From a virus: DNA of 44,340 nucleotides. The position numbers and the translations under genes were made by a program. Shown in pieces: positions 1 to 44,340 of the stretch. The stretch covers positions 1-44,340 of IMG/VR virus record IMGVR_UViG_3300037070_003643; one strand, 5' to 3'. The notes below the pieces were generated by a model. That model ran no database searches. It was not told where the DNA came from and was given only the letters and a program-made list of their open reading frames with translations. Each line of letters opens with the position of its first letter. Position 1 is the first letter of the stretch.

Positions 1-1113
1 AAATCGTATCGGTTCATCGCCGCCGATCAGAACCGCCTGATCGGGTTCGGCTCCTATACGAGCACGGACAAGCAGAACCGGCTGGAGATCGGCGCCGTCG
101 TGGGCAGTCTCGACAAAGGTGACGCGGAGCGCGTGGACACGACCTCGACCTATTACTACGACTTCGACGAAAAGGACAGCGGCGTCCCCACGGGCCTCAT
201 CGGGCCGTTGTTTGGCAATTTCTACCCGTTCAAAACGCGGCAGATGTGGGAACTGAGCCCCACGGGCTCGGTGACCGACCCGTATCGGCGGACGTGCATC
301 ACGAAAGAGCTCGGCATGGTGCAGTCCCACGCCGGCTGTGTGGGGGAGGATCCCGAGGGGTCCCCGTGCATCTATTTCATGTCCCATCGCGGCTTCGCGC
401 GCTATGGGCAGGACGGGCTCGACCTCACCGTCGGCCGGGGCATCGAAGACCTGATCCTCGGCCCCACGAGCGTGATGAACATGGCCGCGACACAGGTGAT
501 CTGCCACATGGTCTACCACACCGATCGGCAACAGGTCTGGGTGTGGTGGACGGTGGGCGCCGGCTCGGCCCCCACCGTGCTCGGGGTGTTGAATGTCCGG
601 TCGGGCGGGTGGGCCCGGTACACCGGCCTCATCGCCGACGCGTATGCGTCCGTGATGTTTGCGGACTCGCTGGGGGGCACGATGGGGTTTGCGCTCAAGC
701 CCTACTCGAGCTCAACGGACATCATCCCGAAGCTGCGTAAATGCGACGACACGGCGGTGACCCAAGACAACGCGGTGAGTTATCAAGCGTACGTCACGAC
801 GCGCCCGCTGGAGCCGGCCGGCCCGGGGATGCGAGGCGCGACCGGAGACGCGATCGTGCTCGCGCCGCCCGCGAGCGGCGTGACCCTCACGGCCACGCTG
901 ACCCCGGACTTCGGGGCCGGCACGGCGAAAACCGGCACGGCGCTCCTGACGGCCGCCGGATCGGAAACACGCGTCAGTAAACGGCTGGAAGGCTCCGCGA
1001 TCGGCCATGCGGAATTCGTGTCGATCACGATCGGGGACAGTGCGGCGGCCAACAACACGTGGTCGTTCGATCGGATCACGATCCCGCTGGGCGGCCAGGA
1101 GCCGATCTCGTGA
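1..1113 (+). CDS. Tail/nozzle-type structural protein, C-terminal part
   Basis: This is the continuation of the gene that runs off the right end. Codons in the repeat are in the same phase, starting at base 4, so the joined protein has about 649 residues. The visible C-terminal part is rich in beta-strand, Thr, Ser and Gly and has no catalytic motif. Its place directly after the adaptor gene and a 53-residue protein, and before a fibre-like gene, suits a tail hub, nozzle or stabilisation protein of a short-tailed phage. The first in-frame alternative start (GTG at 100) is an artefact of the window edge. The role is inferred from position and composition. Confidence 0.6.
   Translation, partial: KSYRFIAADQNRLIGFGSYTSTDKQNRLEIGAVVGSLDKGDAERVDTTSTYYYDFDEKDSGVPTGLIGPLFGNFYPFKTRQMWELSPTGSVTDPYRRTCITKELGMVQSHAGCVGEDPEGSPCIYFMSHRGFARYGQDGLDLTVGRGIEDLILGPTSVMNMAATQVICHMVYHTDRQQVWVWWTVGAGSAPTVLGVLNVRSGGWARYTGLIADAYASVMFADSLGGTMGFALKPYSSSTDIIPKLRKCDDTAVTQDNAVSYQAYVTTRPLEPAGPGMRGATGDAIVLAPPASGVTLTATLTPDFGAGTAKTGTALLTAAGSETRVSKRLEGSAIGHAEFVSITIGDSAAANNTWSFDRITIPLGGQEPIS
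5..103. repeat. Terminal direct repeat, left copy
   Basis: These 99 bases are identical to the last 99 bases of the window. Bases 1-3 also match, with one mismatch at base 4 (t here, g at 44241). The repeat lies inside a coding sequence and keeps its reading frame across the joint. That is what a circular or circularly permuted genome gives when an assembler leaves a k-mer-length overlap; a real short terminal repeat is less likely because it has no special structure. Confidence 0.9.
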
Positions 1114-1730
1114 AGGCCAGCTTCAAACACCGCGCGCCGATCGAGAAGCTCAGCCGCTATCTCGCGCTCGAGATCGATGATCTCGTCGGGTCGATCAACA
1201 CACAGCCGCTGTTTGTCGGGGCGGCGCGGATCTTCAGCGGCGCCGGGTCACCCGAAGGCATCATCGTCGGCACGCTCGGCGATCACTACCTGCGGACCGA
1301 CGGCGATAGTTCGACCGCGCTCTACCGGAAGGCGACAGGGGCGAATACCGCGACCGGCTGGATGCCGTTCGTCACGCACGGGAGCTGGACGCCCATTGAC
1401 AGCAGCGGCGCGGGTCTCGTCTTTGCCGCCGCGGTCGGGGAGTACTCCCGCATCGGCCATCGGTTCGACTTTACGGGGCAGGTGACGTACCCGGCCACGG
1501 CGAGCGGCGCCGCCGCCATCATCGGCGGCCTGCCGGTCACCGCCACGGCGTTCAATAGTGCGGTCACGATCGGCTTTCAGGCGGGCGGCGTCGCGGGCCT
1601 CCAGGCGCGCGTGCAGGCGTCCACCACGACGATCAATGTCACGATCGAGATCACCGCCGCCGCGGTGACGAATGTCCAGCTCACGGGCGCGATTCTCGTG
1701 TTCTCGGGATCCTATCGGGCGACGACGTAG
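1110..1730 (+). CDS. Putative tail fibre or appendage protein
   Basis: The 206-residue protein starts at GTG in a GTGA overlap with the previous stop, with AGGAG eight bases upstream. Around residues 50-80 it has a G-G-H-Y-L-R-T-D-G-like stretch followed by LYRKATG and GW, a pattern seen in phage fibre and appendage proteins (LGDHYLRTDG, tALYRKATG, tGWMPF). The C-terminal half alternates small and hydrophobic residues (GLPVTATAF, TINVTIEIT), as in a beta-sandwich receptor-facing domain. No chaperone or enzymatic domain is visible. It is the last gene of the tail block before the internal virion proteins, so it is probably exposed on the tail. The exact role is not proven. Confidence 0.55.
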   Translation: MKASFKHRAPIEKLSRYLALEIDDLVGSINTQPLFVGAARIFSGAGSPEGIIVGTLGDHYLRTDGDSSTALYRKATGANTATGWMPFVTHGSWTPIDSSGAGLVFAAAVGEYSRIGHRFDFTGQVTYPATASGAAAIIGGLPVTATAFNSAVTIGFQAGGVAGLQARVQASTTTINVTIEITAAAVTNVQLTGAILVFSGSYRATT

Positions 1731-1741
1731 GAGCAGACCAT

Positions 1742-2998
1742 ATGCCGATCTCCCCCGTGCTGAATCAGATCAAATCCCGCGCGACCGGGTATGTCGGGAG
1801 CAAGTTCGTCGGCGTGCCCGGGCAACCGCCCGATCCGGCGCAGACGAGCGCGCCCGCGCCACTCAATCGCACACCAGGCCCCCCCACGGGCACCCCCATG
1901 ACCAACACGGGCGTGCTGAAGCCGCAGGTGCAGCCGACCCAGGGGATCCTCCCAGGCGAGATGGACCGCAATGGGCCCGCGCCCTCGCCCGCGCCGTACG
2001 CGGGACCGGGGTATGTCGGCACGCCCGCGAACAGCAACATGCAGGGGTTCGTGCAAGGCAAGCTCGCGGATCCGACCCTCGGCACCACGCACAAGTACCA
2101 AGGCGGGCGGTATCTGCAACAGCACCCGGGGGACATCGGGGGCCTCTTGCAACAGCCCGGGTTCGAAGGCTGGAAACAAGTCGGCCCCGACAAGATCCTG
2201 GGGCCCGGCGGGTCGACGTACGACGTCCGCAACGCGAATGGGGCGGTGCAGTGGACGGCGATCTCGGGACCGGCCTGGGATAAGAACGGGATCGCGGGCG
2301 TGAACTCGCTGGGCGTGAATTCCTCGATGAAAAACGACGGCATCAAGGGGAACTACGCCGCCGCGAATACGGCGGCGGCGGATGCGGCGAAGGCGGCGGG
2401 GGGGAGCACGATGGGCTACGCCTCGTCGTCGCCGGGCGGTCCAGCCGGCGCAGGGGCGCTGGGGGGCGAGGCCGGCGCCGCTGGCAGCAGCTTCACGGAT
2501 CAAGTCCGCGCGCGGCTCATGGCCCAGATGGATCAGGTCGGGCAGCCCGTCACCGGGAACGACCCCGCGATCGCCGCCGCGATGGAGGGCGCCCGCCTCG
2601 AGTCGGAGCGCGGGCTCGAACAGTCGCGCAAAGAGCAGGCGGAGCGGATGTATGCCGAGGGGAGCCTTAACTCCAACGCGCTCGGGCAAGGGCTGCAGCA
2701 AGGCCGCGAACGAGCGGCCGGCGGCCTCGCTGGCCTCAAAGGCGATCTGATGGGCCGCGAGATGACGGCCCGCCGATCACAGATGGCGACCCTGCTCCAA
2801 CAGGCGCTCCAGAGCGGCGACAACGAGAGTGCCCGGGCGCTGCAGCTGAAGCTGAGCCAGATGGACAACGAGATCCGGAAAGCCGAGATGGCGCAAGCCG
2901 GCCAATTCCACGATGACAGTTACGGGCTCCAGAAGGGGCAATTTACGTACGAACAAGATAGGGATGCCGCGCGAGCCAAAGCGGGGCTGAATTTCTAA
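1742..2998 (+). CDS. Hypothetical virion protein, Pro/Gly-rich with helical C-terminus
   Basis: I do not recognise this 418-residue protein by family. It starts at ATG behind a TAGGAG site. Residues 1-110 are rich in Pro, Gly and Ala with few long helices. The middle contains Ala/Gly-rich linkers. The last 160 residues are strongly helical and charged, with Gln, Glu and Arg heptad-like spacing, and look like a coiled coil. It lies between the tail fibre gene and three proteins with internal-virion features, so an internal or tail-associated structural role is likely. No signal peptide or membrane segment is present. Confidence 0.5.
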   Translation: MPISPVLNQIKSRATGYVGSKFVGVPGQPPDPAQTSAPAPLNRTPGPPTGTPMTNTGVLKPQVQPTQGILPGEMDRNGPAPSPAPYAGPGYVGTPANSNMQGFVQGKLADPTLGTTHKYQGGRYLQQHPGDIGGLLQQPGFEGWKQVGPDKILGPGGSTYDVRNANGAVQWTAISGPAWDKNGIAGVNSLGVNSSMKNDGIKGNYAAANTAAADAAKAAGGSTMGYASSSPGGPAGAGALGGEAGAAGSSFTDQVRARLMAQMDQVGQPVTGNDPAIAAAMEGARLESERGLEQSRKEQAERMYAEGSLNSNALGQGLQQGRERAAGGLAGLKGDLMGREMTARRSQMATLLQQALQSGDNESARALQLKLSQMDNEIRKAEMAQAGQFHDDSYGLQKGQFTYEQDRDAARAKAGLNF

Positions 2999-3010
2999 AG
3001 GACGCGACCT

Positions 3011-3973
3011 ATGGCTGATCCCTCGCCCGAGCAACTCGCGCCGATTGAAGCGCAGTTCAACGCGCATCCGGCCATCCGCGCCTTTTTCGCCAGCGGGAAA
3101 CACAGCGCCCTGGCCTGGGTGCGCGCGGTGGGCCAGGCGTCCCGCGACCTCAAGATCGACGTCCCGCACGACTACCAGCCCGAACAACGGGACGGCCAGG
3201 TCAAGCTGGAGAAGCGCAGCTTTCTGCAGCGCAATCCGTGGGTGATGCCGGCGGTCGCGGTCGGGGCGCCCTTGGCCGCCGGGGCCGCGTTGGGCGCGGT
3301 CGGCGGGGCCGCCGCCGCGGGTGGCGCGGCGGCGGCGGGTGGTGGCAGCGCGGCCGTCGGAGGGGGCACCGCCACAGGGGCCTTAGCGGCAGGCTTGACC
3401 CCGAGTTTTGCCGTCCCAGGGGCGCTGGCAGGCGTGGGAGGCACCACTGGGGCGCTGAGCGGCGGGGCTGGCATCCTCAGCACGCTCGGCACGGTCGGCA
3501 AGTACGGCCAGCAGGCGCGCGACATTGGCGAACAACTGAGCGCCGGCGCACAGGGGCAAGCGGAAGGCCGCCGCGCGGATGCCACCGCGGACATGTACGC
3601 CGCGAGCCAGAACAACCGGGCCCTCGTGGACGCGGCACAGTTCAACCGCGATCTCCCGATGACCCGCGCCCAGCAAACGGCCCGCGGGGATCTCATGTCC
3701 TCGCCGATGCAGGACGCGAGCTCCACCGGGAGCGGGCGGGACATTCAGTTCTCGGGCGGCGTGCGGCCGTCCAGCTTCGGCGCGAGCACGACGCAAGCCG
3801 GGGAAGAACTCAAGCGCCAAGCCTTGTTGAAGATGATGCACCCGGAGGCCGATCAGCTCACGCCGCAGATCACGCAACCGCGGAGCGCGGGGGCCGGGGA
3901 AAACGCCCTCGGGATGGCGGGGACGGGGTTGAGCATTCTGGGCGCGTACAACAAATATCGGGGAGGCCGCTAA
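3011..3973 (+). CDS. Putative internal virion (DNA ejection) protein, Gly/Ala-rich
   Basis: The 320-residue protein starts at ATG behind AAAGGA. Residues 1-75 are charged and helical. Residues 78-150 are a very Ala/Gly-rich hydrophobic stretch able to form small-residue transmembrane helices. The C-terminal part is polar, with helices containing Gln and Arg. Ejection proteins of podoviruses often carry this kind of GxxxG/Ala membrane-active region, and two more proteins with related features follow in overlapping frames (the stop TAA shares its last base with the next ATG). The role is inferred from composition and context. Confidence 0.5.
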   Translation: MADPSPEQLAPIEAQFNAHPAIRAFFASGKHSALAWVRAVGQASRDLKIDVPHDYQPEQRDGQVKLEKRSFLQRNPWVMPAVAVGAPLAAGAALGAVGGAAAAGGAAAAGGGSAAVGGGTATGALAAGLTPSFAVPGALAGVGGTTGALSGGAGILSTLGTVGKYGQQARDIGEQLSAGAQGQAEGRRADATADMYAASQNNRALVDAAQFNRDLPMTRAQQTARGDLMSSPMQDASSTGSGRDIQFSGGVRPSSFGASTTQAGEELKRQALLKMMHPEADQLTPQITQPRSAGAGENALGMAGTGLSILGAYNKYRGGR

Positions 3974-5136
3974 TGGGCTGGGCCGATGTCGCCGGTGGGG
4001 TGCAGAACGCCGTGCAGCGGCAGTTGATGCAGCGCGTGCAGCAACAGCAGATGGAAGCGCAAGCGCAAGAGCATCAGCGCCGGGCGGAGATGGAGTACCG
4101 CTCCGCCGATCGCGCGGATCGGAGCCAGGGCCTGCAGGAAGCGGAGTTCGAAGCCCGCAACGCCCGCCAGCTCGGGCTGGACGAGCAAGCCGCGCAACAG
4201 CACACGGCCACGCAAGCGACGGCGCTCGGCGATCAGCTGCCCCCGGACACGTTCCTGGGCACCGAGGATCCCGCCGTGGGAACGATGCAGCGCGGCGGGA
4301 CCGGCTCATTGTTGACGCGGCAGGCGCCAACGGAGGCGATGGGGCCCGAGTTCGCCGGCCCGATGCCGAATATGGAGAGTCCGCAGCAAGCGCAGGTGGG
4401 GCGGCCGGGCGGGTATCTGAAAACGCGGAGCCAGAAGCAACTGGACACCGACGCCGACAATGCGCGCATGGCGCAGACGGTGACGGATACCCGCGCGGAC
4501 AAAACGGCCGACAACGTGCGGAGAGATGCGGAGAATGCGGCAACGGCGGACTTCCGCAAGGCCACGCTCGCGCAGCACCAGCCCACGGATAAATTCGCCG
4601 ACTGGAAACAGCAGTACGACTACGAACTCGCGCATCCCAAAAAAGGCGGGACGGGCGTGGATGGGCCGTCGCCGTATGCGGAGGAACGCGCAACCCGCAA
4701 CTTGGCCGCGGTCAAGGATCTCTCCGACTCTGCGAGCCGGTGGAATACGGGCTACGGCAGCCTCTTAAGCAACGTGCCGGAAAGCGACGCGCGCACCTTT
4801 GCCGCCAAGCTCAAGACGCTGAAAGCCAACATCGCGTTTGGCGAACTCACGGCGATGCGCGAAGCGAGCAAGACGGGCGGGGCCCTCGGCGCGATTTCCG
4901 AACGGGAATTGACGCTGCTCGAATCGGCGCTCGGCGCGCTGGATACGGGTCAAGAGAAAAGCCAGTTCCAAGCGGAACTCAAGAAGATCGAGGACAGCAT
5001 CGGGCGATGGCATAAAGCCAGCGGCGGCGGGACGCAAGGGGGGATGCAGCGGATGCAAGCGCCCGATGGGCGGATGCTGAACGTGCCCGCGGACAAAGTG
5101 GCGGAGATGGAAGCGCACGGGGCGACGAGACACTGA
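3973..5136 (+). CDS. Putative internal virion protein with coiled-coil core
   Basis: The true start is the ATG at the TAATG overlap with the upstream gene, giving 387 residues; the reading frame is open further upstream only as a shadow. Residues 8-75 are Gln/Glu-rich helix. Residues about 265-345 carry a conserved-looking segment (KTLKANIAFGEL, MREASKTGGALG, ISERELTLLESALGALD) that recurs in phage DNA-transfer and internal virion proteins. The C-terminus ends with a short APDGRMLNVPADKVAEM motif also found at the ends of such proteins. It overlaps the next gene by TGATG. It probably acts in the capsid or during DNA ejection; no enzymatic motif is seen. Confidence 0.6.
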   Translation: MGWADVAGGVQNAVQRQLMQRVQQQQMEAQAQEHQRRAEMEYRSADRADRSQGLQEAEFEARNARQLGLDEQAAQQHTATQATALGDQLPPDTFLGTEDPAVGTMQRGGTGSLLTRQAPTEAMGPEFAGPMPNMESPQQAQVGRPGGYLKTRSQKQLDTDADNARMAQTVTDTRADKTADNVRRDAENAATADFRKATLAQHQPTDKFADWKQQYDYELAHPKKGGTGVDGPSPYAEERATRNLAAVKDLSDSASRWNTGYGSLLSNVPESDARTFAAKLKTLKANIAFGELTAMREASKTGGALGAISERELTLLESALGALDTGQEKSQFQAELKKIEDSIGRWHKASGGGTQGGMQRMQAPDGRMLNVPADKVAEMEAHGATRH

Positions 5137-6614
5137 TGCCGCAAGATCCGTTTGCCGCCTTCGTCGTGCCGTCAACTCGCGGGACACGCCCGCCCGGCAA
5201 TATCGACCTGTACAAGCAACCGAAGGTCAAGAATCCAGACGGTTCCACTAGTACGGTTGACTCTTCAAGTTATAACCTCGACGGCCAAGAGACGTTATTG
5301 CCATCGGTGACCCCAGATGGTCGCCATCTATCGAACCCGGATGACATCGTGTCGGAGTATCGCAAGACTGGGCGGCATCTCGGCAAGTTCAAAACGCCAG
5401 ATGAGGCCACAGCGTACGCAAAACAGCTCCACGAGGACTATGCCGCCGGAAAGTACGACAAGGCACCGGACGATCCCTTCGCCGCGTTTGCCGCGAAGGA
5501 TACGCCCGTACCGGGCCGCACCTGGACGGATACCGCCGTGGATGCGCTGCCCACGATTGGCGGCGCCCTCGGGGGATTAGCCGGCGGCGTGGGCGGCTCC
5601 GTGTTCGGGATGGGCGTGGGCGCCGTGCCAGGGGCCATTGGGGGCGCGGCCGTCGGGGGCGCGGGCGGGGAAGGTTTGCGACAAAGTATCAACGCCATGC
5701 GGGGCAAGGGGGCGCTGTTGACGCCGGGCGCGGCCCTGGCTGGCATCGGGACCGAAGGCGCGATTCAGGGGGCGGCGGAAGGCGCGGGGATCGGCGTGGG
5801 GAAGCTCCTCACCAGTGTGGCAAAACAAGCCTACCGGGGGGCGCTCCGACCGAGTGCCGCGATTCGCAGCAAGGCGCCGGATGTGGTGGAACGGGGCTTG
5901 GCGGATCGCGCGTTCGTGGGATCGCGGAGTGCGAAAGAAAAAGCCTTCGCGGGCGTGAAAGCCTCAAAAGCGGAAGCCGACGCCGCGGTCGCGGCCCAGT
6001 CGTGGGCGTCGCCCATCACCAGCCGCGAAACCCGACAAGCCTTACTGCCGGAAGTGGACCGCGCGAAACGCGAAGTCGCGGCGGGCCTCCCAGACGTGCG
6101 GCGGGCGATTGCGGAACGGGCCAAGACGATCCCGAAATACGCGACCCTGCAAGAAGGCCACGCGATCGCGCGCACGCTGAACGATGCGGCGGACCCGGCG
6201 TTTAAAGCGGCGAATCGCGGCGGGGCCCCCGTCAGTCTCGAGCACCGCCTCAACAAAGATTTGGCGCAAGCCTATAGCGGCGCGGTGAAAGACCGCGTGC
6301 CCGGCTTGGCGGCGATCAACAAGACGACGGCCGATCGAATGGGCCTCGCCCGCGCCCTCAAGGATGCGGCGGAACGCCCAAGTGTGCTGGCGAACATCGT
6401 GGCGAGTGGCGCGGGCGCCGGGGAGTTTTTCCGATCCGGCGGCGATCCCGGCAATGCCCTGGCGACCGCGCTGGCGATTAAGGGGGTGTCCTCGCCGCGG
6501 ACGCTCTCGGCGGGGGCGATCGGGCTGAACGAACTCGGGAAACGCTCCGGCCTCTCCACGACCGCGATCCGCGCGGCCCTCTTGGCCCTGATGCAGAAGG
6601 ACGAACCGCGGTGA
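5136..6614 (+). CDS. Putative internal virion protein, mosaic N-terminal module
   Basis: The 492-residue protein starts at the TGATG overlap. Residues about 20-105 form a module with the pattern NPDGSTSTV, LLPSVTPDGR, YRKTGRHLGKF, EATAYAKQLHE, known as a small domain in many phage virion proteins. Its DNA is clearly lower in GC than the flanks and uses different codons, which suggests it was acquired separately. Residues 130-200 are Gly/Ala-rich and hydrophobic (GGALGGLAGGVGG), compatible with membrane insertion. The remainder is helical and Ala-rich. With the two upstream genes it makes a likely trio of ejection proteins. Confidence 0.6.
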   Translation: MPQDPFAAFVVPSTRGTRPPGNIDLYKQPKVKNPDGSTSTVDSSSYNLDGQETLLPSVTPDGRHLSNPDDIVSEYRKTGRHLGKFKTPDEATAYAKQLHEDYAAGKYDKAPDDPFAAFAAKDTPVPGRTWTDTAVDALPTIGGALGGLAGGVGGSVFGMGVGAVPGAIGGAAVGGAGGEGLRQSINAMRGKGALLTPGAALAGIGTEGAIQGAAEGAGIGVGKLLTSVAKQAYRGALRPSAAIRSKAPDVVERGLADRAFVGSRSAKEKAFAGVKASKAEADAAVAAQSWASPITSRETRQALLPEVDRAKREVAAGLPDVRRAIAERAKTIPKYATLQEGHAIARTLNDAADPAFKAANRGGAPVSLEHRLNKDLAQAYSGAVKDRVPGLAAINKTTADRMGLARALKDAAERPSVLANIVASGAGAGEFFRSGGDPGNALATALAIKGVSSPRTLSAGAIGLNELGKRSGLSTTAIRAALLALMQKDEPR

Positions 6615-6913
6615 CCGTCCAGGATTATTTACTCCTCATCGCGGGGGTCTTTGCCGGGCTCGTCCTGGTCATCAAAGAAATCGGCCAGTGGTGGGGCCGG
6701 CACGACGCGCGGACTGCCCAGGACGGCCAGCGGCAGCTGATGGCAGCGGTCGCCACCAATACCCAGATGACCGAGAAGATCGACGCGCAAACCAACGGCG
6801 GCTTCGCGCACTTGGCCGAGGAACTCCGCGACACGAGAACTCAACTCGCAGCGGCGTATCGGGAGATCACGGAAATGAAGGCGGAAGTGCTGAACCGGAA
6901 CAAAGGAGTCTGA
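6611..6913 (+). CDS. Small membrane protein with coiled coil, lysis-associated
   Basis: The 100-residue protein begins at GTG in a GTGA overlap. Residues 5-22 form one transmembrane helix (DYLLLIAGVFAGLVLVI). The rest is a charged amphipathic helix with Gln, Glu and Arg. The topology fits a holin accessory or spanin-like inner-membrane protein, and it lies just before another small membrane protein and the endolysin. It also resembles one-TM phage proteins of the DUF2746 type. There is no lipobox, so a complete spanin pair is not evident. Confidence 0.5.
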   Translation: MTVQDYLLLIAGVFAGLVLVIKEIGQWWGRHDARTAQDGQRQLMAAVATNTQMTEKIDAQTNGGFAHLAEELRDTRTQLAAAYREITEMKAEVLNRNKGV

Positions 6914-6914
6914 C

Positions 6915-7046
6915 ATGGACCTGATCAGTCTCTTGGTGTGGCTCATTGTTTGGGGCTTGGTCTTCTGGGCCGTTCGGACGTTGAGCGGCGCGTTCGGGAT
7001 CCCGGCGCCGCTCGTTCATACGGGGTGCGCTTCACTGTCGCCATAA
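6915..7046 (+). CDS. Small hydrophobic protein, holin candidate
   Basis: This 43-residue gene has a good AAAGGAG site six bases before its ATG. Residues 4-20 form a Trp- and Leu-rich transmembrane helix. The first 31 residues resemble the start of small phage and bacterial membrane proteins (Thivi_2564 type), which usually have a second hydrophobic helix. Here the frame ends soon after GIPAPLVH with a Cys/Ser tail, so the protein may be truncated. It sits immediately before the lysis enzymes. Confidence 0.45.
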   Translation: MDLISLLVWLIVWGLVFWAVRTLSGAFGIPAPLVHTGCASLSP

Positions 7047-7114
7047 CCACATTATTCCATCGTTCAGGTTGCGTTGAAAGTCCGTCCCTTCGGTTGCGGT
7101 AACGAAAGAAGAAG

Positions 7115-7573
7115 ATGAAACCACTCCTGCTCGCGTTCGTCGCGCTGCTCGCGCTCGCCTCGCCGGTGTTCGCGCAGACCGCCCCGGAACCGACGCTCAG
7201 TTGGGATCTCGAATTCTGGGCGGCGGGTGTGGTGCCCGGTGTCGGGGCGCCGCTCAATGGCATCCAGAACTTCACCGTGGCGTCGTCGCTCTGTGACATG
7301 CCGATGGCCGTGTTGCCGACGGGCCCCATCGTGAACCCGACGCAGATCAATGTGGCCGATCCGTTGGCCCTCACGACACGCGACTGCATCCTCAACTCGA
7401 TCACCGCCGCCGGCACATTGCTGGCGCTGCCGCTGGGGAACGGCATCACGGGCACGGCGCGGGCGCGGGGGGCCACCTTGATCAGCGTCAGGAGCGCCGC
7501 GAGTAACCCTTTTTCGCATGCAGTCCTCGCCGTGGCACCTACGATCCCGACACGGGTCGTTGTACGCCCCTGA
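7115..7573 (+). CDS. Secreted protein of unknown function
   Basis: The 152-residue protein has a textbook signal peptide: MKP, a hydrophobic core of about 14 residues, and an SPVFA cleavage site near residue 20. The mature part is Thr, Pro and Ala-rich and begins PEPTLSWDLEF. It contains three Cys residues, two of which could form a disulphide outside the cytoplasm, and has an all-beta look, possibly an Fn3-like fold. AAGAAGA precedes the ATG. It is unlike known endolysins, so it may assist lysis or act on the cell envelope. No function can be assigned. Confidence 0.55.
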   Translation: MKPLLLAFVALLALASPVFAQTAPEPTLSWDLEFWAAGVVPGVGAPLNGIQNFTVASSLCDMPMAVLPTGPIVNPTQINVADPLALTTRDCILNSITAAGTLLALPLGNGITGTARARGATLISVRSAASNPFSHAVLAVAPTIPTRVVVRP

Positions 7574-7613
7574 TCCCGTGGTGGTGCCGGCGCTTTCCGT
7601 GGCTGTGTCGACG

Positions 7614-7916
7614 ATGACGACCACGGTGCGGCCGTGCAACGTGTGGATCGCGGCGGCGGTGATCACCGCGGCGACCACGTTGCGCCTCGAGGTCGACCGG
7701 CTGATCACGGCGGGATCGGATGGCCGCCACCGGAAAGGGTCGAAGCATGCCACGCGCGAGGCGCTCGATATTTGGACGACGCATCTCTCGGCCGTGGACC
7801 GGTCGACCCTGTTGACGGCGATCCGAGGCCGGTTGGGCGAGGACTATGACGTCGTCCTCGAGTCGCTCGGACAACCGCATGAACACGCGCACATTGAACG
7901 GGACGTCACGCCATGA
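7614..7916 (+). CDS. Peptidase M15-like endolysin
   Basis: The protein is about 100 residues from the ATG chosen here; GTG at 7578 would add 12 residues. It carries the zinc-peptidase pattern of M15/VanY-type phage lysins: DGRHRKGSKH then ALDIWT (H45 and D52), followed by a conserved-looking RLGEDYDVVLE segment and HEHAHIE near the C-terminus (H91/H93). These residues are the expected zinc ligands and catalytic region of a D,D- or L,D-peptidase that cuts peptidoglycan cross-links. The fold is compact, as in other phage versions. It follows two small membrane proteins and overlaps the next gene by ATGA, consistent with a lysis cassette. Neither start has a clear Shine-Dalgarno site. Confidence 0.65.
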   Translation: MTTTVRPCNVWIAAAVITAATTLRLEVDRLITAGSDGRHRKGSKHATREALDIWTTHLSAVDRSTLLTAIRGRLGEDYDVVLESLGQPHEHAHIERDVTP

Positions 7917-8989
7917 GTACCCGCGCCTTCTCCGTCACCGTGCGCGATCACGAGAGTCACCCGATCCCCGGCGCGCTCGTCTGCGTCAACGATCGCTGTG
8001 GCCAGACCGATCTGCAGAACGGCCGGGTGCGGATCGAGGGCATCTCAACCGACTGGCATCAGGTGCAGCTGCAGGCCGAAGCCGAGGGCTACGCGCTCTA
8101 CTCGGAGAGCGTCAACCTCGACCCCGGTCAGCCACCCTTCGGGGATGTGGAATGGCCGGACCTCTACCTCGACGCCGACCACGACGCGGCGGGGCCGGTG
8201 CGGGTCGAGGGCGATCACTTCATGGCTGGCGATGCCCGCTGGCTGTGGAAGGGGAGCACCGACTTCCGGCTGGGTGAGGTCCTGCTGCGCGGCGGGGACG
8301 TGCGGCCGATCCTCGAGCAGCGCCAAGACGCGGGGGCCAATCTCGTGCGCGTCTTATCCATGAAGAAAGACAACACTGGGTGGCAGCTGGATCCACGCCA
8401 CCCGGGCCACACGGACATGATGCACCGGCTGTTCACGCTCCTGGGCAACATGGGGCTCTACGCGGAGTGGACGATCTTCGCGGACACCAAGCTCATGATG
8501 CCCAATCCGTCCGAGCAGCAGGACTACTACGGCCGGCAGTGCGCGATCGTCCGCCAGTACCCGCATCTCTTCCTGGAGCTGATCAACGAAGCGGGCCACG
8601 GGACGCAGGCGTGTGATCCGCAACGCTTCTCGAGGCCGGACGGGATTCTCTCCAGCCACGGCTCGGGCCTCTCCGACGTGCAGCCGGTCAAGCCGTTGTG
8701 GCATTACGCGACCTATCACGCGCGGCGGTCAGGCGGGCTGGCCAAGATCGGGAGCAACTATTCCCCCTACGTCTTTCAGGACGGCTATCCGACGCCGTGT
8801 CCCTACGTGCCGGAAGAGACGATCAAGCCGGAACAATACGGCTATGACACAGGCGTCGCGCGGTTGATGGGACAGGCGGCGTGTTGTGGATCAGGCGGAA
8901 CATTTCACCACGATGCGTGGAACGCGCCGCGACTGTTCAACGAGGGGGAGTTCGCGTGTGCCTCGGCCTTCTATCGGGCGCTCGCGTGA
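7913..8989 (+). CDS. Glycoside hydrolase-like protein (clan GH-A fold) with N-terminal Ig-like domain
   Basis: The 358-residue protein has two parts. Residues 5-70 form a beta-sandwich of the carboxypeptidase-regulatory type (SVTVRDHESHPIPGALVCV). Residues 100-358 look like a TIM-barrel glycosidase: an early R/W-rich strand, LELINEAGHG with the NE acid/base pair (E226), and a late FNEGEFA with E344 or E346 as candidate nucleophile. No signal peptide is visible. A phage could use it to degrade capsule, exopolysaccharide or cell-wall glycan, either from the virion or at lysis. The substrate cannot be told, and clan assignment rests on these motifs only. It begins at an ATGA overlap with the endolysin. 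Confidence 0.55.
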   Translation: MSTRAFSVTVRDHESHPIPGALVCVNDRCGQTDLQNGRVRIEGISTDWHQVQLQAEAEGYALYSESVNLDPGQPPFGDVEWPDLYLDADHDAAGPVRVEGDHFMAGDARWLWKGSTDFRLGEVLLRGGDVRPILEQRQDAGANLVRVLSMKKDNTGWQLDPRHPGHTDMMHRLFTLLGNMGLYAEWTIFADTKLMMPNPSEQQDYYGRQCAIVRQYPHLFLELINEAGHGTQACDPQRFSRPDGILSSHGSGLSDVQPVKPLWHYATYHARRSGGLAKIGSNYSPYVFQDGYPTPCPYVPEETIKPEQYGYDTGVARLMGQAACCGSGGTFHHDAWNAPRLFNEGEFACASAFYRALA

Positions 8990-9258
8990 CCTGTCCGATC
9001 GAGGGCGTGATCGCGGAATTGATCGTGGAGCCGATTCCCGTCATCCCTGATCCCGACCCGTCGAATGCGTCCGGCTGGGCGCTCCTAGCCCTCGTGCTGG
9101 GGATCCTGATCTACGAGGTCTGGGCCATCGCCACCGGACGTCCGACGATCTCGCAGTGGGTGCAGCGCGCGACCCGCGGCCGCCCCTGGTGGAAGGCGTT
9201 CGGCGTCGTCTCGATTGGCTTGTTGTTGTGGCATCTGTTCGAAGGCGGGCCGCTCTGA
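8986..9258 (+). CDS. Two-TM membrane protein, holin candidate
   Basis: The 90-residue protein starts at GTG in a GTGA overlap with the glycosidase-like gene. It has two predicted membrane helices, about residues 30-48 (WALLALVLGILIYEVWAIA) and 70-86 (FGVVSIGLLLWHLF), separated by a basic Arg/Trp loop. The N-terminal 25 residues are Pro- and Ile-rich. Size and topology suit a class II holin, which would complete the lysis group, but many phage membrane proteins look alike. Confidence 0.5.
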   Translation: MTCPIEGVIAELIVEPIPVIPDPDPSNASGWALLALVLGILIYEVWAIATGRPTISQWVQRATRGRPWWKAFGVVSIGLLLWHLFEGGPL

Positions 9259-9350
9259 TGGGCGACACCGTGATCTTCCTCGTGTGTCAGGCTGTCGGCG
9301 TGGTCGTGCTCGGCGTGATCCTCACCAGTCTCCTGCTGTGGGCGTGGTGA
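9258..9350 (+). CDS. 30-residue single-TM peptide
   Basis: A tiny gene joined to both neighbours by shared bases (TGATG at its start and again at its end). The product is almost entirely one hydrophobic helix (residues 4-28) ending LLLWAW. The tight coupling on both sides supports translation. It may modulate the adjacent holin-like protein; no function is known. Confidence 0.5.
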   Translation: MGDTVIFLVCQAVGVVVLGVILTSLLLWAW

Positions 9351-9523
9351 TGCCGGACCATCCGCACGATCTGAACTGGAAGCGGGCGACCATGCTGATC
9401 TGGGAAGCCGACGACGCCGAGCTCGCGCTCATCATTCAACTCGTCACGGAGTTTGAGCAGCAATACGGGAGGACGATCACGGCCGCGGAGTTGCGCACGA
9501 TCCTCCAGCGGCCCGCGTGGTGA
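9350..9523 (+). CDS. Small hypothetical protein
   Basis: This 57-residue acidic, helical protein starts at ATG in the TGATG junction. It has no membrane segment, Cys pair or known motif. Residues 20-50 (DDAELALIIQLVTEFEQQYG) would form one or two amphipathic helices. It is not recognised; it belongs to the run of short coupled genes after the lysis cassette. Confidence 0.5.
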   Translation: MPDHPHDLNWKRATMLIWEADDAELALIIQLVTEFEQQYGRTITAAELRTILQRPAW

Positions 9524-9738
9524 TCATGCGACCTGAAGCCGTGATCCTCTACTGTACATTCGAGGACTGTGGCGCGGGCTACGGCAGCGTCGGCGAGATC
9601 CCGCCCGTCTGTCCGAGTTGCCAACGGGCCACGCGCTGGACGACGACGCCGCCGCACCCGGACCGCCCCACGGTGCCGTACGCGATCACGCACAACGACG
9701 CGATCTTTCTGCACGCGCGGGGCATTCAGAACGACTAA
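9520..9738 (+). CDS. Small zinc-ribbon protein
   Basis: About 72 residues from GTG (GTGA overlap) or 70 from the ATG at 9526. Two Cys pairs, CTFEDC and CPSC, are spaced like a zinc ribbon, followed by a Pro-rich linker and a short tail. It probably binds zinc, and possibly nucleic acid or a protein partner. Its stop codon overlaps that of the convergent leftward gene. Confidence 0.5.
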   Translation: MIMRPEAVILYCTFEDCGAGYGSVGEIPPVCPSCQRATRWTTTPPHPDRPTVPYAITHNDAIFLHARGIQND

Positions 9739-9899
9739 TCCGCCCGGGCGTGGCAGATCTGACTGATGAAGGGCGACTGCGCCGCCATGACCCGCGCCAC
9801 GGCCTGACAATCCTGGAGCACGATGAACGGACCGGCGACCGCCTCGCCGGACATCGTGGTGACGAACCACCCGAGCACGAGCGCGCGGATCGTCCTCAT
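9735..9899 (-). CDS. Small exported-looking protein, end of leftward operon
   Basis: This 54-residue protein begins MRTIRALVLGWFVTTMSG, a basic start plus short hydrophobic stretch like a signal peptide, and has two Cys (C30 and C49) in the rest. Its ATG overlaps the lipoprotein stop as ATGA, so the two are translationally coupled. It ends at TAG facing the rightward zinc-ribbon gene. It probably works with the lipoprotein at the envelope; the family is unknown. Confidence 0.5.
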   Translation of the reverse strand: MRTIRALVLGWFVTTMSGEAVAGPFIVLQDCQAVARVMAAQSPFISQICHARAD

Positions 9900-10369
9900 G
9901 GCGTGCAATCGTAGTAGGGGATCTGGATCTGGGTGAGCGCGGGACAGGCCGCCCCGCCATTCGCCGGCGGCCGGGTGATCGTCCGCGTATACGTCTCACT
10001 GCGGAAGTGCTGAAAGTGGGGATCGCCGAGCGTCCACTGTTTGCACTCGCTGAAGGCGCTCACGGCACTCAACACCCAATCGGAGACCTGGCAGTTGACG
10101 GGGGCTTGCGCGACGGGCGCGGGAACCGGCGTGGGCGCAGGCTTGGGCGAGGGCTTCGGGGCCGGCGTGGGCGCGGGCGGCGGTGGCGCGGCAGGCGGCG
10201 GGGCTGGCGCGGGAACGGGGACGGGCTCGACGGCCGGCCCGGGCGCGGCCGGCGTCACCAGCACCTCGGGCGTGGCGGCGAGGACGGTCGCACTGGGGCC
10301 GGTCGGCATGTCCGAGCAGGCAAGCGACACCGTAACGAGCACGGGGAGCGCGAGGAGGACCGCTTTCAT
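9896..10369 (-). CDS. Surface lipoprotein with Pro-rich stalk and thrombospondin-like end
   Basis: The 157-residue product starts MKAVLLALPVLVTVSLACS, a lipoprotein signal with lipobox SLAC (Cys18). About 50 residues of Pro/Ala/Val stalk follow (PAPAPPPAAPPPP). The last 65 residues, CQVSDWVLSAVSAFSEC, then RTITRPPANGGAACPAL, match the spacing of a thrombospondin type-1 repeat (C-x-S-x-W, RxR, P-NGG-CP-L). It is encoded leftward with a DNA-binding gene, away from the lytic genes, as expected for a gene expressed outside the lytic cycle. A role in superinfection exclusion or altered host surface is an inference. Confidence 0.6.
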   Translation of the reverse strand: MKAVLLALPVLVTVSLACSDMPTGPSATVLAATPEVLVTPAAPGPAVEPVPVPAPAPPPAAPPPPAPTPAPKPSPKPAPTPVPAPVAQAPVNCQVSDWVLSAVSAFSECKQWTLGDPHFQHFRSETYTRTITRPPANGGAACPALTQIQIPYYDCTP

Positions 10370-10545
10370 GGGTTCAGTCTTTCAATCTGGCCGATGGGTT
10401 TTTCTGCGCGCCGCGGCGGTGACTTGAGCCACTGCCGGAGAAGGGTCGTCACGAGGGCTTTCAGGCTGATGCCCTCGAGCGCGGCTTGGGCCTTCACCTG
10501 GCGCCACCACGCATCGTCGATATCGCGCAGGATGAAGGATGCCAT
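10366..10545 (-). CDS. Ribbon-helix-helix transcription regulator
   Basis: The 59-residue protein begins MASFILRDIDDAWW, then KAQAALEGISLKALVTTLLRQWL: a beta strand followed by two helices, the order seen in CopG/Arc/FitA-type regulators. The C-terminal tail is basic. The first codon is only seven bases from the -10 hexamer and no Shine-Dalgarno site is present, so the mRNA is probably leaderless. A perfect palindrome lies inside its promoter, suggesting autoregulation of this leftward operon, which also encodes the lipoprotein. No toxin partner is visible. Confidence 0.55.
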   Translation of the reverse strand: MASFILRDIDDAWWRQVKAQAALEGISLKALVTTLLRQWLKSPPRRAEKPIGQIERLNP

Positions 10546-10582
10546 ACACAGCAAGGTATCACTGATAACGTACAAGTGTCAA
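10546..10582 (-). promoter_or_regulatory. Leftward promoter with operator palindrome
   Basis: Reading leftward there is a perfect -35 TTGACA (10582-10577), an 18-base spacer and -10 TACCTT (10558-10553) preceded by TG, an extended -10. The palindrome TATCA-C-TGATA lies at 10557-10567 in the spacer and -10. The start codon follows after seven bases. Confidence 0.6.
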
Positions 10583-10591
10583 GCGTAATCG

Positions 10592-10750
10592 TCAGGCGAG
10601 GAACTCGAGGAGGGTGAGCGCCACTAGGAGCCCGCAGGAGGCGCGTTCAAGGCTTCGGAAGATTTGATCCACGATCTGCTCGACGAGGCGGACGTGCGCC
10701 GGGGAGCGCCAGGCGAGCACCTGGAGCTTGTCCCCCAGACTCGGCCCGCG
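10592..10750 (-). other. Repressor C-terminal tail in +1 frame
   Basis: From 10750 leftward 52 codons read RGPSLGDKLQVLAW, SPAHVRLVEQIVDQIF, then LLVALTLLEFLA before a stop. Joined after Leu144 of the upstream frame (…FERLASRLL) this continues an amphipathic helical protein naturally, giving 196 residues. The junction bases are CTT-CTT-A-CGC, where one extra base or a +1 slip from CTT to TTA would restore the frame. It is a real frameshift, a programmed event, a sequencing error, or an overlapping small gene. Confidence 0.4.
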
Positions 10751-11183
10751 TAAGAAGTCGGCTGGCGAGGCGTTCAAAGTCGGCGATGATGTGCTTGAGT
10801 TCCGCAGCGGCCGGCGACGGGGGCGGCGCGACAGCGACATGAGCGTCCTTTTTGGATGAACGGTGCACGGCGATGTCTACGGCAGCAACCTGCATGCCGC
10901 GCATCGCGTGCCCGATCCGCCGGTCGCGGCCACCACGCCGCTCCATCTGCCGCCGCTCCGTCAGCGTGGAGATCCCAGGCTGAAAGAGCTGATACGTCGC
11001 AATGCCAAAGAAGTCCGCGATCCGGTCCACGTCGCGTAGGGAAAACTCGCGGCGCGGTTCCTTGAAAATCTTACTGATCCAACTTTCACTTTTGTAACAG
11101 TATTGTGCCAAGTCTTTACGGCTCTGCGCTCGCACTCGCAGGAGCGTGTCAACGTTGTGCTTAATGAGAAGGCTGGCTTTCAC
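10647..11183 (-). CDS. XRE/cI-like repressor, apparently frameshifted
   Basis: Started at GTG 11183 the protein has 178 residues; a GTG at 11234 would add 17. Residues 8-62 form a helix-turn-helix of the XRE class (VDTLLRVRAQSRKDLAQYC, SESWISKIF, LRDVDRIADFFGI). An ERRGGRDRR basic motif follows, found in this type of phage regulator. Residues after about 144 become a low-complexity GC-rich tail, while the +1 frame carries a sensible continuation (next entry). The gene is divergent from a Cro-like gene and shares the operator region, so it is the likely lysogeny or early-gene repressor. Confidence 0.6.
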   Translation of the reverse strand: MKASLLIKHNVDTLLRVRAQSRKDLAQYCYKSESWISKIFKEPRREFSLRDVDRIADFFGIATYQLFQPGISTLTERRQMERRGGRDRRIGHAMRGMQVAAVDIAVHRSSKKDAHVAVAPPPSPAAAELKHIIADFERLASRLLTRAESGGQAPGARLALPGARPPRRADRGSNLPKP

Positions 11184-11213
11184 CGGCCGTAAACTATTAT
11201 CACGGTTACACTT

Positions 11214-11289
11214 GGCACCCTGTCCCGATTGCACGGATATTCTGTCTGTTTAGGCTTGACACGGTGTCCGACTTAGGCGATACTGTGTC
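11214..11289. promoter_or_regulatory. Repressor operator cluster
   Basis: A perfect palindrome GACAC-G-GTGTC lies at 11258-11268. A near copy, GATAC-T-GTGTC, lies at 11279-11289, exactly 21 bases (two helical turns) away centre to centre. A weaker copy, GGCAC-C-CTGTC, lies at 11214-11224, 44 bases to the left. They overlap the rightward promoter and flank the divergent repressor start, as lambda-type operators do. Another partial copy (GACAC-T-GTGCC) is at 11618-11628. Confidence 0.6.
11256..11284 (+). promoter_or_regulatory. Promoter of the Cro-like gene
   Basis: TTGACA at 11256-11261, a 17-base spacer, then GATACT at 11279-11284. The ATG of the next gene comes six bases later and lacks a Shine-Dalgarno site, so the transcript should begin at or next to the start codon. 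Confidence 0.6.
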
Positions 11290-11290
11290 C

Positions 11291-11563
11291 ATGCCCACTG
11301 GCGCTGACCAACTCAAGGATTGGATGGATCGGCGTTGGCCGCTGTCCCTGCGGAAAGCGCGCGAATCGGCCGAGTATCTCGGGTACGACGAGAGCTTCAT
11401 CTCGCAACTCCTGCGCGGCGACCGCCGCCCTGGCTTGACCAATGCGATCAACATCGAACGCAAAACCGGCATCCCGGTTGAGGCCTGGGTGTCCAGTATG
11501 CTTGACGACGACGACACCGCCGCGCCCGTGAGAGCCCGTAAACGTGTGCAGGACAGAGCGTAA
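11291..11563 (+). CDS. XRE-family Cro-like regulator
   Basis: The 90-residue protein carries a helix-turn-helix over residues 18-62: LRKARESAEYLGYDESFISQLLRG, RRPGLTNAINIERKTGIPVEAW. This is the HTH_3/Cro-C1 layout used by phage repressors and Cro proteins. The tail is acidic then basic. It is transcribed away from the leftward XRE gene across shared palindromes, so the two probably form a bistable switch. The start chosen is the ATG adjacent to the promoter; an upstream in-frame start would lie within the promoter. Confidence 0.7.
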   Translation: MPTGADQLKDWMDRRWPLSLRKARESAEYLGYDESFISQLLRGDRRPGLTNAINIERKTGIPVEAWVSSMLDDDDTAAPVRARKRVQDRA

Positions 11564-11589
11564 CGCGCCATGTCCACAGGTTTACATAA

Positions 11590-11784
11590 CACTACACTAT
11601 CAGTCGTAGACGGGTCGGACACTGTGCCAAGGCTTGCGACGAACCCCGCTGCGCACGGGTATCCCACCTCTTTCTCGGCACTCATCGCGACAACATGCGG
11701 GACGCGCTCGACAAAGGGCGACTGACGGCCCATTGGCGGACAGGCGTGCGCCTGAACGGTCAGCCAGTGAAACGACGCTCATGA
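11590..11784 (+). pseudogene. Remnant of an HNH homing endonuclease
   Basis: In this frame the translation reads VGHCAKACDEPRC, VSHLFLGTHRDNMRD, LDKGRL, the C-terminal half of the HNH_3 family, whose typical form is HxCDNPxCxNPxHLFLGTxxDNMxDmxxKGR. There is no start codon in frame and a stop lies just upstream at 11587, so the N-terminal half is missing. Two conserved zinc-loop residues remain. It marks a decayed mobile endonuclease between the switch genes and the pentapeptide-repeat gene. Confidence 0.6.
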
Positions 11785-11888
11785 CTAAAGCCGCCGCCGG
11801 GACGCCCTTCGCTCCGTCCTTCGCGCCGGAATGGGCCGGTTTCGATCCAGGTGAGCAAGGGACACGCCAGATGCAGGCGAGCGCGTGA
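11781..11888 (+). CDS. 35-residue hypothetical peptide
   Basis: The ATG overlaps the stop of the HNH remnant and its own stop overlaps the GTG of the next gene, so it may be translated in a chain. The product is Ala/Pro-rich ([16 protein letters not shown]) without recognisable domain. It could equally be residual sequence from the decayed endonuclease region. Confidence 0.3.
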
Positions 11889-12700
11889 ACACGATCAGGA
11901 TCGTGCATCGGCATAACGGCTCCGTGCTCTGGGAAGGCCCAGCGGCCACGATGAAGGACGCCATCCACGCCGCGTTCGCGGCACAAGCGCACCTGTTGGG
12001 GGCGGACCTGTCGGGGGCGCACCTGTCGGGGGCGAACCTGTCGGGGGCGCACCTGTCGGGGGCGGACCTGTCGGGGGCGCACCTGTCGGGGGCGGACCTG
12101 TCGTGGGCGCACCTGTCGAGGGCGAACCTGTCGGGGGCGCACCTGTCGGGGGCGGACCTGTCGGGGGCGCACCTGTCGGGGGCGGACCTGTCGTGGGCGA
12201 ACCTGTCGGGGGCGGACCTGTCGAGGGCGCACCTGTCGTGGGCGCACCTGTCGGGGGCGAACCTGTCGGGGGCGGACCTGTCGAGGGCGCACCTGTCGTG
12301 GGCGACTGGTGTCGTGCCAGAACGCTCCACACCGCTCTTGATGCTGCTCGATCAGCCAGGCCCGATTCGCGCCTACAAACTCGTGACGGCTGACGGCCGC
12401 TCGCCGTTCCATCACCACAAACTCTCGTATGCCGTGGGCGACGTCGTCACGGTAGACGATGCGAACACGAATCCAGCCGAACAGTGCGCGGCCGGGATCA
12501 GCGTCGCCTCGCTGGATTGGTGCTTGGCGAACTGGACGGCAGGCTGTCGCGTGTTCGTGGTGGAGTTTCTTGCGGCCGACATTGCCGCGATTCCCACCTG
12601 CACGGATGGGAAGTTTCGCCTGCATCGCTGCGCCGTAGTCGGAGAAAAGGATCTAACCGCCTTGGTGCCTACGGTAGAGATGGCGGCGGCTGCGTCGTGA
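11885..12700 (+). CDS. Pentapeptide-repeat protein with C-terminal DUF5758-like domain
   Basis: The 271-residue protein starts at GTG in a GTGA overlap. Residues 35-139 are 21 perfect pentapeptides of form A-[HDN]-L-[SL]-[GWR], which build a right-handed quadrilateral beta-helix. Residues 155-250 ([53 protein letters not shown]) match a globular domain that accompanies such repeats in phages and cyanobacteria (DUF5758-like). Pentapeptide proteins such as Qnr and MfpA mimic DNA and bind gyrase; that role is possible here but the sharply charged Asp/His face is unlike them. It lies at the start of the early block. Confidence 0.7.
11987..12301 (+). repeat. Tandem 15-base repeat, 21 units
   Basis: Each unit reads gcg-NAC-ctg-tcg-Ngg. 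Apart from one ctg-ttg change in the first unit, the only varying bases are the first of codon 2 (c, g or a: His, Asp, Asn) and the first of codon 5 (g, t or a: Gly, Trp, Arg). All wobble bases are identical, which implies recent expansion or continuous homogenisation. Confidence 0.95.
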
Positions 12701-12726
12701 GCGGCTATTGAGCGATTGAGGCCCGT

Positions 12727-12930
12727 ATGCGCACCATCCTGATCGTCCTCGGCGTGGTGGGGGTGACGTGCGTGGCGAGCCTGCTGGTCGGCTGGCTGTT
12801 CGCGGGCGACGACGACTACGAAGCGTTCGACTACGACGCGTACGAGCGAGCGCGGATGGATCTGCTGATGAAAAAACCGCCTCGGCACGTAGGGAGACGC
12901 ACCGAGGCTCGAGACACGCACGCGCGTTGA
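12727..12930 (+). CDS. Small single-TM protein
   Basis: The 67-residue protein has an N-terminal transmembrane helix at residues 3-25 (TILIVLGVVGVTCVASLLVGWLF). An acidic, Tyr-rich segment follows (DDDYEAFDYDAYE), then a basic tail, so it is probably anchored in the inner membrane with a cytoplasmic tail. It is not recognised. Membrane-bound early phage proteins of this size often modulate the host envelope or exclusion. Confidence 0.5.
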   Translation: MRTILIVLGVVGVTCVASLLVGWLFAGDDDYEAFDYDAYERARMDLLMKKPPRHVGRRTEARDTHAR

Positions 12931-12944
12931 AGGGACGCGCAGAC

Positions 12945-13082
12945 ATGCCTGAGACAAGTATTGCATATCAACTGCTCGCGGACTGGACGCTGATCGCCCT
13001 CGTCTGGTTCGCCCTCTGCGCCTTCGCGGCTCTCGTCTGCGGGTTGACGGGACGATTGCCGTTTGCCGAGGAGCGGCCATGA
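12945..13082 (+). CDS. 45-residue membrane peptide
   Basis: The ATG at 12945 gives a short protein with one long or two short hydrophobic helices (residues 8-36, LLADWTLIALVWFALCAFAALVCG). Its stop overlaps the next start as ATGA, which supports the reading. The function is unknown. Confidence 0.45.
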   Translation: MPETSIAYQLLADWTLIALVWFALCAFAALVCGLTGRLPFAEERP

Positions 13083-13366
13083 GCGCGGAACTCCGCTTCA
13101 ACGTCGTGGCGATTGATCTCGGGAAACGGATCTACTACGCCGCTGTGGAAACGTATGGCTTCGGGCATGTGGGGTGGGAAGCCCTCCCGCCGGAGGAGAA
13201 AGCGAACTTCGTGGACGTGGCCGCGTACATCCTGCGCCGGCTGGATCCGCACGCCACGCCGGCCACGCTGTTCGATCACGCCGCGTCGCTGGCCCGGGCG
13301 GAAGCGGCGAAGGTCATCGGGACGATTTCTCCGGTTGCGCCGTGGGGCGAGCGGCGGGAGTCATGA
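13079..13366 (+). CDS. Hypothetical protein
   Basis: This 95-residue soluble protein, started at the ATGA overlap, begins with a strand-like stretch (FNVVAIDLGKRIYYAAV) and continues with charged helices (PEEKANFVDVAAYILRRL, AEAAKVIG). No motif is recognised. It is part of the coupled run leading to the recombinase. Confidence 0.5.
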   Translation: MSAELRFNVVAIDLGKRIYYAAVETYGFGHVGWEALPPEEKANFVDVAAYILRRLDPHATPATLFDHAASLARAEAAKVIGTISPVAPWGERRES

Positions 13367-13740
13367 GGCACGACGGCCCGCACTCGCATCCGTGCGCGGC
13401 CTGCCGCAATCCCGTGGAATGCGACGGGGAACTTGAGCAGAACTACGACGGCTGGCCCGAAGTGATTTGTCCCGCGTATCACCAGACCAACGGCACGATT
13501 GCGGATCTGTTCTGCGAGAAATGCGCGTGTGAATGCGGCGAGCCGGCGACGCAGTTCTTTGACGAAGGCGAGCAGTACGCGCGCTACACCGGCGAGCCTC
13601 GACACACGCCCGTGTGTGCCGCGTGCTTCACCCGGAAGGACAACGAGGAACATCCGGAACCCGACGGCGAAGCGTTTCGTGGTGGGGAAGCCGCGGCGTA
13701 CGAACGGGAACAGATGGAACAGGCCCGGAGGCTCAAATGA
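13363..13740 (+). CDS. Cys-rich putative zinc-binding protein
   Basis: The true start is the ATGA overlap at 13363, giving 125 residues. Four pairs of Cys (CAAC, CEKC, CECG, CAAC) are spaced through the protein and would bind one or two zinc ions. The sequence between them is acidic and the C-terminus is helical. It overlaps the recombinase start as ATGA. Zinc-binding proteins at this position could contact nucleic acid, but nothing catalytic is seen. Confidence 0.5.
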   Translation: MRHDGPHSHPCAACRNPVECDGELEQNYDGWPEVICPAYHQTNGTIADLFCEKCACECGEPATQFFDEGEQYARYTGEPRHTPVCAACFTRKDNEEHPEPDGEAFRGGEAAAYEREQMEQARRLK

Positions 13741-14762
13741 CGCCCGCAGTGAATTTCGAACGTGAAGCTGAGCTCATCGCGGCGGAAGCGGCGAGGACGA
13801 AACGGCAGGCGCTCCCGGCCGTGGTGAGCGCGCCAGTCGTCACGGCGGAACAACACGACCTCATTACGCGGACGGTGGCCGCGGGCGCAACGCCGGACGA
13901 ACTCAAGCTCTATCTGTTCGACTGCGCGCGGCAGGGCGTGCATCCCCTCGATAAATTAATCCACTTCACCGTGCGGACCGACAAGCGCGGCAACCGCAAA
14001 TACACGCCGGTCACGTCGATCGACTTCATGCGGATTCGGGCGGCGGAAACGAACGAATACGTTGGCAGCGACGATGCGACGTTTGGCAACCAGCCGGGGC
14101 CTTATCCAGACTCAGCGACCGTCACGGTCTGGCGGCTTGTGCAGGGGACGCGCGGATCGTTCACGGCGACAGCGCGATGGCCGGAATACTACCCCGGCGA
14201 CGGAGACGGCTCGTTTCTGTGGCGCAAGATGCCGCACACGATGCTGGCGAAATGCGCCGAGGCCCTCGCGCTCCGGAAGGGCTTCCCGCGGCAGCTCGCC
14301 GGGCTCTACGCGAAAGAGGAAATGGATCAGGCGGGGCCGTCGAACGGGGACAGCCTGCCAGCTCCAACTCCCGCCCCAGCGGTTCCCCCCCAAGGAACGC
14401 TGAGTGGGGGGGCTACCCGTCCGCTGGGAACGGGGGAGATTCCCAGCTCATCCACCACAGTGCCCGACAAAGCCGACGCCAACGTCTACGCGCCGGCCGA
14501 CTGGCGCGAATCGGAGAACGCGATCCCCGCGGACGCCTATCTGATCACGAAGGCCGCGCCGGGCTTCGGGGAGATCGCGGGCTTCCTCTTTCATCATCGG
14601 CAAGCGGTGGGCGAAGACGGGATCCCGATCTGGAAAGCGGATCAGTACGCGGCGGCGCGGGCCTTCTGCTACGACGGGGAGCCCGTCCGCTTGGAGTTCG
14701 CGATGTCGAAGAAATCGGGCAAGGCGTATGTCAAAACCGTGCGGGCGTATGCCCCCTTTTGA
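13737..14762 (+). CDS. RecT/Bet-like single-strand annealing protein
   Basis: The 341-residue protein anneals complementary single strands in phage recombination. The core spans residues 45-190: LKLYLFDCARQGVHPL, IHFTVRTDKRGNRKYTPVTSIDFMR, AAETNEYVGSDDATF, and the conserved end PHTMLAKCAEALALRKGFP with LAGLYAKEEM. This is the Redbeta/Bet pattern. A Pro/Ser linker (residues 200-250) leads to a C-terminal domain (residues 255-341) that is unusual in length and may bind SSB or another partner. No exonuclease neighbour is obvious; HNH and PD-(D/E)XK nucleases lie downstream. Confidence 0.8.
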   Translation: MTPAVNFEREAELIAAEAARTKRQALPAVVSAPVVTAEQHDLITRTVAAGATPDELKLYLFDCARQGVHPLDKLIHFTVRTDKRGNRKYTPVTSIDFMRIRAAETNEYVGSDDATFGNQPGPYPDSATVTVWRLVQGTRGSFTATARWPEYYPGDGDGSFLWRKMPHTMLAKCAEALALRKGFPRQLAGLYAKEEMDQAGPSNGDSLPAPTPAPAVPPQGTLSGGATRPLGTGEIPSSSTTVPDKADANVYAPADWRESENAIPADAYLITKAAPGFGEIAGFLFHHRQAVGEDGIPIWKADQYAAARAFCYDGEPVRLEFAMSKKSGKAYVKTVRAYAPF

Positions 14763-14839
14763 CGGCTGCGGCGGTGGGCATTGGTGGTTCTGGGTGGGGA
14801 TGTATTCGCTGAAGTGTCGTCGTTGTGGGGCTGTTAAAC

Positions 14840-15082
14840 ATGCGGATCGCTGATCTCGAGGCGGGTTCTTGGTGGTACGAAGACGGCATCTACGTCGAAA
14901 GGTGCAAGTGCTGCTTGGCGCGGCGGGATGACATTCACCAACCCAACTGCCCGTTGGGACAGGTCAAGGCGCTCGTGGCGGCGTTGATTGAGAGTGAGCT
15001 GCTGGGGCTCGAGGATACAGACAAGGTGCTGGCGTTGGCTGAGATCCTCGGGGTGCCGACGGTCGGCCCGGAGTTCGACTGA
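14840..15082 (+). CDS. Small Cys-containing protein
   Basis: 80 residues from ATG; GTG at 14825 would add five. One CKCC-x13-C cluster near residues 22-38 could bind metal. The C-terminal half is Leu/Glu-rich helix. The stop shares bases with the next ATG (TGATG). No known family is recognised. Confidence 0.45.
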   Translation: MRIADLEAGSWWYEDGIYVERCKCCLARRDDIHQPNCPLGQVKALVAALIESELLGLEDTDKVLALAEILGVPTVGPEFD

Positions 15083-15285
15083 TGGGCCACATGAGCACGG
15101 ACCGGAAAGAGCGAGGCTGCTGGCTCTGGTCGCGGTGCTATGCCTGCGGGCATACGTTGCGGTTTGATTCCACGGCGTGTCCGCAGTGCGGCGAAGAGTT
15201 CGACGGGCGCAAACAGCCGCGTCGGTGGCCTGAGACATGCGAATGCGAACGGTGCGTGGGCTTGCGGGCAAAGGCTGCATCGTGA
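15082..15285 (+). CDS. Small zinc-ribbon protein
   Basis: 67 residues with CYACGH and CPQCGEEF knuckles, the classical zinc-ribbon arrangement (CxxC-x13-CxxC), and a further CECERC near the end. The surrounding residues are basic. Zinc ribbons of this size often bind nucleic acid or polymerase. It is one of several in this phage and overlaps the next gene as GTGA. Confidence 0.55.
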   Translation: MGHMSTDRKERGCWLWSRCYACGHTLRFDSTACPQCGEEFDGRKQPRRWPETCECERCVGLRAKAAS

Positions 15286-15740
15286 GCTTCCACGTTCCAG
15301 AAACGGCGCGCGATACGACGCATCCGCAACTCGGATCTACGAGTGCGGACGGGAACAATGGGGCGTTTCATCTTGAGTCGCCGGAGCCGGGCTGGCGACT
15401 GGCGTTGATCTGTTCCGACAGTTCGGAGCCTGACGGCGCCGGATTCGACAAGTGGGAACACGTCAGCGTCCACGCCTATCGTGAGCAACGGATTGAAATC
15501 GTGGGACTCCTTGGGCGCGGCTCAAAGCCGGGACTTAAGCAGCGCACACCGACGTGGAAAGAGATGTGTTTCGTGAAGCGGCTTTGTTGGGACGGGGAAG
15601 ACGTCGTGATGCAACTCCATCCCCGCGAGTCGGAATACGTGAACTGTCATCCGCACGTGCTGCACTTGTGGCGGCCCATCAATCAGACGATCCCGACGCC
15701 GCCGCCGATCTTCGTGGGTCCACTGGCGGAGACACGGTGA
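15282..15740 (+). CDS. DUF7694-like phage protein
   Basis: The GTG at the GTGA overlap gives 152 residues. The segment KWEHVSVHAY, RTPTWKEMCFVKRLCWDGEDVVMQLHP, SEYVNCHPHVLHLWRP matches a conserved phage-associated domain usually annotated DUF7694; its function is not known. The His/Cys and Trp residues in the last third are its strongest conserved-looking features. Confidence 0.6.
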   Translation: MSFHVPETARDTTHPQLGSTSADGNNGAFHLESPEPGWRLALICSDSSEPDGAGFDKWEHVSVHAYREQRIEIVGLLGRGSKPGLKQRTPTWKEMCFVKRLCWDGEDVVMQLHPRESEYVNCHPHVLHLWRPINQTIPTPPPIFVGPLAETR

Positions 15741-16063
15741 TGCTCTCCAAGCCGGTGGCCGTCCCGAAGCCGAGCACGCGTCTCGCCGAACGTCAGCTGC
15801 GGACGCGCGAACGGCGGGAGCAGGAACGCGTGTTCAAGGCGAGCGTGTGGTCGCGTGATCAGGGGCGGTGTGTCGTCTGTCAGCGTGTGGTGAAGCGGAC
15901 GCTCGGCCTTGATCCGTTACGTGGAGAAGTTCATCACCGCCGCGGCCGGAACGTCGCGCCCGGAGCGAGGTTCGATCCGAACGGTGCGGTGTTAGTTTGC
16001 CTTGCGGACCATTTACTCCTGACCCTGCACAAGATCAGCCTGCCCCCGGAAGGATCACCATGA
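15740..16063 (+). CDS. HNH endonuclease
   Basis: The 107-residue protein from the ATG in TGATG carries an HNH fold: VWSRDQGRCVVC, then EVHHRRGRN with the HH pair, FDPNGAVLVC and a final HLL…LH. These are the beta-beta-alpha metal site and the zinc or structural Cys positions. A small free-standing HNH beside a recombinase may act in packaging, recombination or homing. The conserved C-terminal CxxCH is reduced here (LVCLADH). Confidence 0.65.
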   Translation: MLSKPVAVPKPSTRLAERQLRTRERREQERVFKASVWSRDQGRCVVCQRVVKRTLGLDPLRGEVHHRRGRNVAPGARFDPNGAVLVCLADHLLLTLHKISLPPEGSP

Positions 16064-16377
16064 CGACTGTTGCACTTTTACGTGCCGCCAAACAGGAACT
16101 GTTAACCCGGGGCTGGATCCAGGGCCTGTCACAAAACGCGCACGGCGTCTGTTTACAAGGGGCGGTGCTGGCGGTCGGCGGGCGGGTGTTCTCAACGGCG
16201 TTGTTACAGGCCTACCAGACGCTGGCTGGGTGTCTGCCCGAGGCGGAGGGCTATAACCCGGTGGTCTATTGGAACGACACACCCGGCCGGACGCCGGAAG
16301 AGGTCCTGGCCCTGCTCGATCAGGCCATCGCGCGGGCGGCACAGGACGAGGCGATCCCGGCCCCGGTGCGCGTGTGA
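16060..16377 (+). CDS. DUF6197-like protein
   Basis: 105 residues from ATG (ATGA overlap). The pattern RGWIQGLSQNAHGVCLQGAV, then WNDTPGRTPEEVLALLDQAI is that of DUF6197, a small family in actinobacteria and phages whose role is unknown. No catalytic residues are evident beyond the conserved WND and PGRT. Confidence 0.55.
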   Translation: MTTVALLRAAKQELLTRGWIQGLSQNAHGVCLQGAVLAVGGRVFSTALLQAYQTLAGCLPEAEGYNPVVYWNDTPGRTPEEVLALLDQAIARAAQDEAIPAPVRV

Positions 16378-16514
16378 AGGTCTGGCTCCTCGTCGTGATC
16401 GGGGGCCTCGCCGTGAGTGCGCTCGCGTATTGGCTCTTGACGGAAGAATCGCCAGAAGAACCGACGCACCTCGAAGCGTGGCGGCAGATTGAACGATCCA
16501 AGAAGGACAAGTAA
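16374..16514 (+). CDS. 46-residue single-TM protein
   Basis: It starts at GTG in a GTGA overlap. Residues 3-20 are a membrane helix (VWLLVVIGGLAVSALAYWLL). The rest is charged and would lie in the cytoplasm. The function is unknown; tight coupling supports expression. Confidence 0.45.
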   Translation: MKVWLLVVIGGLAVSALAYWLLTEESPEEPTHLEAWRQIERSKKDK

Positions 16515-16533
16515 CCGAAGGACGGAGGCGACG

Positions 16534-16752
16534 ATGGGACGCGCGACACCGACGACGACACTACGCGGGACCGTCCGAAAACTCGTGCGCGAGAAAGGCT
16601 TCGGCTTCCTCGCGGGGGAAGACGGGACGGATTATTTCTTCTACCGCGACGCGGTGGAGGGCTTTGACACATTAGCGGAAGGAACGGCGGTCGTGTTCGT
16701 CCCGGGCGACGGTCCCAAGGGTCCACGCGCGCACAGCGTCTCGGTGGCGTAG
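16534..16752 (+). CDS. Cold-shock-domain protein
   Basis: The 72-residue protein has an OB-fold of the CspA class. RNP1 is represented by KGFGFLAGEDG and RNP2 by YFFYRDAV, close to the usual VFVH. Such proteins bind single-stranded DNA or RNA and in a phage may assist RNA chaperoning or ssDNA handling near the annealing protein. GGAGG lies five bases before the ATG. The stop is TAG. Confidence 0.75.
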   Translation: MGRATPTTTLRGTVRKLVREKGFGFLAGEDGTDYFFYRDAVEGFDTLAEGTAVVFVPGDGPKGPRAHSVSVA

Positions 16753-16977
16753 GGCAGCTCGGCGGCCCCGCAGACGCAGCGGTCCCCGGGTTCACAGGAC
16801 GCGCGCCAGACGTGGACTTTGACCTGGAGGAACCAGCCACAGGCGAGCGGTTCGGATCGCGGGAACGGCACGATCTGGCCCACGAGCGGGCAGTGTAAAC
16901 GAAGTTTGGACACCGGTTCTGTCAAGTAACCGACACAGCGGAGAGTCCGCCACAGGGACGCGCGAAAGGTGGCAGCG
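16753..16977. other. Intergenic stretch with ambiguous small frames
   Basis: No clear gene. Rightward, the cold-shock frame stays open for 48 codons past its TAG. Leftward, an open frame reads LRLHCPLVGQIVPF, ACGWFLQVKVHVW, CEPGDRCVCG with four Cys. Both share the same third-base positions, so base composition cannot choose. A leftward TTGACA is at about 16920-16926 near GACAC half-sites. The leftward frame is the more protein-like. Confidence 0.3.
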
Positions 16978-17301
16978 ATGGATGACGACGCGGTGACCGG
17001 CGCCGCCCTGCTCACAGCCGATCTACTGATCGCGCTCGACCGGGAGCGCGCGCTGACGATGGATCTGACGACGGACTTAGACGCGGTGTGCGCCCTCCTG
17101 TCGGAAGCGTTGACCTTGATTCAGCGCCAGACGATCCGCGTGAAGGATCAGGCGGAGCAGATTCGACAATTGATGGGCCTCCTGAAATACGGGGACGGCT
17201 GGCATCCGCCGATCCGGTTGGTGGATGTCCAAGACGTGGAGATTCCAGAGGGGATGGTGCGCATGAGCGAGATTCGATGGACGCCATCCGATGGGGGGTA
17301 G
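16978..17301 (+). CDS. Hypothetical helical protein
   Basis: 107 residues from the ATG at 16978; a GTG nine bases upstream is less well placed relative to GAAAGGTGG. It is Asp/Leu-rich at the N-terminus, with a central helix (LIQRQTIRVKDQAEQIRQLM), and ends in a Pro/Asp-rich stretch. It overlaps the ATPase start by 11 bases. The position suggests a role in replication with the ATPase; no motif is recognised. Confidence 0.45.
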   Translation: MDDDAVTGAALLTADLLIALDRERALTMDLTTDLDAVCALLSEALTLIQRQTIRVKDQAEQIRQLMGLLKYGDGWHPPIRLVDVQDVEIPEGMVRMSEIRWTPSDGG

Positions 17302-18535
17302 GCAAGGGAACTTTCCCGTGTGCGGCCCGACGCGCTATGTGATGACCGTCGCGCCCTATGGCTTGACATTCGATCTGGATCGCGTCCGTCGTGAGCGTCA
17401 CGAATTCTGGGGCGAGCTGATTGTGAAATGTGATCTGAAGGGCGCGAAGACGCTTGACGGCATCTTGAGCGCCTCCGATTTCAACCTGAGCGGACAGACC
17501 TCGCGTTCCACGCGGGCGAAGTATCTCGCGGAACGGGCGCAGACCGACGAGATCGACTGGGTTGGGCTGCTCGAGGAATTCTGCCAGCGGGTGATCGTCT
17601 TCGACCGGGAAGGCGCGGATGCCCCGGCGTTGAAAGACATTCCGCCCCCGGAGAAGGGCGACGGCTGGACCGTGGACGGGTTGACGCTCTTGCAGCGCCA
17701 GCCGGTGATTCTGTTCGGCGACGGCGGGCAAGGCAAATCACTGGTGGCGCTCTATCTGGCTGGGCATCTCGCGCAGCGGGGCATTCGCGTGCTCTATTGC
17801 GATTGGGAATTTGATGGGGAGAGTCACCGCGAGCGCTTCGGCGGCCTGTTTGGAGCCGCGATGCCGGAGGGGATTCGCTATTGCCGCTGCGACAAGCCCC
17901 TCGGCGCCGAAATGGATCGCATCCGGCGGCTGGTGAAACAGTACGAGGTGCATTACCTCATCTGCGATTCGATTGTGTTCGCGTGCGCGGCGGGCGTGCC
18001 GGCGGAATCCGCTGAGGCCGCCTCGACCTACTTCCAGGCCCTTCGACAGATCGGCGTGGGGTCGTTCAATCTGGCCCATACCACGAAGCAGAGCAATGAG
18101 AAGGACGACACCCGCCAGCAATACAAGCCCTTCGGGTCGGGCTTTTGGCACAACGGGGCCAGAGCGACGTGGTTTCTCAAGGGTGTTGAAGAGGGTCGCG
18201 GGCGACTCGCGGTCGGGCTGTTCCCTCGAAAGGCCAATACCGGTCCCCTTGGGCCGGCGCTCGGCTGGGTCATTGACTTTGCCGGCGGGTCGATTCAGTT
18301 CAACCGGACGGATGTCGCGGAGCACGGCGAACTCGTGGGCGGGCTCAAGGTGTGGGAACGGATGCGCGAAGAGTTGAAAACCGGTCCCTACACCATGGCC
18401 GCGCTCGCCTCGAGCCTGGACGTGCCGGTCAACACCATTGTTCAAGAGGTGAAGCGGAAGACCGGTCTGTTCACCAAAGTGGAAGGGGCCGACGGGATTT
18501 TCCGGGTCGGGCTCGTGACCGGATCTGTGCAATGA
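17291..18535 (+). CDS. RecA-fold ATPase, RepA/AAA_25-type replication protein
   Basis: The 414-residue protein has a Walker A motif LFGDGGQGKS (residues 141-150) and a Walker B motif HYLICDS (221-227), with a sensor NLAHTTKQ. This is the hexameric RecA-like core used by RepA-type helicases and phage recombination ATPases (AAA_25). Residues 1-120 form a separate domain rich in ERAQTDEIDWVGLLEEF helices. Residues 350-410 resemble a winged helix. It likely opens or moves along DNA at replication or recombination. The presumed origin lies directly downstream. The start could also be ATG 17342. Confidence 0.7.
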   Translation: MGGRQGNFPVCGPTRYVMTVAPYGLTFDLDRVRRERHEFWGELIVKCDLKGAKTLDGILSASDFNLSGQTSRSTRAKYLAERAQTDEIDWVGLLEEFCQRVIVFDREGADAPALKDIPPPEKGDGWTVDGLTLLQRQPVILFGDGGQGKSLVALYLAGHLAQRGIRVLYCDWEFDGESHRERFGGLFGAAMPEGIRYCRCDKPLGAEMDRIRRLVKQYEVHYLICDSIVFACAAGVPAESAEAASTYFQALRQIGVGSFNLAHTTKQSNEKDDTRQQYKPFGSGFWHNGARATWFLKGVEEGRGRLAVGLFPRKANTGPLGPALGWVIDFAGGSIQFNRTDVAEHGELVGGLKVWERMREELKTGPYTMAALASSLDVPVNTIVQEVKRKTGLFTKVEGADGIFRVGLVTGSVQ

Positions 18536-18545
18536 AAGGCTGTAG

Positions 18546-18709
18546 AGGTGACAGTCCCGTGACAACACAAAAACCGTCACGTTGGTGTCTTCCCCTATAG
18601 AGAGAGAATTTTCTTATTCTCTCTATAGGGAGTCACCTGTCACTTCGGTGTATTTGCTAAGGATTTAAAGGCTTCTCTTTTCGCTGTCACGCGACAGATC
18701 GCCTGTCAC
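18546..18709. other. Candidate replication origin with iteron-like repeats
   Basis: The heptamer CTGTCAC occurs at 18637-18643, 18684-18690 and 18703-18709, and its inverse GTGACAG at 18548-18554. Partial copies are at 18559-18564, 18576-18580 and 18632-18636. Between them lies the most AT-rich stretch of the genome (18594-18680) and a long inverted repeat. This layout and its place after the ATPase resemble a phage replication origin. Confidence 0.45.
18593..18630. repeat. 13-base inverted repeat
   Basis: Arms CCCTATAGAGAGA (18593-18605) and TCTCTCTATAGGG (18618-18630) pair perfectly around a 12-base AT-rich loop. No T-run follows, so it is a poor terminator; it could extrude a cruciform at the origin. 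Confidence 0.8.
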
Positions 18710-18830
18710 GAGGAGTGTTTTTCACCGTTAGAGGAGGGGTGTCTGATGAGGTTGACGGTCAAGGCGGACGGCTGAGATGCGGACCGCCGCCCGCTTTACC
18801 GCGACTCAGGAGTCAGAGACGAGAGGGATC

Positions 18831-19217
18831 ATGAATAAAACGACGGCGTTTCCGACGCTGAAGGTCGTTGAGATTCTCGACGTGGCGGTGCCCACGCGTG
18901 GCGACACCTATGTGTCTGTAGGCTTCACGACAGCTCAACTCCAGCAGTTGGTCGAGGTCGGTGCGGCGGATCGGGACGAGCAGCAGAACGACGCGCCGAG
19001 TGTCGGCGCATTCCTCGATTACTTCGCGGCGGTGAGCTATCCGGTCTCGTTCATCGGGTATGTCATTTTTCCGCCGCGTCCAGACGCCCGCGTCAGCGTG
19101 GAAGGGTTTGAGGCCACGCCGCAGACGCAAGCTGATCGGGACGGGCTCGTGAAGGCGTTTCGGCGGGCTGATGAATTTGAGTGCCTCGGCAAATATTGCC
19201 GGGCGTGGTGGGACTAG
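18831..19217 (+). CDS. Hypothetical protein
   Basis: 128 residues from ATG with GAGAGGG upstream; an in-frame ATG at 18777 would extend it by 18. The protein is acidic with beta-strand-rich segments (TYVSVGFTTAQLQQLVEVG, YPVSFIGYVIFPPRP). No motif is recognised. Its end is adjacent to the nuclease gene. Confidence 0.5.
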   Translation: MNKTTAFPTLKVVEILDVAVPTRGDTYVSVGFTTAQLQQLVEVGAADRDEQQNDAPSVGAFLDYFAAVSYPVSFIGYVIFPPRPDARVSVEGFEATPQTQADRDGLVKAFRRADEFECLGKYCRAWWD

Positions 19218-19526
19218 ATGCGGGTAGGGCAAAGTCGCAAGCGCGACGCCAACGAGCGCGCGATCTGTGCCGCCTTGCACCGGATCGGTGTCCAGACGTA
19301 TGCCCTCTCGATCCCCGGCCTTGGCGATCTCTTGGCGTGGCGGGCGGATACGGGCTGGAGAGTGCTTGAATGCAAGACGCCACGCGGGCGGTTAACGAAG
19401 GCGCAGCGGGCCGTGCATACACACGTGCCGATCCAGATTGTCCGGTCGGTGGACGAGGCGCTCGCGCTCTATGGGAAGGTCGAGGGCCGATCCGCAGGCG
19501 TCAGGGCGGCGCTGTTGTGGCGGTGA
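19218..19526 (+). CDS. PD-(D/E)XK (VRR-NUC-like) nuclease
   Basis: The 102-residue protein starts directly after the preceding TAG. It has the nuclease pattern ERAICAALHRIG (E13), GLGDLLAW (D37), LECK (E51, K53), then RGRLTKAQRAVHTHV, as in VRR-NUC and related Holliday-junction resolvase-like domains. The small size suggests a standalone phage resolvase or structure-specific nuclease. It overlaps an 18-codon frame (GTGA at 19523) that leads to the next gene. Confidence 0.65.
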   Translation: MRVGQSRKRDANERAICAALHRIGVQTYALSIPGLGDLLAWRADTGWRVLECKTPRGRLTKAQRAVHTHVPIQIVRSVDEALALYGKVEGRSAGVRAALLWR

Positions 19527-19575
19527 CGATCGGGCGCGGGCCGTCGGATGTGCTCGAGGCGTGTGGGGTCCAAGA

Positions 19576-19758
19576 ATGAGCGACAGAGAAGACGAACCGA
19601 CCGACCTGTTTGACGCGGTGTGTCGATTGGACGACCTCGCCGAGTGGCTCGCGCCTGACTATCCAGACGAGGCCGACCGATTACGGGCCACGTCGTCCGC
19701 GCTCAAGGGCTACATCGTGATCAGTCTCAGGTTACCTATTGAGGAGGACGCGGGATGA
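19576..19758 (+). CDS. Small acidic protein
   Basis: 60 residues, starting MSDREDEPTDLFDAV, acidic and helical, with no known motif. It is joined to upstream genes by an 18-codon GTG frame (19523-19579) that overlaps both stops, which may serve as a translational bridge. The stop overlaps the next start (ATGA). Confidence 0.45.
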   Translation: MSDREDEPTDLFDAVCRLDDLAEWLAPDYPDEADRLRATSSALKGYIVISLRLPIEEDAG

Positions 19759-19973
19759 GGACTCCCGCCCTCTCAGCCGAGCTCGCGCAACGGAATGAAG
19801 AGCACGAGGAAGCCTTCTATATTCTCGTGACCAAGGATCAGGCGTTAGATTTGTCCAGCGGGTACGTCCCGCTCCTGGTGCGGTCGATGGCGAGAACGAT
19901 GTTGGAATGGCAGGATGATCTGAAGCGGGCGGCGGAACGGCCGGTGCCGAAACCACGAAAGGTCAAGCGATGA
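19755..19973 (+). CDS. Small helical protein
   Basis: 72 residues from the ATGA overlap, charged and helical throughout (LVTKDQALDLSSG, RSMARTMLEWQDDLKRAAE) with a basic tail ending KPRKVKR. No family is recognised; the basic end could contact nucleic acid. Confidence 0.45.
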   Translation: MRTPALSAELAQRNEEHEEAFYILVTKDQALDLSSGYVPLLVRSMARTMLEWQDDLKRAAERPVPKPRKVKR

Positions 19974-19999
19974 ACGGTGGTACAATAAGTGGAACCGTA

Positions 20000-20054
20000 G
20001 AGCGTTATCAGCGCTCGACGGTCCCTAACCACCGTCCCACGATTGGAGGTCGTG
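20000..20054 (+). promoter_or_regulatory. Three tandem stem-loops in an mRNA leader
   Basis: Three consecutive hairpins: GAGCG/CGCTC with loop TTATCAG (20000-20016), GACGGT/ACCGTC with loop CCCTAACC (20017-20036), and CACGA/TCGTG with loop TTGGAGG (20038-20054). The third loop carries the Shine-Dalgarno sequence GGAGG of the HNH gene, six bases before its ATG. This suggests structure-dependent translation. Confidence 0.55.
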
Positions 20055-20059
20055 CGGCA

Positions 20060-20500
20060 ATGGCTGATTCTCAGACTACCACGCAGACCAAGACGTGTCC
20101 GAGTTGCGGCGAAGCGAAGCCGATGTCTGCCTTTTGTGGCAGGAAGGATCGACCTGGCCTCGCAAGGGTCTGCGGTCAATGTCGTTATCGCCGGGAACGA
20201 GCAGCGGCTATTGTGCGGCCGTCGAAACGAGCGGCGAAGCTGGCGGGGCAATTGATGCGGACGCGACGATACGGTGAGCGACACCCCTTAAAAACTAGAG
20301 CGCATGCGCTCGTCTCTTATGCCCTGAGGTCCGGCGTGCTTGTTAGGCCGTCCCAGTGCGGTGTGTGTGCGCGTCCAGATGTCCGCTGCGTCGATGGCCG
20401 AACAATTCTCCATGCCCATCACGAAGACTACTCGCAGCCTCTGGTTGTGGAATGGTTATGTGCGTCCTGTCACATCGCCAGGCATCGGAGGTCGGCATGA
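20060..20500 (+). CDS. HNH-type endonuclease with zinc fingers
   Basis: 146 residues from the ATG after GGAGG; an ATG at 19970 is in frame but the hairpin leader argues for the inner start. The N-terminus has CPSCGEAKP and VCGQCRYRRERA, a zinc ribbon common in recombination endonuclease-like proteins. The C-terminal part has CGVC, then LHAHHEDYSQPLVVEWLCASCH, the HNH metal and zinc signature (HH, CxxC, H). It may be a mobile endonuclease. GC is lower than in neighbouring genes. Confidence 0.65.
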   Translation: MADSQTTTQTKTCPSCGEAKPMSAFCGRKDRPGLARVCGQCRYRRERAAAIVRPSKRAAKLAGQLMRTRRYGERHPLKTRAHALVSYALRSGVLVRPSQCGVCARPDVRCVDGRTILHAHHEDYSQPLVVEWLCASCHIARHRRSA

Positions 20501-21150
20501 GTTCGACGGACGACGCCCGCGCCCGCCTCCTGGCCCTGGTGGAGAAGTGGCGGCGGCTTGCCAATAACGCCCACCCGATGGCGATTTCGCGTGAGACTCG
20601 GGAGACGTTGAGGCAATGCGCCGATGAACTCGCCGCCCTACTCCCGCCCGTGGGCCAACCTGCGAATCCGTTGCAGTCTGAATTGTTAGACCTCATCAAA
20701 CTGATGCCAGATTCTCAAGTGGACGAGATCCTGTCCTTCGTGGGGACGTTGCGTGAGGCAAAGGGGTTGGCCAAAGCGCCCGTGGGCCAACCGTCTCAGT
20801 ACGGCTCGGAAGTGCTCTGTGAAGACTGCGCGAAGGTCTTCTGTCCGCACGGCGAGCGCGGGCATTTCTTTCACGACGGGTGTCCGCAGTGCGACGCCAC
20901 CGAGGCGTCCGTGGGCCAGGAGGCGCCGCCCGGCTGGCAGCCGATCGAGACGGCGCCGAGAGACGGGACATGCGTGATTGGGCTGGATACGAAAGACGGC
21001 GTGGGCCGAACGCATTGGAGCGAGAAATACAATCCGCATTGTTGGGCCGATGATGACGAGCTATTAGTGAAGCCGACACATTGGATGCCCCTTCCGGCCG
21101 CGCCCCTCCCCTCCCCGGCGTCTCCCCCCCCAGGAGGAAAATTAGAATGA
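20497..21150 (+). CDS. DUF551-like protein
   Basis: 217 residues from the ATGA overlap. Residues 1-50 are helical. A central zinc-like cluster has CEDCAKVFCPHG and DGCPQCDA. Residues 145-205 (GWQPIETAPRDGT, WADDDELLVKPTHWMPLP) follow the DUF551 pattern common in phages. The segments are separated by short VGQP linkers that repeat in the DNA, pointing to assembly from modules. The function of DUF551 is unknown. Confidence 0.55.
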   Translation: MSSTDDARARLLALVEKWRRLANNAHPMAISRETRETLRQCADELAALLPPVGQPANPLQSELLDLIKLMPDSQVDEILSFVGTLREAKGLAKAPVGQPSQYGSEVLCEDCAKVFCPHGERGHFFHDGCPQCDATEASVGQEAPPGWQPIETAPRDGTCVIGLDTKDGVGRTHWSEKYNPHCWADDDELLVKPTHWMPLPAAPLPSPASPPPGGKLE

Positions 21151-21368
21151 GCGTTGACGAATGCCGCAAGTGCGGCGGGACGATGAGCGGGCCTGTGTAT
21201 TGCCAAGGCGGGCCGTGGTGTGTGCATCGGGTGAACGGCTCGTGCGGAATGTGGGTCGATCATTTGGCCTTCACGTGCGCTCGCTGCGGTTACGTGGAAA
21301 CGCGTCGGACGCGTGAACAGGCTCAATACGAGGCCTCGCAGGCGTCTCCCCCCCAGGAGGAGCCCTGA
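21147..21368 (+). CDS. Small zinc-ribbon protein
   Basis: 73 residues, with a strong AGGAGG before the ATG and a coupled ATGA start. Cys pairs CRKCGG and CARCGY are separated by about 40 residues, with CQGGPWCVH between them. A zinc ribbon is likely. It is placed at the head of the sialic-acid operon and may or may not belong to it. Confidence 0.45.
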   Translation: MSVDECRKCGGTMSGPVYCQGGPWCVHRVNGSCGMWVDHLAFTCARCGYVETRRTREQAQYEASQASPPQEEP

Positions 21369-21370
21369 GC

Positions 21371-22081
21371 ATGCGCGTCGAGCTGATAGCCGAGTGCTCG
21401 TCCAATCATGGGGGCTCGATCCCGCTGGCGAAGGAGTTCATCAAGCGGTTCGCGGCGGCGGGTGCGGACTGGGTCAAGTTTCAGTCGTTCAAGGTCAAAC
21501 ATCTGCGCCCAGACGACCCCCAAGCGGATTGGTTCAGGCGCAGCGAGCTGAGCGACGACGCGCATCACGAGCTCAAGGCCGCGTGTGAAGCCGAAGGGAC
21601 GAAGTTTCTCACGACGGTGTATCACGTGGACGAGGTGCCGTTTCTTGCGGCCTTGGGGCTGGCGGCGATCAAGATCGGGAGCGGGGAAGGGCAAGAGCGG
21701 GCCCTGAGTTTGGCCGCTATTCGCCACTTCCCGCGCGTCTTGATTTCCGCGGGCTTGGGCAGCCCGGCGATCCACGACCACCCGCGGCACGGCTACGATC
21801 ACCTCGCCTGTATTACGCGCTATCCCGCCCCGCACGGTATGGTGCCGGCCTCATTGGGGAGGAATCAGTACTTTCAGGGGTGGTCGGATCACTGCGTGGG
21901 GTTGGAGTCGTGTCAGGTGGCGATCATTCGCGGGGCACGGATTATTGAGAAGCACGTCCAGCTGATGGGGCAAGCGCGGGATCCGAAGCCCTTCGAAGCC
22001 ACGACGGATGAGTTCAAGGCCCTGCGCGCGTTCGCTGATGAGGATCCCCAACGCTTTCTCGGCCGCTGGCAATTCGCATGA
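21371..22081 (+). CDS. neuB: Sialic acid (nonulosonate) synthase
   Basis: NeuB condenses ManNAc, or a related aldose, with phosphoenolpyruvate to give a nonulosonic acid. The 236 residues contain the TIM-barrel signature in order: IAECSSNHGG (6-15), GADWVKFQSF (31-40), IKIGSGEGQ (100-108), VLISAGLG (123-130), YPAPHG (151-156), GWSDHCVG (170-177) and GARIIEKH (188-195). H174 and H195 are 21 apart, as are the manganese ligands known in bacterial NeuB. The C-terminal antifreeze-like SAF domain, present in most NeuB (about 340 residues), is missing. GC is typical of the phage. Confidence 0.8.
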   Translation: MRVELIAECSSNHGGSIPLAKEFIKRFAAAGADWVKFQSFKVKHLRPDDPQADWFRRSELSDDAHHELKAACEAEGTKFLTTVYHVDEVPFLAALGLAAIKIGSGEGQERALSLAAIRHFPRVLISAGLGSPAIHDHPRHGYDHLACITRYPAPHGMVPASLGRNQYFQGWSDHCVGLESCQVAIIRGARIIEKHVQLMGQARDPKPFEATTDEFKALRAFADEDPQRFLGRWQFA

Positions 22082-22659
22082 GCCACCCCGCGCTCACCCA
22101 TCTGCCGAAAGGTTGGGTGCATCACGGGGATCAGATCCTCGCCCTGCTCGAGCAGCACCAGCCGCGGGTCGTGGTGGAGCTCGGGACGCACTACGGCGCC
22201 TCGGCGATTGCGATGGCGCGCGTCGTCCGCCAATGGGGCGGGACGATCACCTGTGTGGATACGTGGTACGGGGTGCCCCGTCCGGGACGGCCGATGAAAC
22301 CCGTGAAGCTGCTGGCCTGTGCGTCCAACTGCGTCATCGCGGACGTGAGCGCCTCGGTCCGGTTGATTGTGGCCGAGACCGGCGCGGCGGGCCGCGCGTG
22401 GCAGGGGCCGCCCATTGATGCGCTGTATGTGGACGCGGATCACTCGGAGGCGGGCTGCTTGGCCGACCTCGAGACGTGGGGGCCGCACGTGCGATCGGGC
22501 GGGCTGCTCCTCGGCGATGATGGCGATCATCCGAAGTATCCGGGCGTGCGGATCGCGTGGGAACGGTATGCGCAGGAGATCGGGATGGCGTTGACGTTCG
22601 GGGAACCGCACGACACCAATCCGCCGGGGATGCGCCTGGTCTACGGGATCAAACCGTGA
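22078..22659 (+). CDS. Class I SAM methyltransferase (Methyltransf_24-like)
   Basis: 193 residues from the ATGA overlap. The SAM site is VVELGTHYGASAIAMARVV (residues 31-49), then ITCVDTWYG, with DALYVDADHSEAGCLADLE (115-133) and GLLLGDDGDH as later core strands. This is the Methyltransf_24 layout used by small-molecule and sugar O-methyltransferases. Lying between neuB and the DNA methylase it probably modifies the sugar or a glycan; a small-molecule target is more likely than nucleic acid. The exact acceptor is unknown. Confidence 0.65.
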   Translation: MSHPALTHLPKGWVHHGDQILALLEQHQPRVVVELGTHYGASAIAMARVVRQWGGTITCVDTWYGVPRPGRPMKPVKLLACASNCVIADVSASVRLIVAETGAAGRAWQGPPIDALYVDADHSEAGCLADLETWGPHVRSGGLLLGDDGDHPKYPGVRIAWERYAQEIGMALTFGEPHDTNPPGMRLVYGIKP

Positions 22660-23390
22660 CGCCGTATTACGAGCAGGACGGGATCGTGATCTACCACGGG
22701 GATTGCCGGGAGGTGTTGCCGTCGCTTCCAGCGGCCGATGTGGTGTTGACTGATCCGCCGTATGACGCACAGACCCACGCGGGCGCGCGGACGCTCGGCA
22801 AGGAAGCCGTGGCGCGGGCCTCATCTGGAAAGCGCGGCATTACGTCTGCTGGGGTGATCGAGATGGGGTTCGCGTGCTTACCTGACGTGGCCTACACGTC
22901 GCAGCTCACGCGGTGGGCCATGCGGTGGTGCTTAATCTTCTGCTCGCTTGAAATGCTCGGCGCGTATCGTGAAGCGGCAGGGGCGGAGTATTGGATTCGC
23001 GGTGGCTTCTGGCATCGTCCTGACGGCGCACCCCAAATCACCGGCGACCGGCCCGGGCAGCCCGGTGAAGGGATTGCGATTCTGCACCGGCCCGGTCGGA
23101 AGCGCTGGAACGGCGGCGGCCATCATGCCTTCTATGCGCACAACACGGTGAAGCATGGGCGCGTGCATCCGACACAGAAACCGGAATCGCTGATGCGTGA
23201 ACTCGTGACGCTCTACAGTGACGAAGGCGAAACGATCCTCGATCCGTTCATGGGTAGTGGGACCACGCTCATAGAAGCCAAACGACGGGGCCGGAAAGCC
23301 ATCGGGATCGAGTTGGAAGAGAAGTATTGCGAGATCGCGGCGACGCGGCTCCAGCAAGGGGCGTTCACGGAGATGTTTAGGCCGACATGA
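22656..23390 (+). CDS. DNA N4/N6 methyltransferase
   Basis: 244 residues from GTG (GTGA overlap). The catalytic motif is LTDPPYDAQT (31-40), followed near the C-terminus by DPFMGSGTTL and IGIELEEKYCEIAATRL, the SAM-binding FxGxG and its following acidic strand. The order DPPY before FxGxG marks a beta-type enzyme that methylates adenine N6 or cytosine N4. No restriction nuclease is adjacent, so it is an orphan methylase that probably protects phage DNA or regulates host sites. Its placement inside a sugar operon is unusual. Confidence 0.75.
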   Translation: MTPYYEQDGIVIYHGDCREVLPSLPAADVVLTDPPYDAQTHAGARTLGKEAVARASSGKRGITSAGVIEMGFACLPDVAYTSQLTRWAMRWCLIFCSLEMLGAYREAAGAEYWIRGGFWHRPDGAPQITGDRPGQPGEGIAILHRPGRKRWNGGGHHAFYAHNTVKHGRVHPTQKPESLMRELVTLYSDEGETILDPFMGSGTTLIEAKRRGRKAIGIELEEKYCEIAATRLQQGAFTEMFRPT

Positions 23391-24532
23391 GGGTTGCGGT
23401 TGTCTTAACTGCGAGGGCTTCTTGGAGCAAACTGGAGCCGATCTGCCGTGCCTTGAAAGCCCGACCCGACGTGGAGTTACAGATCATCGCGTGCGCGAGT
23501 GCGCTGCTCGAGCGGTACGGAAAGGTCGTGGACGTTGTCAGAAGCCAAGGGTACGACGTCACGGCGGAGTGTTGGAGCACGTATGAAGGCGCGACGCTCC
23601 TCACGAGTGCCAAAGAAACTGGTGCACTCCTTACTGAACTCGCTGCCACGCTGTCTCGGGTGTCTAGCGATTATGTTCTCGTATGCGCCGACCGACACGA
23701 GGTTCTGGCAGCCGCTCAAGCGGCCGCTTACCTTCACCTTCGATTGTGCCATCTGCAAGGGGGTGAAATCTCTGGAAGTCTTGATAACAAAGTACGGGAC
23801 AGCATCACACAGTTGTCCGACATCCACTGCGTCTCGACGTGGCGGGCCCAGCAACGGGTGAGAGGCTTAACCGGCGATGCCGCGGGGATTTACCTGACGG
23901 GGTGCCCGAGCATCGACCTCGCGCGCGAAGCGCTGGACACGCCGCGCGTCACCTTCAGCGAGATCGGCGGCGTGGGCTACACGTTCGATCTCGCGGAGCG
24001 GTTCCTCATCATCCTGCAGCATCCCGTCACGAGTGAAGTGGCGCAGGCCGCCGCGCAGATGCAGACGACGCTCGACGCGACAATCGGGCAGCGCCGGATC
24101 GTGTTCTGGCCGGGCGAGGATGCGGGGCAGGAGCGGATGGCGAAGGTGCTGCGCATGACCCCGGACGTGCACACCGTGCGGAACCTGCCACCGCAGCGGT
24201 TCTTACGTCTGCTTACGCAAGCGGCCGTGCTGGTGGGGAATAGCAGTGCCGGGATTCGCGAAGGCTCGTATCTGGGCGTGCCCGTGGTGAACATCGGGAC
24301 GCGGCAACAAGGGCGCGAGCGCGGGCCGAACGTGATCGACGTGGGCCACGACCCAGCGGCGATTCGGGCCGCGGTCGCGCGGCAGATCGACCACGGGCGG
24401 TATCCACGGTCGACACTCTATGGGCGGGGGGATGCGGGGGAGCGGATCGCGGAGGTGTTATGCGCTATCTCGGGAAATTCTTCATGGTCGGGCGTGAAGG
24501 CTGGTGCTATCTCATTGAGGGGCAGTTCTTAA
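23387..24532 (+). CDS. neuC: UDP-GlcNAc 2-epimerase, hydrolysing
   Basis: NeuC converts UDP-GlcNAc to ManNAc and UDP, the first committed step. The 381 residues carry VLTARASWSKLEPI (6-19), CADRHEVLAAA (100-110, DRHE catalytic region), CHLQGGEISGSLDNKVRDSIT (121-141), LQHPVTSE (210-217), VGNSSAGIREGS (283-294) and VNIGTRQQGR (301-310), the epimerase family in order. Codon use changes sharply near residue 158: the DNA before is about 50-55% GC, after about 65-70%. The last 20 residues overlap another small gene and look like a frame extension. The exact amino-sugar substrate is inferred. Confidence 0.75.
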   Translation: MRVAVVLTARASWSKLEPICRALKARPDVELQIIACASALLERYGKVVDVVRSQGYDVTAECWSTYEGATLLTSAKETGALLTELAATLSRVSSDYVLVCADRHEVLAAAQAAAYLHLRLCHLQGGEISGSLDNKVRDSITQLSDIHCVSTWRAQQRVRGLTGDAAGIYLTGCPSIDLAREALDTPRVTFSEIGGVGYTFDLAERFLIILQHPVTSEVAQAAAQMQTTLDATIGQRRIVFWPGEDAGQERMAKVLRMTPDVHTVRNLPPQRFLRLLTQAAVLVGNSSAGIREGSYLGVPVVNIGTRQQGRERGPNVIDVGHDPAAIRAAVARQIDHGRYPRSTLYGRGDAGERIAEVLCAISGNSSWSGVKAGAISLRGSS

Positions 24533-24597
24533 TCCTCATACACGATCAGCGCACGGGGCACCTGACCGCCCGGATTGAGTTATCGCACCGTGCGTAA
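24460..24597 (+). CDS. 45-residue hypothetical protein
   Basis: ATG directly behind GGAGGTGTT, in a different frame within the end of neuC. The product starts MRYLGKFFMVGREGWC and is a mix of hydrophobic and charged residues. It overlaps the start of the cytidylyltransferase. It may be a real small gene or an explanation for why the neuC tail looks unrelated to other epimerases. Confidence 0.4.
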   Translation: MRYLGKFFMVGREGWCYLIEGQFLILIHDQRTGHLTARIELSHRA

Positions 24598-25351
24598 CGT
24601 GTTAGCCATTATTCCCGCGCGCGTGGGGTCGAAGGGCATCCCGCATAAGAATTGGACGCCGTTAGTGGGCATGACCCCGTATGAACGGGCCGTACATGCG
24701 GCGGTCGACGCGGGGATTGAGACGGTCGTGACGACGACCGATGCGGAAATGTCCTCCGCTCGCCTGGGGTTATGGGCGCGTCCGATCATGGCCCCGGTGA
24801 TGCTGCGCTGGTTGCACGCCGGTCCCCCCCTCCACACGGACACCTGCCCCATGATCGACGTCGTGCAAGACGTTCTCGCCCGCGTGCCCGGCCCCCCTGA
24901 GCAGATCGTGGTCTTACTCCAATGCACGCAACCCTTACGCACGCCCGCCCATGTCCAGGCGGCGATCGCGCTCCTCGAGAAGACGGGCGCGGACAGCGTG
25001 GTGAGCGTGGTGGCGGTCCCCGAGGCGTCTCGGCCTGAGCTGATGTGTTGGATCGGCGGGTTGTCGGGGTATCTCTGCCCCTTCGACGTGATGCGTGGGC
25101 TGTTGGGCGGGGAGCCCCGCGACTGGTCGCGCATCCCCACGCGCCGGCAGGACACGAAGGCGGGAATGTACCTGCGGGACGGGACGGTCTACGCGTTCAG
25201 GCGCGCGACGGTCAGCGCCTACGGCCACCTCTATGGCGTGCATGTCCGCCCGCTGCTCATCCCCCCCGAGGAGACGCAAGCGCTTGACACAATGGCGGAT
25301 TGGGCCGAAGCCGAGCGCCGCCTCCGTGACAGACCAGGTCACACCCCATGA
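24590..25351 (+). CDS. neuA: CMP-sialic acid synthetase (cytidylyltransferase)
   Basis: NeuA activates the nonulosonic acid with CTP. About 253 residues from GTG 24590; TTG 24575 or GTG 24599 are alternatives. Motifs in order: LAIIPARVGSKGIPHKN (nucleotide loop), TTTDAE (TD pair), VLLQCTQPLRTP (LLQPTSPLR), DSVVSVVAVPE, then IPPEETQALDTMADWAEAE (normally the DID region). These define the cytidylyltransferase family. It overlaps the small gene above and ends with an ATGA junction to a HTH gene. Substrate specificity between Neu5Ac, pseudaminic and legionaminic acids cannot be decided. Confidence 0.75.
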   Translation: MRNVLAIIPARVGSKGIPHKNWTPLVGMTPYERAVHAAVDAGIETVVTTTDAEMSSARLGLWARPIMAPVMLRWLHAGPPLHTDTCPMIDVVQDVLARVPGPPEQIVVLLQCTQPLRTPAHVQAAIALLEKTGADSVVSVVAVPEASRPELMCWIGGLSGYLCPFDVMRGLLGGEPRDWSRIPTRRQDTKAGMYLRDGTVYAFRRATVSAYGHLYGVHVRPLLIPPEETQALDTMADWAEAERRLRDRPGHTP

Positions 25352-25536
25352 AGGAGCACCGCCTCAACCGCTGGCTCAGTATCAGCGCCTACAGCCGGGC
25401 CTACGGGCTCTCCCGCCCCACCATCCGCAAGCTCCTCGACCAAGGCTGCCTCGAGTCCTATCGCGTCCTCGGGATGACCCGCATCCGCAACGTCGAGCCC
25501 GACGCCCACCACCCACACCTCCCCAAAGCGCACTAA
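25348..25536 (+). CDS. Small helix-turn-helix protein, excisionase-like
   Basis: 62 residues from the ATGA junction. Residues 9-45 read LSISAYSRAYGLSRPTIRKLLDQGCLESYRVLGMTRI, like the winged HTH of excisionase/MerR-type small proteins. It is the last gene of the sialic-acid operon and could autoregulate it or be an inherited excisionase. No integrase is present. Confidence 0.5.
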   Translation: MKEHRLNRWLSISAYSRAYGLSRPTIRKLLDQGCLESYRVLGMTRIRNVEPDAHHPHLPKAH

Positions 25537-25557
25537 ATCCCACCGATTTACGTTTTT
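25534..25557 (+). terminator. Weak rho-independent terminator
   Basis: TAAATC (25534-25539) pairs with GATTTA (25545-25550) around CCACC, followed by acg and TTTTT. The stop codon is part of the stem. The stem is only six AT-rich pairs, so termination may be partial. Confidence 0.5.
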
Positions 25558-25573
25558 CGTGTCTAGGGTCAAT

Positions 25574-25702
25574 GCCCGGACATGCCTGCCAATCCCCGCG
25601 ACAAGTTTTTGACATCCACACAATTCCACGCGCACACTCTCTATCGGGCCTTGCGCTGAGCGCAACACGCGCGAAGAGGCCCGCCGGGCACCAGCCCGGA
25701 CA
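25574..25702. other. GC hairpins and repeats upstream of the small terminase gene
   Basis: The palindrome TTGCGC-TGA-GCGCAA lies at 25651-25665, and CCGGGC-ACCA-GCCCGG at 25684-25699 with a competing fold GCCCG/CGGGC at 25679-25689. The nonamer GCCCGGACA occurs at 25574-25582 and again at 25694-25702. A TTGACA at about 25606 has no good -10. The region may hold a packaging (pac/cos) site or control elements for the terminase genes. Confidence 0.35.
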
Positions 25703-25714
25703 CCCCGTCTCACG

Positions 25715-26134
25715 ATGGCCAAATGCACAACCGACCAATCGCAGCTCAGCGATGACGATAAGGCCCTCGTCCTGACCCTCGCCCAACGCGACCTCTCCCA
25801 AACCGAAATCGCCCAGATTGTTGGCTGTCATCACTCGTCTGTCAGTCGATGGCTAAGCCGCTTCGAATCCACCGTCGTCATCGCCCAACGCCGAGCGCGA
25901 CACCGCGCACTCGAAGTCACGGATGCCGCCTTCGATGGCGCTGTCAAGGCCGCGAAAGACGGCAAACCCGAGCATGCGATGGAGTTAGCGGACCGCGTAG
26001 GTGCGGTGTTGAAGCGCCAGGCGGAGGCGAGCTCGAGCCAGGTGCAGATTGTGATCGGCATGCCCGGGCAGCCTGCTGGGCCTGACCCGATCGTGGTTTC
26101 GCCTTTACCTTTCGCCCCTCGGTGTATTGAATGA
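25715..26134 (+). CDS. Terminase small subunit
   Basis: The 139-residue protein recognises the packaging site. Residues 10-52 form a homeodomain-like HTH (LSDDDKALVLTLAQRDLSQTEIAQIVGC, HHSSVSRWL). Residues 60-105 are a helical oligomerisation region, and the C-terminal QVQIVIGMPGQP segment recalls the portal- or TerL-binding end of other TerS proteins. The gene order TerS-small-TerL-portal agrees. No Shine-Dalgarno site precedes the ATG. Confidence 0.65.
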   Translation: MAKCTTDQSQLSDDDKALVLTLAQRDLSQTEIAQIVGCHHSSVSRWLSRFESTVVIAQRRARHRALEVTDAAFDGAVKAAKDGKPEHAMELADRVGAVLKRQAEASSSQVQIVIGMPGQPAGPDPIVVSPLPFAPRCIE

Positions 26135-26347
26135 CTACGCACTAAGTCGTTGCGTCTATTGACCTGCGTATTCTCTTTGCGTCCGATAACAGCGGTTATG
26201 GTTACCTGGAAACCACGCAGTACACAGGCCCGGCGAGGATGTCGGGCCGTGCCTTCCGGGAACGACCTTCGGTGGGGGGCCCCACCCCTGCCTCGCGCCC
26301 CTCAGCGCGGAGAATTTTTCCTCGGATGCGGCACGGATGAGGTAGGG
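26135..26347. other. Intergenic region with two GC hairpins
   Basis: A hairpin GGCCCG/CGGGCC (26227-26248, 10-base loop) and a GC-rich palindrome GGTGGGG-GG-CCCCACC (26271-26286) lie between terS and the next gene. No T-run follows either. No gene is visible on either strand; the long leftward frame here is the complement of terL. The place, next to the packaging genes, allows a packaging-site role. Confidence 0.35.
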
Positions 26348-26536
26348 ATGGCGGACACGAATCAGCGGTTGCTGGTGGAGATTGCGGCGGATCGGGCGAC
26401 GCAGGAAGCGGCGCAGCCGGCGCAGCGGTTGGATTCGACGGGGATCTTTCTGGCGAATCTGCCGGGGTGGCGGAACGCGTTGGTGGAGGGGCGGGCGCGG
26501 GATCTCAACACGGTGATTCAGATTGCGCTCCCGTAG
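26348..26536 (+). CDS. Small hypothetical protein
   Basis: 62 residues from ATG behind GAGGTAGGG, ending directly before the terminase large gene. It is acidic to neutral, with a central Gln-rich helix (RATQEAAQPAQRLD) and an end DLNTVIQIALP. No motif; the position suggests a packaging accessory. Confidence 0.45.
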   Translation: MADTNQRLLVEIAADRATQEAAQPAQRLDSTGIFLANLPGWRNALVEGRARDLNTVIQIALP

Positions 26537-28099
26537 ATGGGGGCGGTCTGTTGTTGGTGCGGGACGGGGTTGGGACAGGACGCCGGGGGGATCTGGTGGT
26601 GCCCGCAGGCGGGGTGCTGGCGGCGGCAGCAGGAGCACGGGCTCGGGGTAGCGGGGGCTGGGGGGGCGTGGACGTGGCTGTATGTGCCCACGCCGAAGCA
26701 GGTGGAGTTTGACGCCTGTCCGGCCCGGTATGTGTTGTATGGGGGGGCGGCGGGGCCGGGGAAGAGTCACGCGGCGCGGTGGGCGCTCTACCGGCGGTGT
26801 TTGCGGCAACCGGGGTATGAGGCGTTGATTCTGCGGCGCACGTTTCCCGAACTCGAGAAGACGCATCTGCGGCGGATGGCGGCGGAGGAGTGGGATTTGA
26901 ACGGGCGGCCGACGGACCGGAAGAGCCGGCCGCACGCGGAATTTGTGGAGAGCAAACGGCTGATGCGGTTTACCAACGGATCGATGATCGAATGCGGCCA
27001 CATGGACGATGCCGCCGCCGTGTCGAAGTATCTGTCGACCGAATATCACTGCATCGTGCCGGACGAGGGGTCGACGTTCGAACCGAATCCCTTGCTCGAG
27101 CTGTCGACCCGCGCGCGGCGGGTGTCCCCCGATGGGACCGAAAAGGGGAAATTCTGGGTGGTGAGCAACCCCGGCGGGCCGGCCTCGGCGACGCTCCTGG
27201 ATTTCTTCATCGACCATCAGCCGGACTTTGACGCCTATCCGAAGCTGCGCGACAAGTACGACCCGGCGCAGTGGGTGTTTGTCCCGGGCCGGCTGGACGA
27301 CAACCCGTATCTGGATCCCGACTACGAAGCGAGCTTGGCGGTCCTGCAGCCGTGGCGGTATGAGCAGCTCCGGAACGGCGATTGGCGCGTGTTTTCGGGG
27401 CAGTTTTTCTCCGAGTGGCAGGAACGGATCCATGTGGCGGCCCTCGAGCCCTCCCGGGAGGCGCGCTGGTTCCGGTCCTTGGACTGGGGCCGCAATCAAC
27501 CGGGGTGCGTGCTCTGGTGGGCGCAACTGCCGGACCACGCGCTCTACCTGCGCCGGGAATGGAAATTCCAGGGGATGAGCGAGCAGGAAGTGGCCGTCGG
27601 GATTCGGGCGATCGACCGGGAACTCGGCCTCGAGCGGCTGGCCTATACGGCGGCGGACCCCTCGATCGTCAACCAGACCGGGGCGACGCATCAGCAGGGG
27701 AGCTTTCAGGGGCAGTCGATCGGGGAAACCCTCGGGCACTACAAGGTGCCCGTCGTGAAGGCCGATAACGACCGCTTCAACGGCTGGGGGCGCTGTCATG
27801 CGCTGTTGCGGCTCGCGCCAAGTGGCGTGCCCTGGCTCCAGGTGCATCCGGAGTGCCGATACCTCATCCGCTCGATCGCCGGCGCCGTGAGCGACCCGAA
27901 GGATCCGGACGATGTGGACACCGCGAGCGACGATCACGCGCTCGACGCGTGGCGGTACGGGGCAATGAGCCGACCGCATCCGCTCGGCACGAAGAAGGCG
28001 CGCGTCCGGTACGCCGAGGGCACCATGGGGGCGCTACGGCAGGCCGTGACGGCGGGATCGCGCCGCCTCGGATCAGAGAGCGTGCGCCGTGCCAGCTGA
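26537..28099 (+). CDS. Terminase large subunit
   Basis: The 520-residue packaging motor has a Walker A motif GGAAGPGKS (69-77), a Walker B CIVPDE (172-177), and the C-terminal RNase H-type nuclease residues SLDWGRN (D316), AADPSI (D374) and DDHALDAWRYG (D470). The N-terminal 40 residues add a zinc-like CCWC…CPQAGC arrangement not always present. The start ATG directly follows the TAG of the preceding gene. The extensive overlapping leftward open frame is its shadow. Confidence 0.85.
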   Translation: MGAVCCWCGTGLGQDAGGIWWCPQAGCWRRQQEHGLGVAGAGGAWTWLYVPTPKQVEFDACPARYVLYGGAAGPGKSHAARWALYRRCLRQPGYEALILRRTFPELEKTHLRRMAAEEWDLNGRPTDRKSRPHAEFVESKRLMRFTNGSMIECGHMDDAAAVSKYLSTEYHCIVPDEGSTFEPNPLLELSTRARRVSPDGTEKGKFWVVSNPGGPASATLLDFFIDHQPDFDAYPKLRDKYDPAQWVFVPGRLDDNPYLDPDYEASLAVLQPWRYEQLRNGDWRVFSGQFFSEWQERIHVAALEPSREARWFRSLDWGRNQPGCVLWWAQLPDHALYLRREWKFQGMSEQEVAVGIRAIDRELGLERLAYTAADPSIVNQTGATHQQGSFQGQSIGETLGHYKVPVVKADNDRFNGWGRCHALLRLAPSGVPWLQVHPECRYLIRSIAGAVSDPKDPDDVDTASDDHALDAWRYGAMSRPHPLGTKKARVRYAEGTMGALRQAVTAGSRRLGSESVRRAS

Positions 28100-30116
28100 T
28101 ATTCGCTTCTGGCGCGGCGAACTCGCGCGCTCCAAAGCCGTCGCCGAGCCCCTCTGGCCCGGCTGGCAAACCAACGTCGATTACTACACCGGCACGAGTG
28201 CGGACGCGAAAGCCGCGCTGGCGAGTAACCGCGATTACGTCAACATCAACGCCGATTTCTACCAGGTCGAACTGAAACGCGCCCAACTCTTCTTCGAACG
28301 CCCCGATCTCCAGCTCGAGCGCAAAGGCACGTTCTTCCTCGCGGACCCGATGACCCCCGAAGGGAAGCGCGAAGCCACGGCGGAGGAAATCGGCGTCTTG
28401 CTCCACGCCCACAAAATCCTGCTGAATGAACTCCTCGGCCCGGACCATGCGGACGTGCTCACGACCGTGAAGCTCGCGCTCAAGGATTGCTTGTGCCCCT
28501 CGGGCTTCGGCGCGACCAAGATCGGCTACGAGCCGACCGTCGAAGAGATGGCCCCGCCGCCGCAGCTCGGCGACATGATGGGCCTCAAAGAGACCATCAG
28601 CAAGCCGATCCATGAGTCCTGGTACTGGAACCGCATCCCGGCCAAGAAATACCGGATCCCGGCGGAGTTCTCCAGCACCGATTACGACAAAGCGCCGTGG
28701 CTGGCGATGGATTTCCGGATGCCGCTCACGCTCGGCCGCCGCGCGTTCACCCTGCCGCCGGACTTTCAGGGCACCCGGACGCGCGATGATCGGCTCCTGA
28801 ACGATCAGGCGCAGGGGAACGGGGCCTCGGACCTCGCCTATCTCGACGGCACCGAACTCTGGTACTACGCCGCGCAGGTGGACGGGGACGCGATCCACCC
28901 GCAACTGATCCGCCGGCATGTGCTCGTCGAAGGCGTCGACGCGTTTGTCGAAAAAAGCGTCGACTCGCCGTACCAGACGCTCCTGCCGACGGGCCGGCTC
29001 TCCGGCGATTCGATGATCGGGTTTCCGATCCACGTCTGGACGCTGCGTGACGTGCCCGACTCCGCGTATCCGCCGAGCGATTGCACGATGACGCGGCCGC
29101 TGGTGCGGGAGCTCTGCACCTTTCGCACGCAGATGGTGCAGGCGCGGGACGCGAACCGGCCGCGCGTGCTCTATGACGCGATCAAACTGCCGCCCGCGGT
29201 CATCGACCAGATTGCGGCCGGGACGCTCGGTGATCTGATCGCGGTCGAAGAGGGGGCCCTCGCCCAAGGCATCGGCGCGATCATGCAGCAAGTGGCCCCG
29301 GCCACGACCCCGCGCGAAACCTTCACCGCGAACGATTACATCCAGCGCGACCTCGACAAAACGCTCGGCATCGACGCCGCCGGGGCGGGGATCGCGGATG
29401 ACGCGCAGGAGTCGGCGACGAAGACGAACGAGATCAGCCGGAACCGCAACGTCCGGATCAACGCCGAACAGCGGCAGGCGCTCGGGATCTACCTGAAAGG
29501 TGTGGCCAAATTCTCGGCGCTCGTCCTCCGCTACATGACGCCGGAACTCGCCACCCCGTACGTGGGCGCGCAGGCTGCGCAGCTCTGGGGCGCGTGGGAC
29601 AAACAAGGCACCGACCACCGGATCGCGTTTGACGCGAAGCCCGATTCGCAGTTGAGCCTCGATGCCGCCGTGCAACGGAAGTTCTGGCTCGACATCTATC
29701 AGTTTGTCGTGAATGACCCGGGCGCGAACCGCACGGCGATTCTCAGCAAGTTGATCGAAGTGGCCGGGGAAAACCCGCAGGAATTCCTGACATCCGAAGT
29801 GCCCGAGGAAAAGCCGAAGAGTAATTTCACGTTCGCGTTCAAGGGCGAGGATCTCATCGGGCCGCAAGCGCCGATCGTGCTCGAGATTCTCGCGCAGAAC
29901 GGGCTCCAGATTTCCCCGGACGCGCTCGCCGCGGCCCAAGATCAGCTGCTCCAGGCGCAGGTGCTCGGCGTGCGCGACGCGAGCGGCGCGCCGGTGCCCG
30001 CCGCGACGAAGACGCCCGCGCCCCACGGCGGACCGGCCGAACAAGTGCGGCCCTTGAGTCAGCAGACGGCGGACCGGAGCAACAACCGGCCGGCGCCGCA
30101 GGAAGTGGGTGCCTGA
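28089..30116 (+). CDS. Portal protein
   Basis: The 675-residue protein starts at GTG, overlapping terL by 11 bases. The length, order after terL and long helical stem (residues about 330-480, with QEVAPATTPRETFT and DDAQESATKTNEI) are typical of podovirus-type portals. The C-terminus (after 600) is Ala/Gln-rich. No other gene in the packaging block has portal size. It would form the dodecameric channel at one vertex. Confidence 0.75.
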   Translation: MPADIRFWRGELARSKAVAEPLWPGWQTNVDYYTGTSADAKAALASNRDYVNINADFYQVELKRAQLFFERPDLQLERKGTFFLADPMTPEGKREATAEEIGVLLHAHKILLNELLGPDHADVLTTVKLALKDCLCPSGFGATKIGYEPTVEEMAPPPQLGDMMGLKETISKPIHESWYWNRIPAKKYRIPAEFSSTDYDKAPWLAMDFRMPLTLGRRAFTLPPDFQGTRTRDDRLLNDQAQGNGASDLAYLDGTELWYYAAQVDGDAIHPQLIRRHVLVEGVDAFVEKSVDSPYQTLLPTGRLSGDSMIGFPIHVWTLRDVPDSAYPPSDCTMTRPLVRELCTFRTQMVQARDANRPRVLYDAIKLPPAVIDQIAAGTLGDLIAVEEGALAQGIGAIMQQVAPATTPRETFTANDYIQRDLDKTLGIDAAGAGIADDAQESATKTNEISRNRNVRINAEQRQALGIYLKGVAKFSALVLRYMTPELATPYVGAQAAQLWGAWDKQGTDHRIAFDAKPDSQLSLDAAVQRKFWLDIYQFVVNDPGANRTAILSKLIEVAGENPQEFLTSEVPEEKPKSNFTFAFKGEDLIGPQAPIVLEILAQNGLQISPDALAAAQDQLLQAQVLGVRDASGAPVPAATKTPAPHGGPAEQVRPLSQQTADRSNNRPAPQEVGA

Positions 30117-30544
30117 CGCCGAATTACGATATTCGATGCGCGGATGGGCACGAAGAGGAAGTCCTCACGTCGGTGGAGGACTGCGCGTGTCCGTGCCCGA
30201 TCTGCGGCAAAGTCACCGAGCGCGTGTGGCGCGCGAAGCGGCGGGCCATCGTCCCCGACGACATTCCGGGCGGCTTCGTGCAGGAGAATTTCGGCGATCA
30301 GCCGGAAACCTTTTACAGCTGGTCCGCGATGGCGCGCCGCGCCGAGCAGTTACAGCTCGAGCCGCGGATCCGCTACGCGGGCCCCGGGGATCGGGAGTGC
30401 ACTAATTGGGACGTGCCCTCGGCGTACACACTGGAACAAGCGGCGCTCCTCGTCGCGCGCGTGGCCGACCAATCCACGGCGAGCGATCCCGCCGTGCGGT
30501 GCGAGACGTTGACGACGAGTATACGGAGGGTCACCCTCCGATGA
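30113..30544 (+). CDS. FmdB-like zinc-ribbon protein, apparent CTG start
   Basis: The protein reads TPNYDIRCADGHEEE, then CACPCPICG, a small zinc-ribbon beginning with YDIRC, and continues PGGFVQENFGDQPETF. No ATG, GTG or TTG fits. The only codon giving the family N-terminus is CTG 30113, exactly in the CTGA junction with the portal stop, with AGGAA eight bases upstream. About 143 residues. A GTG at 30173 would remove half the zinc site. The function is unknown. Confidence 0.55.
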   Translation: MTPNYDIRCADGHEEEVLTSVEDCACPCPICGKVTERVWRAKRRAIVPDDIPGGFVQENFGDQPETFYSWSAMARRAEQLQLEPRIRYAGPGDRECTNWDVPSAYTLEQAALLVARVADQSTASDPAVRCETLTTSIRRVTLR

Positions 30545-30729
30545 AGTGGATCCCGATCACCACGCATCACCGCGGGCGGGTTGCCTTCCGGCCGCGCCGC
30601 GTCTCGATCCTCGCGCGCGGCGGGCGCTCGATCGTGGCGCGCGTGCGGGCGTGGTGGCGCGAGATGAATGATTACCAGACGTATCGGGCGTATGTCGCGC
30701 GGCGGCTGTGGAAACGGATCGGGCGATGA
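30541..30729 (+). CDS. Small basic protein
   Basis: 62 residues, starting at the ATGA overlap, very rich in Arg (about one quarter) with Trp and Tyr (RVAFRPRRVSILARGG, ARVRAWWREM). It would bind nucleic acid or an acidic protein surface. No known family is recognised. Confidence 0.4.
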   Translation: MKWIPITTHHRGRVAFRPRRVSILARGGRSIVARVRAWWREMNDYQTYRAYVARRLWKRIGR

Positions 30730-30863
30730 TGACGACGTGGCGCGCGGTGCCGTGTGCCTGTCCCACGCCGACGCCGTATCGGCGCCCGAGCGGGTTTGTG
30801 ATCTGTGCGACGTGTGGCGGGGCCATCAAGCCGCCGGCGCCGCCGAAGATGGATCGCCCATGA
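30726..30863 (+). CDS. 45-residue Cys-rich peptide
   Basis: Started at the ATGA overlap. Cys pairs CAC and CATCGG with a Pro/Arg-rich linker could form a small zinc knuckle. It is the last gene before the structural RNA element and head genes. Confidence 0.4.
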   Translation: MMTTWRAVPCACPTPTPYRRPSGFVICATCGGAIKPPAPPKMDRP

Positions 30864-30892
30864 CGTAACACGCCCTCTGACCGCCTGACTCG

Positions 30893-30913
30893 GGCCCGCT
30901 TGATCCGCGGGCC
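30893..30913 (+). promoter_or_regulatory. Perfect 7-bp hairpin
   Basis: GGCCCGC (30893-30899) pairs with GCGGGCC (30907-30913) around a seven-base loop TTGATCC. It lies just upstream of the structured terminator and may be part of the same leader. Confidence 0.5.
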
Positions 30914-30931
30914 GACAAACCGTGTGCCTCA

Positions 30932-31021
30932 CGGGTCAGCGGACAACAGGCTCAAGAGATGAAGGCGCTCTGTCGGCCGCGGGAGCCTCCCCCGCGTGAC
31001 CCGATCGAGCGCCTTTTTTTT
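30932..31021 (+). terminator. Structured terminator/attenuator-like element
   Basis: GGCGCTC (30964-30970) pairs with GAGCGCC (31007-31013), followed by eight T (31014-31021): a strong terminator. Inside, CGCGGG/CCCGCG (30978-30983, 30991-30996) forms a hairpin. Upstream CGGGTCA (30932-30938) can instead pair with TGACCCG (30997-31003), extended by GCGG/CCGC past a bulge. The two schemes cross, so a switch or pseudoknot is possible. It separates packaging from head genes. Confidence 0.65.
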
Positions 31022-31104
31022 GGGTCTGCCGTTTTGGGAACGCCACGCACCACACGCGGGCACCTGGGACGCGCTCACCAGACGAGCGCAGAAGGTCAGA
31101 CACG

Positions 31105-32076
31105 ATGAGCGACGAGATCGTCAGCAGTAGCGGATCCGCAGCACCGGCGGCGAGCGCCACAGCCTCGCCCCAAGTGACGTCCGGGGAGATGGCGTCATCC
31201 GGTCCGGCCGAATTCGCCCCCGCGAGCCCGGCACCACTGGAGACTGCCGCCACAGGGCAGGCCGCCGCTTCCGGAGAACCGCCACCCGACAAGTGGCCCG
31301 CCATCCTGCAGAACGCCCGCGCGAAAGAACGGGACGCGGCCCTGACGGAATGGCGGCAGCAGCACGGCTGGGCGGAACACGTCGACCGCGCCTCGGTCGA
31401 ACGCATGGCCCAAGTCGCCCAGCTCTATCAGCAGGATCGGCCGGGCTACATCCGGCAAATCCTCGCCGAAGCCGTCCAGGATCCGACCCTCGCCCCCTTG
31501 GTGCGCTCCGAAGCGGCGCGTCTCCTCGGGCAACGCCAAGCCGCCCCCGTCGATCTCTCGCCGGATATTCCGGTGCTGGACGAGCAGGGGCGCGTGGTGG
31601 CGCAGTCGTACTCCGCCGATCGCCTGAAACAGGTGTTGCAGGCGGAAATTGCGAAGGCGCTGGGCGAAAAAGTCGATCCGCTGCTGCAGGAACGACAGGA
31701 ACGCCAGACGCGGGAGCAACAGGCCGCCGAGCAGCGCGCGATGGAGACGGAAGTCCAGCGCGTGTTCGACACGGTTTCGAAGCTCCCGCATTACGCGGAT
31801 CACGAAGCGGCGATCGCGGCGCGGATGGCGCAATTCCCCAAAGAGGTGAGCGCCACCGAAGCCGCCTTGCTGGCCTATGTGCACGTCGTGATTCCGCATC
31901 TTGGCGCGACGGAACGGAAAGCCGTCCTCGCGTCCTTATCCACCAACGCGGCCGGCGGCACGGTGAATCCCAGCGGGACGACCGTGGCTCAAACCCCGAA
32001 GTTCAAGAGCCACCGGGAAGCCCTGGCGTATTACGCCGAGCATCCGGCCGAAGCCGAAGCTATGGCTTCGCGCTAG
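31105..32076 (+). CDS. Putative scaffold protein
   Basis: The 323-residue protein precedes the capsid gene. The first 55 residues are Ser/Ala/Pro-rich and unstructured. Residues 60-250 are highly charged, helical and coiled-coil-like (QERQERQTREQQAAEQRAME). The C-terminus FKSHREALAYY resembles helix-loop-helix coat-binding ends of scaffolds. No protease domain is seen. A short hairpin GCGCTC/GAGCGC (31071-31089) lies before its GAAGG site. Confidence 0.6.
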   Translation: MSDEIVSSSGSAAPAASATASPQVTSGEMASSGPAEFAPASPAPLETAATGQAAASGEPPPDKWPAILQNARAKERDAALTEWRQQHGWAEHVDRASVERMAQVAQLYQQDRPGYIRQILAEAVQDPTLAPLVRSEAARLLGQRQAAPVDLSPDIPVLDEQGRVVAQSYSADRLKQVLQAEIAKALGEKVDPLLQERQERQTREQQAAEQRAMETEVQRVFDTVSKLPHYADHEAAIAARMAQFPKEVSATEAALLAYVHVVIPHLGATERKAVLASLSTNAAGGTVNPSGTTVAQTPKFKSHREALAYYAEHPAEAEAMASR

Positions 32077-32088
32077 GAGTGATCGCAG

Positions 32089-33057
32089 ATGCCTACACCC
32101 AATGATGGGGTGACGATTGCGGCGAGTTGGAACGCCCTCGTCAACGACACCCCCGAAGACAACATCTTCGAAGATTACTGGCTCCTGAACCGCCTGAAAA
32201 ACGGGGAAGGGTTCAAGTCGATCGATGGCGGCGACGTGATTACCGCCTCGCTCGAGTACGCCACGAACGCCACGGTGGCGTGGTACTCCGACACGGAAAC
32301 GCTCAGCACCACGCGCCAGGACGTCTTCGATCGCGCGGAGTTCGGCTGGAAGGAATGCGCCGGCACGGTGCTGCAATCCGAGCTGGAAAGCGCCATCAAT
32401 CAGGGCTCCGCAAAGAAGTTCGACCTGCTCGACAGCAAGCTCAAGAACCTGCGCAGCTCGCTCGACTCGCTCGTCAATACCGCGATGTATTCGGACGGGA
32501 CGGGGTCTGGGTCCAAGGAAATCGGCGGGCTTCGGCATCTCGTGGCGACCGATCCCACGACCGGCACGGTCGGCGGGATCAATCGCGCGAACTTCACCTT
32601 CTGGCGTAACCAGCAAGCCTCGGGGATCAAGACCACCTCGGCGTTTGACAACCTGCGCGCCGTCATGCGCAGCCAGTACAACCTGGCGAGCAACGGCGTC
32701 CAGGGCCAACACCCGAAGTTCGGGACCACGACCCGCACCGTGTTTGAAGGTTTCGAGGGGCTCTTGCTCGCGAACGAGCGGTTCACTTCGAAGGCCGACG
32801 GGGACGGCGGCTTCAAGAACGAGATCCTGAAGTTCAAAGGGATGATGCTGTCGTACGACAACGACTGCCCGACCGGGATCATGTACTTGCTGAATCCCAA
32901 GTACCTCCAGCTCGCCTATGTAAAGGGGCACTGGTACAAGGCGTCGCCGTCGGTGGAGCCCGCGAACCAGACCGTAAAGGTGTTCAAGGTCCACGCGATT
33001 GCGAATCTCATCACCACGAACGCCCGCATGCTCGCGGCGATCACGGGGATCACCTAA
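32089..33057 (+). CDS. Major capsid protein
   Basis: The 322-residue protein follows scaffold with AGGAG before the ATG, the standard order. It has the HK97-like pattern of a mixed N-terminal arm, an E-loop region (residues 40-75, NGEGFKSIDGGDVIT), long spine-like helix (residues 95-135) and a C-terminal P/A-domain (NPKYLQLAYVKGHW, TVKVFKVHAIAN). No large protease or delta domain is present. It is the expected size for a podovirus coat. Confidence 0.75.
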   Translation: MPTPNDGVTIAASWNALVNDTPEDNIFEDYWLLNRLKNGEGFKSIDGGDVITASLEYATNATVAWYSDTETLSTTRQDVFDRAEFGWKECAGTVLQSELESAINQGSAKKFDLLDSKLKNLRSSLDSLVNTAMYSDGTGSGSKEIGGLRHLVATDPTTGTVGGINRANFTFWRNQQASGIKTTSAFDNLRAVMRSQYNLASNGVQGQHPKFGTTTRTVFEGFEGLLLANERFTSKADGDGGFKNEILKFKGMMLSYDNDCPTGIMYLLNPKYLQLAYVKGHWYKASPSVEPANQTVKVFKVHAIANLITTNARMLAAITGIT

Positions 33058-33088
33058 TCGCCTACGGGCATTAAAGGAGAGAGCGCGC

Positions 33089-33793
33089 ATGGGTCAATTA
33101 ATCGGACAGGGTCCGGCCGGCACCGCCGGCCCGACGTCGCAGATCTTTTCGGCGCCCTTCCCCCACAAGCCGGGCGAACGCGCCCGCGACGATGAGGGGA
33201 ACGAATACGTGTTCGTGGATTTCACCGCCAACACGTACTACGGCTGCCTGGTGCAGATCACCTCGATGCACCTCGCCTCCCCGCTCCTCGGCACGGCCGC
33301 GAAAGCGTTTCGCGTCGGCGTCGTCTGCGGCGGCACCCCGTCGTCCGTGGCCGGGAATCACCCGACCTCGGATAACGGCGGCTGGGTGCAGATCTACGGG
33401 GTCCATCCGGCGGTGCAGACCGGCGTGGTCACCGATGGCGGCGTGTCGGCGACGGCCGGCGGGTTGTACTTCTGCGTCCCGCAGACCTCGGTGGGCACGC
33501 CCTCGGGCACGTTGTCGCTCATCGCGCAGGCCGTGCAGGTCTCCGTCATCAACACGTCCGTCGATGGCAACGTGATCTACGGCATGTGGGTCGTGGACTT
33601 CGGGGAGACCAGCGATCTCACGACGTTTCCCGGCACCTCGGCGACGTCGGGGCCGGTCTCGCGCAACGTCAATGACGACACCTCCGGGGCGAACACGAGC
33701 GCGTTTATCGGCCAGACGTACGCGGTGTTTATGAACTACCCGTATGTGACCGGGATCGCCGTGCCGCTCGCGGACGCCGACTCGGATACGTAA
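33089..33793 (+). CDS. Putative capsid decoration/stabilising protein
   Basis: The 234-residue protein from ATG (AAAGGAG site) begins MGQLIGQGPAGTAG and is mostly beta-strand with Ser, Thr and Val (GTLSLIAQAVQVSV, YGMWVVDFG). Its position directly after the capsid and the all-beta composition suggest a head decoration or head-fibre protein. A strong hairpin follows its stop. It would be a natural acceptor for the nearby glycosyltransferases, but this is inferred only. Confidence 0.5.
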   Translation: MGQLIGQGPAGTAGPTSQIFSAPFPHKPGERARDDEGNEYVFVDFTANTYYGCLVQITSMHLASPLLGTAAKAFRVGVVCGGTPSSVAGNHPTSDNGGWVQIYGVHPAVQTGVVTDGGVSATAGGLYFCVPQTSVGTPSGTLSLIAQAVQVSVINTSVDGNVIYGMWVVDFGETSDLTTFPGTSATSGPVSRNVNDDTSGANTSAFIGQTYAVFMNYPYVTGIAVPLADADSDT

Positions 33794-33802
33794 CGACGGA
33801 GG

Positions 33803-33829
33803 GAGACGCCGGGATCGGCCCGGCGTCTC
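33803..33829 (+). terminator. Strong stem-loop after the head genes
   Basis: GAGACGCCGGG (33803-33813) pairs with CCCGGCGTCTC (33819-33829) around ATCGG, 11 perfect pairs, followed by a U-poor TCGTTCG. Likely a terminator or mRNA 3' stabiliser between the head transcript and the glycosyltransferase cassette. Confidence 0.65.
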
Positions 33830-33850
33830 TCGTTCGCGGGAGGAGGGTGG

Positions 33851-34672
33851 ATGGCGCGCAAGGGGTTGAAGTTTGCGATTCGGGCGTCGGACGTGAAAAC
33901 ACGACCCCCGGTGCCGCGGCGTGCGCCGATCTCGGGCGTCGGGCGGTTGCGGAAGATTGCCTGCTTGGGCGGGGCGAAAACCCTGCAACTCGCCCCCTGG
34001 CACGACGAGACGTGGGAACTCTGGGCGCATGCCTCCTGTCGGCATCTGGGGCCGCGGGATCCCGACCTGCTCTTCGATCTCCATCCGCCGGAACTGTGGC
34101 GGGATCCGACCAAGAAAACCTGGGATCCCAAATATGCGACCTGGCTCACGACCAACCGCATCCCGATCATGATGCAAAAGGTCTATGCGGATGTCCCCGC
34201 GTCGATCAAGTACCCCTTCGCCACGATGATCACGGAATTTCCGCGCGGCTACATGACGAACCATCTGGCGTACATGGTCGCGCTCGCCCTGATGGAAGGG
34301 GTCACGCACCTCGCCGTCTATGGGTGTGACTACGGGACCAATTCCGAATACGGCCCGCAACGCGGGAGCGCGGAATACTGGCTGGGCGTGGCGGAAGGGC
34401 GCGGCGTGCGCGTGCTCCTGCCGCCCGGCTGTGATCTCCTGAACAAACCGGCGCTGCTCTACGGGTACGAGAGTCACCCCAACGGCGTGCGGGATCCGTC
34501 GTATTCGTTTGCGATCGGGCCCTTGACGGTGGGCGCGAAGGCACCGACGGCGGATGATCTGCACCTGACCCCGATCAGCGATCCCGCGTGCCCCAAACTT
34601 CGGGACATTGGCGTGCCGCCGGACCCGACGGCGTTCGAGCGCGCGTTTCCCGCCGAGGCGGTGCCCGCATGA
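33851..34672 (+). CDS. Putative glycosyltransferase, GT42/Maf (DUF115)-like
   Basis: 273 residues from ATG behind GGAGG. The order RKIACLGGAKTLQLAPW, RDPDLLFDLHPPELW, ASIKYPFATMITEF, TNHLAYMVALALMEGVTHLAVYGCDY (136-161), EYGPQRGSAEYWLGVAEGRGV (166-186) and LLPPGCDLL follows a widespread phage family. The TN/S…M…A…G…GxD core recalls the sialyltransferase GT42 (Cst-II) and Maf/DUF115 proteins, which use CMP-nonulosonates. The catalytic match is by pattern only. It would be the transferase for the sugar made at 21371-25351. Confidence 0.5.
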   Translation: MARKGLKFAIRASDVKTRPPVPRRAPISGVGRLRKIACLGGAKTLQLAPWHDETWELWAHASCRHLGPRDPDLLFDLHPPELWRDPTKKTWDPKYATWLTTNRIPIMMQKVYADVPASIKYPFATMITEFPRGYMTNHLAYMVALALMEGVTHLAVYGCDYGTNSEYGPQRGSAEYWLGVAEGRGVRVLLPPGCDLLNKPALLYGYESHPNGVRDPSYSFAIGPLTVGAKAPTADDLHLTPISDPACPKLRDIGVPPDPTAFERAFPAEAVPA

Positions 34673-35565
34673 GGGACGACCTCTTGACGTGGGAAGGCGT
34701 CCGGGCGCTGGCGACGTGTGAAGTCCTGACGGCCGCGGACCAGACGATCCGGATCGTGACGGCCGATCCCCGGCGCCCGCCGATCAAGGTCGCCACCGAG
34801 CAGCACTGGTTCCACGACGCGATCCCGATGGCACCCGGGCCCGGGGCGATCGTCTATGCCCGGACCGCGTGGCGGCGACCGTGGCGCCCGCGCCTCCTGC
34901 AGCAGATCCAGGAGCCGGTGGTCCTCGTCTCGACCTTTTCCGATCCGATGATCAAGCCGCAGGCCGTGTGTGAAATGTTCGCGCCCGGCTCGCCCGTGCA
35001 GCACTGGTTTGGCGTCCAGGCAGCGACCGCGCATCCCCGGTTGTCGGCGATGCCGGTGGGGATCGAAGGCTCGATCGTCCCGATCCTCGAGGCGGCCGAA
35101 CGCCACACGATCCGGGACATTCCCCTCTATCTCAATTTCCAGCTTCGGGGCCGGGGGACGCAGCCGGACGCCATTCGCGGCGCGTTGTGGCGGCAATTCG
35201 CCGGCCAGTCCTGGGTCACGGCGGATCACTGGGCGCCCGGCGGCGAAGCGGCCTATAGCGCGCAGCTCGGGCGCAGCCAGTTCGTGCTGAGCCCCCCCGG
35301 AATCGGCTGGGATTGTTACCGCACGTATGAAGCGATCGCGATGGGTGCGATCCCGATTGTCCGCCGGGAACGCCCGATGACGGATGTGTGCGAACCCTTG
35401 CCCGTCCTGATCGTGGACGACTGGAACGAGATCACCCCCGAGCGCCTCCAGCACGAGTGGGCCCGCCGCCGCCCCGGCGATCTCCGCACGTTGACGCTGC
35501 GCTATTGGCGCACCCGGATCGAGACGACGGCGGCGGCGCGCGTCCCGCAGGCGGTGGCCGGATGA
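34669..35565 (+). CDS. Exostosin-like glycosyltransferase
   Basis: 298 residues from the ATGA overlap. The C-terminal half carries SQFVLSPPGIGWDCYRTYEAIAMGAIPIVRR (203-233), the donor-binding strand of the exostosin (GT47-like) and GT-B superfamily, in which a Glu (E221) holds the nucleotide sugar. Earlier residues FSDPMIKPQAV and NFQLRGRGT lie in the N-terminal Rossmann domain. No membrane anchor. Its acceptor could be a virion protein or another sugar. The assignment is by motif and moderate in certainty. Confidence 0.6.
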   Translation: MRDDLLTWEGVRALATCEVLTAADQTIRIVTADPRRPPIKVATEQHWFHDAIPMAPGPGAIVYARTAWRRPWRPRLLQQIQEPVVLVSTFSDPMIKPQAVCEMFAPGSPVQHWFGVQAATAHPRLSAMPVGIEGSIVPILEAAERHTIRDIPLYLNFQLRGRGTQPDAIRGALWRQFAGQSWVTADHWAPGGEAAYSAQLGRSQFVLSPPGIGWDCYRTYEAIAMGAIPIVRRERPMTDVCEPLPVLIVDDWNEITPERLQHEWARRRPGDLRTLTLRYWRTRIETTAAARVPQAVAG

Positions 35566-36392
35566 CGCCCATCACCGCCGCCGCCCCCGCCTTCGAGTAC
35601 GGCGCGTATCCGCAGATCCCCGTGCCCGCGTGTCCGTGCTGTGGGCGCCCGAACGCCAGCACGCCCGTGATCGATCGGTACGGCTATCGCCTCGGGACGA
35701 GTCGCTGTGCGTGCGGGTTCGGATATCTCAATCCCCAACTCTCCGCGGATGGCTATGCCGCGTTCTACACGCACGCGTACCGGCCGCTGATCACCGCGCA
35801 GCGGGTGCGACAGGGGCACGCCCCCAGCGTGTCGCCCGGGGCGCAGGAGGCGCTGTACCTGATGCGTGCGCGCTGGATCGCCGCCGGCGCCGCGCGGCTC
35901 CAGCCGGTCCGCCGTGTGGCGGCCCTCTGTGACGTCGGCGGGGGGCCGGGCGCGCTCGTCGCGCGCGTGCTCGAGCGGTGGCCGGCGGACGTCGTCACGG
36001 TGATCGATCCCAACCAGGCCGAGCTCGCCGACGCCGCGGCGCAGGGCTTCACCACGATCCACGCGGTGGCCGAAGACGCGCCGCCGCTGCCGCCGCAGGA
36101 CGTGATCCTCTGCGCGCAAACGCTCGATCATGTGCGTGATCCCCTCGGCGTGCTGCGGTGGCTGCGATCGATCCTCGCGCCGGGCGGCTGGCTGTACGTG
36201 GACGTGTGTGATGCGCGGCGGGTGGGATCGGCCGATTACCGACACCCGGCGCCGTATCAATGGAAGCTGGATCATCCCTGTTACTGGACGCCGCGGACGC
36301 TTCTCCGGGCGCTGCGGGCGACCGGCTGGGGCCCGCGCCTGCACGGGGCGTGCGAACGCTATCACCAGGCGATCTGGTGTGAAAGAGCGTGA
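35562..36392 (+). CDS. SAM methyltransferase with N-terminal zinc domain, sugar type
   Basis: 276 residues from ATGA. The N-terminal 60 residues have CPCCGRP and CACGFGYLNP, the zinc-binding head of sugar C/O-methyltransferases. A SAM site ALCDVGGGPGALVARVL follows (about 123-140), then VIDPNQAELA, and a CAQTLDHVRDPLGVLRWLRSILAPGGWLYVDV core (about 180-215). This two-domain architecture is typical of sugar methyltransferases such as those of nonulosonate or deoxysugar pathways. It ends right next to the inserted leftward endonuclease. Confidence 0.6.
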   Translation: MTPITAAAPAFEYGAYPQIPVPACPCCGRPNASTPVIDRYGYRLGTSRCACGFGYLNPQLSADGYAAFYTHAYRPLITAQRVRQGHAPSVSPGAQEALYLMRARWIAAGAARLQPVRRVAALCDVGGGPGALVARVLERWPADVVTVIDPNQAELADAAAQGFTTIHAVAEDAPPLPPQDVILCAQTLDHVRDPLGVLRWLRSILAPGGWLYVDVCDARRVGSADYRHPAPYQWKLDHPCYWTPRTLLRALRATGWGPRLHGACERYHQAIWCERA

Positions 36393-36394
36393 TG

Positions 36395-36904
36395 TTACGC
36401 CACCTCGCGCGGCGGCTGATGACGCAGCAGGTAATTGGCAGCGGCGAACAGAATCGCGGGGTTGTCTCTTGCGAGACCCAGCGCCGTGTTGCAGTTATTA
36501 CAGAGCAGGCCTCGGACTTTCTTAGTGGCGTGGCAATGGTCGACATGGAATCTGCCGCGTCCCCGCGGTTGCTCGGACGCGCAGATCGCGCATTGATTGT
36601 GCTGGCTCGTCAGCAAAGCCGCGTACGTGGCATCAGTCAGACCATATTTCTTGAGCAGTTGGCGTCTGTCAGTAGCTGGTCGTGGGCGTCGATATTTGCG
36701 CCAGTTGTCGCGCAGTTTTTCGCGATTCCGCTCTCGGTATCTACGGCCGGCTTCCAGAAATTTCTCCGGATGCGCTTCTCGATAGGCTTTTTGTTTGGCC
36801 TTTTGTTCTGGGCTTTGACGCCACTCCAAAATGTGCTTCCGGTATTTGGCGTAACGCTTACGGCTATAGAGAGGATCGCGGTACCTTTCGCTGCTTTTGC
36901 TCAT
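36395..36904 (-). CDS. Recombination endonuclease VII-like protein
   Basis: The 169-residue leftward gene has a long basic N-terminus (residues 1-75 with many Arg/Lys), then CAIC (105-108), FHVDHCH (119-125), GLLCNNCN (132-139), the zinc and catalytic DHCH signature of endonuclease VII. A phage T4 relative resolves DNA branches, but many copies are mobile homing-type elements. It is the only leftward gene in the virion block and has lower GC than neighbours, so it looks inserted. No Shine-Dalgarno site; an extended -10 lies six bases upstream. Confidence 0.75.
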   Translation of the reverse strand: MSKSSERYRDPLYSRKRYAKYRKHILEWRQSPEQKAKQKAYREAHPEKFLEAGRRYRERNREKLRDNWRKYRRPRPATDRRQLLKKYGLTDATYAALLTSQHNQCAICASEQPRGRGRFHVDHCHATKKVRGLLCNNCNTALGLARDNPAILFAAANYLLRHQPPREVA

Positions 36905-36919
36905 TCGGCGATAGTATCA
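36905..36919 (-). promoter_or_regulatory. Leftward extended -10 promoter
   Basis: Reading leftward, TG-A-TACTAT (36919-36911) gives an extended -10, with no good -35, and the ATG of the endonuclease starts after six bases. The transcript is probably leaderless. Confidence 0.45.
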
Positions 36920-36943
36920 CAATCTACAATATATAGGTGAGAA

Positions 36944-37207
36944 ATGGCGTATTCAGAGCGTGGAAGGCGTACGAGATATGACAATATAGCCCAAGGCGCG
37001 GCTCTCAGTTCAAAAGAAAACACCATCCTCGGGAACACGGTGAGCGTGGTGGAAGTCTACGGCGGCGGGACGCGGACGAGCACCTCGAATGAGGAGCGCG
37101 ACATCACCAACATCAGCGTCGGCACCGTGAGCACGAGTGACGCCGCCTTCCAAGGGCCCGAGAACGGGGGCGTCGCCGAGGATCCCACGGACGAGCGGCT
37201 CGGGTAA
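36944..37207 (+). CDS. Hypothetical small protein
   Basis: 87 residues from ATG behind AGGTGAG. The protein is Thr/Ser/Gly-rich with short strands (NTILGNTVSVVEVYGGG), perhaps a small structural piece. The stop shares an A with the next ATG (TAATG). No family is recognised. Confidence 0.45.
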   Translation: MAYSERGRRTRYDNIAQGAALSSKENTILGNTVSVVEVYGGGTRTSTSNEERDITNISVGTVSTSDAAFQGPENGGVAEDPTDERLG

Positions 37208-37560
37208 TGGCGAAAAAAAAGACGCCCGCCCCGCCACGCGTCCGCGCAACGCCCCGTGCCTTGGCCGCGCCCGCGACGCCGGCGCCGCCGCCCGCCTCGG
37301 TGGTACGCCCGCCACCGGTTCCGGAACCCGTGCCAGCGCCTGAGGTGCGCGCCATGCCGACCATTGTCTTACAAGGGCTGCAGCAGTCCACGAAGCAGCG
37401 CCTCGAGCAGCCGGACGCGCGCCGGGGCCAGACCGCCACCGTCGGCGCCTCCCCGGGACGCCTGCACTACGTCACCACCCGGGGCGTGACGCGTTGTTTT
37501 GAACGGGTCGGCGTCGCCGCGAATGGCGATGAAGTCTATCGGGATCAAACGAGGTACTAA
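37207..37560 (+). CDS. Hypothetical Pro/Ala-rich protein
   Basis: 117 residues. Residues 8-50 are Pro, Ala and Arg repeats that are probably disordered; the C-terminal half has a Cys and a short beta segment (GRLHYVTTRGVTRCFERVGV). Likely a tail or head-completion piece by position. Not recognised. Confidence 0.45.
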   Translation: MAKKKTPAPPRVRATPRALAAPATPAPPPASVVRPPPVPEPVPAPEVRAMPTIVLQGLQQSTKQRLEQPDARRGQTATVGASPGRLHYVTTRGVTRCFERVGVAANGDEVYRDQTRY

Positions 37561-37562
37561 GC

Positions 37563-38261
37563 ATGATTGGCGACGCGATTCGGAAATACAACGAACAGAA
37601 AGCAGCCAAGGCGGCCGAGGAGGCGGCGGGGGAGTCGGTGGCCGAGGCGCTCCCGGTGCCGGCCCCCGTGCCCGTGGCGGCCCCCGATCCGACGATGGCG
37701 GCCATCCTCGCCAAGATGACCGAGCTCATGGCGCAGGTGCTCGCCGCCAAGACCGATCCCGAACGGGACACGGCCGCGAAACAGGTCGAGTTGATCGAAA
37801 AGCTGATCACCAAAACGCATCCCGAAAACGTGGAGCATCCGGGCATCAGCGTCTACAGCCACCCGGACGGGGATCGGGTCCATCCGAAAGACGATCTCCG
37901 CTGCAAGATGTTCTGGATCGGCTACGAGCTGAACACCGACACCTTGCGCCCGGATGAAATCGCGCTCTTGAACCGCGTCCAGCCCGGCGAATTCCGGGTC
38001 ACCAAAGCGGACGGCACGGGCATTCCCTTCCGGGTCACGGCGAAGCAGAGCGACAAGTTGAACGAGGCGGGCCAGCCGCAGATCGAACAACTGTCGATGT
38101 GGTTCCCCTGCAAAGGCGATCAGCGGGACAACCACCTCTCGATGACGAGCTATCTGCAGCAAGTCCTGGGCGACAAGCTGCCGACGATTCAGGAAGCCTT
38201 GGCGGAACTGGCGAAGCTGAAAGCGGAACTCGCGGCCACGCGCGCGGGCGTCGGGGCGTAG
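37563..38261 (+). CDS. Hypothetical virion-block protein with helical ends
   Basis: 232 residues starting five bases after the preceding stop. The N-terminus is Lys/Ala/Glu helical; the middle has HPDGDRVHPKDDLRCKMFWIGYELN, which looks conserved; the C-terminus is a Leu/Glu/Lys helix. It may be a minor structural or assembly protein. Unknown family. Confidence 0.5.
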   Translation: MIGDAIRKYNEQKAAKAAEEAAGESVAEALPVPAPVPVAAPDPTMAAILAKMTELMAQVLAAKTDPERDTAAKQVELIEKLITKTHPENVEHPGISVYSHPDGDRVHPKDDLRCKMFWIGYELNTDTLRPDEIALLNRVQPGEFRVTKADGTGIPFRVTAKQSDKLNEAGQPQIEQLSMWFPCKGDQRDNHLSMTSYLQQVLGDKLPTIQEALAELAKLKAELAATRAGVGA

Positions 38262-38582
38262 ATGCTGATCGCGGTGCTGATCATCGGACTGCTCTTCGGG
38301 TTCCTGAGCGGCGCCGCGCTCGGCTATGCGCTCGCGCTCGCCGATCGGCCCGTCCGCGATCCGCGCGCCGTGCCCGACCCGCGGGCCGCCCCGCTCACGG
38401 TCGATGTGGCGCTCGTGGGCGACACAGGCGGGTCGGTCACGCGTCTCACGATTCCGGCGACGGCGCGGCGCCCGAAGATGACCTGGCCGTCCCCGGGGGG
38501 GGGCTTGCGGGTGTTTCAGGCCAGCCACAAAGACGGCACCGGGACGTGGATCTATCGGCAGACCGCCGTGGAGCCCCGGTAA
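38262..38582 (+). CDS. Small membrane-anchored protein
   Basis: 106 residues. Residues 2-24 form a transmembrane or signal-anchor helix (LIAVLIIGLLFGFLSGAALGYAL). The rest is Pro/Arg-rich then beta-like (VDVALVGDTGGSVTRLTI). The role of a membrane protein inside the tail block is unclear. Confidence 0.45.
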   Translation: MLIAVLIIGLLFGFLSGAALGYALALADRPVRDPRAVPDPRAAPLTVDVALVGDTGGSVTRLTIPATARRPKMTWPSPGGGLRVFQASHKDGTGTWIYRQTAVEPR

Positions 38583-38587
38583 GGTAA

Positions 38588-39274
38588 ATGGCTGCCACCC
38601 ACGTCACGCAGAGCGGCACCGTCCTGACCGGCTCGGCCGATCCAGCGGCCCCGGCGATCACGGTCGTGGCGGGCGACGTCATCTGCGGCTACGTTTTCTG
38701 GTTCAGCAGCACGGTCACGCTCACGAGCGTCTCGGACGGGCAAGGCAACGCCTATACCCTGCGCCTGAATCCGACCGAAGGTGTCGGCGAACTCGCGCGA
38801 GCCGCGCTCTTCCACACGACAGCGGGCGTGGCCTCATCGGGCTCCCTCACCGTGACCGCGCACCTGAGCGGGTCGGACGATGCCACGATCATCGTGCACG
38901 CGGCGAGGGGCATCGACCAGGCCACCCCGCGCAACACGGAAGACGCGCAGGGGCAAAACGCACCGGGCACGGGGGCGGACGCGGTCACGAGCACGGCGCA
39001 GACGCCCTCACTGGACGGCTGCTACATCGCCGGGTTCACGGCGAATGGAGGCTACAGCGCGACGTACGCGCTTGGCACCGGGTTTACGACGGGGTTCAGC
39101 GCGCTCGATGGGCGCTCAGAGTATCTGGTGCAGGCTGCGGCGGCATCGGTCGCAGGCACCTTCACGAGCGACAACGGGAGCGAACGCATGATCACGATGA
39201 TGATCGCGCTCGCGCCCGCTGCCACGGTGGTGGGCGGCGGGCGGCCGCTGGCTGTGCAGCAGAGGATGGGTTGA
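38588..39274 (+). CDS. Putative tail/appendage beta-sandwich protein
   Basis: 228 residues, with GGTAA before the ATG. Nearly all residues are in alternating Ser/Thr/Val/Ala beta-strand patterns (TLTSVSDGQGNAYTLRL, GSLTVTAHLSG), typical of phage tail appendages. No catalytic residues. The C-terminus ends PLAVQQRMG, a trait of tail-associated proteins of this family. Confidence 0.5.
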   Translation: MAATHVTQSGTVLTGSADPAAPAITVVAGDVICGYVFWFSSTVTLTSVSDGQGNAYTLRLNPTEGVGELARAALFHTTAGVASSGSLTVTAHLSGSDDATIIVHAARGIDQATPRNTEDAQGQNAPGTGADAVTSTAQTPSLDGCYIAGFTANGGYSATYALGTGFTTGFSALDGRSEYLVQAAAASVAGTFTSDNGSERMITMMIALAPAATVVGGGRPLAVQQRMG

Positions 39275-39275
39275 C

Positions 39276-40100
39276 GTGATTATTCTCAAAGACACCGACT
39301 CGCTCCTCACCATCATCACGTCGAGCGGCTCCGATATTGACGTCTGCGCGAGCTTTGTCGATTTCGACACGCCCGACACCTTCACCGCCGACAGCACCAA
39401 CACGGTCATCCTCACCGCCACGACCACGACCGTCGTCGGCAGCCCCAGCGGGACCAAGAAGCGCAACGTCACCGGCCTGACCTGCCGCAACATCGACGGC
39501 TCGACCGCGAACACGCTGACCATCAACAACAGCGACGGCACCACGGTCGTCACCCTCTGCAAGGTCACGCTGGCGGCGGGCGAGTGGCTGCTCATCAACG
39601 AAGCGGGCGTCCTCTTCGTCTACGACACCAACGGCGGCGTCAAGGTCGGCGCCACGGCCGCCAGCGACACCGTCGCGGGCCTCATCGGGCTCGCCCTACA
39701 AGCCGATCAGGAAGCCGGGACGTCGCTGCTGCTCGCGGTCACGCCCGGCCGCCAGCACTTTCACCCCAGCGCGGCGAAAGCCTGGATTCGCGCCACCGTC
39801 GCGGGCGCCGCCCCCAGCAACACCGCCAGCTACAACATCACGTCGGTGGGCGACACCGCGACGGGCGACATGCTCATCACCATCGCCACCGACTTCAGCG
39901 GCGCGGCCGTCTATTGCGTGATGACGGGCTCGGAGGGCATCAACCAGACCGGCGCCGAAGCGAACCGCCGCAACATCAACATCAAATCCGGCTCGCTCGC
40001 CGCCGCCACCGTCTCGCTCGAATGCTGGGACACGGCCACCATCACCAGCGCGCTCAAAGACCCGCTCTCCTGGCACTGCGCGATGTTCGGAGACCTCTAA
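39276..40100 (+). CDS. Putative tail protein, beta-rich
   Basis: 274 residues from GTG, one base after the previous stop. It is Thr/Asp/Ser-rich with repeated strand motifs (FTADSTNTVILTATTTTVVG, TANTLTINNSDGTTVVTL), as in trimeric tail fibres or needle-like proteins. A helical region near residues 130-170 precedes a second beta region. It is an open question whether it is the receptor-binding fibre. Confidence 0.5.
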   Translation: MIILKDTDSLLTIITSSGSDIDVCASFVDFDTPDTFTADSTNTVILTATTTTVVGSPSGTKKRNVTGLTCRNIDGSTANTLTINNSDGTTVVTLCKVTLAAGEWLLINEAGVLFVYDTNGGVKVGATAASDTVAGLIGLALQADQEAGTSLLLAVTPGRQHFHPSAAKAWIRATVAGAAPSNTASYNITSVGDTATGDMLITIATDFSGAAVYCVMTGSEGINQTGAEANRRNINIKSGSLAAATVSLECWDTATITSALKDPLSWHCAMFGDL

Positions 40101-40645
40101 TGCCTGTCCCCTGCGTCTACGTCGCCATCACCCTGAGCACCGGCTCGCTGACCGTGCTCCAGTTCTATACCCAGACCAGCTCGCCCACGCTCCCTCCAGG
40201 CGCCGTGTGGCTGAGCAACGGCGACTGGCACCGCGAGCCCACCCCTGAGAACATCCTCGCCGAGCTGCGCCGGGCCTTCCCGCCGCTCGATACCTTCGGC
40301 CGTCCCAATCCGCAGCCGGTCAGCTGGCACGTCGTCACGCTCGAAGCACTCCCGGCCGATCGCACGTACCGCAACGCCTGGCGCAGCGACGGCGCGCACG
40401 TCTACCACGACATGCCCCACGCGCGGGCGCTCCACCTTGACCTCGTCCGCCAGGCGCGTCTGGAGAAACTCGGCGAGCTGGATCGTGCGTGGATGCGCGC
40501 CACCGGACAGGGCGATGTCGAGGCGGCGGCGGCGGTCGAAGCCGAACGGCAAGTCCTGCGCGACTTGCCCGTCACCCTGGCGGTGGACACGGCGAACACG
40601 ATCGAGGAATTGAGCGCGCTGTGGCCGAAGGAGCTTCCTCAATGA
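40100..40645 (+). CDS. Putative tail fibre assembly-type protein
   Basis: 181 residues. The N-terminal 70 residues are mixed. The C-terminal half (AWRSDGAHVYHDMPHARALHLDLVRQARLEKLGELDRAWMRA) is a helical segment seen in small phage proteins encoded with fibres, some acting as chaperones. It overlaps the upstream stop as TAATG and the next start as ATGA. Confidence 0.5.
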   Translation: MPVPCVYVAITLSTGSLTVLQFYTQTSSPTLPPGAVWLSNGDWHREPTPENILAELRRAFPPLDTFGRPNPQPVSWHVVTLEALPADRTYRNAWRSDGAHVYHDMPHARALHLDLVRQARLEKLGELDRAWMRATGQGDVEAAAAVEAERQVLRDLPVTLAVDTANTIEELSALWPKELPQ

Positions 40646-41082
40646 GCCCGACCGTGTGCCGTCAGGTGCGCCCGGTGGACATCACGGTCGCGCTGGCTGC
40701 CCTTCCTGGCACGCTGTTCACCGACACGGGCGGCACCAACGGCCACATTGCGCAGCCGGGATGGCTGGCGCCCTTCGTGGAATCCCTTCAGCTCGGCGGC
40801 CACACCGCCTATGCGGTCGTGCGCAAGCTCCCGGCCGGTCAAGGGATCCCGCCGCATGTCGATCGAGGGGCGGGCGTCGAGCGCCGTTTCCACGTGCCCC
40901 TGCTCACGCACGACCACGTGACCATGCGCTGGCCCAACGAGCACGTCGAGATGCACTTGGAGGCTGGATTTCTGTACGAAGTCCGATTCGACCTGCTGCA
41001 CGAAATCGTCAACGTTGCGCCCATTGACCGAGTGCATGTGCAAGTGAACACCATCGGCAGCACGGTCGAGGCGATGCGCTGA
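40642..41082 (+). CDS. Aspartyl/asparaginyl hydroxylase-like 2OG-Fe(II) oxygenase
   Basis: 146 residues from the ATGA overlap. The pattern IPPHVDRG (69-76), RRFHVPLLT (81-89), AGFLYEVRF (108-116), HEIVN (120-124) and RVHVQVN (130-136) matches the jelly-roll Asp/Asn beta-hydroxylase family: H72 and D74 with H120 as iron ligands and R130 for 2-oxoglutarate. It would hydroxylate an Asp, Asn or related residue in a protein. Its place among tail genes suggests a virion target. Small size (single domain) is normal for bacterial versions. Confidence 0.65.
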   Translation: MSPTVCRQVRPVDITVALAALPGTLFTDTGGTNGHIAQPGWLAPFVESLQLGGHTAYAVVRKLPAGQGIPPHVDRGAGVERRFHVPLLTHDHVTMRWPNEHVEMHLEAGFLYEVRFDLLHEIVNVAPIDRVHVQVNTIGSTVEAMR

Positions 41083-41279
41083 TGGCCAGCACCGGGCGCC
41101 TCTCCTATTCGCTCAGCAAAGGCGGCATCTTCTCGCCTGCGCTCAACAAGGGCGGCCAGTTCTCCCGCTTCACGCTCATGTACACCACGCCGACGCCGCC
41201 GGGCGGGTTCCAAACGGCTTGGGCGCGCGGGTCCAATGTGTTGGTCATGCGGGCGAATAAGCGAACGCCGACGCCATGA
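41082..41279 (+). CDS. Small hypothetical protein
   Basis: 65 residues starting at TGATG. Ser/Gly/Lys-rich N-terminus (STGRLSYSLSKGGIFSPALNKGG), with a Pro-rich centre; unlike any family known to me. Likely a minor tail component or assembly piece. Confidence 0.4.
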   Translation: MASTGRLSYSLSKGGIFSPALNKGGQFSRFTLMYTTPTPPGGFQTAWARGSNVLVMRANKRTPTP

Positions 41280-42013
41280 TCAAGAACACGGCGAGTCAAA
41301 AGATCGGGGCCCAGATGGTCACGGCGGCGGATGGCACCGCGTTCACCTCGGCGGTAACGGTGAGCGTGACCGGCGATGCGGGCGCGCAGGCGACGGGGTC
41401 GGTGGGATCAGGCGCGTGCGTCCACGAGGGGAACGGCTATCACACCTATGCGCCCGCGCAGGCGGAGACGAACTACGACTTGATCGCGTTTACGTTTACC
41501 GGGACGGGCGCGATCCCGACCACGGTGCAGGTGTTCACGGTGGCGGGTGATGCGTTCACGCGGTTGGGGGCGCCGGCTGGGGCGAGTGTCTCGGTGGACA
41601 TCGCGGCCATTAAAACGCAAACCGCCGCGATTGAAGTGGACACCGCCGAGATCGGCGCCGCGGGCGCGGGGCTCACGGCGATCAATCTGCCGAACCAGAC
41701 GATGGACATCATCGGCACGCTCACCGGGAATATCACCGGGAATCTCTCGGGCTCGGTGGGATCCGTGACGGGCGCCGTGGGGAGTGTCACCGGCGCGGTG
41801 GGCAGTGTGACCGGCGCCGTCGGCTCGGTGACCGCGGGGGTGACGCTGGCGAACGATGCGATCACCGCCGCGAAGCTCGCCGCCGATGCCGGCACGGAAC
41901 TCGCCGCTGCCGTGTTGGCCGCCGCCGTCACGACGCCGATTGACGCCAACGTCCAGAAAATCAACGACGTTACCGTACTGGGGGACGGCGCCGGGACGCC
42001 GTGGGGACCATGA
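41276..42013 (+). CDS. Putative tail fibre protein with GSVTGAV repeats
   Basis: 245 residues from the ATGA overlap. Residues 1-90 are beta-rich (TAFTSAVTVSVTGDAGA). Residues about 142-180 contain a repetitive stretch GSVGSVTGAV repeated four times, a glycine-valine shaft typical of trimeric fibres. The C-terminal 60 residues are Ala-rich helical (TAAKLAADAGTEL) then INDVTVLGDGAGTPWGP. Probably a tail fibre or neck appendage. Confidence 0.6.
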   Translation: MIKNTASQKIGAQMVTAADGTAFTSAVTVSVTGDAGAQATGSVGSGACVHEGNGYHTYAPAQAETNYDLIAFTFTGTGAIPTTVQVFTVAGDAFTRLGAPAGASVSVDIAAIKTQTAAIEVDTAEIGAAGAGLTAINLPNQTMDIIGTLTGNITGNLSGSVGSVTGAVGSVTGAVGSVTGAVGSVTAGVTLANDAITAAKLAADAGTELAAAVLAAAVTTPIDANVQKINDVTVLGDGAGTPWGP

Positions 42014-42270
42014 CGCTCGGCCCCCCGCTGTGGGCAACGGGCAGTTGGGCTGCGGATGCGTGGGCGGATGGCTCGTGGGCGGGCGCGGCAGCCCCTGAGG
42101 TCTTTGGGGATCTGACGACCCTCTTTGTCGCCTACGTCGAGGCGCTGCGCGATGCGGATCTGGTGGGGGAAGACGTCGATACGCTCGTGGCCTTGGATCT
42201 CGCCACCGTGCGCGCGGCGACGGCGACCGAGGATGACATAAACACTATGTACGCGGAGTACTTATCGTGA
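42010..42270 (+). CDS. Small acidic Trp-rich protein
   Basis: 86 residues from the ATGA overlap. The start repeats WATGSWAADAWADGSW. The rest is acidic helix (VEALRDADLVGEDVDTLVALDLA). No family is known. It is followed in GTGA overlap by the adaptor, so perhaps a head-tail completion factor. Confidence 0.45.
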   Translation: MTLGPPLWATGSWAADAWADGSWAGAAAPEVFGDLTTLFVAYVEALRDADLVGEDVDTLVALDLATVRAATATEDDINTMYAEYLS

Positions 42271-43235
42271 CCCTGTCTGAGATTCAAGCGGATCTCTATC
42301 GACGGCTCGGCCTGGCGACCTCCCCCGCGTCGTCGGAGACCACGCGCTTGACCGCGCTGATCAACGAGACGCAGCAAGAGATTCTCGCGCGGCCGGGGAT
42401 GGGCGCGCTGCTGAATGGCTCGTTCACGTTCGATTCGGTCGCGAGCACGCCGCAATACAGCCTGCCGCCCGCCGTCGCGCGCGTGAAAACGCTCTATGAG
42501 ACGACCAACGATCGGCGCCTGGTGCCGCAGTCGCTCGACTGGTATCGCGGCCACTATCCCGACGTCGCCGCCATCACCGGCACGCCCGAGAGCTTCATCG
42601 ATCTCGGCTTCACGAGCCTCAGCGCGCAGCCCGCGGCGGCCACAGAACTCTTTGCCGATTCGTCCTCGGCGAGCGATATCAACACGGCGTATCTCGAGGG
42701 CTACCGCACGGGCGGCTACTACATGGCGAAGTCCGTCGTGATGACCGGCACCACGGGCGTCACCTTCAGTAGTGCGATCACCGATTGGATCTTCCTCACC
42801 AAGTTCTATCTGAGTGCGGCGGCGGTGGGCACGGTGGTCCTGCAGACGACGCTGGCCGGCGGCACGACGCTCGCGACGATCCCGATCGGCCAGACGATGG
42901 CGCGGTATCGGCGCCTCGCGCTCGCCCCGACGCCCTCGGCCATCATCACCTACACGATGGACGTGGAATACGACGTGCCCGTCATGGCGATCGCCACCGA
43001 CGAGCCGGTGTTGCCGCCGCGGTTCCATCGCCTGCTCGCCATGGGCGCGCGCGCGAAGGAGTGGGAAGGCCGGGACGATGACCGCGCGAACGCGGCGCGC
43101 CGCGACTTCGACCGCGGCGTCAGTCAATTGGAATTCTTCATGTTCAGTCAGGCGGCCGGCTCGCCCAATCTGCGCGGCCCGGTGCGCGCGGGGCAGCCGT
43201 CGCAGCTCGGCGCGTGGTATCCGAGCGGGAGTTAA
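42267..43235 (+). CDS. Head-tail adaptor protein, SU10/P22 type
   Basis: The 322-residue protein starts at GTG in the GTGA junction. It begins with a helix-rich segment (LSEIQADLYRRLGLAT, TRLTALINETQQEIL) and continues with beta domain (YSLPPAVARVKTLYETTNDRRL), ending with GARAKEWEGRDDDRANAARRDFDRGVSQLEFF, a signature end of phage adaptor proteins in short-tailed phages. It sits below the portal and joins it to the nozzle. The following genes are the nozzle-like protein. Confidence 0.7.
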   Translation: MTLSEIQADLYRRLGLATSPASSETTRLTALINETQQEILARPGMGALLNGSFTFDSVASTPQYSLPPAVARVKTLYETTNDRRLVPQSLDWYRGHYPDVAAITGTPESFIDLGFTSLSAQPAAATELFADSSSASDINTAYLEGYRTGGYYMAKSVVMTGTTGVTFSSAITDWIFLTKFYLSAAAVGTVVLQTTLAGGTTLATIPIGQTMARYRRLALAPTPSAIITYTMDVEYDVPVMAIATDEPVLPPRFHRLLAMGARAKEWEGRDDDRANAARRDFDRGVSQLEFFMFSQAAGSPNLRGPVRAGQPSQLGAWYPSGS

Positions 43236-43238
43236 CGA

Positions 43239-43400
43239 ATGCCACAGTTCAGCGTCCGTTTAATTGTCAACGTGCCGGGGCTCGGGGATCGCACGGTCGA
43301 TCAGCCGGGCATCAGCGCGGCGTCGGCATTGGAGGCGATCGGGAAGGCGATGACGAACATCACCATGCGCGCCACGCTCGTGCAGGAGACCACGCCGTAA
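43239..43400 (+). CDS. 53-residue hypothetical protein
   Basis: ATG at 43239 ends with TAA directly before the next ATG. The protein starts MPQFSVRLIVNVPG and ends with a helix (SALEAIGKAMTNITMR). It would be the short link between the adaptor and the large tail gene. Not recognised; context supports a real gene. Confidence 0.5.
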   Translation: MPQFSVRLIVNVPGLGDRTVDQPGISAASALEAIGKAMTNITMRATLVQETTP

Positions 43401-44340
43401 ATGGCTGATCGCAAAACACGGATCGTGCTGGACGACTTCAGCGGCGGACGCAACGGCGTCGACACGCCGCTCGGGCCCGACTTCAAGACGAATCAGGTCG
43501 TGGACGCGGTCAACGGCGATTGGTATCGCACGCGCGGGTTTCGCAAGCGCCACGGGAGCAGTTTAGTGGGCACGAGCGGCACGTATTTCGTGGGCGCGGT
43601 CGCGTGGGTCGGGCGGCATGTGCCGGGGACGAGTGAAGCGGACGCGGAACTCTGGGGCCTCGATAACGACACGTTTCCGCACTTTGCGCGCTTGGATAAC
43701 AGCACGACCTGGACGACGCCCACCGTCGTGGACATTCCCTCGTTCAGCGCCAGTAAGTTCGATGTGACGTGCGCGTCGCTCAATGGCTTGTTCTTTATCG
43801 CGTATCCGTTCAACGCGCGGTTACACCTCTACGACGCCGGCACCGACACGATCCGGCGCACGGGGATCGATCCCGGCACAAATGCCCCGACGGTGGCGAA
43901 TACGGGCGCGGGCACCTATGCCGCCATCCTCCGGTACTACCGCGTCCGGTTCGCGCTCGGGACCGGCGGCGTCGTGCGATCGGAAGCGACCCCGAGTGTG
44001 AGTTTCACTCCCAGCGGCGGCGGCACCCATGCGCGCGTGACGCAACCGGCCGTGCCCGCGAATGAATCGATCATCACCTGGGGAGTAGAAGCCTCGACGG
44101 ACAACGTCACCTTTTACGAGATCCAAGCCCCCACGATCGCCATTGCCACGACCACGTACGATGACGGGCTCGCGCCCGCGGTCTACAACAGCGGCACCTA
44201 TCCCCTGAGTGCGTTGACGGGCCGGCACAGTCTCCAGAAAGCGTATCGGTTCATCGCCGCCGATCAGAACCGCCTGATCGGGTTCGGCTCCTATACGAGC
44301 ACGGACAAGCAGAACCGGCTGGAGATCGGCGCCGTCGTGG
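43401..44340 (+). CDS. Tail/nozzle-type structural protein, N-terminal part
   Basis: The first 313 residues of the roughly 649-residue protein that continues at base 4. It starts MADRKTRIVLDDFSGGRNGVD and has a beta-propeller-like or mixed beta look (LDNDTFPHFARLDN, RFALGTGGVVRSEATPSV). No catalytic motif. As the largest protein after the adaptor it fits a tail nozzle or stabilisation protein such as those of P22-like and T7-like phages. Confidence 0.6.
   Translation, partial: MADRKTRIVLDDFSGGRNGVDTPLGPDFKTNQVVDAVNGDWYRTRGFRKRHGSSLVGTSGTYFVGAVAWVGRHVPGTSEADAELWGLDNDTFPHFARLDNSTTWTTPTVVDIPSFSASKFDVTCASLNGLFFIAYPFNARLHLYDAGTDTIRRTGIDPGTNAPTVANTGAGTYAAILRYYRVRFALGTGGVVRSEATPSVSFTPSGGGTHARVTQPAVPANESIITWGVEASTDNVTFYEIQAPTIAIATTTYDDGLAPAVYNSGTYPLSALTGRHSLQKAYRFIAADQNRLIGFGSYTSTDKQNRLEIGAVV
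44242..44340. repeat. Terminal direct repeat, right copy
   Basis: Identical over 99 bases to 5-103; see the left copy. Removing one copy gives a unique genome length of about 44,241 bases. Confidence 0.9.

Follow-up and report, generated by a model that had tools for sequence, protein, structure and literature searches.

A phage genome with a nonulosonate synthesis operon and a co-inherited GT42-like protein: a possible virion glycosylation system

Phage particles had long been regarded as free of glycans, and the handful of known exceptions have been described through their glycosyltransferases. Glycans occur on the major capsid proteins of mycobacteriophages Che8 and Rita, which encode glycosyltransferases (Freeman 2023, cited in PMC11256854); the sections of PMC11256854 bearing on this describe no nonulosonate donor made by phage enzymes. 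Virion glycosylation is also known in large eukaryotic viruses (PMC4691112). The bacterial Neu5Ac route comprises NeuC, NeuB, and NeuA (TIGR03568, TIGR03569, PF02348). In flagellin O-glycosylation (NeuB, NeuA, Maf_flag10), Maf places nonulosonates on Ser/Thr; its central domain resembles Cst-II, and it acts on sites transplanted onto a beta-sandwich protein (PMC11339370). The Acinetobacter baumannii prophage genes epaA/epaB and atr29/atr30 (PMC12053666, PMC6586298) also act on nonulosonates, but modify a capsule sugar made by the host and have neither a synthesis route nor a virion target. Here we analyze a phage genome that carries the three families of the Neu5Ac route in one operon, and on balance, by a modest margin, we favor the reading that it encodes a virion glycosylation system, making its own CMP-nonulosonate and placing it on a head protein by means of a GT42/Maf-like protein, P0001. 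No report of a phage CMP-nonulosonate route with its own transferase was found in the literature searched; most subscription journals were not covered, and this absence is not proof.

The window, meaning the whole stretch of 44,340 nucleotides analyzed here, is an IMG/VR virus record (IMGVR_UViG_3300037070_003643), and all genes listed here with their coordinates lie on its plus strand. The final 99 bases are a copy of bases 5-103 and a 649-codon gene spans the joint, which shows that the genome is complete and circular at about 44,237 bases (44.2 kb). The window encodes a putative small terminase with an HTH (25715..26134; HTH_23, and phrog_2538 terminase small subunit at 0.001), the large terminase (26537..28099; phrog_979, 3.5e-33), a portal (28089..30116; a weak SU10_portal match, conserved beside TerL in all relatives), and the major head protein (32089..33057; phrog_9953, 6e-48). 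Terminase, portal, and major head protein together with the complete circular genome make the phage identity solid. A SU10-type adaptor is also encoded and is consistent with a short-tailed (podovirus-like) phage, an inference from the genes without data on tail morphology. We rejected a bacterial contaminant fragment as the source, as the contig closes on itself through the 99-base overlap, one gene runs across its ends, and relatives have the NeuBCA block at the same place. Lysogenic conversion as the main use of the pathway is disfavored by the absence of a tyrosine integrase from the window and nine relatives.

The gene order is NeuB, a class I SAM methyltransferase, a DNA N6/N4 methyltransferase, NeuC, NeuA, and a small HTH protein (25348..25536; PF12728, weak and under the cut-off), followed by the terminase genes. 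Stop-start overlaps (ATGA/GTGA) join these genes at all but the NeuC/NeuA junction, and NeuB, NeuC, and NeuA form a translationally coupled operon. A 45-codon open frame at 24460..24597, read from the sequence, spans the NeuC/NeuA junction and overlaps both genes; it is possibly a real gene, having been seen as an open frame only. The class I methyltransferase (22078..22659; Methyltransf_24, CmcI/rhamnosyl O-methyltransferase-like, PF13578 at 69.5 bits) is an optional member of the cassette, being present in two relatives (L002 and L004), replaced by a different class I methyltransferase in L010, and without any methyltransferase in its place in five others. Purifying selection acts on every cassette gene tested, with dN/dS of 0.16-0.41 for NeuB, NeuC, and NeuA and 0.15-0.41 overall; the values for the three sugar genes indicate that their family matches are not due to chance.

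The DNA N6/N4 methyltransferase (22656..23390; PF01555 at 92.7 bits) bears on a third kind of use, in metabolism or counter-defense only, whereby UDP-GlcNAc and PEP would be drained from wall synthesis or the sugar would be placed on phage DNA. DNA glycosylation by phages is established, and the presence of a DNA methyltransferase inside the operon favors this explanation. Against it, relatives have HNH genes or nothing at that place, so that we regard the methyltransferase as inserted cargo outside the conserved cassette, and the conserved genes linked to the pathway are head genes. DNA modification was rejected on the first of these grounds. Draining would not require the CMP-activating NeuA, which is nevertheless conserved, and we consider the explanation as a whole very unlikely.

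NeuC (23387..24532), a hydrolyzing UDP-GlcNAc 2-epimerase, matches Epimerase_2 (PF02350) at 200.9 bits against a cut-off of 30.6 and exceeds the curated equivalog cut-off of TIGR03568 (293.9 vs 235.9 bits). Its best PDB match is human GNE (4zht, 8e-75), followed by a LegG-type enzyme (5xvs, 1.5e-51). The catalytic D, E, and D and the substrate-binding residues of human GNE are conserved, and the motifs ADR, GGE, SxD, LQH-V-T, GNSS, GIRE, and RQ-GRE align to 4zht. The family assignment is safe, and the greater similarity to human GNE than to the bacillosamine-type epimerase LegG suggests, though not decisively, that UDP-GlcNAc is the substrate. In comparison with bacterial sequences, run for NeuC, the 14 phage proteins form a single clade (100/99 support) nested in bacterial NeuC.

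The NeuB-like nonulosonate synthase (21371..22081, 236 aa) matches PF03102 at 91.6 bits (cut-off 22.1), and the best 12 PDB fold matches of its AF2 model are all NeuB, PseI, or SpsE. The PEP- and metal-binding residues are kept in alignment with 1xuu (K, Q, GSGE, SDH, and E-x-H), and E8, K36, Q38, K101, S104, E106, S172, D173, H174, E193, and H195 are invariant among phage homologues. The C-terminal SAF/antifreeze domain is absent from the window's protein, the frame stopping after the barrel, and complete phage homologues of this type are 233-259 aa long as opposed to mostly 329-361 aa for NeuB near the closest bacterial NeuC. Short forms also occur at two bacterial chromosomal loci (L044, 268 aa; L055, 269 aa), and the 290-residue chain of 6ncs is possibly another. 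In characterized sialic acid synthases the SAF domain contributes to the active site, reaching into the neighboring subunit. Without it the substrate could differ from ManNAc, and we therefore prefer "nonulosonate" to "sialic acid" for the product. The protein also falls below the TIGR03569 equivalog cut-off (107 vs 399.65 bits), with NeuB_NnaB as its best-matching model, and it is assigned here to the NeuB family without being shown to be a Neu5Ac synthase.

The NeuA-like CMP-nonulosonate synthetase (24575..25351, starting at TTG 24575 or GTG 24590) matches CTP_transf_3 (PF02348) at 46.6 bits (cut-off 22.6) and, with the phage profile, 6ifd (4.4e-27) and 1eyr (3e-24) in PDB. The CTP-binding motif PAR-x-GSKG-x-P-x-KN is conserved, as are TQPLR and RRQ. 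The Mg-binding D-x-D near the C-terminus is incomplete, its first Asp being replaced by Ala/Pro and its second kept. The best curated match is PseF, yet it lies under the PseF equivalog cut-off. The locus thus resembles the bacterial Neu5Ac route in its three families, its single operon, and a NeuC over the curated cut-off, and differs in the SAF-less NeuB, the missing first Asp in NeuA, its location in a phage, and its unidentified sugar.

A sequence-only reading of this region had claimed NeuB, NeuC, and NeuA family members with intact motifs in one coupled operon, separated by two methyltransferases and a small gene, and forming a three-step route from UDP-GlcNAc to CMP-nonulosonate in a short-tailed phage of 44 kb. 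The family assignments held, each protein exceeding its Pfam cut-off with support from PDB sequence matches for all three and from fold for NeuB, and no profile or structure search placed one elsewhere. The operon held as well, the small gene being the overlapping 45-codon frame. Intactness of motifs held only in part, given a NeuB reduced to its barrel and a NeuA without the first Asp of D-x-D. The route is supported by the families, its activity and exact sugar remaining inferred; phage and genome size were confirmed, and the short tail is merely consistent with the adaptor.

Searches with NeuC, NeuB, and terminase recovered the B-C-A block in 11 further viral contigs, one of which (L003) contains it only partly. 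In ten it lies upstream of the terminase genes; the sole exception is L033, where the block adjoins the small terminase. The genes between block members differ and comprise Methyltransf_24, another methyltransferase, a DNA methyltransferase, HNH endonucleases, or none. The terminase of L004 is 98% identical to that of the window, as compared to 39% for NeuA, 54% for NeuB, and 65% for NeuC, with patchy nucleotide matches. We infer that the sugar genes change faster than their neighbors, by divergence or by exchange, as expected for a surface trait. No phage isolate among 50,697 records carried the pathway at the search sensitivity applied, the one exception being a Moritella viscosa contig that matches at about 25% identity and is probably host DNA. 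At the bacterial locus L055, apparently a surface-polysaccharide locus, there is a NeuC-NeuB-methyltransferase-NeuA cluster.

A donor pathway needs a transferase. The candidate, P0001 (33851..34672, 273 aa), immediately follows the capsid and decoration genes wherever a relative extends that far, and has dN/dS of 0.12-0.19. It starts with G-G-x-x-T-L...W-E-L-W and later has M-x-A-LAL-x-EG-x-x-x-L-x-x-x-G-x-D-Y. Because both stretches were reminiscent of CstII, its fold was tested with an AlphaFold2 model built from an alignment with 23 homologues (mean pLDDT 73.6; residues 31-200 mostly 76-96, with a lower block at 161-170). Against 350,542 PDB chains, the 12 best matches were all GT42 sialyltransferases with probability 1.00 (11 CstII chains from 1ro8, 1ro7, 2x61, 2x62, 2drj, and 2x63, plus 9c08), the next match having 0.28; their E-values were 1.8e-4 to 4e-3 and their TM-scores only 0.36-0.42 by query length. 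The sole PDB sequence with E <10 for the family profile was a sialyltransferase, matched at the same motif (E 1.8, weak alone), and the motif region aligned as M-x-A-x-ALA-x-x-x-G-x-x-x-I-x-L-x-G-x-D-F/Y.

P0001 differs from GT42 (CstII, PF06002) in falling below Pfam detection. It has no Pfam family and matches neither PF06002 nor PF01973, PF06002 is found in none of 23 family members, and aligning its profile to one GT42 with hhalign reached only 24% probability across 38 columns. Among 19 bacterial genomes carrying a related NeuC, none had a PF06002 match, and across 398 genomes of a single phylum there were just two. Several CMP-binding positions appear by eye to differ, with His where CstII has Asn; D160, Y161, and Y167 are put forward as the CMP-binding residues of P0001. 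We consider P0001 to be GT42-like by predicted fold and not a member of GT42; its transferase activity is inferred.

P0001 and NeuBCA are co-inherited in the sequences available, a small sample. All five relatives with NeuBCA whose contigs continue beyond the head gene have P0001 and the decoration-like protein before it, as opposed to none of four relatives without NeuBCA, which have a differing small protein after the head gene and lack the P0001 block. The linkage does not merely reflect relatedness, since G012, with neither P0001 nor NeuBCA, is nearer to the window (MCP 70%, TerL 55%) than G010, with both (MCP 44%, TerL 32%). A search with P0001 alone retrieved 25 records, of which 14 had NeuC and 16 both NeuB and NeuA; in two of the 16, G039 and G040, a longer NeuB accompanies NeuA and the epimerase is absent. 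A nonulosonate donor pathway is present in 11 of the 13 newly found informative records; the two exceptions are the long P0001-carrying contigs G026 and G038, which lack NeuB, NeuC, and NeuA altogether. The other new records are fragments. Association tests gave p 0.011 and 0.008, on small numbers of records that were not independently drawn.

Alternatively, P0001 may be some other nucleotide-dependent enzyme of the MptE-like/GT42 superfold, with CMP-nonulosonate used otherwise, for example by the exostosin-like GT47 glycosyltransferase encoded at 34687..35565 (PF24785 at 35.8 bits, >27; 8q8i, 8avq, and 8asa in PDB at 6e-11). In its favor are MptE-like phage proteins among the viral fold matches of P0001, the lack of a Pfam family, and the two P0001 genomes without the pathway. 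Against it are the clear gap between the 12 sialyltransferases and the next PDB match, and co-inheritance with NeuBCA even between phages with terminases a mere 32% alike; GT47 use is countered by the presence of that enzyme in just three of 22 records. We regard this alternative as unlikely.

In the virion glycosylation reading, NeuC would produce ManNAc by hydrolyzing and epimerizing UDP-GlcNAc or a closely related compound, NeuB without its SAF domain would condense the ManNAc with PEP into a nonulosonic acid, and NeuA would activate the product as CMP-nonulosonate. P0001 would then act in the cytosol, attaching the sugar to Ser/Thr residues on a head protein in the way that Maf enzymes modify flagellin. 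Like Maf, the proposed system would employ a transferase with a Cst-II-like domain to move the sugar of CMP-nonulosonate onto Ser/Thr residues of a repeated surface protein; it differs in that P0001 is short and without a PF01973 match, and in that the proposed acceptor is a capsid protein. The most likely acceptor would be the small head-decoration-like protein whose gene comes next after that of the major head protein (33089..33793), or else the major head protein itself. The decoration-like protein has homologues in all five relatives described above, and its Ser/Thr content (19% overall, 23% over the last 94 residues) is suggestive only. A negatively charged shield or an altered particle surface may be the benefit. 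The families, operon, conservation, co-inheritance, and purifying selection are shown by sequence, whereas enzymatic activity, sugar identity, acceptor, and benefit are inferred; the reading rests on sequence and predicted fold, and no glycan has been seen. Points against it are the lack of a Pfam family for P0001, TM-scores of about 0.4 to GT42, the two P0001 contigs without the pathway, and the SAF-less NeuB.

The main rival, which remains possible, is that the phage uses CMP-nonulosonate while infecting to remodel the surface of its host, by way of P0001 or the host's own sialyltransferases, for instance to block superinfection or adsorption to debris. Phage enzymes that alter host capsule nonulosonates are known (prophage epaA/epaB, PMC12053666; O-acetyltransferases, PMC6586298), and the cluster at L055 is comparable to the phage operon. 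However, these precedents are prophages, whereas no tyrosine integrase was found in the window or nine relatives, and in every relative long enough to show it P0001 is a head-module gene immediately following those for the capsid and decoration proteins. Of the uses the sequence-only reading had listed (decoration of the virion, DNA-associated proteins or host surface, and competition for host sugars), virion decoration is the best supported, through a GT42-like protein in the head module inherited with NeuBCA; that reading had missed P0001, which lies outside the region it covered. A bolder version, in which a new GT42/Maf-like family carries out self-contained O-sialylation of Ser/Thr on the capsid decoration protein and provides a host-independent sialic-acid shield, falls a little short of what we would back.

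If virion glycosylation is correct, phages that build an activated nine-carbon sugar would add sialic-acid-type chemistry to virion decoration, and the compact gene set would make the purpose of phage glycosylation testable. It would also imply a new transferase family for nonulosonates on proteins and a NeuB that works without a SAF domain. Variants of the glycan would arise through the GT47 enzyme and the optional methyltransferases. Downstream of the decoration gene, the island closes with a gene without a family match (36389..36940), preceded by a class I methyltransferase (35562..36392; Methyltransf_23, PF13489 at 71.9 bits), and the GT47 enzyme is also carried by G008 and G031.

Chromosomal NeuC genes accompanied by a short NeuB lacking the SAF domain, as in the window, were found at two bacterial loci (L055:9992-13389 and L044:9043-11137). 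The former has the gene order NeuC-NeuB-methyltransferase-NeuA within a polysaccharide-like locus, and its methyltransferase is 40% identical to that of the NeuBCA-bearing viral contig L010. It is possible that the phage module stems from such chromosomal loci. The NeuBCA cassette itself appears to have been entered repeatedly, at gene borders, by HNH-type endonuclease genes, which are present in the viral contigs at L002:960-1520, L002:2472-3083, L003:422-1111, L004:7344-7820, L026:435-983, L028:2100-2900 and L028:4301-4681. In the window, a DNA methyltransferase occupies such a gene-border place.

Homologues of P0001, the GT42-fold putative transferase, are distant (26-33%) in viral records G039 and G040 (L115, L116), which encode NeuA and a longer NeuB (frame of about 316-322 codons) and from which the UDP-GlcNAc 2-epimerase is absent. 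Their pathway may make another nonulosonate or use a precursor supplied by the host. The L010 contig carries a tandem pair of divergent P0001 copies (L073:1214-1996 and L073:2193-2861), as if serving two linkages or two acceptors.

Several relatives have the large terminase gene in pieces (L005, L007, L022 and L026; records G031, G034 and G035), with approximately 830 bases interrupting it near residue 471 in L005 and L007. By appearance, these splits could be introns or inteins.

The window genome is circular and complete, since its last 99 bases (44242-44340) repeat bases 5-103 and one 649-codon gene spans the joined ends, despite a discrepancy of a few bases at the exact ends. A divergent HTH_3 pair (10647-11234, minus strand; 11264-11563, plus strand) looks like a repressor/Cro pair, despite which no tyrosine integrase was found in the window. 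Uncommon for a phage is the GT47 exostosin-like enzyme (34687-35565). Among its closest relatives of known structure is AO75L (8avq), which we take, by name alone, to be probably a chlorovirus protein.
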